Assembly (NCBI RefSeq): GCF_009177065.1
Contig: NZ_WEZF01000017.1
Coordinates: 1 to 64,000 of the forward strand
Length of the DNA stretch: 64,000 nt
Source of the DNA: Tautonia marina
Lineage (GTDB): Bacteria > Planctomycetota > Planctomycetia > Isosphaerales > Isosphaeraceae
Reading direction: 5' to 3'
Below the pieces are notes generated by a model. It ran no database searches. It saw only the letters and a list, made by a program, of their open reading frames with translations, and was not told where the DNA came from. Of this stretch, positions 1 through 64,000 are shown in pieces (position 1 is the first letter of the stretch; the number at the start of each line of letters is the position of its first letter). Both the position numbers and the translations under genes were made by a program.

Positions 1-1358
1 GCCTCGGGAACCGGGAGCTTCAGGGTCATCGGGACTGAGAGGGCGAAGTTGTTCGAGATGCTCGACTCATCGACGAGGTTTTCGGGGTCGACCTGGACGA
101 CGAGCCGGCCGATGCCGTCGCCGAGCGGGATGTTAAACGGGAGCTTGCCGGGGAGTTTGAGCGTCTGGTTGACGGTCTGCGAGGCACCGGCGGCCAGGCC
201 GTTTTCCAGGAGGGCGTCGCCGAGGACCAGGGCGTTGTTCAGCTCGCCGTTTGGCCCGGCAAGCAGGAAGCGGAGATGGAGCGGGCCGGCAGAGGCAGGC
301 CCCTGGTTCGTGACGGTTGCGGCGACCTGGAAGGTTCCCCCCCAGGTCAAGGTCGCGCCGGGGGTCAAGAGGGTCGAGGCGGCGAGATCGGGGCGGGCGA
401 GGTTGGGGTCGACCGGGTCGGCGTCGGAGGCGGGGGTGATGGTCAGCACCTCCCAGTCGATCCCTCGTCCCTGGGGGGCCTGGGGAGCGAAGACCGGGTG
501 GACGTCGTAACCCGCATCGGCAACGACCCGAGCGATGAAACCGCCAGCCTCGGGGAAGTCCTTGGGAGGGCCATCGGGCAGGCGGACGTAGCCGGAAACC
601 TTTGCGCTGGAATAGGGTTGCAGCTCCCGGACCTCCAGATCACCCACCAGGGTCACATCCTGGCCGGTTCCGGCGGGGATGTTCGGCGGGGTCAGGACGA
701 CCCGGGCGACCGAGGCCGGGGCCCGTCCCGGGTGGGTGTTCTCGATCCGAGCGGTGACCTGGACCAGCTCGCCCCAGTTGGGCGAAGGGTTCTCGAACTC
801 GACCGAGCGGACCTCCAGGTGGGCCGACGCCTGGGGGACGATTCGGACCACGGCGGAGTCGATGTTCAGACCGCGATCGACATTGTTGGCCTGATTGACC
901 TCGGCCACGGCGTTGCCGGCGTCCACGACCAGACCGATATGAACGGCGTCGTCGCTGCTCATGCCGGGCACGGCGACCGGAGGCAGGTCGAGCGTCTCCT
1001 GGAATTCGACCTCGTCGCCCGCCTTCACGCCGTCGAACTCGACCGAGCCGATCCGAACCGCGCCGGTCGAGCGATCGGGAGCGGCCGAGACATAAACATC
1101 AACCTTGAAGGGAGATGCGGCATCGACGTTCCCCTCGTTGCGAAGGGTGCCGCTGATGTTGATCGACTCTCCCCAGTCTCCGGTCGAATCGGAGCGGAAG
1201 GAGACGGCGACGAGGTCGGGGCCTCGGGCTCCGGCCAGGGCGGACCCGAAATTTGCAGCCAGGAGTTGGCGGCCTTCCAGCGGTTCGAACCGCAGGATGC
1301 TCGGGCCTCGCGAGCCGCTGCGTCGCCCCTTGGCGTCTCGACGGTCGTGCGTCGCCAT
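1..1358 (-). CDS. LEPR-XLL-type surface protein with CARDB-like repeats (3' end outside window)
   Basis: The open frame starts at the ATG ending at 1358 and runs off the window start, so the C-terminus is missing. A basic stretch leads into LEGRQLLA (residues 27-34), the N-terminal signature of very large exported planctomycete proteins (LEPR-XLL type). It is followed by at least three beta-sandwich repeats of about 80-100 residues (roughly 44-124, 165-240 and 325-450). These resemble CARDB adhesion-type domains, with phrases such as RNEGNVDAASPFKV and VTNQGPASAGPL. Family knowledge suggests an extracellular or cell-surface structural role. No enzymatic domain is visible in the part present. 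The ligand is unknown. Confidence 0.8.
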   Translation of the reverse strand, partial: MATHDRRDAKGRRSGSRGPSILRFEPLEGRQLLAANFGSALAGARGPDLVAVSFRSDSTGDWGESINISGTLRNEGNVDAASPFKVDVYVSAAPDRSTGAVRIGSVEFDGVKAGDEVEFQETLDLPPVAVPGMSSDDAVHIGLVVDAGNAVAEVNQANNVDRGLNIDSAVVRIVPQASAHLEVRSVEFENPSPNWGELVQVTARIENTHPGRAPASVARVVLTPPNIPAGTGQDVTLVGDLEVRELQPYSSAKVSGYVRLPDGPPKDFPEAGGFIARVVADAGYDVHPVFAPQAPQGRGIDWEVLTITPASDADPVDPNLARPDLAASTLLTPGATLTWGGTFQVAATVTNQGPASAGPLHLRFLLAGPNGELNNALVLGDALLENGLAAGASQTVNQTLKLPGKLPFNIPLGDGIGRLVVQVDPENLVDESSISNNFALSVPMTLKLPVPE

Positions 1359-1607
1359 GGTCGTCTCCTCCGTGAGTCTCGGCCGGATCGTCATCCGTGT
1401 TGATCCGAGCCACCCCCGCGACATCCTTTGTTCGACTTGCCGCGTGGCAAGTCAGGCGGGTCAGGCTCGGACCAGATCAGGCCAGATCGGTACGGTATCG
1501 AGCCCGTCGCGGAAGGTCAAGTGGTGACCGCCGCCACAATCGACACAACCGGCCTCACTTGATTTGCCGCCGATTGGGGCAGCACGCGCTGCCGTGGGCG
1601 GTTGCAA

Positions 1608-1796
1608 TTAGACACCCGGCGGTGGGCCCTCGTCGATCGTCCAGTCCCGGACCGATCGTTTGCGGCGGAGCGCCTCATCCACCTGGGCACCGAACGCCCG
1701 GCGGCGGCGGTCACCATCGGAGGCGGAGGCGGGCTTGGCTCCTTCAATCCGTCGAGCCACGGAGTTTTGCTTCCGGCGCTTCTTGTTCGAGGCCAT
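1608..1796 (-). CDS. Small basic hypothetical protein (62 aa)
   Basis: A 62-residue protein starting MASNKKRRKQ, very rich in Lys and Arg, with no membrane segment or recognised domain. The ATG at 1796 is chosen because GGGGAG lies 7 bases upstream. The frame stays open further upstream to about 1892 but without a comparable ribosome site. It sits downstream of mfd in the same orientation with a 159-base gap. The composition would suit nucleic-acid binding, but that is only inference. I do not recognise a family. Confidence 0.5.
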   Translation of the reverse strand: MASNKKRRKQNSVARRIEGAKPASASDGDRRRRAFGAQVDEALRRKRSVRDWTIDEGPPPGV

Positions 1797-1955
1797 GAGG
1801 GTGCTCCCCGTCTGGTTCCGAGGCTGCCCGAACACCTGTCCGAAGATTGAGACAGATGTCCGGTGATCCAGGTTCGCAGCAAGGGTTTTCAAACCGACGA
1901 TGGAGCAGAACGGTCGTCGCCTCGGGGGGAAGAACGTGATCGTGCCGAACCGGAA

Positions 1956-5375
<3,420 letters not shown>

Positions 5376-5493
5376 CGTTCCCTCGATGATCGGCGAGGAG
5401 GACCGCCCGGGGTCGGGCCGGGAGCAAAGGAAGTGGGGTTATTGTAGGGAGAAGGTTGGATTTCGCCCATGCGGATTGAATGACGAATGGGAG

Positions 5494-5532
5494 GGACTCA
5501 CGCAGAGACACAGAGACGCGGAGAAGACGCGA
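5494..5532 (+). repeat. Purine-rich short repeat, left copy
   Basis: A tract built from CGCAGAGACAC, AGAGACGCGG and AGAAGACGCG units. A related tract appears in reverse orientation at about 5810-5838, so the two copies face each other across the 33-bp palindrome. Tracts of this kind are often mistaken for small genes in planctomycete annotation. The exact borders of the unit cannot be set from one window. Confidence 0.55.
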
Positions 5533-5692
5533 GGGAAAGAAGACGGTGAGCCTCGATGGTTCACGCAATGTTCTGGGATTCGCCAGGAAACATCTGGTCT
5601 GGTTTTGAGCCGGGCGATTGGGTGGCTCCTGAACACTCCTCTTCCTCGCTCCCTCTCTCATGCCGAAATGCCTGGATCACCGCTCATTGCCC

Positions 5693-5774
5693 GTGTGGCC
5701 GGGGCAAAGCACAGCGTGCCCCGGGAGCGGAGGCCGCCGGACCCGGGGCACGCTGTGCTTTGCCCCGGCCACAC
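5693..5774. repeat. Perfect 33-bp inverted repeat with 16-nt loop
   Basis: The left arm (5693-5725) and right arm (5742-5774) are exact reverse complements over 33 bases. They are separated by a 16-base loop (5726-5741) that is itself GC-rich. The arms contain GGGGCAAAGCACAGCG and its complement. As RNA it would form a very stable hairpin. There is no T-run after either arm, so a classical intrinsic terminator is not obvious. It could also be a dispersed palindromic (REP or MITE-like) element. Confidence 0.85.
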
Positions 5775-5809
5775 GCAAAGGCAACTCTTCCAGGCAATTC
5801 CGTATCACT

Positions 5810-5838
5810 CCTCTTCTCTGCGTCTCTGCGCGAGGTCT
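5810..5838 (-). repeat. Purine-rich short repeat, right copy (inverted)
   Basis: Reads CTCTTCTCTGCGTCTCTGCG on the plus strand, which is the reverse complement of the repeat type at 5494-5532 with a few differences. It lies 32 bases upstream of the end of the Hsp70-like gene. Together with the left copy it frames the long palindrome. Confidence 0.55.
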
Positions 5839-5870
5839 TATTGAGGCAATCGCGACAGGAAGACGCTCAG

Positions 5871-8753
5871 TCAATCAATGGTGGAGCCCTCCTCACCGAC
5901 CAGGCGGAGGCCCACCGGCAAGGCGTCGCCGAGGGCGACCCCCTGGGCACGGGAGCGGAGTTCGTGGAATTCGCGGACGGGTGCCACGGTTTCCTCGTCA
6001 TCGGCGCCGAGGGAGGAGAGGCGGGCGAGGACCTGGGAGCGGAAGGGGTCGTCGAGGTCTCGGGCGCGGTCGCGGGAGACGCGGGCGATCTGGGAGAGTG
6101 CGAAGATCAGGTCGTCGCGCTCGCGGTCGGAAGAGGGGTCGACGGCGAGGAGGGAGGACGCCCAGCGTTCGGCGACGTCTTTCGAGACGGCGGTGTTGGC
6201 CGGGCCGTAGAGGGGCATCCGGGCGCCGAGGCGGCCGAGGGACCAGAGGGCGGATCGGGGGGCATGGGGGCGGCCGACGACCTTGGCGAGGACGTCGCCG
6301 AGGCCGACCTTGAGGGAGGGTTCGAGCCGTTCGAGGGCGGCGGCGCAGCGCCACATCTCGGCGATCTCGTGGGATTCGGGCTTCGGGCGGTTGAGCTTCT
6401 TGGAGGCGGGGCCGGCCCCCCCCTTGCCGGGGAGGAGGAAGGGGGCGAGGCGTCGGTAGATCTCGTCGTGGTGGGCGCGGTTGAGGCCGGCGGCGACGCG
6501 TCGCCAGAGAACCCACCACTCGACCCAGCATTGCACGTCCTTCGCGTGGGTGACCCCCTGGTGGAAGGTCGGCCAGAGGGCCTTGATGCGGACCGGGTCG
6601 AGCGGGTAGCCGGTGCCGGGGCGGAGGCAGTAGCCGGCGAGGTTCAGCCAACGCTGCTCGTGGCGGGGGGAGCGTTTGCGGTCGGCGGCATGGTCGCGGA
6701 GCGGTTCCCAGAGGGCGCGGAGGGCCGAGGGGGGCCAGTCGTCCCGGGAGAGGTCGAGCACCTCCTCCAGGCGTTTGACGAGGCGGGCGGCGCCGTGCTC
6801 GGCCTGGGGATCGGGGGTCTCGAAGGCGAGGCGGACGGCGGAGACGGCGGCATCGACGAGGGATTGTTCGAGGATGTCCTGTTCCGTGTCGGTGTCGAGG
6901 TCCGCGGCGGGGGCGTTGCCGGAGGCGGCGGGGTTGCGGAACTGGATCTGGAGCTTCCAGCGGCGGTCGTCGGTGCGGGACTGGCACCAGAGTTCGAGGG
7001 TGCCGATCTCGGTGACGAGCGCGGCCAGGCTGACGGGCACGCGCTCGCTCTTGGCCTTGCGGCCGACCCGCATCACGCTGGCGAGCGGGGGGAGGTCGAG
7101 GATCGAATTCGGGTCGCCGGGCACGAGGTCGCCGGGCTTGTCCTGCGGCCGGACGGAGCTGCTGGCCAGGGGGAACAGGACGGGGCGATCGACGAGGAGT
7201 TCGAAGTTGCGGTCCTCGATGTGGAATTCGTCCCCTTCCTGGGCGTCTCGGGGGACGGTGCAGAGCCAGGAAGGGGCAGCCCCGTCGTCCTGCGCCTGGA
7301 GGCCGATGTAGAAGGATCGGGCCGTGCCGCCGCCGATCCGGATGCCGCCGCCGCGACGGACGACCCCGTAATAGGCCGCCCCCTGAGCAACCGCCAGGTC
7401 GAGCGAGTCGTTCGAGAGGACGCGGGGGGCATAGGCCCCGTCCGGCTCGTCCGGGAACCAGGAGGTGACGACCGAGACGATCCGATCGCGGACGACCTGG
7501 GGGGTCAAGGCGCCGCCGTTGAACAGGATGGCGTCGGGCCGGGCGGGGCGGGAGTCGGCGTCCGGCAGGTGGCCTTCGGGCAGGATCGCCTCGCCCCGGT
7601 GGCGACGGAGGAAGGCGGCCAGGTGCTTCGGAATGGCCGGGTCGCTGACGTAAGGGAGGCCGAACTCCTGGAAGCCGGCGCGGGCGGAGCGGTCGGGCTC
7701 GGTCGTGCGATCGACGCTCGGGAAGAAGCCGTCGATGGCGACCGATCGGACCTCGTCGCGCAACAGCTCCGACTTCAGGCTGCCGCCGATGACCCGGGAG
7801 CCTCGGCCGGGGATGGTGACGGGGACGCGGTCGGGGCCTCCGGAGGAGAGGAGCTGCTCCTTGGCCGACCGGCAGGAATAGCGCAAGGCGCTCCATTGCT
7901 CGGCGTCGAGGCGGGGGCCGCCGAGCTTCCCCTCGACGAGGTGGGCCAGGGCCAGGTCGATGTTGTCGCCCCCCAGGAGCAGGTGATCGCCGACCGCCAC
8001 GCGGCGGAAGCCTGGGCCGGTGGGGGTCTCGTTGACGGTGATCAGGCTGAAGTCGGTCGTGCCGCCGCCGATGTCGAAGACGAGGATCAGCTCGCCCGCC
8101 TTCACCTGCTTCTGCCAGCCGGATTGATGGGTGACGATCCAGCAGTAGAAGGCGGCTTGCGGTTCTTCAAGCAAGGTCAGATGGGCCAGGCCGGCTCGCT
8201 TGGCGGCCTCAACGGTCAGCTCTCGGGCGGCCTCGTCGAAGGAGGCGGGAACGGTAAGGACGATCTCCTGCGCTTCGAGCTTTAAGGCGTCGTCGCCGCG
8301 GGCGATCTTGTGGTTCCAGGCGTCTCGGATGTGGGCGAGCAGGGCGGCGGAGGCATCGACGGGAGAGAGGCGGGGGACGTCTTCGGGGCTTCCCCAGGGG
8401 AGGATGGCGGCCTCGCGATCGACCCCGGCGTGGCAGAGCCAGCTCTTGGCGCTGGCGACGAGGCGGGCGGGGACGCGGGCTCCCTGGGATCGGGCGAACT
8501 CGCCGACGATTCGAGAGGCCCCTTCATCCCAGGGCAAGACCGAGGCACCGGGGGGCAACTCAGGCCCGGCAGGGAGGTAGAGGAATGAGGGGAGCATCGG
8601 CCTCGGGCTCGTTTCGCCCGGAGCGACGAGTTGGGGTACCGGGAACGGTTGGATCGCGGCCGAGGGCCGGGCTTTCCCCTTGGTGTCGACAAACGCGACG
8701 GCGCAATTGGTGGTTCCAAGATCAATGCCAACGATGTATCGCGAGCGAGCCAT
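5871..8753 (-). CDS. Large Hsp70/DnaK-like ATPase with long C-terminal extension
   Basis: A protein of 960 residues, much longer than DnaK (about 640). The N-terminal actin-like ATPase domain has the phosphate-1 motif GIDLGTTN at residues 9-16, and phosphate-2 DIGGGTTDF near 225. The substrate-binding domain typical of DnaK is not recognisable. The C-terminal half is an all-alpha-looking extension similar to the DUF3731 region of Hsp70-like bacterial proteins (family assignment from memory, moderate confidence). No signal peptide, so it is cytoplasmic. No dnaJ or grpE gene is adjacent, so it is unlikely to be the housekeeping chaperone. The start MARSRYIVG is set by the conserved ATPase motif. 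Confidence 0.85.
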   Translation of the reverse strand: MARSRYIVGIDLGTTNCAVAFVDTKGKARPSAAIQPFPVPQLVAPGETSPRPMLPSFLYLPAGPELPPGASVLPWDEGASRIVGEFARSQGARVPARLVASAKSWLCHAGVDREAAILPWGSPEDVPRLSPVDASAALLAHIRDAWNHKIARGDDALKLEAQEIVLTVPASFDEAARELTVEAAKRAGLAHLTLLEEPQAAFYCWIVTHQSGWQKQVKAGELILVFDIGGGTTDFSLITVNETPTGPGFRRVAVGDHLLLGGDNIDLALAHLVEGKLGGPRLDAEQWSALRYSCRSAKEQLLSSGGPDRVPVTIPGRGSRVIGGSLKSELLRDEVRSVAIDGFFPSVDRTTEPDRSARAGFQEFGLPYVSDPAIPKHLAAFLRRHRGEAILPEGHLPDADSRPARPDAILFNGGALTPQVVRDRIVSVVTSWFPDEPDGAYAPRVLSNDSLDLAVAQGAAYYGVVRRGGGIRIGGGTARSFYIGLQAQDDGAAPSWLCTVPRDAQEGDEFHIEDRNFELLVDRPVLFPLASSSVRPQDKPGDLVPGDPNSILDLPPLASVMRVGRKAKSERVPVSLAALVTEIGTLELWCQSRTDDRRWKLQIQFRNPAASGNAPAADLDTDTEQDILEQSLVDAAVSAVRLAFETPDPQAEHGAARLVKRLEEVLDLSRDDWPPSALRALWEPLRDHAADRKRSPRHEQRWLNLAGYCLRPGTGYPLDPVRIKALWPTFHQGVTHAKDVQCWVEWWVLWRRVAAGLNRAHHDEIYRRLAPFLLPGKGGAGPASKKLNRPKPESHEIAEMWRCAAALERLEPSLKVGLGDVLAKVVGRPHAPRSALWSLGRLGARMPLYGPANTAVSKDVAERWASSLLAVDPSSDRERDDLIFALSQIARVSRDRARDLDDPFRSQVLARLSSLGADDEETVAPVREFHELRSRAQGVALGDALPVGLRLVGEEGSTID

Positions 8754-9057
8754 ACGACAGGACCATCCAAATCAGCAACGAAAGAAAGCGTGTCAAGGAA
8801 ACGGAGCGAGCACGAATCGACCTTTGTTGAGACTCAAGCGGTTGACGTACCGGATCGCGGACTGTGTTCGCGGAGGTCTCCCGGGATATTCTACTCCGAT
8901 TGTCACGACGATGACCCCCGAGTCTGAATCGAGGGATCGATCGGCGAGCATCAGGGCACGCAGGGGCGTCAGGACTCCTGATTCGAGCGTTGAGCCAGCA
9001 AGAGGGTCCGAGTACAGTGAGAATCGCCTCCGAATCGCACCGAAGGAGCCCGTCACG
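8754..9057. other. Divergent intergenic region, no gene
   Basis: A stretch of 304 bases between the Hsp70-like gene (minus) and the DUF1080 gene (plus). It should carry both promoters. The plus-strand TATTCT near 8888 resembles a -10 box but has no convincing -35 partner. No repeat, RNA gene or credible small protein was seen. Confidence 0.4.
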
Positions 9058-9762
9058 ATGCCCCATCCGTTCTTGCCGGCCATTCTGGCCCTCGCCGCGA
9101 ATCTCACCTTCTTGCCAATCGACGCGACCGCCACGGTTCCTCGATCGGAGGAGGATGGCTGGCGCATTCTGTTCGACGGCTCCTCCACCGAAGGCTGGCG
9201 CAACGGTGACGGATCGCCGTACGATGATCCCATCGACGATGGAACGCTCCAGGTCTTCCAGAACGGTGGAGCGTTCGTGTACCACGAAGATGTCTTTGAG
9301 GATTTCATCCTCCGGTGCGAGGTGAAGCAAGAGACCGAGCGGACCAATTCGGGCGTGTTCGTACGCCTGGTCGATCCGAAGACGCATCATGGTCCCCCGT
9401 CTCGGAACCCGAGAACGGGGTTTGAGTGCCAGGTCGGTCCGGGAGGGACCGGCATTCACAGCTTCGGGGCGATTTACGACCTGGTTCCGGCGGCCTCGAA
9501 TGTGGCTCGACCGGCCGGCGAATGGAACGAGATCGAGATCCGGTGCCAGGGGCCGATTGTCACCGTCTCCGTCAACGGAACCCAGACCGCGACTCTGAAC
9601 ACCGAGGAATGGCCCGAGCCCACCCGCCGCCCGGACGGCTCGCGGCACAAATTTCTCACCGCGATCAAGGACCACCCTCGCGTCGGCCACATTGCGTTTC
9701 AAGACCACGGCGCCCGGGCCTGGTACCGCAACGTTCGGATCAAGGAACTGAAGGCCGATTGA
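9058..9762 (+). CDS. Secreted DUF1080 / 3-keto-disaccharide hydrolase domain protein
   Basis: A 234-residue protein with a signal peptide (about residues 1-24, ending near DATA). A single concanavalin-like beta-sandwich domain of the DUF1080 family follows: WRILFDGSSTEGWRN near the start, TNSGVFVR in the middle, GHIAFQDHG and YRNVRIKEL at the end. Members of this family include 3-keto-disaccharide hydrolases and are very abundant in planctomycetes. Substrate and activity here are not established. The ATG at 9058 has GAAGGAG 10 bases upstream. The following small gene begins 83 bases after the stop and may be co-transcribed. Confidence 0.85.
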   Translation: MPHPFLPAILALAANLTFLPIDATATVPRSEEDGWRILFDGSSTEGWRNGDGSPYDDPIDDGTLQVFQNGGAFVYHEDVFEDFILRCEVKQETERTNSGVFVRLVDPKTHHGPPSRNPRTGFECQVGPGGTGIHSFGAIYDLVPAASNVARPAGEWNEIEIRCQGPIVTVSVNGTQTATLNTEEWPEPTRRPDGSRHKFLTAIKDHPRVGHIAFQDHGARAWYRNVRIKELKAD

Positions 9763-9845
9763 GACGGAGCCGATCGCTCCCGCTGCCTCAGCCCCAAGGT
9801 CTCTCGACCGAACCCTTGGAAATCCCGGAAGGGAGTTCGGCACCC

Positions 9846-10304
9846 ATGAGCGAGACGGACACCCCCATTCCCCCCAACGAGACCGATCCCCGGTTCCCGT
9901 CGGGCCCCTGGGTCGGCTTTTTCCTGCAAAAGGAACTCCCCGGCCGTCACGGAATGGAACTGCATCTGACGTTTCGCCAGGGGGTTCTCTCCGGAGAAGG
10001 CCGCGACCGGGTCGGCATGTTCCTGGTCCGAGGACGCTACAACCTGGACGACGGCTCTTGCCACTGGGTCAAAACGTACGTCGGCCGCCACGACGTTTTC
10101 TATGCGGGATTCAACGAAGGCAAGGGAATCTGGGGCACCTGGGAAATTGCACCTCGCTGGAAAGGCGGCTTCTACATCTGGCCCGAAGGGATGCCCGATC
10201 CCACGCAGCAGCGTCTCAAGGCCGAGGCCGACGTCCCCGCGCCGAGCAATCCGGTCGGAGTTCCCGAGGAGGAACCGATCCCGGCCGGGGCAGGCATGGA
10301 CTGA
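9846..10304 (+). CDS. Conserved hypothetical protein (152 aa)
   Basis: A cytoplasmic-looking protein without signal peptide or membrane segments. The core has many aromatic and glycine residues (GPWVGFFLQKELPGRHGMELHL, of which at most short parts are diagnostic), ending in an acidic Pro-rich tail. The layout, with repeated Gly-aromatic strands, suggests a small beta-barrel or lipocalin-like fold; this is inference. The ATG at 9846 has AGGGAG upstream at about 9831. It follows the DUF1080 gene on the same strand and converges with the next gene. Function unknown. Confidence 0.7.
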   Translation: MSETDTPIPPNETDPRFPSGPWVGFFLQKELPGRHGMELHLTFRQGVLSGEGRDRVGMFLVRGRYNLDDGSCHWVKTYVGRHDVFYAGFNEGKGIWGTWEIAPRWKGGFYIWPEGMPDPTQQRLKAEADVPAPSNPVGVPEEEPIPAGAGMD

Positions 10305-10336
10305 CCGGCAAGGCGGGAGAGGTTCGCCCCCCCCTT

Positions 10337-11584
10337 TCAAAGCCCCTGCTTGCGGAGGTTGTAAGGCAAGACCTTCAGGCCGAGCGTCCTTCGAAGCGGA
10401 GTGAGCGCCGATCGCAAGGCGGTGATGGGGGGTTCGGTGGCGTCGTCGTTCTCGATCGTGTAGACGTGGTCTCCTTTGCCGAACGGAAGCGATTCGATCA
10501 ACGCGACGGTTCGGGTGCGTTCCTCAGCCTCGGTGGAGGGATCGAGAGAGCCCGGCCAGACCACCAGGCTGACGGCCAGGTGAGCGGCTCGGGCCTCGGC
10601 GATGAGACGCTTGAGGTCGTCTCGGGGAGTGATAGGCCAGGCGGAGTTCGGATCCGATCCGAAGGCCAGGCCGAAGGTCACGCGACGCAGGCCGAGCGCC
10701 TGATAGCGGGACCAGGCCGAGGCGTCGGGCAAGGGGCCATCGGACGCCCCCAGCACGGCATGAATGCCCTCGCGATGCGGCCGATCGACGGGAAGCTCCA
10801 AGCGCCGAGGAGGGGCGGGAGCCTCGGCCAGGGGGAAGGCTTCGCCAGCGATTCGAAGGTACGATTCGACCAGATCGGGGGAACGACAGAGCACGTCGGG
10901 ACCTGCCAGGAACAGGTTGCGAGAGGGAATGATCCCCTTCCCCAGCAGATGGGTCACATTCCGGCAATGCTCGGCAAAGGCTTCGGGGGACCGCACTTCG
11001 ACCGCCGCTCCTGAGCCTGGAGCGACGGTCGCCTGAAGGACAAGAGCATCCTGGCTGTCGGGGGGAAGAACCGGAAGGGGGCCGTAGGTCCTGGCGAAGG
11101 CTCGGCGGTGATCATCCCAGCGAGCGGCATCCCAGCGGCTGATGCGGGACAGCAGTTCCCGGAGTTGATCGGGAGCAATGGATCGAGCGGGAGCGGGAGG
11201 AGGGATCAGAGTCACGTCTCCCGAGTCGAGCCGGGCGATCAGGCCGAGGGCCATCTGGCGAATCGAGGCGTCGAGCGCGGCGGCTTCGGCCGGGTCGAGG
11301 GTACGACGATTGAGGAGCATCTGATGGTTGACCCTCGGCCGATCGATGGCCTGGGTCGAACCGTCGAGCCGTCGAAGAAGGTGACTGGGATGGACGTAAC
11401 AGCGGAGCCAGCGGCCTTCGAGGTCGAAGTGGTAACTTGGCTCGTTTCCGAAATAGAGTGAAATGGCGCCGTGTTTAACGCCGAAAAAAATCAAATCGCC
11501 GTGATTCGGCTGGAGCCCCACGCGCTCGGGATAAAGGGCACCGGAACGAAGCAGGGCCTGGGCCTCGGTTTCGGCCTGCGACAT
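10337..11584 (-). CDS. Radical-SAM-like protein lacking the iron-sulfur cysteines
   Basis: A protein of 415 residues. The first 125 residues contain a planctomycete-type N-terminal region (GVKHGAISLYFG, YHFDLEGRW). The C-terminal half follows the pattern of COG1032-type radical SAM barrels: a strand LVLQAT (181-186), an RSPEAFAEH helix, then RNLFLAGPDVL (222-232) and GLRRVTFGLAFGSDPN (298-312), which correspond to the usual FLGDGDAL and GLESG segments. Where the CxxxCxxC loop belongs (187-197) the sequence is VAPGSGAAVEV with no cysteine. So the fold is likely kept while the cluster is lost. The ATG at 11584 is preferred (GGGGAG upstream), although the frame is open to 12028. The family call is inference. 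Confidence 0.6.
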   Translation of the reverse strand: MSQAETEAQALLRSGALYPERVGLQPNHGDLIFFGVKHGAISLYFGNEPSYHFDLEGRWLRCYVHPSHLLRRLDGSTQAIDRPRVNHQMLLNRRTLDPAEAAALDASIRQMALGLIARLDSGDVTLIPPPAPARSIAPDQLRELLSRISRWDAARWDDHRRAFARTYGPLPVLPPDSQDALVLQATVAPGSGAAVEVRSPEAFAEHCRNVTHLLGKGIIPSRNLFLAGPDVLCRSPDLVESYLRIAGEAFPLAEAPAPPRRLELPVDRPHREGIHAVLGASDGPLPDASAWSRYQALGLRRVTFGLAFGSDPNSAWPITPRDDLKRLIAEARAAHLAVSLVVWPGSLDPSTEAEERTRTVALIESLPFGKGDHVYTIENDDATEPPITALRSALTPLRRTLGLKVLPYNLRKQGL

Positions 11585-11598
11585 GGCAAAGGGGCTCC

Positions 11599-11614
11599 CC
11601 GGCCTCGGGGCCGG
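11599..11614 (-). promoter_or_regulatory. Hairpin touching the ribosome site of the 10337-11584 gene
   Basis: A perfect 6-base-pair GC stem (CCGGCC/GGCCGG) with a 4-base loop lies directly upstream of the start codon. Its 3' side overlaps the first bases of the GGGGAG ribosome site. Such a structure could limit translation initiation. It could also be chance in GC-rich DNA. Confidence 0.3.
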
Positions 11615-11660
11615 TCGAGAAACTTTCGGAAAATCGGGCTCAACAGGAACGAGCCGATCG

Positions 11661-11666
11661 ATTATA
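11661..11666 (-). promoter_or_regulatory. Candidate -10 box for the radical-SAM-like gene
   Basis: On the minus strand this reads TATAAT, an exact sigma-70 -10 hexamer, embedded in an AT-rich patch that stands out from the surrounding GC-rich DNA. It lies about 77 bases before the chosen start codon. No good -35 box is found 16-18 bases upstream, so the call is tentative. Confidence 0.35.
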
Positions 11667-11800
11667 GAAAATTCTGCGACGAGCCCGAGGGGTCCGGAAT
11701 TGCTCTGGACTCCGTTCGGGATCGGGCGGCCGGGGTTGTCCACCCCGAGCAAGGATGCGAGCGCCGCCCCGCATCGCAGCGACCCCCAGGGAGGGAACCG

Positions 11801-13681
11801 TTGGACGCTCCCGCAACGACTGCCAAAGCCTCCCAGGACGGTCGAGGACGACCCCCCTGGCGAGAGGCTGTGCTCATCGGTCTGCTGGCCTTGACCCTGA
11901 ACCTCGCCGGCAATGGCCGCGCGAGCCTTTGGGACCGCGACGAGCCGCGGTACGCCGGGTGTACGCGGGAAATGCGCCAAAGTGGCGACCTGATCCACCC
12001 GACGTTCAACGCCGAACCGCGCTACCATAAGCCGGTTCTGATCTACTGGCTGATGCTCGGTGGAACTGCAATCGGGGGAGACAACCCGTTCGGAGCCCGG
12101 CTCGCCTCGTCGCTGGCGGGGACGGCCAGTTGTCTCTTGATCTGGGGGTTCGGTCGTCGATTGTTCGGACCGGCGCAGGGGCGATGGGCGGCCCTGGCGC
12201 TGGCGACCGCGCCGATCATGGTGGCCGAGTCGAAGCTGGCGACGACCGATGCGGCGTTGTTGCTCTGGCTGATCGGCGCTCAGTGGTCGGTCTGGGAACT
12301 CAGTCAGCGATCGAGCCGGTGGTTGACGGCGGCCTTCTGGGCGTGCCTGGCGCTGGCGGTCCTGACGAAGGGCCCGGCGGGTCCGGTGATCCTTGCCTCG
12401 GCCGGGATCATGACCTGGTGGTGGGGAGGGCCGACGGCCGGATATCGACGCTTGCTTGGGCCGATCTGGCCCGATGCAACGGGTCTGGATGAGGGCCTGC
12501 GATTTCGGGAAGCCATCGCCAGGGGGGGCCTGGCCGGGCTGGTGGCGGTGCCTGCCACAATGCTCGCACTGACGGCCCGGGTCACAAGCCGCTGGTTCGT
12601 GAGAAACTGGGGATTCCTCCTATTCCTGGCGATTGCGGCTCCCTGGTATGTCGCCATTGGGATCATCAGTGAGGGCTCCTATTACAGCGTGGCCTGGGGC
12701 TACCACGTCTTGAAGCGGGCGACCGAGGCCATCGAGACTCACGGCGGCTTCCCGGGCTATTACGTGGTCCTCTCCTTACCGTTGCTTTACCCGTGGTCGG
12801 CCTTGCTGCCGGCCGGACTGGTGGGCCTCTGGCGACAGCGGAAACAGATGCCCGCGGCGGGGTTTGTGCTGGGGTGGATCATCGGGCCGCTGCTCCTGCT
12901 CGAAATCATGCGGACGAAGATTATTCATTACTATCTGCCGGCCTATCCGGCCTGTGCTCTGGCGGTGGGGTGGCTGATCGTTGCCCTGTCGCGATCGGAG
13001 TTGAACCTAAGGCGCTGGACGCTCGGCAGCACGTCGCTGGGACTGCTGGCCGGGGTCGGCATCGCCCTGAGTGTCGGCGGACTGGCCGGAGCGGTGGCCC
13101 TGCCGGGGGCATTGCGATGGCCTTGCCTGGCGGCGGCGGTGGTGATCGGCCTGGGCACGGTCTACGCGGTGGATCGCCTGCGCAACGGGGCGACCGAGCG
13201 GGCCGCGGCGAGCCTGGTCGGATCGTGGGCAGCCGTCTTGCTCATCGTCGGCGCCTGGTTCTTGCCGTCGGTCGAGCCGTACCGCTTGCCTCAGAAGGTG
13301 GCGAAGGCGCTCGATCGGATCGAGCGAACCGAGGGGGCGGTGCCGGTCCTGGCGTCGTTCAAACCGCCGGGAATCATCTACTCGATCGGCTATCCGATTC
13401 CCGAGTTGCTCGGCCGGGTGGATGCCGACAACTATGCCCGGCGCACGGGGGCGCTCGTCTCGGCCTTGATGCCCCTGGAACTGGAAATGCTCCGGAATCA
13501 CCCCCGCCTGGAGGTCGAGGAACGCGGCACAGTGGCGGGGTTCAACGTCGAGCGGTTCCGGAACGAGGAGCTGAAGGTGGTAGTCATCCGGCCGAAGCCG
13601 GGGACGACCTCACCCGACGGAGGCCCGGTGCCGACCGTCGCCCGGGGGCGAGAGACCCTGGAGTCGCTCCGCATAAAGTGA
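11801..13681 (+). CDS. ArnT/PMT-like membrane glycosyltransferase (GT39/83 type)
   Basis: A protein of 626 residues with about 10-12 hydrophobic segments. After the first membrane helix comes LWDRDEPRYAGCTREM, the Asp-Glu first-loop motif of polyprenyl-phosphate-sugar-dependent transferases (ArnT and mannosyltransferase families), and later TFNAEPRYHKPVLIYW. It probably moves a sugar from a lipid carrier to an acceptor on the outer face of the cytoplasmic membrane. No ATG suits the start. TTG at 11801 is chosen because AGGGAGGG lies just upstream; GTG at 11870 is an alternative. The 3' end overlaps the convergent GT4 gene by 72 bases. Confidence 0.85.
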   Translation: MDAPATTAKASQDGRGRPPWREAVLIGLLALTLNLAGNGRASLWDRDEPRYAGCTREMRQSGDLIHPTFNAEPRYHKPVLIYWLMLGGTAIGGDNPFGARLASSLAGTASCLLIWGFGRRLFGPAQGRWAALALATAPIMVAESKLATTDAALLLWLIGAQWSVWELSQRSSRWLTAAFWACLALAVLTKGPAGPVILASAGIMTWWWGGPTAGYRRLLGPIWPDATGLDEGLRFREAIARGGLAGLVAVPATMLALTARVTSRWFVRNWGFLLFLAIAAPWYVAIGIISEGSYYSVAWGYHVLKRATEAIETHGGFPGYYVVLSLPLLYPWSALLPAGLVGLWRQRKQMPAAGFVLGWIIGPLLLLEIMRTKIIHYYLPAYPACALAVGWLIVALSRSELNLRRWTLGSTSLGLLAGVGIALSVGGLAGAVALPGALRWPCLAAAVVIGLGTVYAVDRLRNGATERAAASLVGSWAAVLLIVGAWFLPSVEPYRLPQKVAKALDRIERTEGAVPVLASFKPPGIIYSIGYPIPELLGRVDADNYARRTGALVSALMPLELEMLRNHPRLEVEERGTVAGFNVERFRNEELKVVVIRPKPGTTSPDGGPVPTVARGRETLESLRIK

Positions 13682-14806
13682 TCGGAGCTGATCGACCATC
13701 GTTTCCTTTCGAAACTGATCGGCGAACCGGCGACGGCCCTCACGCCCGAGGGCTGCTCGCCGGTCGGCGTTTCCGGCCAGTTCGAGGATTGCCGAGGCGA
13801 GCCGAGCGCGGTCGAGAAACGGGACGAGAATCCCCGTTTCCGGAATCACGACCTCCCTTGCCCCGTCCACGTCGTAGCTGATCGCCGGTCGCCCCACGAT
13901 CAGGCCTTGCGGCAGGACTCTCGCCAACCCTTCCCGGTAGCTCGGGTGCAGGACGGCATCGCAGGCGTTGAGCAACTCCGGGATGCGATCGGGCGGAACA
14001 AGGCCGGTGAAGTGGATCGCGTGGCGGATGCCGAGCCGGTCGGCCTCGGCTTCGAGCCGGTCGCGGAGGATTCCGCTGCCGATCCAGACGAATCGGACGT
14101 TCGGATTCTGCCGAAGGACCTGAGGGGCGATGTCGAGAATATCCTCGTGCCCCTTGCGCTCGAACAATCGGGCGACGGTGGCGAAGGCGACCTCGTGATC
14201 GGCCAGGCCAAGCTCGCGGCGAACGGCCTCGCGGGGTCTGGGCGGATTGAGGAACGGCTCGACCTCCATGCCGCTGTAGACCGTCTCGAATTGCTCAGGC
14301 ACCCCGACCCCGGCGGCGAGGGCCTGTTCGGTCATGGCGTCGCAAACGCTGACAATCGCGTGGCACCGCTTTGCCGCCCAGCGCTCCAGGCCGACGTAAA
14401 GCCGATTGCGCCAGGGTTTCTCCGACGGCCCGAAGGGCAAGCCGTGGATCGTGTGCACGACGAGCGGCACCTTCTCGTCCCAGGCGGCGGCGCGGCCGAC
14501 GATCCCGGCCTTCGAGCTATGGGTGTGGACGACCTCGGGATTGAGCCTTCGAATGGCCTGGCGGAGCTTCTGATAGGCTTTCCAGTCGGTTCCGGGTCGG
14601 ATGGCGCGGACCAACTCCGGCATCAGCTCGACCTTCAGCCCCTGACGCTCGGCGCGGTCGAACAGGTCCCCCTCGGGGCCTTCGGCGGGGCCGGTAATGA
14701 GGGTCACGTCATCGCCGAAGCGATGGTGCAACCCCTCGACGGTCAAGAGGGTGTTCTCCTGAGCGCCTCCGAGAATCAATCGCGTGATGACGTGAACAAT
14801 GCGCAT
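13610..14806 (-). CDS. Family 4 glycosyltransferase (GT-B fold)
   Basis: A 398-residue cytoplasmic enzyme. The N-terminal domain opens with MRIVHVITRLILGGAQENT (the GGAE-like donor/acceptor loop) and has VVHTHSSKAGIVGR. The C-terminal domain has ATVARLFERKGHEDIL and the EX7E-type segment HPSYREGLARVLPQGLIVGRP. It transfers a nucleotide-activated sugar; the substrate is unknown. It starts 12 bases after truA and is the last gene of the minus-strand run that begins at asd. Its 3' end overlaps the convergent ArnT-like gene by 72 bases, which is unusually long for unrelated convergent genes. Confidence 0.9.
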   Translation of the reverse strand: MRIVHVITRLILGGAQENTLLTVEGLHHRFGDDVTLITGPAEGPEGDLFDRAERQGLKVELMPELVRAIRPGTDWKAYQKLRQAIRRLNPEVVHTHSSKAGIVGRAAAWDEKVPLVVHTIHGLPFGPSEKPWRNRLYVGLERWAAKRCHAIVSVCDAMTEQALAAGVGVPEQFETVYSGMEVEPFLNPPRPREAVRRELGLADHEVAFATVARLFERKGHEDILDIAPQVLRQNPNVRFVWIGSGILRDRLEAEADRLGIRHAIHFTGLVPPDRIPELLNACDAVLHPSYREGLARVLPQGLIVGRPAISYDVDGAREVVIPETGILVPFLDRARLASAILELAGNADRRAALGREGRRRFADQFRKETMVDQLRSLYAERLQGLSPPGDGRHRASVG

Positions 14807-14818
14807 GGAGCCGAGGCG

Positions 14819-15589
14819 TCAGGGCCTCTCCTCGGTCGAAGGGGGGCGTTCGCCCTCGTAACGGACGTAGAGCAGGAACAGGCCCTGCGGCGGAGCGGTC
14901 GGTCCGGCATCGCGGCGGGCCTGGGCGGCGAGGGCGTCGGCGGCGAAGGTTTCTGCGCGTCGGCCGCTGCCGATCAGGACGAGCGTGCCGGTGATCGCCC
15001 GGACCATATTGTACAGGAAGCCGTCGGCCTCGACCTCGACATGCACCAGGTGATCGTGACGCGAGACGGCAATGTCGAAGATGGTGCGGATGCTCGTCTG
15101 GCGGTTCGGCCACTCGGTCTCGAAGCTGCGGAAGTCGTGCGTCCCCTTCAGCGCCTGGGCGGCCCGGTGCATCCGAGGGACATCGAGCGGGTAGCCGACG
15201 TGCCAGCAATAGTGCCGCTGGAACGGGTCGGGGATCCGGGAATTGTCGATCACGTAGCGATAGCGTTTGCTCGTCGCGCTGAGGGTGGCGTGGAAGTCGA
15301 GCGGGACATCCTCGGCTTCGAGGATCCGGATCGATCGCGGGAGCTTGGCATTGATGGCGCGGACGAGCACCTCTGGGGGCAAGGTCGTCTCGGATTCGAA
15401 CGTCGCCACCTGCCCGATCGCGTGCACCCCGGCATCGGTTCGGCCGCTGGCGAGGGTCGTCGGGCGATCACCGAGGATCTGCTCAATCGCTGATTCGAGT
15501 TCCCCCTGAACCGTCGGCCGCCCCGGCTGGCGCTGCCAGCCGTGGTATCCGGCACCGTCATAGCAGAGGGTGAGCTTGATGTTCCGCAT
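14819..15589 (-). CDS. truA: tRNA pseudouridine synthase A
   Basis: A 256-residue enzyme that makes pseudouridine at positions 38-40 of tRNA anticodon stems. It starts MRNIKLTLCYDGAGYHGWQRQ and carries the catalytic motif GRTDAGVHA (Asp nucleophile). FDIAVSRHDHLVHVEVEADGFLYNMVR is the usual C-terminal core. The ATG at 15589 is fixed by the family start; no strong ribosome site precedes it. The first 25 codons are repeated 873 bases upstream (16388-16462) with one change (Asn3 to Lys). The parDE pair lies between the two copies. Transcription is now likely to depend on read-through from parDE or on weak signals in the repeat (inference). Confidence 0.95.
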   Translation of the reverse strand: MRNIKLTLCYDGAGYHGWQRQPGRPTVQGELESAIEQILGDRPTTLASGRTDAGVHAIGQVATFESETTLPPEVLVRAINAKLPRSIRILEAEDVPLDFHATLSATSKRYRYVIDNSRIPDPFQRHYCWHVGYPLDVPRMHRAAQALKGTHDFRSFETEWPNRQTSIRTIFDIAVSRHDHLVHVEVEADGFLYNMVRAITGTLVLIGSGRRAETFAADALAAQARRDAGPTAPPQGLFLLYVRYEGERPPSTEERP

Positions 15590-15635
15590 CGTCACGGCTG
15601 GGGGAAGGTGCGCGAATGGTCGCCGCAGAATGGTT
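15516..15635. repeat. Direct repeat copy A flanking the parDE cassette
   Basis: These 120 bases match 16389-16508 at a constant offset of 873 with seven mismatches. Only one mismatch falls in the first 93 bases, which hold the truA start. The outer part (15592-15635) preserves a decayed 3' end of the gene now located at 16465-16959: in the right frame it still reads DHSRTFPQP and stop, against DHSHAFPQP and stop in the intact gene. This shows the repeat spans an old gene junction. Confidence 0.9.
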
Positions 15636-15681
15636 GTCAATCTACTGGAACAAGGTGGTTCACCAACTCGTCCCTTCCTGA

Positions 15682-16008
15682 TCACTCATGCTCATCTTCC
15701 AAAATCGCGCGAATATCTCGTGCCGCGTGCAGGATGCGGATGACCTCAATACCGCCCTCGATGGTCAGGTAGAAGATGAGGTAGTTGCGGAAGCGGTTCA
15801 CCCGGCTGCAGCGGAGCCCGGCAAGGCGCGGGTTCTCAACCTCGTAAGGGGTTCCGATGCCGGGCGAGGCGGCCAGAGCGGCGAACGTGGCTTCGGCGGC
15901 CATGCGGAACCGATAGGCAGCATCGGGATTCCGTTCCCCAATGTAAGCGTAACAGGCAGCCAGGTCGAAGCGAGCGACAGGCCGCTTGAGGACGATCCCC
16001 TCGTTCAT
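15682..16008 (-). CDS. parE: ParE/RelE-family toxin
   Basis: A 108-residue protein with the ParE layout: N-terminal two-helix hairpin (PVARFDLAACYAYIGERNPDAAYRF), then a small beta-sheet with GTPYEVENPRLAGLRCSRVNRFRNYLIFY and the C-terminal strand IEVIRILHAARD. ParE toxins poison DNA gyrase, while RelE relatives cut mRNA on the ribosome; which applies here is not visible. The start ATG at 16008 overlaps the parD stop by 4 bases (ATGA), so expression is translationally coupled. The stop is 93 bases before the truA start. Confidence 0.9.
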   Translation of the reverse strand: MNEGIVLKRPVARFDLAACYAYIGERNPDAAYRFRMAAEATFAALAASPGIGTPYEVENPRLAGLRCSRVNRFRNYLIFYLTIEGGIEVIRILHAARDIRAILEDEHE

Positions 16009-16280
16009 CGGGCGCGTTTCGCCTTGCGCTCCGCGATGAGCCGCTGCCCTTCTCGCTCGACTTCATCCCAATCATCGGAAGTCATCGGCGTGGCAGGCCC
16101 CGAATCCAAGCCCTGGATGAGCAATGATTCGACTCGACTTCGCTCACTGGCCTGCTCCGCCTCGCGTTGCCTGAGCAGATCAAGGGCCTGATCCACAACG
16201 TCATCCTCGGACGCATATTTGCCACTTTGCAGCTGGGAACGAATAAACGGCTCCCAGCGTTCCGAGACGTGTATCTTCAT
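16005..16280 (-). CDS. parD: ParD-family antitoxin
   Basis: A 91-residue protein. Residues 1-45 (MKIHVSERWEPFIRSQLQSG, ASEDDVVDQALDLLRQ) match the ribbon-helix-helix DNA-binding half of CC2985-type ParD antitoxins. The charged C-terminal tail (MTSDDWDEVEREGQRL) should wrap the toxin. It is expected to bind and neutralise ParE and to repress the shared promoter. The ATG at 16280 has TTGGAGG 9 bases upstream. A sigma-70-like promoter lies at 16305-16333. Confidence 0.9.
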   Translation of the reverse strand: MKIHVSERWEPFIRSQLQSGKYASEDDVVDQALDLLRQREAEQASERSRVESLLIQGLDSGPATPMTSDDWDEVEREGQRLIAERKAKRAR

Positions 16281-16304
16281 GAGAAGCGGCCTCCAATCTC
16301 GCCA

Positions 16305-16333
16305 AGACTACCACTCCCCTTCTCTTTTGCCAA
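16305..16333 (-). promoter_or_regulatory. Sigma-70-like promoter of parDE
   Basis: On the minus strand TTGGCA (16328-16333) and TAGTCT (16305-16310) are separated by exactly 17 bases. Transcription would start about 20 bases before the parD ribosome site. The element lies inside the inserted segment and outside both direct repeats, so the toxin-antitoxin pair brings its own promoter. Short repeats of GCCAAG at 16301-16306 and 16329-16334 flank it and could be part of a ParD operator (inference). Confidence 0.55.
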
Positions 16334-16387
16334 GCAGTGCCAACTGATGCACGCTTGCTTGTCTCGCAGCTTCAGCTTCAGCGCCGA

Positions 16388-16462
16388 GGGCCGCCCCGGC
16401 TGGCGCTGCCAGCCGTGGTATCCGGCACCGTCATAGCAGAGGGTGAGCTTGATCTTCCGCAT
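16388..16462 (-). pseudogene. truA: Duplicated 5' fragment of truA
   Basis: Starting at the ATG at 16462 the sequence encodes MRKIKLTLCYDGAGYHGW and continues to PGRP, the same first 25 residues as intact TruA with Asn3 changed to Lys. It then passes into unrelated codons and stops at 16277. It directly follows the 164-aa gene (stop at 16465), which is the likely original position of truA. The fragment cannot make a functional enzyme but marks the insertion point. Confidence 0.9.
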
Positions 16463-16508
16463 CGTCACGGCTGGGGGAAGGCGTGCGAATGGTCGCGGAG
16501 GAATCGTT
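16389..16508. repeat. Direct repeat copy B flanking the parDE cassette
   Basis: Partner of the repeat at 15516-15635. This copy contains the intact 3' end of the 164-aa gene and the first 25 codons of truA. The segment between the copies, 15636-16388 (753 bases), contains parD, parE and their promoter. Recombination between the copies would remove parDE and restore an uninterrupted gene pair. Confidence 0.9.
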
Positions 16509-16959
16509 GGGCCTCCTCGACGATGGCCCGATCAGACCGCGCCTGCACCGTGCGCCAGTGCTCCCCCTCGGCAGATTGGCGATCCTCGTCGAGCGAGACG
16601 AACGGAAGGAGTGGATCGCAATCGGACCAGTGCTTACCGGCGATCTGGCGAAGACTCCAGGCGGCAAGGGCGGGAGAGGTCATCCTGTCGAGGACCTGCA
16701 TCGACCGCCAGCAACCGACGCCAATGAGGGCCTGTTTTCGACTGGGACATTCCAGACCCAGCGTCCTGAGACCGCGTTCGAAGATGGGACGAACCTCCCA
16801 AATCAAAGGGTTCTTCAGGCCGACGAGGACGCAGAATTCGTCGCACCAGAGCCATTGGTCCAAAGCATGCTCGGCGACGGCAACCATCTCCTCCCCGCTC
16901 AGGTCGTTGAGCACGAGGCGACAGCGGGCCGCGTCGAGGTCGAGCGGGTGGGAGGTCAT
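16465..16959 (-). CDS. Hypothetical protein (164 aa) between asd and truA fragment
   Basis: A soluble protein with several Trp and Cys residues (DQWLWCDEFCVLVGLKNPLIW, SRKQALIGVGCWRSMQVLDR) and no signal peptide. I do not recognise the family. It starts 24 bases after asd and ends two bases before the duplicated truA start, so it belonged to an asd-unknown-truA operon before the parDE insertion. Its last codons lie in the direct repeat. The helical, acidic pattern gives no clear clue to function. Confidence 0.7.
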   Translation of the reverse strand: MTSHPLDLDAARCRLVLNDLSGEEMVAVAEHALDQWLWCDEFCVLVGLKNPLIWEVRPIFERGLRTLGLECPSRKQALIGVGCWRSMQVLDRMTSPALAAWSLRQIAGKHWSDCDPLLPFVSLDEDRQSAEGEHWRTVQARSDRAIVEEAQRFLRDHSHAFPQP

Positions 16960-16983
16960 GCCGATCGTCCGTCCGAAAGGCGG

Positions 16984-18006
16984 TCAGGAATTGACGGGGG
17001 AGAGCTTCACCAGTTCCTCGGCGATCTGCACCGCGTTAGTGGCCGCGCCTTTGCGGAGGTTGTCGCTGACGCACCAGAACAAGAGGGCGTTGGCGCGGCC
17101 CGGGTCCTGGCGAATGCGGCCGACGAAGACGTCGTCGTGGCCTTCGGCGTCGGCGGCGAGGGGATACTGGTTGTGCTCGGGGTTGTCGAGCACGGTGACG
17201 CCGGGGGCCTTCGCCCAGAGGGATCGGGCATCGTCGGGAGAAAGCGGGCGGTCGAACTCGACGAGGACCGACTCGCTGTGCGAGTACGGCACGGGGACAC
17301 GGACGCAGGTGGGGACAACCTCGATCGAGTCGTCTCCCATGATCTTGCGCGTCTCGTCGATCATCTTCCGCTCCTCCTTGGTGTAGCCGTCGGGGAGGAA
17401 GACATCGATATGAGGCAGGCAGTTGCCAGCGATCGGGTGAGCGAACTTCGACGGTGCGGGCCAGTCACGCTTGTGGACGAGGGCTTCGAGCTGTTCTTCC
17501 AGCTCGACGAGGCCGCTCTGACCGGCTCCGGAGACGGATTGATAGGTGCTGACGACCACGCGACGGATGGTCGCGGCATCGTGCAGGGGCTTCAGCGCGA
17601 CGACCATCTGGATGGTCGAGCAGTTGGGGTTGGCGATGATCCCCTTGTGCTTCGGGATGTCGTGCGCGTTGACCTCGGGGACGACGAGGGGAACGTCGGG
17701 GTCCATCCGGAAGGCGCTGGAGTTATCGACCACGACGGCCCCGGCCGCGGCGGCGATGGGGCTCCACTGGCGGGAGACGGAACCGGGAACGCTCGACAGA
17801 ACGATGTCGATGCCGCGAAAGGCGTCCTCACGGATCGGCTCGACGGGGAGGTCCTGCCCTCGGAACCGGGCGGTTCGGTTGGCTCCGGCCGAGCGTTCGG
17901 AGGCGAGGCAGGTGAGCGATTGGACCGGAAACGCGCGTTCCTCCAGCAATCGAATCATGCGTTCTCCGACGGCCCCGGTGGCCCCGACCACAGCAACGCG
18001 CTTCAC
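16984..18006 (-). CDS. asd: Aspartate-semialdehyde dehydrogenase
   Basis: A 340-residue NADP-dependent enzyme that reduces aspartyl phosphate to aspartate semialdehyde for lysine/diaminopimelate, threonine and methionine synthesis. The Rossmann start reads VAVVGATGAVGERM. The catalytic cysteine is in ANPNCSTIQMV and the substrate-binding histidine region reads FAHPIAGNCLPHID. The start is GTG at 18006, with GAGGAG 9 bases upstream and the NADP motif directly after it; longer in-frame extensions lack homology. First gene of the minus-strand run and divergent from purD. Confidence 0.93.
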   Translation of the reverse strand: MKRVAVVGATGAVGERMIRLLEERAFPVQSLTCLASERSAGANRTARFRGQDLPVEPIREDAFRGIDIVLSSVPGSVSRQWSPIAAAAGAVVVDNSSAFRMDPDVPLVVPEVNAHDIPKHKGIIANPNCSTIQMVVALKPLHDAATIRRVVVSTYQSVSGAGQSGLVELEEQLEALVHKRDWPAPSKFAHPIAGNCLPHIDVFLPDGYTKEERKMIDETRKIMGDDSIEVVPTCVRVPVPYSHSESVLVEFDRPLSPDDARSLWAKAPGVTVLDNPEHNQYPLAADAEGHDDVFVGRIRQDPGRANALLFWCVSDNLRKGAATNAVQIAEELVKLSPVNS

Positions 18007-18281
18007 GACAAATCGCTCCTCTCTGAAGATGACATCGAGCGCCGATCGGCCCTCAGGCCGGGCGCAACTCAAGTTGATGAATTCTAGCGGATCGACGGAT
18101 GCGAAACCACGTCTCCAACGATCACAAGGCTGGGGGACCACCGGGATCGTCAATCGGTTGGAAAAAAAGATGGCGGCGCGAATTTGATCGTCGCTGAGTA
18201 GAATGATCTGCTTCAAGCCAAGAAAACAGGATGAGCCGGCCCCACGCCGGGCCGATCCGGAGAGCAGCAGGGAGTCGATCC

Positions 18282-19817
18282 GTGAACGTTCTGGTCATTG
18301 GCAAGGGTGGTCGTGAGCACGCCCTTTGCTGGAAGCTCGGCCAATCCCCCCGCGTGAACACCGTGTATTGCGCTCCGGGGAACGCCGGCACCGCTCGCGA
18401 CGCCGAGAACGTGGCGATCGATCCCAAGGACACCCGAGAGCTGATCCGGTTCGCCAAGAGTCGAGACATTGGCCTGACGATCGTGGGTCCCGAGGAGCCC
18501 CTGGTCAACGGCCTGGTCGATGCCTTCCAGCGCGAGGGGTTGCGAATTTTCGGCCCTCGCAAGGACGCGGCGGAGCTGGAAGGGAGCAAGATCTTCGCCA
18601 AGGAACTGATGCGGCAGGCCGGGATTCCGACGGCCGAGTTCCGCGTCTTCCGATCGGCTCCCGACGCCGAGCAGTACATCCTGTCTCGGGAAGTCGCCTT
18701 GACCTTGCGGCCGAAGGGGAAATCTCCTGTCCGAGGGACGCAACATTGCCGAACCGCGGCCGAGGCAATCGAGGCGATCGAGGCGATTCTTGACCCTCGC
18801 CAGGTGATCGTCCCCGGATCGGCCGAGGTCGAGTTCGACGAGCGCGGCAAGCGCCGGGGGTTCAAGACGATCGAGGAGGCCCGGCGCTACGTCCTGACCC
18901 GTCCGATCGGCCTGGTCGTGAAGGCCGATGGCCTGGCGGCGGGCAAGGGGGTCTACGTCTGCCGGAATCTGGGAGAGGCGCTTGAGGCGATCGACGAGAT
19001 CATGGTCCGGCATTCCTACGGAAGGGCCGGCGACCGGGTCCTGATTGAGGAACGGCTCGATGGCGTCGAGGCGAGTGTCCTTGCCCTGACCGACGGGCGG
19101 ACGATCATTCCGCTCGAATCGAGCCAGGACCACAAACGGGCCTTCGACGGCGACGAGGGGCCGAACACAGGGGGCATGGGAGCCTACTCCCCTGCCCCGA
19201 TCGTCACACCGGAGCTGATGGTCGAGGTCGAGCGCGAGATTCTCGTGCCGATCGTTCATGCCATGAAACGGTCGCGCAGGGCGTTCCGAGGGGTCCTGTA
19301 CGCAGGACTGATGCTCACGCAACAAGGGCCGAAGGTCCTGGAATTCAATGTCCGCTTCGGCGACCCGGAAATTCAGGCGGTCCTCATGCGGCTGCGATCG
19401 GACCTGCTGGAGGCGCTCGACGCGGTTGTAGAGGAGCGGCTCGACACCGTCGAGCTGGACTGGGACCCCAGGCCGGCGATCACCGTGGTCATGGCCTCCG
19501 AAGGCTATCCGGGCAACTACGACCGCGGCCGGCCGATCAACGGTCTGGACGAGGCCGACCGGGTGGAAGGAGTGAAGGTCTTCCATGCCGGAACGACCCT
19601 GCGAAACGAGCCGCAGGGGCCCCGAACCGTGACCGACGGCGGCCGGGTCTTGAACGTCACGGCGATTGGGGACAGCATCGCCGAGGCCCGCGAACGCGCC
19701 TACCAGGCCGCCGCCGCCATCCGGTTCACAGGTGGCTGGTATCGTCACGATATCGCCGACCGGGCCTTGAAGGTCGAACCCCCGCCGACGACCGACGGAA
19801 CCGCCGACCAGGCCTGA
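18282..19817 (+). CDS. purD: Phosphoribosylamine-glycine ligase with an inserted segment
   Basis: A 511-residue purine synthesis enzyme (E. coli 429). N-terminus NVLVIGKGGREHALCWKL; ATP-grasp motifs VVKADGLAAGKGVYV, EERLDGVEASVLAL, GGMGAYSPAP and EFNVRFGDPE are all present, so it should be active. Between TAEFRVFRS (about residue 122) and the ATP-grasp strand (about 210) there are 85 residues, where E. coli has fewer than 20. The extra roughly 65 residues include a Lys/Arg-rich part and two helical stretches. The GTG at 18282 is chosen for CAGGGAG upstream and the conserved Rossmann start. Confidence 0.95.
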   Translation: MNVLVIGKGGREHALCWKLGQSPRVNTVYCAPGNAGTARDAENVAIDPKDTRELIRFAKSRDIGLTIVGPEEPLVNGLVDAFQREGLRIFGPRKDAAELEGSKIFAKELMRQAGIPTAEFRVFRSAPDAEQYILSREVALTLRPKGKSPVRGTQHCRTAAEAIEAIEAILDPRQVIVPGSAEVEFDERGKRRGFKTIEEARRYVLTRPIGLVVKADGLAAGKGVYVCRNLGEALEAIDEIMVRHSYGRAGDRVLIEERLDGVEASVLALTDGRTIIPLESSQDHKRAFDGDEGPNTGGMGAYSPAPIVTPELMVEVEREILVPIVHAMKRSRRAFRGVLYAGLMLTQQGPKVLEFNVRFGDPEIQAVLMRLRSDLLEALDAVVEERLDTVELDWDPRPAITVVMASEGYPGNYDRGRPINGLDEADRVEGVKVFHAGTTLRNEPQGPRTVTDGGRVLNVTAIGDSIAEARERAYQAAAAIRFTGGWYRHDIADRALKVEPPPTTDGTADQA

Positions 19818-20007
19818 TGCCTGGCCCCGTTAGAATCGCTGCTCATTGAGTCACCTGGGGGGAACTCCAGATCGCGGCGCGAAGCTGCCGATCTGGCATT
19901 TCCTTGCGCCTCGGAGCGGAATTCCCCTCCTTCGCGCCTGCCATTCTTGCAGTACCGCGAGCAAACCCATCAAGCAACCGCTGGGCGGCACGCCCGAAAA
20001 GCATTTC

Positions 20008-20036
20008 CGCAACTTGAATCAAGAAAAGCAGTTGCG
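20008..20036. promoter_or_regulatory. Inverted repeat upstream of hsp20 genes, possible operator
   Basis: Perfect 7-base arms CGCAACT and AGTTGCG are separated by 15 bases in a locally AT-richer patch, about 120 bases before the first Hsp20 start. Spacing and size would suit a dimeric repressor, but the sequence does not match CIRCE. The role is inferred only from position. Confidence 0.35.
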
Positions 20037-20109
20037 TCCTCTCAGCCCTGTCTGTTCGACACGTGATCGAGCGTGCGGCACATGATATGCTCTACGATTT
20101 TTCCATCAG

Positions 20110-20134
20110 TGATCGTCGAACTGTTTTGCGATCA
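20110..20134 (+). promoter_or_regulatory. Leader hairpin before the hsp20 ribosome site
   Basis: TGATCG (20110-20115) pairs with CGATCA (20129-20134) around a 13-base loop containing four U residues. The ribosome site GAGGAGGG begins 2 bases after the stem. Small heat shock genes often have thermosensitive leader structures. This stem does not itself cover the ribosome site, so such a role is only a possibility. Confidence 0.3.
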
Positions 20135-20153
20135 TGAGGAGGGAGAGTCGTGC

Positions 20154-20597
20154 ATGAATGGCTTACAGTGGCAAGGCCCCGGCCCGTGGGACCCATTCCG
20201 GGAAATTCGCCGGGAGGTGGGACGGATTCTCGGGAATATCGAGTCGCTTGGGGTTCGGTTCGCGCGACCGTTTCCGGCCATCAATCTGTATGACGCGGGG
20301 GAGCAGTACTACATCACCGCCGAGCTGCCAGGGATCGATCCGCAGGAGATTGACCTGACGATCACCGGCGAGACCTTGACGCTGCGGGGAGAACGACGAC
20401 GACCTGAGGGGGCGTCGGACGAATGTTTCCGACGCCAGGAACGGCCGTTCGGCCGCTTCGGCCGATCGGTCACGCTGCCCGAGCGGGTCGATTCCGCGGC
20501 GGCCTCGGCGCACTTTGCACACGGCGTGCTGACGGTCACCCTTCCCAAGGATGCCGAGGCCCGTCCTCGACAGATCACCGTCGCCACTCCCGGCTGA
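20154..20597 (+). CDS. Hsp20-family small heat shock protein
   Basis: A 147-residue ATP-independent holdase. The alpha-crystallin domain covers about residues 40-145: INLYDAGEQYYITAELPGIDPQEIDLTITGETLTLRGER, then FGRSVTLPERVDSAAASAHFAHGVLTVTLPK with the conserved GVLTVTLPK strand. The C-terminal tail is short (RQITVATPG) and lacks a clear IxI anchor. The ATG at 20154 follows GAGGAGGGAGAG. A second Hsp20 gene starts 56 bases downstream on the same strand, probably as a co-transcribed pair. Confidence 0.93.
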   Translation: MNGLQWQGPGPWDPFREIRREVGRILGNIESLGVRFARPFPAINLYDAGEQYYITAELPGIDPQEIDLTITGETLTLRGERRRPEGASDECFRRQERPFGRFGRSVTLPERVDSAAASAHFAHGVLTVTLPKDAEARPRQITVATPG

Positions 20598-20653
20598 TCG
20601 AGCGGTGGTCTGGCGGTTGTTCCTCGTTCCTGCTCGCTTCCGGAGGCTTGTTC

Positions 20654-21127
20654 ATGTCGACCCCACAGCGCCCGATTCCGGTGCCCATCGGCCGCCCGCA
20701 GGGGGACGCGGCTTCCCCTGAGGCATCGGCCCCTGCGACCGAGTCTTCGGCGGCTCGGCCGACGGCCGCTCCGGCGTTTGTCCAGACCCCGTTGATCGAC
20801 ATTTTCGAGGAGCCGGACGGCCTGGTCCTGCTGGCCGATCTTCCCGGGGCGATCGAGGACTCGGTGGCGATTGAGCTGGAAGACAATCTGCTGACACTCC
20901 GGGCCGAGACCCGGCGGACGGTGCCCGAGTCGGCCTCGGCGTTGCTCGAGGAATTCCCGTTCGGGTGCTACCAGCGAACCTTTATTCTGAGCGATGAAGT
21001 GGATCGCTCGCGCATTTCAGCCGAATTGAAACACGGTGTCTTGCGAATTTCGTTGCCGAAGGCCGAACGTGCCAAGCCGCGTCGGATCGAGATCAAGGGG
21101 CTCGATGGGAATGGCCCAGCTTCTTGA
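20654..21127 (+). CDS. Second Hsp20-family protein
   Basis: A 157-residue protein with a Pro/Ala-rich N-terminal arm of about 45 residues. The alpha-crystallin domain follows (FEEPDGLVLLADLPGAIEDSVAIELEDNLLTLRAE, ISAELKHGVLRISLPKAE). The C-terminal PRRIEIKG contains an IxI-type IEI motif used for oligomer assembly, which the upstream paralogue lacks. The two probably form mixed oligomers (inference). ATG at 20654 is at the start of the conserved reading frame. Confidence 0.92.
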   Translation: MSTPQRPIPVPIGRPQGDAASPEASAPATESSAARPTAAPAFVQTPLIDIFEEPDGLVLLADLPGAIEDSVAIELEDNLLTLRAETRRTVPESASALLEEFPFGCYQRTFILSDEVDRSRISAELKHGVLRISLPKAERAKPRRIEIKGLDGNGPAS

Positions 21128-21279
21128 TTTCGCGTATCTTCCAGGCAACGGCCGGGGTCGCCGGCTTGATCGGCTCGGCCCGCGCGGGCATGATAAGCCC
21201 CTCGTGGCCCCGTCGCATATGGTAGAGTCATGCTAAAGGACTCTCCTCCCGTCCATCGTCCGCCTGGAGCGCGTCCGTC

Positions 21280-21462
21280 ATGGAGACCGAGAAGATCCTC
21301 TGCTTCGCGTCGATGATCGTCGCGGGGCTGGTGGCCCTCCTCTTCGTACTTGATCTGGCCCTCGGCATCTTCGGGCGATTCATCGTCCTGGATATCCTCT
21401 TTATCCTGGGTGCCGCCTTTGTGCTCTGGCAGGGGGTCGAGACGTATCGAGAACTGCGATGA
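21280..21462 (+). CDS. Small two-helix membrane protein (60 aa)
   Basis: METEKILCFASMIVAGLVAL starts a protein with two predicted membrane helices (about residues 6-28 and 32-52) joined by a short FGRF loop and ending in a charged tail. ATG at 21280 with GGAG about 10 bases upstream. Similar small proteins are common in planctomycetes but no function is known to me. It stands alone between the Hsp20 pair and the next exported protein. Confidence 0.7.
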   Translation: METEKILCFASMIVAGLVALLFVLDLALGIFGRFIVLDILFILGAAFVLWQGVETYRELR

Positions 21463-21578
21463 TTCGGAAGGTCCCCGGTCCGCTTTCGCCCTTGCCCTGA
21501 TGAAGATCCGGCTTGAGCGGACGAATCCCCCGTAACGCCCCGCCCTTGAAGGGTTCCCGGCCCGAGGAGATTCGTCCC

Positions 21579-22640
21579 ATGTCGAGCCGCCCACGGCGCT
21601 GGATGCGATGGGTTTTCGCCGGCTTTTTCGTGGTCGTGGTCGCCTTTGCTTCGATCGTGATGGCACTGGTTCGAGGCTCCGGCCCCCCTGCTCCGCCTCC
21701 GATTCCGGACCCGAACGGCTACGACCTGCTCGTCGATGCGGGCCTGATGATCGAAGGCACGCCGCCGAACGAAGGCCAGATTGATGAGGCCGATCCGGAT
21801 GCGTTACGGGTCTGGGTCCTTGCGAATCAGAAGGCGTTGGAACTCGCCGATGAGGGGCTCGAACTGCCGAGCGGTGTCCCGCTGAGCTTCACCCAGGACG
21901 ATGCGGACATGCGGGATCTCGGAGCGCTCCGGATGCTCGCCCGTCTGATGCTGGCCGAGGCGATCGTGGCACAGGAGGAGGGACGCATCGACGCGGCAGC
22001 CGATCGTTGCCTTGCGATCCTCCGACTGTCTCGAAACGGAACGCGGAACGGCCTGTTGATCCACGTGTTGGTTGGCTTCGCGATCGAAGGCACGGGAAGG
22101 GAACGCCTCCAGTTGCTCCGCGACGGACTGGACGAGGACCAATGCCGGGCCATCGCTCGCGCGGTGATGGCCTTCGAGAACCAACGGGCTGACATCGAGG
22201 AGACGATTGCCCTGGAAACGGCCTGGGGCCTTGAGACCGCGCCGCGAGGCTTGAAGCTGGCCCGAACCTTCATTCCCGGAGTTCGAGGCAAACTCGATGG
22301 ACTGCTCATCCCGGCGCTGGAATCGGCCCGGAACGCGTCACTCCGAGCCTCGACGTTAACGCGATTGCTGGCGATTGATCTGGCCATTCGAGCCTACCAG
22401 GTACGACAAAACGCCCCGCCTGACCGGGTCGATCAGCTTGTGCCCGATTTCCTCGACACGGTGCCGACCGATCCCTTCACCGACGGTCCCTTCGTGTACC
22501 GAACCACCGAAGAGGAACCGGGGTTCGTCCTCTACTCAGTCGGTCCAGACGGCAAGGATGACGGCGGGACGCCTCACCAGCCAGGAGTTGACTGGACAAC
22601 GACGCCAGGCGATGTCGTCCTTGCTCCGCCATCACCCTGA
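21579..22640 (+). CDS. Membrane-anchored hypothetical protein (353 aa)
   Basis: One N-terminal membrane helix (residues 11-32) after a basic start, then a mostly helical periplasmic domain. The C-terminus has PTDPFTDGPFVYRTTEE and FVLYSVGPDGKDDGG, a segment shared with planctomycete pseudopilin-related proteins. The family is recurrent in this phylum but has no assigned function. The stop overlaps the convergent cobA-hemD gene by 9 bases. Confidence 0.75.
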   Translation: MSSRPRRWMRWVFAGFFVVVVAFASIVMALVRGSGPPAPPPIPDPNGYDLLVDAGLMIEGTPPNEGQIDEADPDALRVWVLANQKALELADEGLELPSGVPLSFTQDDADMRDLGALRMLARLMLAEAIVAQEEGRIDAAADRCLAILRLSRNGTRNGLLIHVLVGFAIEGTGRERLQLLRDGLDEDQCRAIARAVMAFENQRADIEETIALETAWGLETAPRGLKLARTFIPGVRGKLDGLLIPALESARNASLRASTLTRLLAIDLAIRAYQVRQNAPPDRVDQLVPDFLDTVPTDPFTDGPFVYRTTEEEPGFVLYSVGPDGKDDGGTPHQPGVDWTTTPGDVVLAPPSP

Positions 22641-24206
22641 GTTGGTTTGGCTCCTCTGGGAATAGTCGTGCGGGTTCCGGCCAGTCTCGATGGAGATCAG
22701 GGCCTGAAGCACGCCCGGCCAGGTGTGTTCGGTGGCCTCGGCGGCGATCGGCCATCCGAGGCGGCGGGCGGCCTCGCTGGTAACGGGGCTGATGCTGGCC
22801 AGGCGGATCGATCCGGAGGAGATCCGGCCTCGGGCCGATTCCGAGAGCAAGGCGTGCAGGCGGGCGGTGATGGCCGAGCTGGTCAGGGTGATCCAGTCCA
22901 CCGAGCCGCGCTCCAGGCGATCGAGGACGTCGGCGGGCAGAGTGTCGGCGTCGGCGTTGCGGTAAACCGGGATCTGTTCGACGTGGGCGATCGGAGACAG
23001 CTGTTCCTGGAGGATGGCTCGGCCTCGGTCGGCTCGGGCGAGCAAGACGCGTTTGCCGGACACAAGCGGGGCCAACGCTTCGGCAAGTCCTTCGGAGCGG
23101 AACGATTCAGGGACGAGATCGGCCCGGAGTCGGTAACCGGCCAGGGCCTCTGCGGTGGCGGGGCCGATGGCGGCAAGCTTCAGGTGGCCGAGCGCGCGGA
23201 GGTCGCGGCCTCGGATTTCGAGGCGGTCGAGGAAGTGTCGAACGCCGTTCCCGGAGGTGAAGACAAGCCAGTCGAACGAAGCAAGGCGGTCGATGGCGTC
23301 GTCCATCGGTGCGGGGTCGTCGATGGGAAGAATCTGGACAGTCGGGGCGATCAGGACCTCGGCACCGAGGGCTTCCAGGTCGGTCGCGGAGCGGTCGGAT
23401 TCGCCGATCGGACGGGTCACGACAATCGATCGCCCAAAGAGCGGCAGGCGCTCGAACCAGGCCAGGGGCTCTCGTCGCGCCACCACCTGACCAACGACGA
23501 GCAAGGCGGGAGATCCGATGCCGCGACCGGCCTCGGCGACCAGATCAGCCAGATTGCTGAGCGTCCCGCTCACGGTGCGCTGAGCGGTGGTCGAGCCGTT
23601 GCAGACGATCGCGGCCGGGGTGGCATTCGCCACGCCGAGGCGGATCAGGGTGGCACAGATCGCCGCGTGGTGCCGCAAGCCCATGTAAAAGACGAGCGTG
23701 CCGGGGAACCGCGCCAGGGCGGGCCAGTCGATGCGGTCGCTCGGGTCGCCGGGCTCGTTGTGGCCGGTGATGAAGGCCACGGCTGAGGTGGCGTCTCGGT
23801 GCGTGACGGGAATCCCGGCGTAGGAGGTCGCGCCCACTCCCGCCGTCACCCCCGGAATAACCCGGAAGGGAACGCCGTGGGCGATGAGATGCTCGGCCTC
23901 CTCGGCCCCTCGGCCGAAGACGTAGGGGTCGCCCCCCTTGAGGCGGACGACCGCTTTCCCCTCGCGGGCGAAGCGGACGAGCATGCTGTTGATCTCGTCC
24001 TGAGGAACTGGGCAGCGGCCCCGTTGCTTGCCGGCAAAGACGCGATCGGCCCCGAGCGGAGCGAGGTCGAGTAATCGGGATTGGATCAGGTGATCGTAGA
24101 CGACTACCTCGGCCCGAGCCAGCGCCTCGGCTCCGGCTCGGGTCAAGAGCCCTGGATCTCCAGGACCGGCGCCGACCAGGGTGACAGTCCCGACCTGCGT
24201 GTTCAT
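22632..24206 (-). CDS. cobA-hemD: Uroporphyrinogen-III C-methyltransferase / uroporphyrinogen-III synthase fusion
   Basis: A protein of 524 residues. Residues 1-245 are SUMT (CobA): VTLVGAGPGDPGLLT, VVYDHLI, VRLKGGDPYVFGRG, GVTAGVGATSYAGIPVTHRD. Residues 255-505 are HemD-like: GRSIVVTRP, FDWLVFTSGNGVRHFLDRL, AAIGPATAEAL and the C-terminal SPVTSEAARRLGW. It makes uroporphyrinogen III and methylates it to precorrin-2, feeding sirohaem or cobalamin synthesis. Such fusions are known in several phyla. It probably ends an operon with the small membrane protein and the MFS gene upstream. Confidence 0.92.
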   Translation of the reverse strand: MNTQVGTVTLVGAGPGDPGLLTRAGAEALARAEVVVYDHLIQSRLLDLAPLGADRVFAGKQRGRCPVPQDEINSMLVRFAREGKAVVRLKGGDPYVFGRGAEEAEHLIAHGVPFRVIPGVTAGVGATSYAGIPVTHRDATSAVAFITGHNEPGDPSDRIDWPALARFPGTLVFYMGLRHHAAICATLIRLGVANATPAAIVCNGSTTAQRTVSGTLSNLADLVAEAGRGIGSPALLVVGQVVARREPLAWFERLPLFGRSIVVTRPIGESDRSATDLEALGAEVLIAPTVQILPIDDPAPMDDAIDRLASFDWLVFTSGNGVRHFLDRLEIRGRDLRALGHLKLAAIGPATAEALAGYRLRADLVPESFRSEGLAEALAPLVSGKRVLLARADRGRAILQEQLSPIAHVEQIPVYRNADADTLPADVLDRLERGSVDWITLTSSAITARLHALLSESARGRISSGSIRLASISPVTSEAARRLGWPIAAEATEHTWPGVLQALISIETGRNPHDYSQRSQTNSG

Positions 24207-24244
24207 GGTTCCTCAGCGGGAAATCAAAAAGCGAGGGGAAGCGC

Positions 24245-24478
24245 TCAGCGGTTGACGATGCCGTTGACGATCAAGGCGATCAAGAGGATGAGCAGGACGA
24301 TTGAGAGGACCATCGGGGCGAGCAATCGGAACCAGAAGCGAACCGAAGCCGCGCGGGTCGGGTCGGGCCAGTGGTCCTCGATTCGATCGGCGATCCAGTC
24401 GATTCCGAGCTGAACCAGCAAAACGGCGGGAATGACGAGCACCATTGCGGTCAGAAAGGCTAGCACGGCGAGGTTCAT
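24245..24478 (-). CDS. Small membrane protein (77 aa)
   Basis: Two hydrophobic helices (about residues 3-25 and 52-74) flank a polar, Trp-containing middle (DWIADRIEDHWPDPTRAASV). It starts 21 bases after the MFS transporter gene ends and finishes 38 bases before cobA-hemD. All three genes lie on the minus strand, so it is likely co-transcribed with them. No family recognised. Confidence 0.65.
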   Translation of the reverse strand: MNLAVLAFLTAMVLVIPAVLLVQLGIDWIADRIEDHWPDPTRAASVRFWFRLLAPMVLSIVLLILLIALIVNGIVNR

Positions 24479-24499
24479 CGGGCCGGTCGCTCCGATCGA

Positions 24500-25732
24500 T
24501 CAGGCGACGGCCTCCCCCGGTCGCGCCGGGTCGAGGACCACGGGGGTCGATTCGACGAGGTGCTTCCCCGGCACAGGGAGCCGCAAACAGGCCAGGCCCG
24601 CCAGCATGGAGGAGGCGGCAAAGGTGATGAAGGCCAGTTCCGGTCGGCCCAGATGATTGCTCACGGCCATGATGCCAGCCACGAGGGCTCCGCCGAGGCC
24701 CCAGGTCACGCCCATTGTGATCGAGCTGGCAATCCGAGGCCCTTCGGGCACGAGTTGCTGACCGTAGCTGATGAACACCGGCAGGCCGAGCCCGACAATC
24801 AGGCCAAGCGTTCCGGACGCCGCCACCATCCACGGGCCCGCGACCACCGGGCAGGCCGCCAGCAAGGGAGCGGCCAGGATCGGGAGGAGCCAGAGGACCG
24901 GCCGTTCTCGTTTCCGGTTCACCAGTGCGGCACAGACAAGGCCGCCAAGGCCGATCCCTCCGAAAAAGGCGGCCTGAACCAGACCGATCCGACTGTTCCC
25001 CGCGCCTCGGGATTCGAGCAGGAAGGCCAGGGCGATCGGTGCTCCGGCCGCGGGCATGGTCCGCAGCACGCCGACCCAGGCGAGGGTTCCCAGGCGGCTG
25101 CCACTCGCCTGAATCAATTCGGGAAGCGAAACCCCGCGGCCGTTCTGGCTCGATCCGATGGATGCGGTCGCCGAGCGAAGCCAGGGGGTCAAAATCGCCA
25201 CCAGAGCCAGGCCCCAGGTAATGTTCCAGACGAGGAACGACAGGCCATACCGCTCCGACATCCAGCCGCTTCCGAGCGGACCGAGCGACTGGCCCAGAAA
25301 CCCGCCGGTGGCAAAGAGGGACATGGCCCGACTTCTCGACTCGGGCAAGGCGTGGCCAACAGCGGCCGCGGCTTCCGGGTGGAAGGCCGCCACACCAAGG
25401 CCACCGAGCATCAAGAGGCCGACGAGCACCGGCAATGAGTCGGCCCGACCGACCGCTCCCATGCAGGCGATCCCGACCAAAGGCCCAGCCCAGAGCATCC
25501 AGCCCCCCCGGTAGCGGTCGCCGAAGTAGCCGAAGACGAGCTGACTAGCCGAGGTGGTGAGGCTCCAGAACAGGAAGGCCGCCTGGATCATGGCTGCGCC
25601 ACCGCCGAGCCGCTTTTGCAAGTCGGGCCAGAGCGGGTGGACCGATGCGGCGAAGGCATCGATGATCAGGTGCACCAACGTCAGCACAATCAGGAAGGCC
25701 ACCCCGTTGCTGATCACCCGGCGGCTCGACAC
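24500..25732 (-). CDS. MFS transporter (fosmidomycin-resistance/Fsr-like)
   Basis: A 410-residue membrane protein with about 12 hydrophobic helices. The loop between helices 2 and 3 has GYFGDRYRGGWML, an MFS motif-A variant. Helix 4 contains GGLGVAAFHPEAAAAVG and the following SRSRAMSLFATGGFLGQSLGPL. The HPE segment is typical of Fsr-type drug exporters; substrate unknown. The start is taken as GTG at 25732, with AAGGAG 8 bases upstream. The long in-frame extension to 25984 is Arg/Pro-rich and not membrane-like. Confidence 0.85.
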   Translation of the reverse strand: MSSRRVISNGVAFLIVLTLVHLIIDAFAASVHPLWPDLQKRLGGGAAMIQAAFLFWSLTTSASQLVFGYFGDRYRGGWMLWAGPLVGIACMGAVGRADSLPVLVGLLMLGGLGVAAFHPEAAAAVGHALPESRSRAMSLFATGGFLGQSLGPLGSGWMSERYGLSFLVWNITWGLALVAILTPWLRSATASIGSSQNGRGVSLPELIQASGSRLGTLAWVGVLRTMPAAGAPIALAFLLESRGAGNSRIGLVQAAFFGGIGLGGLVCAALVNRKRERPVLWLLPILAAPLLAACPVVAGPWMVAASGTLGLIVGLGLPVFISYGQQLVPEGPRIASSITMGVTWGLGGALVAGIMAVSNHLGRPELAFITFAASSMLAGLACLRLPVPGKHLVESTPVVLDPARPGEAVA

Positions 25733-26041
25733 GAACACATCTCCTTGGCCCGTTTGGGAGCGATGTCTGGGAACTCGAAACGATTTGCCGGCAAGGTGAG
25801 AATCAGGCCGGTGAACACAAGGCAGGCGCGGAACGAATCGACCCGCCTCCGTGCCAGACACGGACGCGGGCCAATCGGTTCTCATCATATCGGCCGGGCC
25901 TGGAGAAGGACAACCGGAGGAATGTCCGGTTCGGTCGATGACTCCGCGTTGCCTCGGAAGGCGGTTGGCGGAACAATGGGTCATCGTGTCCCCTGGCCGG
26001 GAGGCTCCCGAATCCCAACGTCTGAGACTGATGGAAGACCG
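25733..26041. other. Divergent intergenic region, no gene
   Basis: 309 bases between the MFS gene (minus) and the GT2 gene (plus). It should hold both promoters. Translations of the open frames crossing it are Arg/Ser/Pro-rich and look non-coding. No repeat or RNA gene was recognised. Confidence 0.4.
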
Positions 26042-26905
26042 TTGAGTGATCCTAACCCGTCAACATCCCCTCGGGTGACTGTGGCGATTCCTTGTTATAA
26101 CGAGGAGGCGGCGATCGGTGCCGTGGTCGCCGAGTGGCGTCGGGAGCTGCCCGAGGCCGAGATTGTTGTCTTCGACAATCACTCGACCGATGGGACGGCC
26201 GCCAAGGCCTCCGAGGCCGGAGCGACGGTCATTCCGGTGCCGGACCAAGGCAAGGGGTACGTCGTGCGCCGGATGTTCGCCGAACTGGCCGACCGCGACG
26301 CGATGGTGATGATCGACGGCGACGGCACCTATCCGGCCTCGGCCGTCGGCCCGTTGCTGGCCGCTGTGCGAGAGGGTCGGGCCGACATGGCGGTGGGGAT
26401 TCGCCAGCCGATTGCCGAGCCGGGGGCGATGTCGCCCATCCGGAGCGTCGGCAATGTGTTGATCGGGGTGGGATTCTGGGTCCTCGTCGGCCCGGGGACC
26501 ACGGATTTGCTCTCTGGCTATCGGGTCTTCTCGTCCCGAGCGATGCGAACCATGCGGCTGCGGTCGGAAGGGTTTGAGATTGAGACCGAACTGGCCGGAG
26601 AGGCGGTCGGCCGAGGCTTGCGGGTGGCCGAGGAACCTGTGCCGTATCGCCCTCGGATCGCCGGAACGCACAGCAAGCTGAATGCGTTTCGGGATGGCTT
26701 GCGGATTCTCAGGATGATCCTTCGTTTGAGCTTCCGGCTGCGACCGTGGCGACCGCTGCTCCTCGGCGCGGCGGTCCTGGCCGTCGCGGCGGCGATTGCG
26801 GAACAGGACTGGCTCTGGGTTGCAGCCGTCCTGGCGTTTCTGGCGGCCGTCCTGGCGGCGGCCTTCGTGCTGGCGCGTCGAGAGGCCATCGGGGGTGCCG
26901 AGTGA
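26042..26905 (+). CDS. Family 2 glycosyltransferase (DPM1-like) with C-terminal membrane helices
   Basis: A 287-residue protein. GT-A core: RVTVAIPCYNEEAAIGAVV, VVFDNHSTDGTA, the DGD metal site MVMIDGDGTYP, and the acceptor-loop region TTDLLSGYRVFSSRAM. Two hydrophobic helices follow at about 232-250 and 252-275. Related enzymes make polyprenyl-phosphate sugars or transfer glucose to lipids. It could supply the lipid-linked sugar for an ArnT-like enzyme such as that at 11801 (inference). TTG at 26042 is the preferred start; GTG at 26075 would already cut the first strand. The stop overlaps the next start by GTGA. Confidence 0.88.
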   Translation: MSDPNPSTSPRVTVAIPCYNEEAAIGAVVAEWRRELPEAEIVVFDNHSTDGTAAKASEAGATVIPVPDQGKGYVVRRMFAELADRDAMVMIDGDGTYPASAVGPLLAAVREGRADMAVGIRQPIAEPGAMSPIRSVGNVLIGVGFWVLVGPGTTDLLSGYRVFSSRAMRTMRLRSEGFEIETELAGEAVGRGLRVAEEPVPYRPRIAGTHSKLNAFRDGLRILRMILRLSFRLRPWRPLLLGAAVLAVAAAIAEQDWLWVAAVLAFLAAVLAAAFVLARREAIGGAE

Positions 26906-27720
26906 GTGACGATTCCGAGGCTCCCACCGTTCGAGGACGCCGGGAGCGCAGTGCCCGGTATCCCGGCGCCCCACTCTCCGAGGCGATCGAACTCGCCCGG
27001 TTCGTCGACGATCAGGGGCTCGACGGCACCTCGGCCGAGGCCATCGCGGCGTCGCTCGGGTTTGAGAGCATCAAGACGCGGACCTTCTCGACGCGCCTGA
27101 GCGCGGCCCGTCAGTTCGGCCTTTTGACGCTCGAAGGCTCGGGGTATCGGCTCTCTCCCCTCTCGCGGGCGATCCTTCATCCGGTCGATCCGGCCGACCT
27201 GCCGCGCCTGTATCGTGAGGCCCTGAAGACGCCGCCACTCTATGCTGACTTGCTCGTTCGCCTGGCCGACCGGCGAATGCCCGATCCCGAACGTTTGGCG
27301 AACCTCCTGTATCACAGCTACCAGATCACGGCCTCGGCCAAGCTGGCCGCGGCCGAGTCGTTTGTGGAATCGGCCCGATTCGCCGGAGCCCTGGGAGACG
27401 ACGGCATCCTCAGGCCCGACGGCGCGTTCTCCGCTCGACCGCCGATCGAAGCCGCGGCGCCTCCCGCTCGCTGGGAATCAACGAGTCCCGCGCCGGAGCC
27501 CGAGCCTCGGCGACCGGCTCGAAACGCCCCCCCCGCTCCGGGAGTGCGGATCGATCTGCTGCTCTGGGGAACCGATGCGGGGAAGGTTGTTCGCATTCGG
27601 GCTCCTGAGGCGATGAGCGCCGAGAGCTTTTCGAGAGTCGTCGATGCGCTCCGACTGCACATCCGAATTGACGAGGGACCTCGAACGCCCACGGTCGAAG
27701 CGGTCGAAGAGGAGGATTGA
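26902..27720 (+). CDS. Hypothetical protein with possible winged-helix N-terminus
   Basis: A 272-residue protein beginning at GTG 26902, which overlaps the GT2 stop, so translation is probably coupled. Residues about 20-85 (LSEAIELARFVDDQGLDGTS, FSTRLSAARQFGLLTLEGSGYRLSPL) look like a helix-turn-helix or winged-helix unit as in methyltransferase-associated or regulatory proteins. The middle is helical; a Pro-rich linker (about 190-215) precedes a small C-terminal beta/alpha domain. I do not recognise a named family. Confidence 0.65.
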   Translation: MSDDSEAPTVRGRRERSARYPGAPLSEAIELARFVDDQGLDGTSAEAIAASLGFESIKTRTFSTRLSAARQFGLLTLEGSGYRLSPLSRAILHPVDPADLPRLYREALKTPPLYADLLVRLADRRMPDPERLANLLYHSYQITASAKLAAAESFVESARFAGALGDDGILRPDGAFSARPPIEAAAPPARWESTSPAPEPEPRRPARNAPPAPGVRIDLLLWGTDAGKVVRIRAPEAMSAESFSRVVDALRLHIRIDEGPRTPTVEAVEEED

Positions 27721-27769
27721 GGTTCGGCTGGGAATCCTGCCTCGGTTCGGGCAAGCTCGGTCGTTCCGC

Positions 27770-30700
27770 TCACTTCGGGGAAACGAGTTTCTGGAAGGCC
27801 GGCAGAGATTGCAAGCAGGTCAGATCGGGGTCGGAGGCGGCGAACGCGGGGTCGAAGCCGGCGTCGATTGCCCGATGGAGCAAGGCCAGGGCATCCCCTT
27901 TAAGGGAGGTCTCCGAGGTCGTTTCGCAAAGAATGGCCAGGGCGCTGGCCGCATTGTAGAGCCGATGAGGGGTCGGGTACTGTCGCAGGGTATCGACATC
28001 GGCCACGGCCGATCGCATGCCGAGCCGGGCGCGAACCAAGGCGCGAAGCTGCACCGCATCAATCAGGTTCGGCTCGGCCGCAAGAGCCGTGTCGAGGTGC
28101 TTGAGGGCCTCGCTCGGATCATCTGCGCGAAGGACATGGGCGAGACCGAGATGGGCTCTGGGGGATCTCGGATCGGCCTTGAGGGCCCGTTCGAAGTCGT
28201 CTCGAGCGGCTTCGGGAGCATCGGGCAGGCGCACGAAGCCTCGGGCAACGAGGATCACCGGGTCGCCGGGTCGGACCTTCAACGCCTCGCCGAAGCGATG
28301 GTCGGCCTCGACCTTTTCGCCGGAACGGGCCAGCGCCTCGGCCCAGGTCGCCAGCAAGGCGGGGTCGCGACTCTTGGTGGACTCGATGGCATATCGCAGG
28401 TCGTTGACGGCCTGATCCGGTTTGTCGAGTTCGAGGCAAACCAGGGCGCGATTGATTCGAACCGGGATCAGGTCGGGATCAAGGATCACGGCCTCGTTGT
28501 AGGCCCGAAGGGCTTCGGCCGGTCGAGCATCCAAGGCCAGCGCCAGGCCTCGATTCGCAAATGCCTGGGCAGATTCTGGGTTGAGAATGATGCAGATGGT
28601 GAAATCGGAGGCGGCCACGTCGTAGCGTCCCTGCTCGAAATGGCACAGGCCAAGGGCGAACCAGGACCAGAAGCGGCGCGCGTCGCGTCCGGTGGCGTGA
28701 TCGAGCAAGCGCTCGGCCTGATCGATCTGCCCATTGGCCAGGGCTGCGGTGCCCCGAAGGTAATAATCGCGGGCGGAGTTGGGGGGGATCGCGTCGGCTC
28801 GGATGCGGTCGCGCTCGGCCTGGTCGCTGAGGCCAAGGGCGGCGGCATAGGTCGCGCGTTCGGCGAATAGCGTCGAGGGAGGCCGGGGATCGATCTGCTC
28901 GGCCAGGTCGAGCCGCTTCAGGGCTCGGATCAGAGCGGCGGCATAGTCGGCCTCGGAGCCATCGCGGGCCACGACGATTGAGGCCCTCGCTTCGAGCATC
29001 AAGAGCTCAACCACACGATCAATTAGGTTTTGTTGATCCGTTGGGGATAAGTTCTGAACCATCGGCTCATCGACCCAGGCAGGACCGAGGCGATCGACCC
29101 CGTAGCGGGCCAGCGCCATCCGGGCACGTCTGAGGCCACGTTCGAGATCGGCCTTCGAGGCCTGGTCGAGTTCGGCCGAGGAGTTCAGGAGAATCTGGCA
29201 GCGGGTAAAGTCGCTGTCGAAATCCTGGAGGGCCACCCGTGCGGCATCACCCTGCCAGCGTTCCCGGACGGTGACGAACATCAGGGCAACCAGCACCAGG
29301 AGAATCATGGCGACGGCCCCGACCGTCGTCGAGCTTTTCAACTGGGGGTTCCGCCTCATCAGCTTGCTGAATCGCTCTCGGAGACTCGGTTCGGGAGCGT
29401 GCCGCGCAGGCCGATCTTCCAGAAAGCGGCGCAGGTCTTCGGCCAGATCGCCGGCGTGCTGGTAGCGTTTGGCGGGATTGGGATCGAGACACTTGCGCAA
29501 GAGAGCGTCGAGGCTCCAGGGCACCGCCGGGTTGATGGCCCGAGCCGAGGGGACGGAGGTCAGGCGCTCGACGATCATCTGGTCGAGGACCTCGGCGATG
29601 GGGGGGCCATCGGGAGGCTCGCGGAACGGCTGTCGGCCGGCGACCATTTCAAAGAGGATCAAACCCAGGGAGTAGAGGTCGGAGCGTTCGTCGACCGCGT
29701 GAGCAGGAGTTGACCCTCGGGGATGGAACGCGTCGAGATGCTCGGGAGCCATGTAGGGCAAGGTGCCGCCAATCCGAGCCCGTTTGCCTTCGTCTCCGGG
29801 ATTGGCGATCGCCGAGAGATTGAAGTCGAGGATCATCGGCATGCCATCGGCGGTGATCAGGATGTTCGACGGCTTGAGATCGCGGTGCAGCAGGCCTCGG
29901 GAATGAGCATGTTCGAGCCCTTCCGCCAGTCGCGCCGCAATCCAGACCGAGCCCTGAACAGCAGTCGCATGCTTCAGAAAGTGACGGGCCGGCTGGGCCC
30001 GGTCAGACTCGACAACCGTGCGAGGGACCTCATCGTGATTAAGGCTCCAGCCGGTGATCCAGCTCCAGGAGCGATCCCAGATCGCCCGAAGCCGAGAGAT
30101 TGGGCCGTTCGCAGCCTCGATCGGTCTGACATTCGGCATCGAGGGGGAGATTGCGGACGCCGTGATTCGGGAGGGGGACTGACCCCGGGACGAGTGCCGA
30201 TGGCCTCCCGCCATCCGGCTGGCCGGCAACGAGGGCAGCGGCCCGCAGACCAGATCGAGCGCGTCGATCAGGCTTCCCCCCGGATCACGGGAGGTGGGGC
30301 TCGATCCGGTGGCGGCGGCCTCCAGCACCTGGGCCAGGTTTGCCCCGCCGAGATAGGGCATGCAAATGAGGTGAAGGCCCGACGCCACGTCTTCGTGAAC
30401 CGAGTGAATCGGGACGATATGCGAATGCTGCAATCGGGCAAGCAGTTGCGACTCCTCACCCACCGGCTGATTTGAAACCTTCAGCGCAACCTGCCGGTCG
30501 GCAAGTATTTGCTGCTCGGCCAGATAAACGCGTGCAAAAGCCCCTCGTCCCAGCTCGCCGACGATCCGGAAGCCGGCCAGTTGCTCGCCTGCTCTCGGAT
30601 AGCGCCAGGTTCCCTGAGCCGACGAGCCCGATGGTCGCTGCGGTGGAATTGGAGCGTCTGGCGGCGGGATCGGCGAGTCGCTCGGGCGCAGATGCATCGA

Positions 30701-30892
30701 ATAATCGAGATCGATCCGGAGCTCGCCTGGAGGTCGCAACAGATCGGACGGAGCGGGGTGGGACTCGGAGGGATTCGAGAATGACGAAGGCGAAGCGTTG
30801 GATTCCTCGAACGACTCGGGACGAAGATTCCAGCCCAGGGCCGGGTCAAAGTCCAAAGGGTCGTCCCGAAACGATGACCCCCGATCACTCAT
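27770..30892 (-). CDS. Membrane Ser/Thr protein kinase with TPR repeats
   Basis: A protein of 1040 residues. N-terminal disordered stretch, then a kinase domain from about residue 105: GELGRGAFARVYL (114-124), VALKV (Lys138), HRDLKPSNIL (336-345), but DFN at 356-358 in place of DFG, then GGTLPYMAPEH. About 115 extra residues (193-310) sit between the hinge and the catalytic helix. One membrane helix near 530-550 leads to a C-terminal array of about ten TPR repeats. The TPRs follow the membrane helix, so they probably lie on the far side from the kinase. Divergent from the HD-GYP gene. Confidence 0.9.
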   Translation of the reverse strand: MSDRGSSFRDDPLDFDPALGWNLRPESFEESNASPSSFSNPSESHPAPSDLLRPPGELRIDLDYSMHLRPSDSPIPPPDAPIPPQRPSGSSAQGTWRYPRAGEQLAGFRIVGELGRGAFARVYLAEQQILADRQVALKVSNQPVGEESQLLARLQHSHIVPIHSVHEDVASGLHLICMPYLGGANLAQVLEAAATGSSPTSRDPGGSLIDALDLVCGPLPSLPASRMAGGHRHSSRGQSPSRITASAISPSMPNVRPIEAANGPISRLRAIWDRSWSWITGWSLNHDEVPRTVVESDRAQPARHFLKHATAVQGSVWIAARLAEGLEHAHSRGLLHRDLKPSNILITADGMPMILDFNLSAIANPGDEGKRARIGGTLPYMAPEHLDAFHPRGSTPAHAVDERSDLYSLGLILFEMVAGRQPFREPPDGPPIAEVLDQMIVERLTSVPSARAINPAVPWSLDALLRKCLDPNPAKRYQHAGDLAEDLRRFLEDRPARHAPEPSLRERFSKLMRRNPQLKSSTTVGAVAMILLVLVALMFVTVRERWQGDAARVALQDFDSDFTRCQILLNSSAELDQASKADLERGLRRARMALARYGVDRLGPAWVDEPMVQNLSPTDQQNLIDRVVELLMLEARASIVVARDGSEADYAAALIRALKRLDLAEQIDPRPPSTLFAERATYAAALGLSDQAERDRIRADAIPPNSARDYYLRGTAALANGQIDQAERLLDHATGRDARRFWSWFALGLCHFEQGRYDVAASDFTICIILNPESAQAFANRGLALALDARPAEALRAYNEAVILDPDLIPVRINRALVCLELDKPDQAVNDLRYAIESTKSRDPALLATWAEALARSGEKVEADHRFGEALKVRPGDPVILVARGFVRLPDAPEAARDDFERALKADPRSPRAHLGLAHVLRADDPSEALKHLDTALAAEPNLIDAVQLRALVRARLGMRSAVADVDTLRQYPTPHRLYNAASALAILCETTSETSLKGDALALLHRAIDAGFDPAFAASDPDLTCLQSLPAFQKLVSPK

Positions 30893-31304
30893 CGCCGTTG
30901 TTCCTCCGAGTCGGCGGGCAGACCGGACCTGATCGATGCGCGGAGGGGAGTCCAGGCCGATTCCGATTCACGTGCGTGGAAACCCGAATTCGTGGAATCC
31001 CAAAGGAACTCTAGGGCGCCACCCGATTCTCGACGCGGCGATCACCGGCCCAGATCGCAAGAATGCCCCCGTACGTCTTCCAAAAACATCATGGATCGCT
31101 TCGGGTGGATCGGCCGACGTCTCTGATCCACCTCGTTCGATTGATCCATGATCGGGCAAAACGGCCTTGCCCTGTTGAGGAAGATGACGCCGGCGCGAGT
31201 TGCCAGATGCTCCGCCACGACCTAGCGTTCTTCCTGGACCGTCACCGAACGCCGGACCGGGCGTGCCTGGAGGGACGGGGGCGTCTTGCAAGCCAGGAGG
31301 AACC
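30893..31304. other. Divergent intergenic region between kinase and HD-GYP genes
   Basis: 412 bases without a convincing gene. A short hairpin GGGCAA-N7-TTGCCC is present at 31154-31172. It presumably carries promoters for both flanking signalling genes, but no clear -35/-10 pair was found. Open frames crossing it lack plausible protein character. Confidence 0.4.
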
Positions 31305-32948
31305 ATGCACGCTGGCAGTACGGTTGATCCGTTCTCAATCCACCTGGACGCTCAGCAGATGGTGGAGAGCCCCGAAAGCCAGGCCCAGGGGCTCGCACGA
31401 GCGTTACGCCTGGAATTCTCGGCGCCGGTGGGTTTGCTCAGCACCGATCTGAATAACCAACCACTCTGGCTGGCCCAGGAAGGTTCCGACGGGGTTCGCT
31501 GGCCCGAACCGTCCCGAGCGGCAGGTACGGCCATCGACCTGGACCGAGAGCAGAGCGGAGCCTCGCTCTGGCTTCCCGGTCCCGCCGAAGATCACCTCTG
31601 GTTGATTCTGCATCTGACGGAAATCGAGGAGGTCTTCGGCAAAGACTTGACCGTCTGGGTCGGCTTTGCGCTGGTGAGCTTCGGAGAGCGCGCCGCAAAT
31701 CGCACCTGGGGTCCGGCAACGCCCGCCCAGGCGTTACTGGCGTGGGGCCGAGAGGTCGCGCAGCGGCTCGGAAAGAGACGCGGTTCGTCGGCAAAAGCCG
31801 AGTCGTCTTCGCTCCGATCAAAACGAACCCAGTTCCGCATTCCCGACCGCCTGACTCGAGAGATGTCGATCGCGGAGCCGCCGAAACGGTTTCAGCAACT
31901 GGCGGTCGAGTTGATGCGCGAGACGCTCCAGGTGGAAGCCGTGGCATGGGTTCCTCGGAGCCATCGCGAAGCGGTGGTGATTGACGGCGAGGTCGCGGGT
32001 CTGAGCGCCGAAGCATACCGCGTTCTGCTTCCCAGCAAGTCCGACCAGGGGGAACGACGCTGGACCGACGACGCACAGGATGAGATCGAAGGAGTGCGGC
32101 AAGCGCTGGCGATCTCGTCGGACTCCGAGGGAGTTCGAGCCGGCTGGCTGGTCGCGGTCAACCCGATCGACGGCCGATCCCTCGGCCAGGATGAGGCCGA
32201 TGTGCTCCGACCGGTCGCGAGCCTGATCGCCACGCAACGCATCAATGCCCGGCACTTCACCGAACTGAAAGATCTCCTGTTCGGGATCATTCGATCCCTG
32301 ACGGCGGCCATCGACGCCAAAGACCCATACACGCTCGGGCACTCCGAGCGGGTGGGGCGAATCGCCTCGCTGCTGGGAGAAGTGTTGGGCCTGTCGGCCA
32401 ACGAGCGAGGAGACCTGTACCTGTGCGGTCTGCTGCACGATGTCGGCAAAATCGGGATTCGCGACGCGACCTTGCAGAAGCCCGGTCCGTTGACTCCGGA
32501 GGAGTTCCAGGAGATCAAGCGTCACCCAACGATTGGCGTGCAGATTCTTTCAGACCTGAAGAAATTGCATCACTTATTGCCCGGAGTGGCGCACCATCAT
32601 GAAAACTTCGACGGCTCCGGGTATCCCGATGGTCTGAGCGGGAACCAGATTCCGCAGATCGCCCGGATCCTCGCCGTCGCCGACGCCTTCGACGCCATGT
32701 CGAGCACCCGACCGTATCGACGCCGACTGGCCACCGAGCAGATCGACCGCATCTTCCGAGACGGCGCGGGAACCCAGTGGGATCCCGAGGTGGTGGACGC
32801 GATGTTCGCCTGTCGGGAACAGATCGAGAGCATCCGGCAAAAGGGCCTCGGCCAGAGTGTCGTTCAGGCCGTGGATGATACGATCAATCGCAACAAGAAT
32901 GCCTCTTATGTTGCGGATTCCGTGGTCGATCCTCCCGGTTTCGCGTGA
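31305..32948 (+). CDS. HD-GYP domain phosphodiesterase with N-terminal GAF-like region
   Basis: A 547-residue cytoplasmic protein. The first about 340 residues hold a regulatory part with a probable GAF-type sensor (FQQLAVELMRETLQVEAVAWV to LRPVASLIATQRI). The C-terminal HD-GYP domain has LLHDVGKIGIRD (HD near residue 377), HHENFDGSGYPDGLSG (near 428) and ADAFDAMSSTRPYRR. All metal-binding and GYP residues are present, so it should hydrolyse cyclic di-GMP. The ATG at 31305 follows AGGAGG at a 4-base spacing. The upstream in-frame extension is Pro/Gly-rich and unlikely. Confidence 0.93.
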   Translation: MHAGSTVDPFSIHLDAQQMVESPESQAQGLARALRLEFSAPVGLLSTDLNNQPLWLAQEGSDGVRWPEPSRAAGTAIDLDREQSGASLWLPGPAEDHLWLILHLTEIEEVFGKDLTVWVGFALVSFGERAANRTWGPATPAQALLAWGREVAQRLGKRRGSSAKAESSSLRSKRTQFRIPDRLTREMSIAEPPKRFQQLAVELMRETLQVEAVAWVPRSHREAVVIDGEVAGLSAEAYRVLLPSKSDQGERRWTDDAQDEIEGVRQALAISSDSEGVRAGWLVAVNPIDGRSLGQDEADVLRPVASLIATQRINARHFTELKDLLFGIIRSLTAAIDAKDPYTLGHSERVGRIASLLGEVLGLSANERGDLYLCGLLHDVGKIGIRDATLQKPGPLTPEEFQEIKRHPTIGVQILSDLKKLHHLLPGVAHHHENFDGSGYPDGLSGNQIPQIARILAVADAFDAMSSTRPYRRRLATEQIDRIFRDGAGTQWDPEVVDAMFACREQIESIRQKGLGQSVVQAVDDTINRNKNASYVADSVVDPPGFA

Positions 32949-32988
32949 TTCCGAGGCCGACCCCCTGATAAGGGCGGGCCTCGGAATC
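32947..32988. terminator. Hairpin in convergent gap, probable bidirectional terminator
   Basis: GATTCCGAGGCC (32947-32958) pairs perfectly with 32977-32988, and inner C and G runs can extend the stem. It overlaps the last bases of the HD-GYP gene and lies 34 bases before the convergent aminotransferase stop. There is no long T-run, but location and strength fit a shared terminator. Confidence 0.55.
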
Positions 32989-33022
32989 GACCAGAACACG
33001 GTGTTTCGTAACGAGGGTTGGA

Positions 33023-34348
33023 TCAGAGGGCGGCGATGGCGCCGGAGTGTTCTCGGATCTTGCGAATCGCCGAGGCGATTTGATCCATGTCCTCTCGCCC
33101 TCCGAGCAGTGTTGTCTGAGTCAACCAGACGGCTTCCTGGCACAGTTGATCGTTTCCGGGGCAGTCGATTCGATCGTCGTAGTCAGCCAGTTGCTGGGTG
33201 GAATAGACGGCGCGGAAGCCTCGGGAATCGAGCGCGCGGCGAAGGAACGGCTCGTCGTAGAGCGGGCTGTAACCACCGGAGGCCGGAATCCCCTCGGCCG
33301 CGAGGGCCTTGAGGAAGCCAGCGCGGGAGAGGCCCGAAAACTGATCCGGGTCGTAGCGGAACATATAGAGGTGATAGGCGTTGCGGGTGCAGCCCTCGTA
33401 CATCCGAGCGGGGGTGACGCCCGGGATGTCGTTGAGGGATTCGGTCAGGATGGCGGCGTTCTGTTCGCGCTGTTTCGATTGCGCATCGAGCCGGGTCATC
33501 TGGGCCATCAGCATGGCCCCCTGGAACTCGGTAAGCCGGAGGTTGGCCCCATTGCGGGCAAAGATGCCGGGCATCCCTGGACCGGATCGGCCGTTATTCT
33601 GGAAGCTCATGCACTCGGCCTGCAAGCGAGGGTCCTGGGTCATCACGGCTCCCCCCTCCCCCGAGTTGAGGTTCTTGCTCGCCTGGAAGCTGAAGCAGCC
33701 CAGGTCGCCGATCGTGCCGACCTTCTTGCCGCGCCACTCGGCCAGGTGAGACTGGCAGGCATCCTCGATGACGGGAAGGCCGTGCTTGGAGGCAATGGCC
33801 ATGATCGCGTCCATGTCGGCCGGCGACCCGCCAATATGGACCGGCATCAGGGCTCGCGTCCGATCGGTGATGGCCGCCTCGATCTTGCTCGGGTCGATTT
33901 GCGAGGTTTCCGGGTCCACGTCGACGAAGACGGGCAAGGCATGCTGAATCAAGACGGCGTTGATCGTGGCGACGAAGGTGTACGGCGGAACGATCACCTC
34001 GTCTCCCGGGCCGATCTCCAGCGCATTGAGCGAAGTGATCAGGGCGCTTGTTCCGTTGGCCGTCGCCACACAGTGCTTGCTCCCGAGGCGATCGGCCCAG
34101 GCGGCCTCGAACTGCTCGACCCGATTCCCGCTGCCCCGATACCAGGCCCCCGACCGGACGACATCGACCAGCGCTGAGATCTCCTCATCACCGAAGATCG
34201 GCCAGTTCGGGAATGACGCCGTGCGCGCCGGGGTTCCTCCGAGGACCGCCGGTCGGGCGTCGGCCGCACTCGCTCGCGAGCCACTCCAGGTCAGGCCAAG
34301 GGCCGAGGCAGCCCCGAGCAGCGATCGTCTCGAAAGGCGAGGGGTCAT
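33023..34348 (-). CDS. Tat-exported DegT/DnrJ/EryC1/StrS-family aminotransferase
   Basis: A 441-residue PLP enzyme. Residues 1-29 are a twin-arginine signal ([14 protein letters not shown], cleavage near SRASAAD). The fold-type I core follows: [25 protein letters not shown] near 100-122, VIEDACQSH near 194-201, and [13 protein letters not shown] with the PLP lysine at 225. The family normally aminates nucleotide-linked keto sugars in the cytoplasm, so export of a PLP-loaded protein is noteworthy. Tat export would allow folding with cofactor inside the cell. No sugar-biosynthesis genes adjoin it. The ATG at 34348 gives the complete signal. Confidence 0.88.
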
Positions 34349-34482
34349 TCCGGTGTGTCTCCGTGTTGCGTGACATCTCGACGAGTCTCAAGGGGACGAA
34401 CCCAACGCAGAGCCTATCCCAACCGGCAACCTGCTGCCAGCGTGCTCTTGGCGAAGAGGCCCCTGCGAAACTCGTCCCCTCG

Positions 34483-35280
34483 TTACTGCGTTCTGACACG
34501 AGGTTGCCGATCGAACGATCGAGGTCGGTGCGGGTGAGACGCGTCTCGGCGTGGTGCGGCCGCACGCCGCGACGCGGTGAGACGATCGAGCACGAAAATC
34601 AGGTCGTCGGGATCACACGGGAGATCAAGGCAGGCGATCGCTCCGCTGGCTCGGGCCTTGGCGACCGTCTCCCGATCGGCCAGGCCGAGCAGGGCGATCA
34701 CCCCGCGCCGCTGCGCGGCCGTTGCCAGCCGGGTCGACCAGTCGGGATCGAGCACGGGAACGTCCCAGACGACCCAGGGTTCCGGCCCGAGCAGGGGATT
34801 GTCCCGCGCGCGTCTCGGGGCGTAACCGGCCTCGCGGAGCGTGTCCTCGACCATGCGGCCCAGTTCCCAATGACCGCAGGCCAGGGCGATCGGGCGGGCT
34901 CGGGGCGGCACGCTCCGGGGCGGCCCCGGCTGCCCGACGTGTCGGGCGATCGTCTCGCTCGCGGTCGCCTCGGGCAAGACCACATCGACCAGCCCCGACC
35001 AGGCCATGATCTGGTGATACCTGGCGTGGGGGCCGACCACGAGGATCACCCGAGGCGCCCGATCGGAGTCCCGGAGCCGTCGCAGGCGATCGGCCTCGGT
35101 CACCGAGAGGGTTCCTCGATGGAGCACCAGGACCGAGGGGGTCGGCCCCGCCGCCCCGTCCTCGGGCAGCTCCGCCCCGAGGATCCGGGGGGACAGGCCC
35201 CGGATCGCCTCGTGGAGGGCCGCGACCCACGGGTCGGTCAGGTCGCCGGAGAAGGCCAGATCGATCCGATTCCCGATCAC
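34483..35280 (-). CDS. Protein with two degenerate receiver-like domains
   Basis: A 265-residue soluble protein starting at GTG 35280 with a GGGGGTGG tract just upstream. It has two consecutive alpha/beta units of about 115 residues that follow the receiver pattern. In unit 1 the third strand reads SVLVLHRGTLS, lacking the phospho-acceptor Asp. In unit 2 it reads WVVWDVPVLD, with an Asp in place, but the usual paired acidic residues of strand 1 are absent (ALACGHWELG), and the final Lys-Pro is LP. It ends in an Arg/His-rich tail. The call is by pattern only; partner unknown. Divergent from the secreted protein at 35527. Confidence 0.55.
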   Translation of the reverse strand: MIGNRIDLAFSGDLTDPWVAALHEAIRGLSPRILGAELPEDGAAGPTPSVLVLHRGTLSVTEADRLRRLRDSDRAPRVILVVGPHARYHQIMAWSGLVDVVLPEATASETIARHVGQPGPPRSVPPRARPIALACGHWELGRMVEDTLREAGYAPRRARDNPLLGPEPWVVWDVPVLDPDWSTRLATAAQRRGVIALLGLADRETVAKARASGAIACLDLPCDPDDLIFVLDRLTASRRAAAPRRDASHPHRPRSFDRQPRVRTQ

Positions 35281-35526
35281 GCAACCACCCCCGGCCCAGG
35301 CTTTGCAGGTTCGAACCGCAGCGGATCCGGCAGGTGTCGTAGCAGATCCGGCCCGGCTCGGCAAGCGAAGTGTCTTGCACCCTTCTGTGCCCGGCGCCCC
35401 GATCCATGACGGGGTGCAAAGGGAAAGATTGCTTGCCGAACTGCTGCGCCAGGCCCTAGAATCATGCTTGCATTGCGACTCCAAGGATCTCCGCCCCCAT
35501 CCGAGCGTTTCCCCCGGAGGCCAGCC

Positions 35527-36180
35527 ATGACAGCCACACGACCGCTGCCGATTTTCTTGGCGTCGCTGATGGGTCCCGTCGTGATGGCATCGGCCGTCGG
35601 GGCGCAGACGTTGGGGGGGGCCGACCGCTATCTGAACGCGACGCAACAGTCGATCGTCCGGACCAACGGGGCCATGTCCTCCATGAGCCCGGTCGCCGCC
35701 CGATACGGGGGCGGGGGCCAGCCGATGACCGGGGCGATCGCGTCGGTCAACCGCACGAACGCCATGATCCAGTCGATGAACGCCAATCGCGCGGCCACGA
35801 TGCGAGGGATGCAACAGCAGGTCATCCACCGGACCAACGACAACCTGTATGGCGTCTACTGGACCATGTACAACACGCGACAGGCTCAAATCTATTCGAA
35901 CGTAGGTGCCTCGGGGGGGAGCAGCCCTCGGATGGTGATGATGCAGATCATGGAGATCCAGAAGCGACGGGCCCGGGAACGTGCCCGGAGCGAGGAACTG
36001 GCCCATCGATTCCGGCAGCGGAGCAATCCCCTGCCCCCGCATTCGCCCCCGGTCCACTTCGACACCATCCAGTCGGGTCAGAGCAGTGCCCACCTCTTGA
36101 ACTCCAATCCGCAGGTCACGATCACCGCGCCGAGCCCGATTCCCCAGAATCTTCCCCGGCGGAGGGCAACGGGGAACTGA
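35527..36180 (+). CDS. Secreted hypothetical protein (217 aa)
   Basis: A Sec signal peptide (about residues 1-25, ending AVGAQT) is followed by an Asn/Met/Gln-rich region (NRTNAMIQSMNANRAATMRGMQQQ, in short segments) and a basic coiled-coil-like stretch (EIQKRRARERARSEEL). A Pro-rich C-terminus follows. ATG at 35527 has GGAGG 6 bases upstream. No conserved domain recognised. Probably periplasmic or surface-associated. Confidence 0.7.
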   Translation: MTATRPLPIFLASLMGPVVMASAVGAQTLGGADRYLNATQQSIVRTNGAMSSMSPVAARYGGGGQPMTGAIASVNRTNAMIQSMNANRAATMRGMQQQVIHRTNDNLYGVYWTMYNTRQAQIYSNVGASGGSSPRMVMMQIMEIQKRRARERARSEELAHRFRQRSNPLPPHSPPVHFDTIQSGQSSAHLLNSNPQVTITAPSPIPQNLPRRRATGN

Positions 36181-36316
36181 TCTGCGCCCCCGGCTCGACG
36201 ATATCTGGACGCCTGTCTACAATCATCCCTGGCGGCGGGGCCGACCGGAACGGCCGATCTGCGCCCAGAAACGAGCCGCAATTCCTTCTCGGTTTCAAGG
36301 ATGAAGGGACCGAAGG

Positions 36317-37402
36317 ATGCCGACACGATCCGCGCCTGCCCTTCCGGCCGCGATGCTGGATGTCGGGACGATATACCTGGAATCCTCGATCCCAGAGATA
36401 CCAAGGGGCCGAGAAATCCTCGATCGCTTCCCGAATGCCGAGCGCATTGTTGTTCCTTCGCACTGGAACATTCCCGGCCTACACGGCAACGAGGGGAACG
36501 CGGAGGACTGGCTTCGGATCAAAAAGTCCACGCTGGTCCTGGGTGTTCGCAAAGGGATGGAAATCCGTCCCAACGGTCGATCGGCCGACTTCATCGCGCC
36601 GGGGTTCTCGAATGGCTGCGCGATGGCCTGTGCCTACTGCTATGTGCCGAGGCGTAAAGGATATGCCAATCCAATCAGTACGTTTGTGAACATCGACGCG
36701 ATTGGACAGGCGATCGAGCGGCATGCGATTCGACAGGGAGACAAAGTCACCCCGAATCAGGTCGATCCCTGGCAGTGGGTGTACGACATCGGCGAGAACG
36801 GGGATTGCTCGGTCGATGCGTTGATCTCGGACAATCTTCGGGACCTCGTCTCCTTGTTTCGCCGCCTGCCGAACGCGAAGGCGTCGTTCGCCACGAAGTT
36901 TGTGAACCGTGATTTGCTCGATTACGACCCCTGCGGCAAAACACGTCTCCGGTTCAGCATGATGCCGCCGATCGTGGCGAAACTGCTGGACATTCGCACG
37001 TCATCCATCGCGGATCGGATCGCCGCGATCGACGACTTTGTCGAGGCCGGGTATGAGGTTCATCTGAACTTCAGCCCGGTTGTGTACTACGAAGGATGGC
37101 TCGACGATTACGCGGAACTGTTCTCAAACATCGACGACGCGATCGGCCCCCGGGCTCGCCGGCAATTGCGGGCGGAGGTCATTTTCCTGACCCACCACGA
37201 CGGCTTGCACGAGGTGAACCTGCGCTGGCACCCGAGGGCCGAGGACTTGCTCTGGGTGCCCGAGCTTCAGGAGGCGAAGATCTCCGAAACCGGAGGGCGG
37301 AATGTTCGCTACCAGCGCGGCCTGAAAGGGGACCTGGTCGAACAGTTCGAGGCACTCTTGCGCAAAACCTTGCCGTATTGCGGCATTCGCTACGCGTTTT
37401 GA
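36317..37402 (+). CDS. Spore photoproduct lyase-like radical SAM enzyme
   Basis: A 361-residue protein of the SplB family. The radical SAM cluster motif is SNGCAMACAYCYVPRR (Cys101, Cys105, Cys108). A further Cys164 sits in NGDCSVDALISDNL, similar in spacing and surroundings to the hydrogen-donor cysteine (Cys141 of Bacillus SplB, in a C-T-S-D context). In spore formers the enzyme reverses the UV lesion 5-thyminyl-5,6-dihydrothymine. Planctomycetes are not known to form endospores, so the substrate here is open. The start at 36317 gives a length normal for the family. Confidence 0.85.
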   Translation: MPTRSAPALPAAMLDVGTIYLESSIPEIPRGREILDRFPNAERIVVPSHWNIPGLHGNEGNAEDWLRIKKSTLVLGVRKGMEIRPNGRSADFIAPGFSNGCAMACAYCYVPRRKGYANPISTFVNIDAIGQAIERHAIRQGDKVTPNQVDPWQWVYDIGENGDCSVDALISDNLRDLVSLFRRLPNAKASFATKFVNRDLLDYDPCGKTRLRFSMMPPIVAKLLDIRTSSIADRIAAIDDFVEAGYEVHLNFSPVVYYEGWLDDYAELFSNIDDAIGPRARRQLRAEVIFLTHHDGLHEVNLRWHPRAEDLLWVPELQEAKISETGGRNVRYQRGLKGDLVEQFEALLRKTLPYCGIRYAF

Positions 37403-37447
37403 GTGCTTGCGTCGGGCCGCTCGACTTCGGAGCCAGCCAGACAAGGC

Positions 37448-37969
37448 TCAATCGAGGAGCCAGAGCGGGCAATCGCGCCGGACGGCCTCGTTGGCGGCCA
37501 GGGCGAGGCGGGCGAAGGTAACGACCTCAAGGGGCTCGGAGACGGGGCCGTCTTCCGGGTCGTCGGCCACGCGGAGCAAGTCGAGCAAGGCCGCATCGTC
37601 GAGGGGTAAGTCCCAGCATTTGGCCAGTTCGGCCAGTTCGTCTCGCAGTCCAGGAAGACTCGCACAGCGGAGCGATCCGCCTTCGGACAGGGGAAGGGTG
37701 ATCGTCTGGACGTGGGCGGGGAGGAACACCCCGGTCTTGGCTCCCATAACGCCGGAGAGGTTCGGCACAGCGTCTTCGCCCAGTTCTTCGGCGGCTCGGC
37801 GGCGAAGATCGGCAAGGAGATCCACGGTCAATTCGCCAAAGTGGCGAACGGCCACGCCTTCCCAGTCACCCTCGGCCCCGAATGCCCGATCGAGCACGCG
37901 AGCCACCTCGCTCCCGACCCGATCCGCAAAGGTTCCTTTGGCACCACCGATGGTGACGGAGAGCGGCAT
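37448..37969 (-). CDS. Hypothetical protein (173 aa)
   Basis: A soluble alpha/beta protein (MPLSVTIGGAKGTFADRVGSEVARVLDRAFGAEGD as short recognisable start parts) with no known domain. The ATG at 37969 is chosen because GGGGGAGA lies 7 bases upstream. The frame remains open to GTG 38029 and, without any start codon, further to about 38060. That stretch would encode a Cys-rich CPFCQSC segment and another Cys. Either a longer metal-binding form exists with an unusual start, or this is chance. Downstream of the 38072 gene on the same strand. Confidence 0.6.
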   Translation of the reverse strand: MPLSVTIGGAKGTFADRVGSEVARVLDRAFGAEGDWEGVAVRHFGELTVDLLADLRRRAAEELGEDAVPNLSGVMGAKTGVFLPAHVQTITLPLSEGGSLRCASLPGLRDELAELAKCWDLPLDDAALLDLLRVADDPEDGPVSEPLEVVTFARLALAANEAVRRDCPLWLLD

Positions 37970-38071
37970 GAGAAGATCTCCCCCGGCTCCGCAGAAGGCA
38001 GCCGCCGGACGATAGGGGCCTTGAGACACCTCGACGCACGACTGACAGAACGGGCAGGGAAGTGACTTCGA

Positions 38072-38677
38072 TCATTCTGACCGGCGCGATGCAGGGGGAC
38101 CTGGTTCGCGGTCGTACCAGTATCGCACGAAAGGTCCCGATCCACCCTCGGGAATTTCGGAAACGTTTTCCGAATTCAACGGCGGGCGATCCTCCGCCGC
38201 GTTGGGCTTGGCCTGGAGTTTCGCTCGAAGATAGCCCCGGTCGTCGAGTGAGGTTGCCCCTGGAGCGGTTTCGAGCCGGAGCGAACCGCGCACCGCCCCT
38301 TCGGCATCGAGCACCAAACGGCCGGTTCGACGGTAAGGCATCACGCGATCAGTGGCGAACTCGGCCGGGAGATCGTCGTCCGTGCGGACGAACCGGCCAA
38401 GCGGCACGTCAACCCCCGCGCGTTCCGGGTCGTCGCCATCCCAGACGAGGCGCAGCCGAGCTGATTTCCAGGAGTCGGAGGAACCGGAGGCGGGAACCCA
38501 CCGGAAGGTTCGGATGGTCCGAGGCCCTGGAGGCAAGGCAAACACGACACGGCTCTTGCCGAGGAGATCGACCTCGTAGCGGGCATTGATGGCTTCTCCC
38601 TCGGCGGGAGAATCCTGGAGACCGGCATTGCCCAGGATTCCGAGCGTCAGAAGCAACGGCAGAATGGACATTCGCAA
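38072..38677 (-). CDS. Secreted protein resembling a DUF2961 (GH172-like) module
   Basis: A 201-residue protein with a Sec signal (about residues 1-20, ending NAGLQ). The body has PGPRTIRTFRWV and RLRLVWDGDDPERAGVDVPLGRF, close in pattern to the jelly-roll core of DUF2961/GH172 proteins, where a 'WDG-E-P-V-VPLGDFF' type phrase is characteristic. At this length only one half-module is present, so it may be non-catalytic. The family link is inference from short motifs. Start ATG at 38677 fits the signal peptide. Confidence 0.55.
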   Translation of the reverse strand: MRMSILPLLLTLGILGNAGLQDSPAEGEAINARYEVDLLGKSRVVFALPPGPRTIRTFRWVPASGSSDSWKSARLRLVWDGDDPERAGVDVPLGRFVRTDDDLPAEFATDRVMPYRRTGRLVLDAEGAVRGSLRLETAPGATSLDDRGYLRAKLQAKPNAAEDRPPLNSENVSEIPEGGSGPFVRYWYDREPGPPASRRSE

Positions 38678-38882
38678 CGAGCCTCGACGAAGACGTCCGG
38701 GGAATTGAACGGTTCGGAGCGGATCGGCAGGACCGACGATCCGATCGGAGGGGCTGGCGTCGGTCGAAAACGGGCCGTATCCTGCTCAGATCACGAGAGC
38801 CCCGTCTCGGGTTGTTGGACTGAGGATGACCCTTTGCGGCGTTCTCTGTCAAGTCGCCCCGTCGTTTCGGAGCCTAGAGCCG

Positions 38883-41237
38883 ATGCATCGATCCGCGTCT
38901 CTTCCCCGTTTCCTCGGGCTCTCTTTTCTGCTTGGGTTGCTGATGGCGACTCCCGCCTCCGGTCGAGCAGAGGGCCCGCGCCCTCCGGGAGTCTCAGCGG
39001 CAGCGGCCGAAACACTGGCCGAGGTGGAAGCCCTTGCCTTGACCGTTCCGAATCCGGATTCGGCGCGGGCGATCCTCCGCCGCCTGACCGAGGAACCGCA
39101 CGAGGCCGGGACCGTCGCTGGTTACGAGACGGCCGTCTATGTTCGGGACAGGCTCCGCGAATGGGGCTGGGAGGCAGAGTTCGCCGAGTACGAGGTTCTG
39201 CTCAACGAGCCGGACGGGTTGACGTCCGTCACCATCCTTCACCCCGACCGGGTGGAGTTGAAGGTGATCGAAGACCCGAACCCGCTCGACAAGGACTCAG
39301 CGAGCCCAAACGCCTGGCCCGCCTTCCACGGCTACGGAATTTCGGGAGACGTGACCGGGCAGATCGTTTATGCGAATTACGGAACGGTCGCCGACTTCAA
39401 GGCGATGGAGAACCTGGGGATCGATGTGGCCGGCAAGATCGTCCTGGCACGCTACGGGGCGATCTTTCGGGGCTTAAAGGTGTTGAACGCCCAGCGTCGG
39501 GGGGCGATTGGCGTGTTGCTGTACTCCGATCCCATCGACGACGGCTACGCCCGAGGGAACATTTATCCCAACGGCCCGTTCCGGCCCCCCTCAGCAATCC
39601 AGCGCGGGAGCGTCCAGTTCCTGTCGCTCGGGCCAGGAGACCCCTCGACCCCATTTGGCCCGTCGGTCAAGGGGGCCGATCGGTTGCCGTTCGACCGCCA
39701 TTTCGGGTTCCCGCTGGCGGGCAAGGCGCCGGGGTCGCTTGATGATCCCAGCATGTTCTACACGGTTCACCCAGATCAGGTCGCCATCTGGGAGGAGGAA
39801 ACCGGGTTCGATCGCAACGAGTACTTCGCCGCGATCCCGTCGCTCCCCATCAGTTACGAGGCCGCGCAGCCAATCTTTGAAGCCCTTGCCGGTCCCGAGG
39901 TCCCCGAAGACTGGCAAGGGGGACTGCCCCTGGCCTATCACGTCGGGCCGGGTCCGGTCGAAGTGCGACTGGCGGTCCGGACCCAATACAGCCTCAAGAC
40001 GATTCACAACGTCATCGCCACCTTGCCGGGGGAGATCGAGCCCGACCGCTGGGTGATGGTCGGCAACCACCGAGACGCCTGGACCTACGGCGCCGTCGAT
40101 CCGGGAAGCGGCACCGCCGCCACCCTGGAAGCCTGCCGGGCCCTCGGTGAAGCCTCTAAGGCTGGCTGGCGTCCGAGACGAACGCTTGTTTATGCGAGCT
40201 GGGACGCGGAGGAATACGGCCTGGTGGGCTCGACCGAATGGGCCGACGAACATCGCGACGAACTCGACGCCAAGGGCCTGATAATGCTCAACGTCGATTC
40301 GGCCGTCTCCGGTCCGAACCTCGACATTGATGGCGTTCCGTCACTCCGCGACCTGATGCTCTCGGCCGCCGCGGACGTGATCGAGCCGTCCTCCGGCCGA
40401 TCCTTGCGGGAGGTCTGGCTAGAGGAGCAGCGATCGGCGTGGGCGAAGTCGGTTCGCTTGAATTTGCCCGACCTTGACGCCAATGACCCGGAGCCTGAGC
40501 TGCCGCCCTTCTCCGCCAGGCTCAAGCCGCTGGGCTCGGGGTCCGATTACACGGCCTTCGTCGACCACCTGGGCATCCCCGCGCTGAACGTCGATTTCGG
40601 TGGCCGCTATGGAGTCTATCATTCCATTTATGATGATTTCTTCTGGATGGAACGGTTCGGCGACCCGAGTTTCACGAGGCACACCACCGCGGCCAAGCTC
40701 TACACGTTGATCCTCTTGCGAGCTTCGTCGGCCGAGGTGGCTCCCTTGACCTTCACCCCCTACGGCGAGGCGCTCGAAGACGAATTGAACCGGCTCCGCG
40801 AGATGGTGGCTCGCAAGACGCTGGCGAGCGACGACGAACCGCCGATCCGGTTCGAGGGTCTGGTCGAGCTGTCCCAGGCCATTCAGGACTTTCAGGAACA
40901 GGCCGCTGCGCTCGATGAGGCGACGGCCGCCCTGGCGGCTCGCGAGGATCGTCCGGACGAGGACACGCTGAGCCGTGTCAATGATGCCCTGATGCGTGTC
41001 GAACGGGCGTTCTTGATCGAGGGCGGGCTCCCAGGCCGTCCGTTCTTCCGTCATGCGATCTATGCTCCCGGCCTGACGACGGGCTATGCAAGCTGGCCCT
41101 TGCCGGGTGTCCGACAAGCGATCGAAGAAACTCATCAGGATCTGATGAACGAACAGGTGCCCATCCTGATCGATCGAATCAAGGCCGCCATGACCGTCAT
41201 GTCTGAAGCGGAACAGGCCGCACGGGACGAGGATTGA
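38883..41237 (+). CDS. M28 zinc peptidase (glutamate carboxypeptidase II-like)
   Basis: A 784-residue exported peptidase. Sec signal at residues 1-29, then an inserted protease-associated (PA) domain and the M28 catalytic domain. Zinc ligands and catalytic residues are visible: GNHRDAWTYGAVDPGSGTA (His and Asp), WDAEEYGLVGS (catalytic Glu pair), MLNVDSAVSG (Asp) and YGVYHSIYDDFFWME (His). A C-terminal transferrin-receptor-like helical dimerisation domain follows. Likely releases amino acids from peptides in the periplasm. It is followed by an APC permease 80 bases downstream, which suggests uptake of the products (inference). Confidence 0.92.
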   Translation: MHRSASLPRFLGLSFLLGLLMATPASGRAEGPRPPGVSAAAAETLAEVEALALTVPNPDSARAILRRLTEEPHEAGTVAGYETAVYVRDRLREWGWEAEFAEYEVLLNEPDGLTSVTILHPDRVELKVIEDPNPLDKDSASPNAWPAFHGYGISGDVTGQIVYANYGTVADFKAMENLGIDVAGKIVLARYGAIFRGLKVLNAQRRGAIGVLLYSDPIDDGYARGNIYPNGPFRPPSAIQRGSVQFLSLGPGDPSTPFGPSVKGADRLPFDRHFGFPLAGKAPGSLDDPSMFYTVHPDQVAIWEEETGFDRNEYFAAIPSLPISYEAAQPIFEALAGPEVPEDWQGGLPLAYHVGPGPVEVRLAVRTQYSLKTIHNVIATLPGEIEPDRWVMVGNHRDAWTYGAVDPGSGTAATLEACRALGEASKAGWRPRRTLVYASWDAEEYGLVGSTEWADEHRDELDAKGLIMLNVDSAVSGPNLDIDGVPSLRDLMLSAAADVIEPSSGRSLREVWLEEQRSAWAKSVRLNLPDLDANDPEPELPPFSARLKPLGSGSDYTAFVDHLGIPALNVDFGGRYGVYHSIYDDFFWMERFGDPSFTRHTTAAKLYTLILLRASSAEVAPLTFTPYGEALEDELNRLREMVARKTLASDDEPPIRFEGLVELSQAIQDFQEQAAALDEATAALAAREDRPDEDTLSRVNDALMRVERAFLIEGGLPGRPFFRHAIYAPGLTTGYASWPLPGVRQAIEETHQDLMNEQVPILIDRIKAAMTVMSEAEQAARDED

Positions 41238-41317
41238 GCCAGGGATCGGAGGACGTGTTCCTGCCCCGCCTGCTGTCTCCAATACGCAGAATCGCTTTCC
41301 CACAAGAGCATGCTCGA

Positions 41318-42778
41318 ATGTTGACCGATCCAACGAAAGCCAGCCGCCCGATTTTGCCTCGCGTTCTGGGACCAGCAACTGCGTACAGCGCGATCGTCGG
41401 ATCGGTGATTGGCTCGGGCATCTTCATCGTGCCGGCGAGGGTCGCGGGAACCCTCGGGTCGATCAGTCTGATCATTGCCATCTGGATCGCCGGAGGCTTG
41501 CTCACGCTGGCCGGAGCCCTGACGGTCGCCGAGCTGGGGGCGATGCTCCCACAAGCCGGTGGGCCGTATGTGTATTTGAGGGAGGCGTTCGGCAAGCTCG
41601 CGGGCTTCCTCTTCGGCTGGACCGAATTCCTGGTCATCCGATCCGGCTCGGTCGCGGCCCTGGCCGCCGGATTTGCGCTCTATTTCGGAGAGGTGGTGCC
41701 GGCCCCGAACGGCATTCCCAAGGCGGCCTGGGAAGCGGGCGTGGCCATCCTGGCGATGACGACCCTGGCCATCCTGAACGTCCTGGGCGCAAAGGTCGGC
41801 GGGGGTGTGCAGGTCCTCGGCACGGTGCTGAAGGTCGGCACAATGGTCGCCATGATCCTGCTCCCGTTGCCCTTCCTGATGGGAGTGGCCCGGACCGACA
41901 ACCTCTCCCCCATGTGGCCGACGGACCTGAGCGGCTCACTCACCCGGGCCATGCTCGCAGCGATGGTCGGCGTACTCTGGACGTACGACGGTTGGATCAA
42001 CATTACCGCACTCGCTGAGGAGATCCGGGAACCCGAGCGGAACATTCCCCGAGCGGCGATTCTGGGAACCCTGACCCTGATTGCCGTGTATCTCGGGGTC
42101 ACACTCTCGTATCACCTGGTCTTGCCGATGGCCGATGTCGCGCAGCCGCCCGACGGCCGAAATGTGGCGGGGGCGTTCTTTGTTCGGTTGTTCGGCCTGC
42201 CCGGTGCCTGGCTCATCGCCCTGGTCGTGATGGGGTCGATCTTCATCGCATTGAATGGGAATGCCCTGTCCGGCCCTCGGGCATATTTCGCCATGGCCCG
42301 AGATGGATTGCTCCCGCACTCGATTAGCCATGTTCATCCGAGGTTCCATACCCCGGCCAACGCCATCATCATTCAGACCGCCTGGGCAGCGCTTCTGACG
42401 GCCGCCGGAGCCATCTTCCTGGTGATCGAGGCGCCAGGTACGGAGAGCGGCTTGCCGGTCTGGCTCCGAAACGCCTGGGTGAAACTCAATCAGACACCTC
42501 TTTATGATGTTCTGTTCTCTTACGTGATTTTTGGCGCGACGTTCATGTATGCCCTGACCGTCGCGTCCGTCTTCGTTCTCCGGCGAACCCGGCCCGACCT
42601 GAACCGCCCCTACCGAACGTGGGGCTACCCAATCACGCCAATCATCTACCTGGCCGGTGCCGCGTTGCTGCTCGGCAACATGCTTCAAGAGACGTTCGCC
42701 GAGTCGATTGTCGGGCTCGGCATCATCCTCGCGGGTGTCCCGGCGTATCTGGTGATGAGCCGTCGGGGAGGCCCGTGA
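41318..42778 (+). CDS. APC-family amino acid permease
   Basis: A 486-residue membrane protein with about 12 helices. Helix 1 carries GSVIGSGIFIVPARVAG, the unwound G-S/A-G-I motif that binds the amino acid backbone. Later AMVGVLWTYDGWINI and EEIREPERNIPRA are typical of LAT-like transporters. It follows the M28 peptidase on the same strand, so the pair may scavenge amino acids. ATG at 41318 puts a short basic tail before helix 1. Substrate specificity cannot be read from sequence. Confidence 0.9.
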   Translation: MLTDPTKASRPILPRVLGPATAYSAIVGSVIGSGIFIVPARVAGTLGSISLIIAIWIAGGLLTLAGALTVAELGAMLPQAGGPYVYLREAFGKLAGFLFGWTEFLVIRSGSVAALAAGFALYFGEVVPAPNGIPKAAWEAGVAILAMTTLAILNVLGAKVGGGVQVLGTVLKVGTMVAMILLPLPFLMGVARTDNLSPMWPTDLSGSLTRAMLAAMVGVLWTYDGWINITALAEEIREPERNIPRAAILGTLTLIAVYLGVTLSYHLVLPMADVAQPPDGRNVAGAFFVRLFGLPGAWLIALVVMGSIFIALNGNALSGPRAYFAMARDGLLPHSISHVHPRFHTPANAIIIQTAWAALLTAAGAIFLVIEAPGTESGLPVWLRNAWVKLNQTPLYDVLFSYVIFGATFMYALTVASVFVLRRTRPDLNRPYRTWGYPITPIIYLAGAALLLGNMLQETFAESIVGLGIILAGVPAYLVMSRRGGP

Positions 42779-42793
42779 CGTGTCCGCCCCGTG

Positions 42794-43975
42794 ATGTTGC
42801 GAGATCCCCTCATGATCCTCTCCCTCCTGCTTGCGATGATTCTGGAGTCCGACCCAATTTCTGCGGCGGAATTGCGAGACGCCTTGCGTTCCCCCATCAC
42901 CGCAGAGGCAAGCGATCGGCTGGCCAATCGCATTCGAGAACGCCTTCCCGAAACAGCCGATCTGGCTCGGGGAGCGCATTTCCATAACGAGGGACTGGCC
43001 GCGTTTATTGTAGCCGCCCCGAGCGACGCCAATCCCGCCCCTCGGCTCGAAGGGATGGTCACGAGACAACAGGGCCGGGACCTGAAGCCGATCGGTGATA
43101 CCGGACTGTGGGCAATCGTGCTGGAGGTCGCCAACGACCAGAAATTCAATTACGAGTTGACTCTGGGAGACGACCGAATCGGTGGTGGGTCGATCGAGAT
43201 GCCCGGGTGGGCGTATCCCCCCGAGTCGTCTGAGCGGCCGGGCCAGGAGTACGGGACGTTCCGCGAGTTCTCCTTCCGAAGCGAGGTCTTCGACAACGAT
43301 CGCACCGGATGGATCTTCATTCCCAGTGCGTACGACGGTTCCGAACCGGCCGCCTTGATGGTCTTCCAGGACGGAGATGCGTACAAGCGCGAGCATGTCG
43401 GCACAGTTGTCGAGAACCTGATCGCCGATGGAGCCATGCCGGTGACGATCCTGGCCTTGCTGAATCCGGGCGTCAACGACGACGGTTCGCGAAACCGGAG
43501 CGTTGAGTACGATACCCTGAGCGATCGCTACGCGACCTTCCTGGCCGACGAGGTCATCCCCCGACTGGAGTCGGAGTTTACCCTGCGCGATGATCCGTCG
43601 TTTCGGGCCATTGGTGGGGCGTCGTCGGGAGGCATCTGTGCGTTCACGGTCGCCTGGGAGCGGCCGGATCTGTTTGGTCGGGTCTGCTCGCACATCGGCA
43701 GCTTCACGAACATCCGGGGGGGAGGTGCGTACCCCGAGATCGTCCGGAATTCGGAGCGCAAGCCGATCGTCAAAGTCGTCCTGCACGATGGCCGCAATGA
43801 TCTGATCAATCGCTTCGGCAACTGGTGGGAGGCCAACATCCGGATGCACGCCGCCCTGTCGGAAACCGGTTACGACGTCGATTTCGTCACCGACGATAGC
43901 TATCACGGCTATCAGGCCGCCGGTCGTGTCTTGCCAGAAACGCTCCGCTTGACCTGGGACGGTTGGAACGACTGA
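42794..43975 (+). CDS. Secreted esterase of the esterase-D/Fes family
   Basis: A 393-residue exported alpha/beta hydrolase. A short signal (MILSLLLAMILESDPISAAE) precedes an N-terminal beta domain and a PF00756-type core: GWIFIPSAYDGSEPAALMVFQDGD, the nucleophile elbow GGASSGG, and DDSYHGYQ with the likely catalytic His. Fes and antigen-85 relatives cleave or transfer esters; substrate unknown. GTG 42791, ATG 42794 and ATG 42812 are all possible starts. It follows the APC permease by 15 bases and is probably in the same transcript. Confidence 0.85.
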   Translation: MLRDPLMILSLLLAMILESDPISAAELRDALRSPITAEASDRLANRIRERLPETADLARGAHFHNEGLAAFIVAAPSDANPAPRLEGMVTRQQGRDLKPIGDTGLWAIVLEVANDQKFNYELTLGDDRIGGGSIEMPGWAYPPESSERPGQEYGTFREFSFRSEVFDNDRTGWIFIPSAYDGSEPAALMVFQDGDAYKREHVGTVVENLIADGAMPVTILALLNPGVNDDGSRNRSVEYDTLSDRYATFLADEVIPRLESEFTLRDDPSFRAIGGASSGGICAFTVAWERPDLFGRVCSHIGSFTNIRGGGAYPEIVRNSERKPIVKVVLHDGRNDLINRFGNWWEANIRMHAALSETGYDVDFVTDDSYHGYQAAGRVLPETLRLTWDGWND

Positions 43976-44172
43976 CCTTCGTACCCGACCTCCGAACCAG
44001 ACGAGCCAACCCCAATCCCTGACGATCGAATCGGCCTTGTGCTCCTGGCTCGATTCGCTAAGGTTTGCAACGCACACGGTGGGGTGAATCCGCGCCGATC
44101 GGCCACACGAAACGGGATCGCCCCTTGGAATCCGTCGCGACTGCACCGCCAGCAGGCAAGGAGGCCACTGGC

Positions 44173-45372
44173 ATGAATCGCCGCATGGCCTTGTTCTCGA
44201 CGATGATGCTCGGCGGTCTGATCGGGCGGATGGCTCGGGGCCAGGATCGTCGATCCTCGGGCTTCCGACCGGCCCAGGACACCGTCGATGAGCCAGGGCT
44301 CGATCCCGATCTGCTCGGGATCGGTACCGATCCCCTCGCCCCGGAGATCGGGCGAGGAAGCGGCTCGGACCCGTCCGAGGACCTGCCGTTCACGCCTCCC
44401 TCTCAGATCAAGCAACAGGGGCTTGGCTGGGGCATCTTCAACATCGCCCCGTACACGGCCCTGCCCCACTCCCGGGATACCGCCAAACCCGAGACGGCAC
44501 TGGTCGAGTGGGTGTTTCGGCACACCGGGTCGGAGATCTGGCACAGCGGGGATCTCGCGGTCCTGAGTGCGACCTCAAAGCAGCTTCGTGCCTTTCACCG
44601 CGAAGAGGTGATCGCCAAGGTCAATGAGGTTTACAAGCGATTCGTCGATGCCTGGTTCGACGTGTTGACGCTCCGCGTTCGGATCGTCGCGGCGATCGAT
44701 CCCAAGTGGCGGCTCGACGTCTTTTCGCGCCTCGAACCCGTTCGGCTGGGCACTCAGGGCCGGGGAGGCCCTCAAGGGCAGCAAGCCTGGCTGGTCGACC
44801 CGAGCCTGACGGAACAGCTCATGGCCACCATGGCGCTGAGCCAGTCGTTCCGACTCGTTGAGGAGCGGAAGGAACCCATCGTCAACGGCCAGACGCTCAG
44901 TCTTCGAACCGGTCTGAAGGACCCTATTACCTATCGAGGGGGACTCGACCGCTCGAACACGGTGCAGATTGGGTTCGAGCCGACCATCGACGCCATTGAG
45001 GAAGGGGTGGAGCTCCGGGCCAGCCCGTTGCTCAGAGACGATGGCACCTCGGTTGATCTGGCGGTCGATTTGCGGGCCACGGTCGTCAAGCGGAAACATC
45101 TGACCCGCGTGATCGTCCCCCGCCAGATCGGCCCGGCCGAAATGGATCTCGACGTGCCGGAGGTCGCCCACAGCCGGCTCAACCAGACCATCCCCAAGTG
45201 GCCGCTGGACAAAACCTTGCTCATTTCGGCCGGAATTCTCCCGGGGATTTTCATGAACAAAGGGGGGCCGCTCAACCTCGGGTTCGGCGGCCCGACGCAA
45301 ACCGAGTTGCTGGTCGTGCTCGATCTGCAAAGCAACCTCGAATCTGCCCGACGACGACGCGAGCGACGCTGA
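44173..45372 (+). CDS. Exported secretin-like domain protein (399 aa)
   Basis: After a short N-terminal signal (ALFSTMMLGGLIGRMARGQ) and an acidic linker, a helical region (HREEVIAKVNEVYKRFVDAW) precedes a beta-rich C-terminal half. This resembles the GspD/PilQ secretin fold: NGQTLSLRTG, QIGFEPTIDAIEEGVELRASPLLRDDGTSVDLAV in parts, and WPLDKTLLISAGI near the end. It lacks the long multimerisation and membrane-inserting portions, so a pore is unlikely. Similar soluble secretin-like proteins are common in planctomycetes; role unknown. ATG at 44173 follows AAGGAGG. Confidence 0.6.
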   Translation: MNRRMALFSTMMLGGLIGRMARGQDRRSSGFRPAQDTVDEPGLDPDLLGIGTDPLAPEIGRGSGSDPSEDLPFTPPSQIKQQGLGWGIFNIAPYTALPHSRDTAKPETALVEWVFRHTGSEIWHSGDLAVLSATSKQLRAFHREEVIAKVNEVYKRFVDAWFDVLTLRVRIVAAIDPKWRLDVFSRLEPVRLGTQGRGGPQGQQAWLVDPSLTEQLMATMALSQSFRLVEERKEPIVNGQTLSLRTGLKDPITYRGGLDRSNTVQIGFEPTIDAIEEGVELRASPLLRDDGTSVDLAVDLRATVVKRKHLTRVIVPRQIGPAEMDLDVPEVAHSRLNQTIPKWPLDKTLLISAGILPGIFMNKGGPLNLGFGGPTQTELLVVLDLQSNLESARRRRERR

Positions 45373-45387
45373 CCGATTGAGTCAGGT

Positions 45388-46089
45388 TCAGCCGTTCCGG
45401 GTCGCAAGTCGAGCACGCAACTCCGCAAGCGGGCCGAAGTCGAGCAGTTCCGATCCTGTCCCCGCGACACATCGCAAGGTGCCTGCTTGCAGCGCTCTGG
45501 GCAAGGGAGCCGATCCCACATCCAGCCCCGCCGCGTTCGCCGAGAAGGCCGGTAGCGCGATGGTCCGGTCATCGAACAGGAAGCACGGAGCCGATCGCCC
45601 GGCCGCCTTCAAGGTGGGGTGATGATGGCCGAAGACGATCCGGTCGCCGGGAATCGGGCGGTGGCCGTGGGCGATCGTCCAGCCTCCCACGGTAATCGAT
45701 TCCGGCAAGGGGGGGCGTCGGCGCGGGTCGTGGTTGCCGGCGATCATGAGAAACTCGACTCGACGCTCGGCAAACCAGGCTCGGAGGCGGGCCAGCGATC
45801 GAGCCGTCCTTGGGCACGGCGCAGCCGACTCGGTGACATCCCCGGCGACGATGAGCCGATCGACCGGCACGCGATTGAGCAGGCGATCGAATTTGTTGAT
45901 CGTCTCTCCGAGCGAATGCGACGGCACAATATCGCCCCCCGAAGCTCTCGCCCACTCGTAGCCGAGGTGCACATCGGCGACAATCGCAACCTGATCGGCC
46001 TCGAAGATCGCTGCTCCCTCCGGGGCAAGCCGCCAGCCGGTTGGGCCGTCAACGAGTCCCGGAGCCAACGATCGCCCGGTGGTCGGCAT
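45388..46089 (-). CDS. PdeM-like metallophosphoesterase
   Basis: A 233-residue calcineurin-like phosphoesterase of the COG1407 type. Metal-binding motifs: IVADVHLGYE (Asp, His), VAGDVTES (Asp), IAGNHD (Asn, His), AHGHRP and FGHHHP. COG1407 members include PdeM, which elsewhere is encoded with a ligase, an exonuclease and an Lhr-type helicase. No ligase adjoins it here, but an Lhr-type helicase lies 11 kb away. ATG at 46089 follows GAGAGGT. Nuclease or phosphodiesterase activity is likely; substrate unproven. Confidence 0.85.
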   Translation of the reverse strand: MPTTGRSLAPGLVDGPTGWRLAPEGAAIFEADQVAIVADVHLGYEWARASGGDIVPSHSLGETINKFDRLLNRVPVDRLIVAGDVTESAAPCPRTARSLARLRAWFAERRVEFLMIAGNHDPRRRPPLPESITVGGWTIAHGHRPIPGDRIVFGHHHPTLKAAGRSAPCFLFDDRTIALPAFSANAAGLDVGSAPLPRALQAGTLRCVAGTGSELLDFGPLAELRARLATRNG

Positions 46090-46249
46090 CGGGTTGACCT
46101 CTCGATCGTTTCGGTTGGGACGTTCACCGACGAGGCGGGCTTGATCCGCCTTCAATAATGACGCAAGCCTAACGAAGAAACCAAGTCTTCGCGTCGATTT
46201 TGCGAGGAGGGGCTCGCCGAGCCACTCTGAACGTCTTTTTTTCCCGTCG

Positions 46250-48052
46250 ATGGGCCTCCTGGGTATTCCGATGACCTCGCTGATCCTTGCAACCGCGTTG
46301 TTGACCTCGGCTGTGCCGGGAACCGTCCAGGACGAACCGTCTCCCGTCCTTGGCCACTGGGTCGGCACGTTGAAGGTCGGTCCGATCGAATTGATCCTCG
46401 TCTTGCACGTGACCTCGACCGACGAAGGAGAACTGGCTGGAACTCTGGACAGCCCCGATCAGGGGTCGTTTGGACTGAAGGTCGATCAGATTTCCCTCGA
46501 CGATCGGACGCTCCAGTTCGAAAGCCAGACCGTTGCGGCAAGCTTTGAGGGAACGCTGGCCGAGGATGGTCAGACGATCAAAGGAACATTTCACCAGGGT
46601 GGCCGAGCAAACCCGATCACCCTGACCCTCACTCCGGAAGACGAACTCCCTCGGCCCGTCGATGCCCCGGAAGTGTTGCTTGGCATCTGGCAAGGGCCGA
46701 TCGAGCTGCCGCTCGGCCAGACGCTTCGCGTGGCGATTCGCGTGGAACCCGTCAAGGGGTCGCCGGACACGCGCCGGGCCGTCTTCGACAGTATCGATCA
46801 GGACGTGAAGGGAATCCCCGTCACCGCGATCTCAGTCGAGAACAAGGCCGTCCGATTCGAGGTCAAATCCATCGGAGGCTCGTTTGAAGGCACGATCAAC
46901 GACGATCGCACCCGGATCGAGGGACAGTGGACGCAATCCATCCTGAGCCTCCCGTTGTCTCTCGAAAAGGTCGAGGCGACGAGCACGCTCAACCGTCCGC
47001 AGCATCCAGAACCGCCGTTTCCCTACGCGGTCGAGGAGGTCACATTCGCCAATCCGGCCGCCGAGATTCAGCTCGCCGGCACCCTGACGATCCCCGAAGG
47101 AGACGGGCCGTTTCCGGCGGCCGTGCTGGTGAGCGGCTCCGGTCCGCAAGATCGGGATGAGACGATCGTGAGGCACAAGCCCTTCCTGGTCATCGCCGAT
47201 CACCTGACCCGCGCGGGCATCGCCGTGCTGCGGTTCGATGATCGAGGGGTCGGGAAGTCTGAGGGGGATCACGCCTCGGCCACCACGGAAGACTTCGCCA
47301 CCGATGCCCTCGCCGCCGTGCGGTTTCTGCGGAATCGGCCAGAGATCGATTCGGGGACCATCGGCATCATCGGCCACAGTGAAGGAGGGGTCATCGGTCC
47401 CCTAGCAGCAATCAAGGCTCCCGAGGACGTCGCGTTTCTGGTCCTGCTTGCCGGAACCGGTGTGACCGGCCGGGAGATCATCCTGCGGCAAACCGACCTG
47501 ATCGCCCGGGCCTCGGGACTTCCCGATGAGCTGGTCGCGTTTCAGGTCAAGGTTCTGGACGAGCTGACGGCCCCACCGGCATCGGGCAAGGCCGCGGCCC
47601 TCGACACCGAGGCAATTGAAGCGTTGACCCGTGAGGCGCTCGAAGTCCTGAGTCCCGAACAACGCACTGCAATGGAAGAGTCGGACGTGGCGCTCGCGCT
47701 CTCCGCCTCCGAGTTGCAACGCCCCTGGTTCCGCTTCTTTCTGACGTATGACCCGAGGCCGGCCCTCCGGCAGGTGACCTGTCCGGTTCTTGCTCTGTTC
47801 GGCGAGAAGGATCTTCAAGTCGATCCGACCCAGAATGCGCCTGAGGTCGAAGCCGCCCTCCGAGAGAGTGGCAATCCCCAGTCAAGCGTGGTTCTGTTGC
47901 CTGGCCTGAATCATCTCTTTCAGCACACCGAGAGCGGCTCTCCGACCGAATATGGGTCGATCGAAGAGACCATCGCACCGGAAGTCCTCGACCAGATGAC
48001 CGACTGGATCCGATCGGTTACATCTCGGAACCACTCAAGAAAAGCTCCGTGA
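46250..48052 (+). CDS. Secreted alpha/beta hydrolase with N-terminal beta domains
   Basis: Sec signal (MTSLILATALLTSAVPG), then two similar domains of about 110 residues beginning GHWVGTLKVGPIELILVL and GIWQGPIELPLGQTLRVAI. An alpha/beta hydrolase domain follows from about residue 265, with GSGPQDRDE, the nucleophile elbow GHSEGG, EKDLQVDP and LNHLFQ. It resembles bacterial dienelactone-hydrolase/S9-like esterases. ATG 46250 is used; ATG 46271 is equally plausible since neither has a good ribosome site. Its 3' end overlaps the convergent Flp pilin gene by 35 bases. Confidence 0.87.
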   Translation: MGLLGIPMTSLILATALLTSAVPGTVQDEPSPVLGHWVGTLKVGPIELILVLHVTSTDEGELAGTLDSPDQGSFGLKVDQISLDDRTLQFESQTVAASFEGTLAEDGQTIKGTFHQGGRANPITLTLTPEDELPRPVDAPEVLLGIWQGPIELPLGQTLRVAIRVEPVKGSPDTRRAVFDSIDQDVKGIPVTAISVENKAVRFEVKSIGGSFEGTINDDRTRIEGQWTQSILSLPLSLEKVEATSTLNRPQHPEPPFPYAVEEVTFANPAAEIQLAGTLTIPEGDGPFPAAVLVSGSGPQDRDETIVRHKPFLVIADHLTRAGIAVLRFDDRGVGKSEGDHASATTEDFATDALAAVRFLRNRPEIDSGTIGIIGHSEGGVIGPLAAIKAPEDVAFLVLLAGTGVTGREIILRQTDLIARASGLPDELVAFQVKVLDELTAPPASGKAAALDTEAIEALTREALEVLSPEQRTAMEESDVALALSASELQRPWFRFFLTYDPRPALRQVTCPVLALFGEKDLQVDPTQNAPEVEAALRESGNPQSSVVLLPGLNHLFQHTESGSPTEYGSIEETIAPEVLDQMTDWIRSVTSRNHSRKAP

Positions 48053-48200
48053 TCACCTGCATCGGTCTCTGAGTTGCGTCACCCAGCGCAGAGATCACGG
48101 AGACGCAGAACAATGCAATCAGCGCGAGCACCAAGGCGTACTCGACTGCCGAGACCGCGGAATCGTCAGACACGATTCGAGTGAACCATCGAGCGAGCAT
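48018..48200 (-). CDS. flp: Flp/Fap-type IVb pilin
   Basis: A 60-residue protein starting MLARWFTRIVSDDSAVSAVEYALVLALI in short parts. The hydrophobic helix directly follows an Ala-Val-Glu-Tyr motif, the (G/A)xxxEY prepilin cleavage pattern with Ser/Ala in place of Gly. Assembled Flp pili mediate adhesion (tad system). No tad genes are in the window. ATG 48200 gives the usual length; TTG at 48248 would add a basic leader. The 3' end overlaps the hydrolase gene by 35 bases. Confidence 0.75.
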   Translation of the reverse strand: MLARWFTRIVSDDSAVSAVEYALVLALIALFCVSVISALGDATQRPMQVITELFLSGSEM

Positions 48201-48300
48201 CGAATCGGGCTTTCTCTTGGTAGGAGGAGCAGAACGCTTCCCGGTCAAACAGCATTCTCAGAGACTCTCACGAGAAGGCTAGGCCGGGAATGAAACTCTG

Positions 48301-49305
48301 TCAACGACCCTCGCCGAGCCAGCGTTCGGCGAGTGACTGAAACATCGGGTCGAGGTCGACATTCCCACCTGTCAGAATGACTCCGACCCGAGCCCCACGG
48401 ACCTCCGGAACGCGGTGGGCAAGCAACGCGGCGACCGGCACGGCACACGAGGGCTCGATGATGAGATTCAAACGCTCCCAGATGAAGCGCATCGCTTCAA
48501 GAATCTCTGATTCTTCTACGGTGACGATCCGCTCCAGGTGACGCGAGAGGACCGCGAAGGGGCGAGAACCGAGCGACGTACGAAGGCCATCGGCCACGGT
48601 CTTCGGGTTGTCCGACGGTTGGATCTGCCCAAGTTCGAGAGATCGCCTCGCGTCGTCGGCTCGGCTTGGCTCGGAACCGACCAGCCGGGTTGAGGGGCTC
48701 GATCCGGCCGTCGCCAGGCAGGTTCCGGCCATCAAGCCTCCACCGCCGATGGGAGCCATGACAACGTTGAGCGGCCCGGCGTCCTCGATCAGTTCCAGGG
48801 CGGCCGTCCCGGCTCCGGCAATCACGCGCCAGTCGTCGTAGGGATGAACGAGTGTGTAACCATGCTCGTCGATCAAGCGGGCAACCGTTGCTTCGCGATC
48901 CGCAACGGTCGGCTCGCAGGAGACGACACGAGCCCCATGCCCTTCGGTCGCCTGGCGTTTGATGCTCGGCGCCGTATGCGGCATGACCACGCAGGCCGGT
49001 ACTCCCGCGAGCTTCGCCGCGAGCGCAATCGCCTGGGCATGATTGCCTGAGGAATGCGTGACGACTCCGGCTCGTCGCTCGTCGTCCGAGAGTTGCAGGA
49101 TGGCATTCATCGCTCCTCGGAACTTGAACGCACCAATCCGCTGGAAGTTTTCACACTTCAGAAAAACGGAGGCGCCAACCCGCTCATCCAACGCCGAGCA
49201 GGTCAGAACCGGAGTCCGATGGGCCAGACCGCTCAGGCGATCGGCGGCCTCGCGGATCTGTTCCAGCCCGACCGGAATCTCCAGGAAACTCGTAGAGTCA
49301 CTCAC
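48301..49305 (-). CDS. PLP-dependent threonine dehydratase/serine racemase-like enzyme
   Basis: A 334-residue fold-type II PLP enzyme. The PLP lysine is in IGAFKFRGAMN; the substrate loop reads SSGNHAQAIAL; the phosphate-binding glycine loop reads GGGGLMAGT. It lacks the C-terminal ACT regulatory domain of biosynthetic IlvA, so it fits the catabolic TdcB or serine racemase group. It would deaminate L-threonine/serine or racemise serine. GTG at 49305 is chosen (AGGAG 8 bases upstream); the upstream extension is not conserved-looking. Confidence 0.9.
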   Translation of the reverse strand: MSDSTSFLEIPVGLEQIREAADRLSGLAHRTPVLTCSALDERVGASVFLKCENFQRIGAFKFRGAMNAILQLSDDERRAGVVTHSSGNHAQAIALAAKLAGVPACVVMPHTAPSIKRQATEGHGARVVSCEPTVADREATVARLIDEHGYTLVHPYDDWRVIAGAGTAALELIEDAGPLNVVMAPIGGGGLMAGTCLATAGSSPSTRLVGSEPSRADDARRSLELGQIQPSDNPKTVADGLRTSLGSRPFAVLSRHLERIVTVEESEILEAMRFIWERLNLIIEPSCAVPVAALLAHRVPEVRGARVGVILTGGNVDLDPMFQSLAERWLGEGR

Positions 49306-49381
49306 GAACGGAACTCCTGATGAACGGCAATGGCCCAGGACGCGATACAAGCGGGCCGCCGCCGGCGGGGCATCGCCAGGT

Positions 49382-50845
49382 TCAAAGATACGGTGAGAAC
49401 AGCCGGGCAAGGTTGTCTCGGAGTTTCAGCGGAAGCGATCGACGCCTGAGGGAATCGAGGGTCAACTCGCAAGAGTGGCGACGACGATCCTCAAGAAACC
49501 GGTTGATCTCGGCCGCAAGGTCGGGATCGTAGCATTCCACGTTCAACTCGAAATTCAGGACCAGGCTCCTCGGATCCCAGTTGGCCGAACCGAAGAACGA
49601 CCAGGCATCGTCGACCACCATCAGCTTGGAATGGTCGAACGGCGGTTCCAGAAGCAGGACACGGCATCCCGCTTCAAGCAACGGTTCGAGCAACGGGATT
49701 CCAGCCCACTGAACAACTGCATGATTATTCTTTTGGGGAACGAGAATCTCCACGTCAACACCGCGCTGCGCCGCCGAGATCAAGGCGGCTGAGAGCGGAG
49801 GGTCGGGGATAAAATAAGGGGTGACGATCGACACGGAATTCCGAGCGACCGCAAGTGCTCCGAACAGGACGGCAGACAACGGGTTGTCTTGCAGGTCGGG
49901 GCCATCCACGATGATGCGGGCGATCGTGTCACCTTCGCACGGATGATCGCGAGGAAACCAGAGCTCACCGTCGAGGATCTCCTCCGTGCTAAACGCCCAG
50001 TCGTCCGCGAAGGATTGCTGCAGCGTGGTGACGACCGGGCCACAAATCTCGAAGTGGGTGTCGCGGGCATGAACTCCGCGCTGCTCGTGCGGTCGACTCA
50101 GAAAGTCATCAAGGATGTTCATGCCTCCGGTAAACCCGAGATGGCCATCAATGATCATCACCTTTCGGTGATTCCGAAGGTTGGCATAACGCATCCAGTC
50201 GGGCCGAAGGGTGGGGATGAACAGTGCGACGGTGAGGCCAAGGCTTCGCAGGTGCTCAACGATCGGCGCGCCTTCATGGACCGAGCCGAGGCCGTCGATC
50301 AGGATCCGAATCTCAACCCCCCGATCGCGGGCTCGGGACAGGGCCTCGGCCACCGGAATCCCGGCTTCGTCGTTGCGGAAGATATAGGTCAAGAGGGTGA
50401 TCGACCGCTCGGCTCGGTCAATCTCCCGAATCATCGCCGGATAGGTTTCGTCGCCGCCATCGAGCAGCCTGACGCGATTGCCTCCCAGCAGTCGCCGTCC
50501 CGTCGCCGCCCAGCCAAGCCGGGCCAGCGTCGCCAGATGAGCACGATCCTGGCCGAGCCGTTCGATTAACAGGGCATCTGTATAGCCTTCCGGGTCGAGC
50601 TTATGCACCGAGGGCCGATCCCGCCGCAACGCCCTGGCCTTCCGTTCGATCCGGTTGATTCCCAGCAGCACGTAGACGATCGCTCCCAGAATCGGCGAGA
50701 GCCAGATGAGACCGATCCAACCGATCGCCGCCCGCGTCTCCTTCTTGTGCAACAAAACATGCATGGTGGCGATGAGGCTCACCAGGATGCCCAATCCCGT
50801 GATGAGAACATGTCCCCAGTGAATCGACGCGGCAACCAGCAGCAT
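49382..50845 (-). CDS. cls: Cardiolipin synthase (PLD superfamily)
   Basis: A 487-residue membrane enzyme. Two N-terminal helices (about residues 10-30 and 38-58), then two phospholipase D HKD motifs: NHRKVMIIDGHLGFTGG and DHSKLMVVDDAWSFFGSAN. It joins two phosphatidylglycerol molecules to make cardiolipin. Length and layout match bacterial ClsA. ATG at 50845 with CGAGGT upstream. It lies 76 bases upstream of the dehydratase-like gene on the same strand; no functional link is evident. Confidence 0.92.
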   Translation of the reverse strand: MLLVAASIHWGHVLITGLGILVSLIATMHVLLHKKETRAAIGWIGLIWLSPILGAIVYVLLGINRIERKARALRRDRPSVHKLDPEGYTDALLIERLGQDRAHLATLARLGWAATGRRLLGGNRVRLLDGGDETYPAMIREIDRAERSITLLTYIFRNDEAGIPVAEALSRARDRGVEIRILIDGLGSVHEGAPIVEHLRSLGLTVALFIPTLRPDWMRYANLRNHRKVMIIDGHLGFTGGMNILDDFLSRPHEQRGVHARDTHFEICGPVVTTLQQSFADDWAFSTEEILDGELWFPRDHPCEGDTIARIIVDGPDLQDNPLSAVLFGALAVARNSVSIVTPYFIPDPPLSAALISAAQRGVDVEILVPQKNNHAVVQWAGIPLLEPLLEAGCRVLLLEPPFDHSKLMVVDDAWSFFGSANWDPRSLVLNFELNVECYDPDLAAEINRFLEDRRRHSCELTLDSLRRRSLPLKLRDNLARLFSPYL

Positions 50846-51077
50846 GGAAGTGACCTCGGCAGACACAACCGAAACAGTCGAACCGCATAGCTTACACAAT
50901 GCTCAGACCTTCTGACTCAAGGATCTCCGTGCCGTTCGTCCCTCTCGAGTCGATCACGCGGATTCCCGGCTGACGCCGGAGCGAACGCTGGGCAGGCGAC
51001 CCCCGCGTCGATACACTCCGGAAATTCGAACACTCGAAACGAGACAATGAGAAGGCCCTCGGGCCAGGAGCATTGGC

Positions 51078-52046
51078 GTGCGCGTCTTGATGACCGGCGG
51101 ATACGGATGCATTGGTTCCTGGGTCACCCTGCAACTGATCGAAGGAGGCCATGAGGTCGCGATCCTCGACCTGAAACGGGACACGCACCGCCTGGAATTG
51201 CTGCTCAGTCCCGAACAACTGGAACTCGTGCAGTTTCTTCCTGGCGATGTGACCGATCCGAATCTCGTCCGGGAGGCGGCCGAGCAGTTCGGAGCCACCC
51301 AGCTGCTCCACCTGGCCGCCTTGCAGGTGCCCCTCTGCCGGGCCGATCCCATCAAGGGAGCCCTGGTCAACGTCGTCGGCACTCTGGCGGTCTTTGAAAC
51401 GGCTCGGGTTCTGAAGGATCAGATTTCGAGGGTCGTCTACGCCAGCTCGGCCGCGGTACACGGTCCCTCAGAACCAGGAGGCGCCCCTCTGGCCGACGAG
51501 GTCCGCCTCACCCCGGTGACCCATTACGGCGCCTACAAGGTCTGCAACGAGCTTAATGCCCGGGTTTACTGGCTCGACCACGGCATTTCGAGCGTCGCGT
51601 TGCGTCCCTGGACCGTGTACGGAGTCGGTCGGGACTTCGGCATGACCAGCGAGCCGACCAAAGCGATCAAGGCTGTCGCCGCCGGCCGCGACTATGCGAT
51701 CAGCTATGGCGGCCTTCAGGACCTTCAGTACGTCGGGGACGTGGCCGCCGCCTTCGTCCGGGCCCTCGACGCGCCGTTCGAGGGGGCCGATGCCTTTAAC
51801 GTCCGGGGCGATGTCGTGCCGATCGAAACGTTCGTCTCCACGTTCGAATCCGTCGTTCCCGAGGCGAAAGGCCGCGTCTCACACGGTTCGAATCAGTTGC
51901 CCATCGCCCCAAGTCTCGACGAAGGTCGGCTTCAGGCTCAGCTCGGCCCCCTGCCCCGGACCAGCCTCGGTCAAGGGATCGCCGACACCTACCAGCGGTT
52001 TTCGAGCCTTCGAGCCCAAGGACGCCTCGACCTGTCGGATCTGTGA
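51078..52046 (+). CDS. NAD-dependent epimerase/dehydratase (extended SDR)
   Basis: A 322-residue enzyme. The N-terminal NAD motif is MTGGYGCIGSWV (GxxGxxG), the catalytic YxxxK is in HYGAYKVCNE, and the Ser of the triad lies in VVYASSAAVHGPSE. LRPWTVYGVGRD matches UDP-glucose epimerase-like sugar SDRs. Substrate is probably a nucleotide sugar, but this subfamily also includes other substrates. Start GTG at 51078, with GGAG 9 bases upstream. The molybdoenzyme gene follows 105 bases later. Confidence 0.88.
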   Translation: MRVLMTGGYGCIGSWVTLQLIEGGHEVAILDLKRDTHRLELLLSPEQLELVQFLPGDVTDPNLVREAAEQFGATQLLHLAALQVPLCRADPIKGALVNVVGTLAVFETARVLKDQISRVVYASSAAVHGPSEPGGAPLADEVRLTPVTHYGAYKVCNELNARVYWLDHGISSVALRPWTVYGVGRDFGMTSEPTKAIKAVAAGRDYAISYGGLQDLQYVGDVAAAFVRALDAPFEGADAFNVRGDVVPIETFVSTFESVVPEAKGRVSHGSNQLPIAPSLDEGRLQAQLGPLPRTSLGQGIADTYQRFSSLRAQGRLDLSDL

Positions 52047-52151
52047 TCCTTGCGTCCTCCTGGGCAGGAATTGGACCGTGGGCCAATGCCGGATAGAATC
52101 AAAAAAACGCCAGCCGGAAGGCCCTGAAACCGATCGACCGGAGAATTCGTC

Positions 52152-53348
52152 ATGAGCCAGGAAGCCACGAGTGCGATCCCGAAGTCAAACCGCCGATCGC
52201 TCTTACGTCGAGCCCTGGGCGGCACCGCGGCGGGAATCGGCATCTGGGCCTGGCGAGAATCAGAGGCGCTCGGGTGGTTCGCCGAGGCGAACGAATCCGA
52301 CCGGGAGCTGATCATTCGGAACCTCGTCCCGCTCGACGCTGAAACACCGGTTACAAGCCTGGGACGCTGGATCACCCCGAATGATCTGTTCTTCAAGCGC
52401 AGTCACTTTGTCGAGCCGGCGATTCTCTCCGAGCCGTGGCGGGTCGAGATCAAAGGGATGGTCGATCGGCCGATCTCGCTGACCCTGGACGATCTGGCCG
52501 AGATGGAACAGATCACCAGGCCGGTCGTGCTCCAGTGCGCCGGGAACGGCCGGGGACTGTTCCGCCCGAACATTCCGGGGATTCCCTGGGCGAAGGGGGC
52601 CGTCGGCAACGCGGAATGGACCGGGGTGCGGCTGGTTGATCTGCTCGATCGGGCGGGTGTGAAGGACGGAGCGAAGCACGTCCACCTGCTCGGGGCCGAC
52701 CGACCACCGCATCCGAAAACCCCGGCGTTTTTCCGAAGTATCCCGCTGGTCAAGGCGGTCGATCCGATGACGATGGTCGCCACCCACATGAACGGCGAAC
52801 CCCTGCCCGAACTGCACGGCGGACCGCTTCGTCTGATCGTGCCGTGCTGGACCGCCAATCACTCGCTCAAGTGGCTCCGTGAGATCACCCTGGCCGACGA
52901 GGAAGCCCCCGGCTTTTACCAGAGGACCGGCTACCGGATTCCGCGCGAACTGGCCCCGCCCGGCTCCTGGATCGAGGACCCGGAGGGAGAAGTGGTCCCT
53001 GTGACGGCGATGAATGTCAAGTCGCTGATCACCAGTCCCGGCGATGGTCAAACGCTCTCATCTGGCCCCATGGAAATCAGCGGAGTCGCCTGGACCGGCC
53101 CCGGCCGCATCACCGAGGTGGAGGTTTCGATCGACGGTGGCCCCTGGCAATCAGCCACCCTGACCGGCCCCGACGTGGAAGGCTCCTGGCGGACCTGGCA
53201 ACATGTCTGGAACGCGCCTAGCGGCTCGCACACCATCCGGGCCCGAGCCGTCGATTCCCACGGTGAGACCCAGCCGGAACAATCCCCCTGGAACCGCAGC
53301 GGTTACCTCTGGAATTCGATCGAAGCGATCACGGTCGAGATTGCCTGA
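52152..53348 (+). CDS. Tat-exported sulfite oxidase-family molybdoenzyme
   Basis: A 398-residue protein. Residues 1-40 carry a Tat signal (SNRRSLLRRALGGTAAGIG). The oxidoreductase molybdopterin domain has the Mo-binding cysteine at 129 (VVLQCAGNGR) and GGPLRLIVPCWTANHSLKWL. A C-terminal Ig-like dimerisation domain follows (ITSPGDGQTL, ITEVEVSIDGGPWQ). The family oxidises sulfite or related compounds in the periplasm. The dihaem cytochrome gene 39 bases downstream is a plausible electron acceptor, as in SorAB-type systems. Confidence 0.92.
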   Translation: MSQEATSAIPKSNRRSLLRRALGGTAAGIGIWAWRESEALGWFAEANESDRELIIRNLVPLDAETPVTSLGRWITPNDLFFKRSHFVEPAILSEPWRVEIKGMVDRPISLTLDDLAEMEQITRPVVLQCAGNGRGLFRPNIPGIPWAKGAVGNAEWTGVRLVDLLDRAGVKDGAKHVHLLGADRPPHPKTPAFFRSIPLVKAVDPMTMVATHMNGEPLPELHGGPLRLIVPCWTANHSLKWLREITLADEEAPGFYQRTGYRIPRELAPPGSWIEDPEGEVVPVTAMNVKSLITSPGDGQTLSSGPMEISGVAWTGPGRITEVEVSIDGGPWQSATLTGPDVEGSWRTWQHVWNAPSGSHTIRARAVDSHGETQPEQSPWNRSGYLWNSIEAITVEIA

Positions 53349-53387
53349 CGCCCATCTTCTTTCTTCTTCCGAGGATCGGATCGAGTG

Positions 53388-54047
53388 ATGCAGACACGAA
53401 TCGCTCTTGTCGCCGTTGCCCTGGCGGTTACAGTCCTGGCCGGCTCGTTGGCACGCATTTCGCCTGGCCGGGTCCACGCGGAAGCGGTCCCTCGACAGGA
53501 TGATGCCGGGGATGACGAACGGGCCTTCGAGCGCGAGTTGGGGCGTCGAAGTCTCGAAGGCAACTGCCTGATGTGCCACTCGATCGAGATGATCGAGACC
53601 CAGCGTCTCACTCCCGAGCAGTGGGCCGCCGAGGTCGAGAAGATGGTCGGCTGGGGGGCGCCCGTTCCTCCCGAAGAAACAGCTCTGCTGGTGGCTTACC
53701 TGGCCTCCTCCTACGCGACCGAATCGGACGAGCCCGTCTTCGATCGGCAAACGCTCGACAATGCCCGATCCTCGACCCGCCCCCAGCCCGATGCCGACGC
53801 CCTTCCCGAAGGTCAGGCCGACCGCGGGGCGGCCGTCTTCACCGAGCACTGCGCAACCTGCCACGGTCCGGACGGATTGGGCGGCGATCTTGGGGTTAGC
53901 CTGATTGCTCGCTCGGTCTTGCTCCGACCGGTGGATTACGCCACGATTCTCCGCGAAGGACGCCATCGGATGCCCGGCTTCCAGATCGTGCTGAACGATC
54001 AGCAAATTGCCGATACGCTCGCCTGGCTCCGGGGTCAGTCCCGCTGA
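53388..54047 (+). CDS. Exported dihaem cytochrome c
   Basis: A 219-residue protein with a Sec signal (about residues 1-31). The first haem site CLMCH lies near residue 60; the second CATCH near 153 in a classical class I domain ending with MPGFQIVLNDQQIADTLAWL, which supplies the distal Met. It is likely the electron acceptor of the adjacent molybdoenzyme. GTG 53385 directly precedes ATG 53388; the ATG is used. Confidence 0.9.
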   Translation: MQTRIALVAVALAVTVLAGSLARISPGRVHAEAVPRQDDAGDDERAFERELGRRSLEGNCLMCHSIEMIETQRLTPEQWAAEVEKMVGWGAPVPPEETALLVAYLASSYATESDEPVFDRQTLDNARSSTRPQPDADALPEGQADRGAAVFTEHCATCHGPDGLGGDLGVSLIARSVLLRPVDYATILREGRHRMPGFQIVLNDQQIADTLAWLRGQSR

Positions 54048-54075
54048 TTCAGGAAGGCTGGAATTTCAACCCACT

Positions 54076-54116
54076 CGCCCCCTTTGCTCCACGATGATCG
54101 AGGAGCGAAGGGGGCG
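54076..54116. terminator. Bidirectional terminator hairpin
   Basis: A 15-base-pair stem (54076-54090 with 54102-54116, one G-U pair) and an 11-base loop, lying between the convergent cytochrome c and parvulin genes. On the plus strand it is followed by TTCTTGT. Strong stem and location make a shared terminator likely. Confidence 0.75.
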
Positions 54117-54147
54117 TTCTTGTCGATCGAGCGGCGATCCCGCGAGA

Positions 54148-55230
54148 TCACCTGGGTGATTGACCGGGAACCGTTCCCGGGGTCGGGGCTCCGGGAATCC
54201 CGACCGCAGGGGTTGGGGCGGGGAAGAAGTTCTCGGGCATCGGCTTGATGTCGATCTTCGCCGTTTCCCGGGCCTCTTCAATGATGGATTGCTGAAGTTC
54301 TTCTCCATAGACCGCTTCGACGGCGTCTCGAATCTCCTCGAAGGTGACATCCTGACCCGAGCGACGGTCGGTCACTTTGATGAGATGATAGCCGTACTCG
54401 GTCTCGACCGGATCGGACACCGCTCCGACGTCCAGCGCAAACGCGGCCTCGGCGAACGGTTCCACCACCTGCCCTCGGCGGGAGAAGTAACCGATGTTGC
54501 CGCCGTCGGGCGCCTCCTGATTGCTTGGGTCTTCGGAGAACTTGTCGGCAGCGACGGCAAAATCGAGTGCCCCCTCGTCGATCTGTTTCTTCAAGTCGAC
54601 CAGTTTTTGCCGGGCAGCCTGCTTCTCGGCATCCGTTGCTTCCGGCTCGACCCGCATGAGAATGTGACTCGCCTGGAGCGTCGTTCCGGTGAACAGATCC
54701 TTGTTTTTCTCGAAATAGGCGCGAAGCGTGGCTTCATCGGCCTGAGAGCGGAGATACTTGGCCCACTGGAGATTCATCGCCAGGCGTTCGCGTAGCTCGG
54801 TTTCGGTCAGTCCGAGTTCGGCCATCAGACTGTTCAGGCTTCCCTGACCACTCTGCTGAAGTTGCTGGCCCAGCTTCGCGACCTCGGCGTCCAGTTCCGC
54901 CGCCGTGACGGCGACGTTCTGCGCTTGAAGGAAGCGAGCGAACAGTTCCTGATTGATCAGCGCGTTGATGCCCGTGGTATAAACTTCCTCTCTCGCATCG
55001 GGAGGAATGGCAAACTGGCCGAGGAATTCGAGGACCTGCGATCGGGTGATCTGCCCCCCCTCGTAGGTCGCCACGACCGGATCATTGGCCGAAGGGGTCG
55101 CTCGGGCCTGAGCCGGAGCGGCCCCTGACGGCCTGCCGGTGGGCGGAGCCTGCGCGATCGCGGCACCCGCCAGGAACAAGAGAAGGGCAAGGGCCGCCGG
55201 CGACAGAATGCGTCGGTCGATCACGCACAT
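54148..55230 (-). CDS. Exported parvulin-type peptidyl-prolyl isomerase
   Basis: A 360-residue PpiC/SurA-like periplasmic foldase. Sec signal at 1-28 (ALALLLFLAGAAIAQ), SurA-like N-terminal helical region (VLEFLGQFAIPPDAREEVY), and a parvulin domain at about 200-310 with LQASHILMRVEP, AADKFSEDPSNQEAPDGGNIGYFSR and ETEYGYHLIKVTDRR. A Pro-rich tail ends the protein. It assists folding of exported proteins. ATG at 55230 follows GGAGG at 8 bases. Confidence 0.92.
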   Translation of the reverse strand: MCVIDRRILSPAALALLLFLAGAAIAQAPPTGRPSGAAPAQARATPSANDPVVATYEGGQITRSQVLEFLGQFAIPPDAREEVYTTGINALINQELFARFLQAQNVAVTAAELDAEVAKLGQQLQQSGQGSLNSLMAELGLTETELRERLAMNLQWAKYLRSQADEATLRAYFEKNKDLFTGTTLQASHILMRVEPEATDAEKQAARQKLVDLKKQIDEGALDFAVAADKFSEDPSNQEAPDGGNIGYFSRRGQVVEPFAEAAFALDVGAVSDPVETEYGYHLIKVTDRRSGQDVTFEEIRDAVEAVYGEELQQSIIEEARETAKIDIKPMPENFFPAPTPAVGIPGAPTPGTVPGQSPR

Positions 55231-55481
55231 GGATGGAGCCTCCGTGACGAGAAATTCGAGTCGAGGGGTACGATCGCTGTTTGGAGTCATCTGCGGGTCG
55301 CTCGACCGCCAATCCGTCAGCGGTCTGCCCGAGATCATGATCGCGGCGCATTATACGGCCCCTGGCTCGCTGTGTTGAGAGCAAGACGCGGGCCCCGCAT
55401 TCCTGCTTCATCTGCACCAAGCAGGAAAGTCGGCTCGAATCAAATCGCGGCCGAAGCTCGTGGAAGTCCACGGTTTGCGGC

Positions 55482-57194
55482 TCATCCGAAGAACCACCAT
55501 CGAGCGCGGGCGGGTGAGGATCGGAGGCGAATCAAGGTCCGTTCCGAGGTCAGATCGGGCAAAAGCAGCCCCACGGCCAGCGCCGCGACTCCAACCAAGG
55601 CCGTGCGAAGTACCCGAGGTCGGGTCGGATCAGGGTCCTCTTCAGGTGGGTCCTCGGACTGTTGCTCGGTGTTGACTGGAGCGGGTGGGTCGGTGGCGGC
55701 GACCAACGCGGCCAGATCGTCGGGAATGGGCGGCGAGCAATGCTCGCCGGAGAGAATCGACGGGGTTCCCCGAGTGGTCCGAAGCCCCGCCACAAACAGG
55801 GGAAGCGATCCCGCATCGGCCACCGAAGTCATGCCTGGTCCCGCGGCTTCCGGCGCCAGTTCGATCGGGATGACCGTCAGTTCGGCCACCGAGCCCGACG
55901 CCGACGACTCCCCGACCTGATCGGGGCTCTCCTTGATGCCGAAACGGTCGGATTCCCCGGAACCTTCGGTGACCGGATTGGAAGCCATCAGCAAGGGGTC
56001 GGCGAACTCGTCGATCCGAGGGAACCGATCGGGCACATCACGCTCTCCTCGAATGTCGGGTCCCGTGGCAAGAAAGCCACCCACGGTTGAGGCGCTCTGC
56101 GTCGGTAACGGTCGGATGAGTCCTCCCTCAAACGCAGAGCTTATGCCCGGCTCGCCCGCGATGAGTTCCATCGCCGTTTCTCGACCCGAAGCGACCTCCA
56201 TCGTGGAGAAATCTGTACCTCGGCTGGCGTCGAGACTCAGGAGAATCGGAGGGTGGAATCGTGCCACCTCCCCGAAGAACGGAACGACCTGGCTCAGGGT
56301 CTCGTCCCCGAAAACCGGAGATTCAACCTGGCTTTGTCCCGGTCCCGGTCCGGGAAACCAGTTGCCGGGAGGATGAACCGCCGGGCGGACGTTCAGGGCA
56401 TACGGAATCGGCGTGTCCGACACGGAAGGCGGACCTACAGCTTCGATCCCGAGATAAAACGTGGCCTCCTCCGCAGGGATCAGAGCGAGCAAGCGGGCAT
56501 CAACCCGATCGACCGAGGCGTCAAGCCACCAGGAATCGATCAGGGCACCCTCGGCATCCCGCAACGAGACACGAAGCGCCGCGACGTTGGCATCGAACCG
56601 ATCTTCGAATCGGACGGCATAGGAAAAGTTGATCGCTCGCGTTCCCGGGGCGAGTGAGATGCGAAACATCTGGCCCTCGTTTCCGGACACGATGGAGCCT
56701 TTCCACAGAATCTCCTGATCGGAGGGAAGGACCCTCGCCGCGTCCGGATCGAACGTGGAGGGGAAATCCTCCTCCGGGAACGAGGGGCGATCCCCTGGCC
56801 GCAATTCGTCGGCCTTGAGCCAGGACGTCACCCGCCAGGGAAACGACATGGTGACGCGGGAATGCTCCGGAGGCGTGTCCAGGACCTGATCGATGACGAC
56901 ATCCGGCGTCTCCAACTCCCAGAGATTGATCGTCTGGCCCGGAACGGCGAGCGAGATTGGCTCCACGTCACTCGGGGGATCGAACAGGCCGAGGTCCGTC
57001 GCGAGCATTGCCCGCGTTTCGAGAAGTTCCACCCGAGCCGGTCGAGCCTTTCGAGATGTGCGACGGACGGCTCGAACCACGGTCTTGGCTCCTTCAGTCC
57101 CTGGTGCAGTGGGCCGACCCGACGTCAACAGGTCTGCCATCCCGTCATCGGCGCTTAACCTGAATCCAGTCGCCGGCCGGTTGGTGTCGTCCAC
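55482..57194 (-). CDS. LEPR-XLL-type exported protein with C-terminal membrane helix
   Basis: A 570-residue protein. Near the N-terminus a basic stretch is followed by VELLETRAMLA, the same signature type as at 1-1358. The central part is a beta-rich domain (residues about 120-260; EGQMFRISLAPGTRAINFSY) similar to pre-peptidase C-terminal-like modules, then a long acidic disordered region. A single hydrophobic helix lies at about 530-548 (ALVGVAALAVGLLLPDL) and a basic end follows. Surface anchoring is likely. The start may be GTG 57194 or ATG 57140. Binding partner unknown. Confidence 0.75.
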   Translation of the reverse strand: MDDTNRPATGFRLSADDGMADLLTSGRPTAPGTEGAKTVVRAVRRTSRKARPARVELLETRAMLATDLGLFDPPSDVEPISLAVPGQTINLWELETPDVVIDQVLDTPPEHSRVTMSFPWRVTSWLKADELRPGDRPSFPEEDFPSTFDPDAARVLPSDQEILWKGSIVSGNEGQMFRISLAPGTRAINFSYAVRFEDRFDANVAALRVSLRDAEGALIDSWWLDASVDRVDARLLALIPAEEATFYLGIEAVGPPSVSDTPIPYALNVRPAVHPPGNWFPGPGPGQSQVESPVFGDETLSQVVPFFGEVARFHPPILLSLDASRGTDFSTMEVASGRETAMELIAGEPGISSAFEGGLIRPLPTQSASTVGGFLATGPDIRGERDVPDRFPRIDEFADPLLMASNPVTEGSGESDRFGIKESPDQVGESSASGSVAELTVIPIELAPEAAGPGMTSVADAGSLPLFVAGLRTTRGTPSILSGEHCSPPIPDDLAALVAATDPPAPVNTEQQSEDPPEEDPDPTRPRVLRTALVGVAALAVGLLLPDLTSERTLIRLRSSPARARWWFFG

Positions 57195-57468
57195 CCGGAA
57201 CGGTCTTCCGACGAGTCATTCGCACTCTCTTGGACGAAATTCGAGACGCGTTCCCGACACGGATTCCGGGATTTTGTTCCTGTGCCCAGGACTCTCGCCG
57301 GATCATGCCGACTGGGTTGGGTTGGCCGTGGCCCGGATCGATGAGCTCACGCTCGACGATTCGTTCACTCCTGACTAGAATACCTGACCACAAACGCCCC
57401 TGTCAGATACCCCGAAAGTCCGGAACGGATCACGCCTGGCGTCGATCTTCCGGTCGGACGACGCCCGG

Positions 57469-60065
57469 ATGGCTCGCAAGCTCGGCAATCAGGACGCTCG
57501 ATCGCGTCGAAGATCTTCAACCGAGTTCATTGACGGCTCGATCCGATCGACCGCCGTTCGGCGCTGGTTTGCCCAATCGTATCCAGGCGGACCGACTCCG
57601 GCTCAGTCCCTGGCGTGGCCGGTCATCGACGCCGGGGAAAATCTGTTGCTCGTTTCTCCCACAGGCACGGGAAAAACGCTGGCCGCATTTCTGGCCATCC
57701 TCGACCGGCTCTACCGACAGTACGAAGCCGGAACCCTTGAACCGGGCGTGCGATGCGTCTATCTCTCTCCCTTGCGGAGCCTCGGTTATGACATCGAGCG
57801 GAACCTGCTGGAACCGCTCGACGCCATTCGCCAGGATCTCGAGCTCGACACCAGCCCGGTGAGAATCGGCGTCCGCACGGGAGACACCTCCAGCCACTTC
57901 CGTCGGAAGCTGCGGGAGCAACCGCCGCACCTCTTGATCACGACCCCGGAAAGCCTTTCGCTGGTGCTCAGCCAGAAGACCTGGGGGCGCCTCTGGCGGT
58001 CGGTTGAACACCTGATCGTCGACGAGGTTCACTCGCTCGTTCCGACCAAGCGCGGGGCCGATCTCTCCGTTTCGCTCGAACGCCTCGCGGCCCAGGCCGA
58101 TCGTGACCCGAGCCGAATCGGCCTCTCAGCCACCTGCAAGCCGCCCGACCCGGTCGCCCGGTTCCTGGTCGGGCCGACTCGGTCGTGCCGGGTGATCGAA
58201 GCCCCCCGTCCCGATGGCAAGGCCGGGCCAGAGATCGAAGTTGAATCCCTCCTGAATCGCGATGAAGGGCCACACCGAGGCCTCACCTATCGACGGCTCC
58301 TCAGGCGACTCCGGGACGAGACGGAATCGAACCGCACCACGATTGTCTTCGCCAACACGAGGGCTTTTACCGAGCGGATCACCCACGATCTGAAGGCAGA
58401 CCTGGGAGCCGATGCCGTCGCGGCGCACCACTCGGCGCTCGATGCCAACCGCCGCCGAGGCGTCGAGGCAGCCCTGAAAGTTGGAGAACTGCGGGCCGTG
58501 GTCACCAGCACGAGCCTGGAGCTGGGGGTCGATATCGGCACGGCCGATCTCGCCGTCCTGGTCGGCCTGCCAGGAAGTGCCTCGCGGTGCTTGCAGCGGG
58601 TCGGTCGGGCCGGGCACCGGGTCGGGGCGCAGACGAAAGGGCTGATGCTCGCCGCCACGGCCGCCGAGCTGGCCGGGGCCGCCGTCACGGCCAGGGCGGC
58701 CCGGGAAGGGCGTGTCGAGCCGTCGAAGATGGTCGAGGCGCCGCTCGACGTGCTCTGCCAGCAGCTCATCGGCATGGCCTGTGTCGGCGAGTGCTCGGCC
58801 GACGAGGCGTTCGGCCTCGTCCGCAAGGCCGGGCCGATGGAATCCCTCTCGCGGGCCGACTTCGACGCCTGCCTCCTGTTCCTCGCCGGAGAACTCGCCG
58901 CCCCCGCCGGAGCCTGGGAGCCCGAGCCGGGAGCGACCCCGAAATGGACCTCCCCCCGCTTCTGGAAGAAAGGTGGGCTGTTCGGGGTCCGCAACGCAAA
59001 GATCATCCGCTGGTTCCGGGCGAACGTGGGGACGATCACCTCGGAAGAATCGGTCAAGGTACTCGTCGATGAGGCACCGATCGGCACCCTCGAAGGGAAC
59101 TATGCCGAGCGTCTCCAACCGGGCGATCGGTTCGTGCTCGACGGCCGGGCCTTGGAGTTCATCCGCCTCGACGGCCTGACCGTCCACGCCCGATTCTCCG
59201 GAGGGGAACCCGACCTCCCCCGCTGGACGAGCGATCGCCAGGGGCTCTCGGCCGAGCTGGCCGCCGAATTGGCTTCGTTTCGTTATCGTGCTGCAACCCT
59301 TCTCGATGAAGGGACTTCCGCCTTCCGCGGCTGGCTCGTTGACGACTACAGGCTCGAACCAGAGTCGATCGGTCTGCTCGAAGACCTGTTCGCGGCACAG
59401 GAGCAACTGAGCGAGGTTCCTCGCCCCGGTTCGGTCCTGATTGAGGAGTCCCCACACGAGGAGGGGGTCTGCTACACCGTTCATGCCCCGCTGGGTCGGT
59501 CGGCCTGCGAGGCCGCTGCCCGAGCGTTCGCCGCGAGGCTCGGCCGACGCTTCGGGCGTGATCTCGGGCTGGTCGTCGCCGACCTCGGCTGGCAGGTTCG
59601 CCTGCCGATCGAGGCGTCCCTGACGGCGAGCGACCTGCCCCCCCTGCTCGACCCCGAGGGCTTTGCCGACGACGTGCTGGCCGGGGTCGACCGCGGCGAC
59701 CTCGCCGCCCGGCGTTTCCGTCATGTCGCCTCGACCGCCTTGATGGTCCTCCGCCGTCCCGAAGGGGGCCGGACAAAGGTCGGCGGCCTGCTCTGGGTCA
59801 GCCAGCGGCTTTATCCCCTGGTCCAGGCCGCATGTCCCGATCACCCTCTCCTGAAAGAGACTCGCCGCGAGGTTCTGCACGACCTGCTCGACACGGCAAC
59901 AGCCCTTGATTGGCTCCGCTCTCGCCCGGTCATCCGCTTCCGATCGCTCGACGGCCCCTCTCCGTTCACCGCCTGCTGGATCGACGCCGCCGGGCCGGAG
60001 CCGATGAAGTTCGAGTCGCCCGAGGAAGCCCTGCGGAGGTTCCACGAGCGACTCTTTTCGGGCGA

Positions 60066-60075
<10 letters not shown>
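57469..60075 (+). CDS. Lhr-type DEXH-box DNA helicase
   Basis: An 868-residue SF2 helicase. Walker A SPTGTGKT (about residues 63-70), DEVH box VDEVHSL, GLSATCK, and helicase C motifs with TSLELGVDIG and QRVGRAGHR. The winged-helix and beta-barrel Lhr domains follow. The Lhr core unwinds RNA-DNA hybrids from the 3' side. The length is that of the core form without the 600-residue C-terminal extension. A PdeM-like gene lies 11 kb away; ligase and exonuclease partners are not in the window. The 3' end overlaps the DUF1559 gene by 10 bases. Confidence 0.92.
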
Positions 60076-61058
<983 letters not shown>

Positions 61059-61091
61059 CGTGAGGAGACTCCCAGTACGGATTCGGGCAGA

Positions 61092-61913
61092 TCAGGGAAG
61101 GACTTCCAGAGCCACGGTAGCTGTGAACGACTCGACGTCGAACTGGGAACGGTCCTCCTCGGCCGCCGGGAGGGTCTTCTGAGCCCGGATGATCCAGGTC
61201 CCCGCGCGATCAACCCTGATGGTGGCAATCCCCTCGTTGTCCGTCGGAATCGCGAAACACCAGGCCAGGTCGGGCTTGAAGCCGATGAATCGAGCAAAGA
61301 CGTCTTGCCTTGCCGCCGGCTTGCCCTGAAAGAGCACCTGAACACGAAGATCGGAACCCGCGGTCCATGCCTCGGGACCGTCGAGCGGAACAATCTCGAA
61401 CGCGTGACCGAGCGTTTTGGTGGCCTCCTCGTGAGCGTCTCCCGAGATCAAGAGCGCCTTGGCGAACTGGTGGCTTCGGGCGGAGTAATCGATTGTTCCC
61501 CCCTGGGCCTGAGCTTCCGGTTTGGGAGCCATGACATGACGGTGCTGGCCACGCTCATCCACGACGACGGTGTAGACGGACGGATGCCGCGTTGCCTCGG
61601 CCGTGTAGAGCCCCTCTTCCTCCACTCGCACCTCATTGGCCTGGAGCGAGTAGCCATCGGTCGCCAGGTAGCTGACCGACCCCGACGGCGTATGAAGCCG
61701 GTAATCCTTGATCGCCTCGGCATCGATCGGCAGATCAATCGGCAGGATGTGACCCCAGGAGAGGTAGACCGTGTCTCGGCTCCCCGGCTCGGTCACCAGC
61801 CGGCTGGCCATCACCTTGATTTCGTGCGCCGATGCGGAGCCATTCGCCCCCACTTGGAGCATCAGCCCCGCGAGGGCTCCCCAAACCGTTGCTCGCCAAC
61901 CGAGTTGTCTCAT
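61092..61913 (-). CDS. Exported DUF4198 domain protein
   Basis: A 273-residue protein with a Sec signal (about residues 1-29, ending SASAHE). The mature part has the DUF4198 pattern: HEIKVMASRL, repeated Ig-like strands, and the C-terminal GIATIRVDRAGTWIIRAQK. The family is often linked to metal-ion uptake or periplasmic metal binding. ATG at 61913 has AGGG 8 bases upstream and a good promoter at 61963-61991. DUF1559 and DUF4198 genes occur together here with 33 bases between them, probably one transcript. Confidence 0.85.
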   Translation of the reverse strand: MRQLGWRATVWGALAGLMLQVGANGSASAHEIKVMASRLVTEPGSRDTVYLSWGHILPIDLPIDAEAIKDYRLHTPSGSVSYLATDGYSLQANEVRVEEEGLYTAEATRHPSVYTVVVDERGQHRHVMAPKPEAQAQGGTIDYSARSHQFAKALLISGDAHEEATKTLGHAFEIVPLDGPEAWTAGSDLRVQVLFQGKPAARQDVFARFIGFKPDLAWCFAIPTDNEGIATIRVDRAGTWIIRAQKTLPAAEEDRSQFDVESFTATVALEVLP

Positions 61914-61962
61914 GATCACCCTCACGTCAGGATCACCCCAAGGTAGGAAAATTTCCAAAATC

Positions 61963-61991
61963 GTATTACACGATGGCAAACCTGGTTGCAA
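61963..61991 (-). promoter_or_regulatory. Sigma-70-like promoter of the DUF4198-DUF1559 transcript
   Basis: On the minus strand TTGCAA (61986-61991) and TAATAC (61963-61968) are spaced by exactly 17 bases in a locally AT-rich patch. Two small palindromes overlap or follow it: ATCGT-N5-ACGAT (61960-61974) and GGAAA-N-TTTCC (61946-61956). These could be operator half-sites, for example for a metal-dependent repressor (inference). Confidence 0.6.
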
Positions 61992-62116
61992 ATCAAATCA
62001 AGAAAAAAGTCCGAAGGGTCTCGGATTGCTTGCCAAAGGGGGGAGAGCGTCGGTAGGCTTGGCGCAAGAGGGTGGAATGGACTCGGGCCCGGGGAGAAGG
62101 ATCGGAGGACCCGATA

Positions 62117-62812
62117 ATGGCGAGCGACGGTCCGGCCACAAGGCCTGACGAAAGCCAAGACCTGCGCCGATTCCTCGATCGCATTCGCGCGGGGGATGAC
62201 GATGCGGCCCGAGAACTGCTCGGGCGGTACGAGGCTGAGGTCCGTCTGGTCGTCCGTCGCCAGTTGCCCCGGCTCCTGCGCTCGCGGTTCGACTCCCTCG
62301 ACTTCATGCAAAGCGTTTGGGGGAGTTTTTTCCGACGGATGCGAGGCAGCGACGGCCCGGCCGATTTCGAAGATTCCCGCCACCTTGTCGCCTTTCTGGC
62401 CAAGGCTGCGAAGAACAAGGTGATCGACGAATACCGTCGCGCGGGCAGTCAGAAGCAGGACATGCACCGGGAGGAACCCCTCTGGGTGGACGGAGATCGC
62501 CCCCGAGACCTTCCCGGACGTGACGACTCTCCCAGCGAGGTCGCCGAAGCGCGGGAAGCCCTCTCCCGGCTCCGTGACCTGATGCCGTCGGATCGGCACG
62601 CGATCATCGAGTTGAAGGCCCAGGGGCTTTCCAGCCGCGATGTGGGGGATCGGCTCGGAATCAGTGAACGCACGGTTCAGCGGGTCATCGAGGACCTCAA
62701 GCGACGTCTCGACCTGGAACGCGAATCGGAACCGTCCCGAGACGAACAGGATGCCTCGACGCCCAGGACGGGATCCACGGACGGACTATTCCCACGCCGC
62801 CGACACGAATGA
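62117..62812 (+). CDS. ECF-family RNA polymerase sigma factor
   Basis: A 231-residue sigma factor. Region 2 around FDSLDFMQSVWGSFFRRM and FLAKAAKNKVIDEYRR; region 4 around QGLSSRDVGDRLGISERTVQRVIEDLKRRL, a helix-turn-helix for the -35 element. This subtype is common in planctomycetes and is usually encoded with a Ser/Thr kinase. Here the stop codon overlaps the kinase start (ATGA). The kinase probably controls it, in place of a conventional membrane anti-sigma factor. ATG at 62117 follows GGAGGA. Confidence 0.93.
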   Translation: MASDGPATRPDESQDLRRFLDRIRAGDDDAARELLGRYEAEVRLVVRRQLPRLLRSRFDSLDFMQSVWGSFFRRMRGSDGPADFEDSRHLVAFLAKAAKNKVIDEYRRAGSQKQDMHREEPLWVDGDRPRDLPGRDDSPSEVAEAREALSRLRDLMPSDRHAIIELKAQGLSSRDVGDRLGISERTVQRVIEDLKRRLDLERESEPSRDEQDASTPRTGSTDGLFPRRRHE

Positions 62813-64000
62813 TCGAGCCTACCCGCCCGTCGGACCTGGCCACGTCTTCCGGCCGGACCTGGGACGATGCCTCATCGCCCGCCGCCGCCCGGATCGTTCG
62901 CCGCTTTGAGGACGACTGGAGACGCTCGCCACCGGACGCCCGGCCCGATCCCAGGGCGTATCTTCCCGACGATCCGACCGAGCAGCCCGGCGCCTGGCTC
63001 GCCTTGCTCCGGGCCGACCTGGGACTGCGATGGGATGCCGGAGAGGCCGTCCGTGTTGAGCAATACCGCGCTCGCTACCCCGATCTTGATGAGCAGACCC
63101 TCGTCGCCTTGCTGTACGAGGAGTTCTGCCTGTTCGAAGAAACCGGATCGAACCCCGATCCCACCGATTACGAGCGACGGTTCCCGGAACTGGCCTCGGC
63201 CTTGCGTCGCGTGTTCGACATTCACGCTCTGATCGGCGGTTCGGCCTCGCCGATGGTCGGCTCGACACAATCCAACTTCAATTCGGGGCGAAGCACCCGA
63301 TCGGCCGAGGCCGCGGCCGTCGATTCGGTCGAATTTCCCGAGGCCGGTGAGACGATCGGCGGCTTCCGGCTGGCCGAGGAGCTGGGCCGGGGCTCGTTCG
63401 CCCGAGTCTACCTGGCTCACGAGCGTCTTCTGGCGGATCGACCGGTCGCGCTGAAGGTCGCCACCACCGGCTCCCGAGAGCCGCAAACCCTGGCCCGATT
63501 GCAGCATACGCATATCGTCCCGGTGCACAGTTACCGGGTCGATCCGGTGACGGGGTTGCACCTGCTGTGCATGCCGTTTTTTGGTCGGACCACCCTGGCC
63601 GACGTTCTGAGCGATCCGGCCACCCTCGCCGCACGATCAGGGAGCGACTTGCTTGCAGTGCTCGACCGGGTCGAGCCGCCCGAGGATGATCGGCCGCGGG
63701 CCTCGACCGCCGCTCGAAAGGCCCTGACCGGTCGCTCCTTCTCCGGAGCGATTGCCTGGTGGGGGGCTCGGCTTGCCGAGGCGTTGCAGCACGCACACGA
63801 CCGAGGTGTTTTGCACCGCGACGTGAAGCCGACGAACGTCCTCGTTACCGGCGACGGGCTGCCGATGCTCCTCGACTTCAACCTGGCCATCAGCCCGATT
63901 CTCGACGAGTCCGAGAACGACTCGGCGAAGCTCGGCGGAACGCTGGCCTACATGGCTCCGGAGCATATTGAAGGGCTGGCCGAAGGGATCGATACGGGGG
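62809..64000 (+). CDS. Ser/Thr protein kinase, 3' end outside window
   Basis: Only the first 397 residues are present. An N-terminal helical segment of about 180 residues precedes the kinase domain: EELGRGSFARVYL (190-202), VALKV (Lys216), HRDVKPTNVL (336-345). DFN occupies 356-358 in place of DFG, followed by GGTLAYMAPEH. About 60 residues separate the hinge from the catalytic helix. The start ATG at 62809 overlaps the sigma factor stop. A membrane helix and a sensor domain are likely beyond the window. Confidence 0.92.
   Translation, partial: MIEPTRPSDLATSSGRTWDDASSPAAARIVRRFEDDWRRSPPDARPDPRAYLPDDPTEQPGAWLALLRADLGLRWDAGEAVRVEQYRARYPDLDEQTLVALLYEEFCLFEETGSNPDPTDYERRFPELASALRRVFDIHALIGGSASPMVGSTQSNFNSGRSTRSAEAAAVDSVEFPEAGETIGGFRLAEELGRGSFARVYLAHERLLADRPVALKVATTGSREPQTLARLQHTHIVPVHSYRVDPVTGLHLLCMPFFGRTTLADVLSDPATLAARSGSDLLAVLDRVEPPEDDRPRASTAARKALTGRSFSGAIAWWGARLAEALQHAHDRGVLHRDVKPTNVLVTGDGLPMLLDFNLAISPILDESENDSAKLGGTLAYMAPEHIEGLAEGIDTG

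Follow-up and report, generated by a model that had tools for sequence, protein, structure and literature searches.

Pseudoenzymes are well known in folds other than that of the radical SAM proteins, and in the latter three cluster cysteines are needed for catalysis. When we searched the open-licence PMC literature by titles and the starts of abstracts, no radical SAM pseudoenzyme or cysteine-less radical SAM domain was found to be described, and no paper on radical SAM proteins in Isosphaeraceae came up. Among the described systems, a parallel is offered by the HemW-type heme chaperones, radical SAM relatives whose role as a carrier is different from substrate radical chemistry. According to the discussion in a paper on HemW, the cluster is dispensable for heme binding by the E. 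coli protein; HemW nevertheless keeps its [4Fe-4S] cluster, cleaves SAM weakly and requires the cluster for heme transfer (PMC10320005). The 415-aa protein from Tautonia marina that we describe here differs from HemW, as portrayed there, in having no cluster cysteines at all. It shares a predicted partial barrel with the radical SAM superfamily (PF04055), but it is set apart from this superfamily both by the missing cysteines and by the lack of any PF04055 match at E≤10. What would be new here is thus a pseudoenzyme of the radical SAM fold, since pseudoenzymes as such are already known.

The gene lies in a window of 64,000 nt, by which we mean the whole stretch of T. marina DNA that was analysed. 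A single minus-strand frame accounts for it, running from 11584 to 10340 with its stop codon at 10339-10337, and in the alignment its ATG is in register with the starts of the homologues (Table 1). The first-pass annotation, made from the letters alone, had described a radical SAM-type barrel that follows the COG1032 pattern but is without the CxxxCxxC motif, and had singled out the strings LVLQAT, VAPGSGAAVEV, RSPEAF, FLAGPD and GLAFGSD, each of which is indeed present in the translation. The gene is single-copy in the T. marina genome as far as found. A close cysteine-bearing paralogue, which the same annotation had suggested looking for, was not found: with the Isosphaeraceae profile at E≤10 this gene alone was recovered from a genome that has 20 other radical SAM domains.

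Table 1. Parts of the gene and its neighbours in the T. marina window.
Feature	Position	Strand	Details
Putative Cys-less radical SAM-type pseudoenzyme, coding sequence	10337..11584	minus	415 aa + stop
N-terminal domain, residues 1-150 (predicted beta-meander with helices)	11135..11584	minus	model pLDDT 95.8
Linker, residues 151-172	11069..11134	minus	alignments and model; PP turn (174-175) comes next
C-terminal radical SAM-type partial barrel (predicted), residues 173-415	10340..11068	minus	structure and profile matches
Loop VAPGSGAAVEV at the CX3CX2C cluster-loop site, residues 187-197	10994..11026	minus	combined alignment, column table
GLAFGSD, eroded SAM-site motif, residues 305-311	10652..10672	minus	alignment; GVESGD or near it in most Isosphaeraceae members
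PMT_2-type glycosyltransferase, divergent conserved neighbour	11711..13681 (open frame as searched)	plus	PF13231, 60.9 bits
Glycosyltransferase with group 1 and family 4 domains	13610..14806	minus	close by in 22/28 relatives' loci
tRNA pseudouridine synthase frame	14822..15685	minus	PF01416; close by in 22/28 relatives' loci

The kinship with radical SAM proteins becomes apparent only at the level of the family. Searched alone, the 415-aa protein gave no relevant Pfam match (there was one chance-level DUF, E 0.12) and no relevant match in NCBIfam or among PDB sequences, so that the relation proposed in the first-pass annotation was beyond the reach of these single-sequence searches. Likewise, a scan of genome contigs with this one sequence returned no relative, whereas an alignment-based scan did yield relatives. 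In the homologues the proposal was borne out: 22 of the 38 aligned Isosphaeraceae members match PF04055 at E≤0.01, and one of the ten members scanned singly passes its curated cut-off, with 35 bits. A profile of all 38 members compared with a profile of 11 ordinary radical SAM proteins, which are without the N-domain, gave E 5e-22 and a score of 164.5 (20 column-shuffled controls of this 38-member profile scored 11.5 to 22.6), and the match, in which the motifs line up with each other, spans profile positions 168-378. Even a profile built from the four Tautonia sequences only reached E 8e-8 (score 62.3) against the same 11 proteins. TIGR04479, the model of PhpK-type radical SAM methyltransferases, is matched at E≤0.1, and at best with E 1.6e-5, by 14 of 27 members but not by the 415-aa protein. 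Against PDB sequences the top five rows for the Isosphaeraceae profile, with E from 0.0036 to 0.022, were NocN, an enzyme of the apramycin pathway and Elp3 (three entries), all of them radical SAM proteins.

The predicted structure points in the same direction. An AlphaFold2 model made from 27 sequences has a mean pLDDT of 90.2 and a pTM of 0.89, and it contains the partial TIM barrel of radical SAM type that had been expected, with radical SAM enzymes as its best solved matches. In Foldseek the full model found viperin first (E 1.3e-5); of the 18 chains at E≤0.001, ten are radical SAM enzymes, with viperin accounting for four, and eight are tagatose-bisphosphate aldolases, with TM-scores that are low throughout, none exceeding 0.38 by model length among the 50 rows shown. 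With VIA-align 2, radical SAM enzymes, classed as such from their titles or known identity, fill the top 42 of 50 rows; their Z runs from 12.5 to 9.9, and most of these matches cover residues 173-415. Viperin leads with Z 12.5 and an rmsd of 3.2 over 184 residues, and AroD, a barrel of non-radical type, comes next after these 42 with Z 9.8. Besides viperin, the solved enzymes matched by the predicted barrel include Elp3, biotin synthase and NifB. The N-domain, modelled alone with a pLDDT of 95.8, is a strand meander with helices, and this model had no clear match among solved folds (best E 0.096 in Foldseek, best Z 5.2 in VIA-align 2).

Across the family Isosphaeraceae the cluster cysteines are absent wherever the loop region could be read. 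We searched 148 related genomes, 45 of them from Isosphaeraceae and 103 from other members of the same class; no more than 12 candidates were scored in each genome, which makes all counts lower bounds. The gene was found in 42 of the 45 Isosphaeraceae genomes, T. marina included, and in all 26 that reach 90% completeness with no more than 5% contamination; completeness is 68, 77 and 89% in the three genomes where it was not found. Four of the 42 genomes (G004, G034, G039 and G041) hold contig-end fragments only, and in G041 the contig stops short of the loop region, which places it outside the cysteine count. In every one of the 41 genomes with a readable loop region, 38 represented in the main alignment and three by fragments, the cluster cysteines are missing; two members whose loop is deleted or nearly so (L028 and L034) are counted here as lacking them. 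The CxxxCxxC motif is thus found in none of the 38 aligned members, and the cysteine-less form, noticed at first in a single sequence, is kept throughout the family. A sequencing error behind the missing cysteines is ruled out because 41 genomes agree.

Outside the family the opposite holds, as CX3CX2C is present in all 27 proteins compared: the 16 barrel-bearing relatives that, among those read, come closest to the family, and the 11 ordinary radical SAM proteins. These outside proteins came from a phylum-wide search of 392 genomes, of which the best 30 loci were used, and from the scan of genome contigs. The 30 loci comprised two from Isosphaeraceae, 15 similar ones (L102 to L116), 11 ordinary radical SAM proteins, one stand-alone N-domain (L122) and one partial sequence, L117, which begins past the loop and was excluded from the cysteine count; a miss in this search is weak evidence, since at most four candidates per genome were scored. 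The 16 relatives consist of L079, from a myxobacterial (Archangium) MAG, and L102 to L116, from other Planctomycetota lineages. They resemble the Isosphaeraceae protein in their two-part build, with one domain ahead of a radical SAM barrel. Their barrel is near the Isosphaeraceae type and alignable with it, sharing the PP turn, the FLG/FLAG strand and the GVESGD-type and GAGG-type motifs. They differ in that CX3CX2C is intact and in that the barrel is their conserved half. The contrast at the loop may be illustrated by one aligned pair, QATEGCAYNSCTFCNLYRGSRY in L102 and QATLGHADGRTFGLAKSENF in L024. We found neither a family name nor a function for these cysteine-bearing relatives. In a barrel tree, which like the identity counts given below omits the truncated or eroded L022 and L034 (the cysteine count keeps both), the 36 cysteine-less rows stand together on one side of a branch with 100/100 support. 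As far as sequences can tell, this fits a single loss of the cysteines at the base of Isosphaeraceae.

Conservation within the protein is inverted in comparison to the cysteine-bearing relatives. The N-domain, described from one sequence as well kept, proved to be the better conserved half in 489 of 496 pairs among 32 Isosphaeraceae members outside Tautonia and in all six Tautonia pairs, as opposed to none of 120 pairs within the cysteine-bearing set. When barrel identity is matched (0.30 to 0.45), the mean N-domain identity is 0.52 in Isosphaeraceae (346 pairs) versus 0.22 in the cysteine-bearing proteins (100 pairs). Similarly, among the 38 members 32 N-domain columns and 13 barrel columns are conserved at ≥90%, versus 3 and 30, respectively, among the cysteine-bearing relatives. 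In the 38-member alignment nine N-domain residues are invariant: H52, D54, R58, W59, H68, D74, R82, R84 and R93. The direction of the inversion agrees with function having moved away from the barrel and towards the N-domain. The inversion may be smaller than these figures suggest, and for some of the relatives a common N-domain can only be presumed, because the N-domain alignment is weak: the stretch preceding the barrel aligns with the N-domain clearly in only half of them, the Isosphaeraceae profile reaching its beta part in just 8 of 16, and their aligned N-domain identity to the 415-aa protein is 0.16 to 0.29. Nevertheless, L079 and L102 share a recognizable N-domain motif, HFDLEGRW and HFDLEGRL, respectively.

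Both domains are under purifying selection. The first-pass annotation had taken the good state of the N-domain to imply selection, and this view stands: in simple Nei-Gojobori estimates for seven pairs, the 14 domain comparisons gave dN/dS of 0.06 to 0.53, all below 1, with 0.19 to 0.46 for the barrel and, in the pair containing the 415-aa protein, 0.16 for the N-domain and 0.20 for the barrel. Moreover, at least 90% of the 38 members retain K404, Y408 and K412, the last conserved residues of the barrel.

The N-domain also exists on its own. In at least 35 of the 103 same-class genomes outside Isosphaeraceae, matches were confined to the N-part (the first ≤157 residues), and the open frames concerned are 165 to 338 aa long. 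The 11 such proteins that we read share the YFG.DP..HF region with the Isosphaeraceae protein and differ from it in having no barrel. In an N-domain tree, whose bootstrap has not settled, these 11 group in a single clade (100/99) next to Isosphaeraceae, the forks around it being less well supported; L079 and L102 stand apart from the other 14 cysteine-bearing relatives on long branches, with L079 beside Isosphaeraceae at modest support (83/75). Judged from these sequences, there seem to be two outcomes in this class, one in which the barrel was retained without its cluster and one in which it is gone.

Taken together, we consider it probable, at roughly 0.75, that the protein is a radical SAM pseudoenzyme whose barrel has been kept as a scaffold or ligand-binding part for the N-domain, as far as sequences and a predicted structure allow us to judge. 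Its apparent ancestry from an enzyme, the loss of catalytic residues throughout a conserved clade and the purifying selection on the protein are what one would expect of a pseudoenzyme. From the chemistry of radical SAM enzymes it would follow that, without the three ligands, neither the catalytic [4Fe-4S] cluster nor reductive cleavage of SAM is possible; the protein would thus make no radical because these ligands are missing. The barrel would then serve as a scaffold and, in most members, perhaps still as a pocket in which SAM, or a ligand like it, is bound without a cluster. It might present the N-domain to a partner, in which case the invariant His, Arg, Asp and Trp residues would form the functional surface.

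One might argue instead that selection acts on the N-domain alone and that the barrel, carried along as a passenger, is slowly decaying, with a stand-alone N-domain as the end point. This is unlikely in our view; because it overlaps in part with the pseudoenzyme reading, the likelihoods we assign sum to more than one. The many genomes with N-domain-only matches, their position as sister clade in the N-domain tree and the inverted conservation all agree with it, as do the barrel erosion of L034 (genome G022), the loop loss of L028 and the copy in G043, which stops about 38 residues early in a genome that is incomplete and fragmented. A mere passenger is, however, difficult to reconcile with the low dN/dS of the barrel in all seven pairs, with its 13 highly conserved columns and confidently predicted fold, and with the retention of K404, Y408 and K412 at its very end.

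The state of the SAM site bears on another alternative, which we regard as quite unlikely, namely that the protein is an active enzyme of unusual chemistry, with a barrel that binds SAM or a small molecule for non-radical catalysis or that holds a cluster by other ligands. The GVESGD- and GAGG-type motifs presumably line the SAM pocket, and most members outside Tautonia retain them: the E of GVESGD is found in 28 of 34 members there versus 1 of 4 in Tautonia, the second G of GAGG in 33 of 34 versus none of 4, and a barrel His in 31 of 34 versus none of 4. The retained motifs make a cluster-free SAM-type pocket plausible in most members, and they also count in favour of unusual catalysis. So do two further observations: the first-cysteine column holds His in 14 and Asp in 8 of the 34 members outside Tautonia (this assignment depends on the alignment), and two semi-conserved cysteines occur elsewhere, in 32 and 23 of the 38 members. 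An unusual cluster may be held via other residues or a partner. Yet no old ligand column is conserved as a different ligand, and among the conserved Cys/His columns we found no substitute triad, as only two Cys columns reach 8 of 38 members and the 415-aa protein has Cys in neither, both semi-conserved cysteines being missing from it. Further, in the 415-aa protein both the GVESGD-type strand and the glycine-rich strand are eroded and the cluster loop is shortened by about 10 residues relative to most Isosphaeraceae; in L028 the loop is deleted, and the barrel is the less conserved half of the protein. Returning to the pseudoenzyme, in Tautonia the barrel would most likely be a pure scaffold, because the SAM motifs are eroded there too. 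Separately, we note that L034 has a barrel eroded beyond that of the other members, the profile matching only positions 4-251 of 440.

The genomic neighbourhood is well conserved within the family. A PMT_2-type gene adjoins the gene, in divergent orientation, in 27 of 28 Isosphaeraceae loci, the only exception being L063, whose contig begins at the gene itself. In L062 the contig begins close to or inside the PMT gene, in L073, L075, L076 and L077 the PMT gene alone is visible of the flanking genes, and in L067 the truA-type gene lies on the opposite side. Such a neighbourhood may reflect block synteny or a functional tie. At E≤1e-5 no PMT, GT4 or truA-type neighbour was found in 17 outside loci (10 stand-alone and 7 cysteine-bearing) or in L079; the stand-alone N-domain proteins thus differ from the Isosphaeraceae protein also in this respect, with 0 of 10 having any of these neighbours. 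Nor did a widely shared neighbour of their own emerge for the 17 outside loci among the 14 largest groups: leaving the query proteins aside, none of these was shared by more than three loci. There are six small groups of frames that each occur in three stand-alone loci, some of them being opposite strands of the same place. In L132, L135 and L138 (3 of the 10 stand-alone loci) a similar opposite-strand frame starts beside the stand-alone N-domain gene, and in L131, L134 and L137 a similar frame lies upstream of it on the same strand.

It is tempting to connect the two sides of this locus by supposing that the N-domain is the active or binding centre and that the barrel is a cluster-free SAM sensor controlling it, with the PMT-type glycosyltransferase; in Tautonia the sensor would have been lost and the scaffold left. 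We put this forward as a speculation with a small chance of being right.

Some further observations on the surroundings of the gene may be recorded. The gene is accompanied by a DnaK-related protein (5871-8753, minus strand), in which HSP70 and DUF3731 domains are found, and by a small convergent protein (9801-10304, plus strand) that has no Pfam match at E≤0.01. Across the 29 loci L051 to L079, each of the two recurs near the gene only in L051, from Tautonia sociabilis. Three loci titled Candidatus Kuenenia stuttgartiensis (L073, L075 and L076) carry the gene together with its PMT neighbour, and these titles look mislabelled. At Rfam thresholds no RNA feature was found near the gene or across the window. 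ARAGORN called an unusually long tRNA-Cys (gca) of 99 bases at 34871-34969 on the plus strand, where Rfam gives no tRNA at threshold; this may be a spurious prediction or an atypical tRNA.

Finally, that the barrel is of some other TIM type, for instance that of an aldolase, with no kinship to radical SAM proteins, is extremely improbable: the tagatose-bisphosphate aldolases among the Foldseek matches (8 of 18, all one enzyme type), the score of AroD and the failure of the 415-aa protein alone to match any radical SAM model are outweighed by the in-register profile match at E 5e-22, by the PF04055 matches of the homologues and by relatives with an intact CX3CX2C that align across the whole barrel.

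A practical consequence is one of caution, as weak matches to family profiles may pass such proteins off as radical SAM enzymes. If our reading is right, this would be a radical SAM pseudoenzyme fixed in one bacterial family, existing alongside cysteine-bearing relatives on one hand and stand-alone N-domains on the other. The loss appears to be graded, with the cysteines gone throughout Isosphaeraceae and the SAM motifs eroded as well in Tautonia. These proteins would therefore constitute a natural series for probing what the radical SAM barrel is able to do without its cluster.
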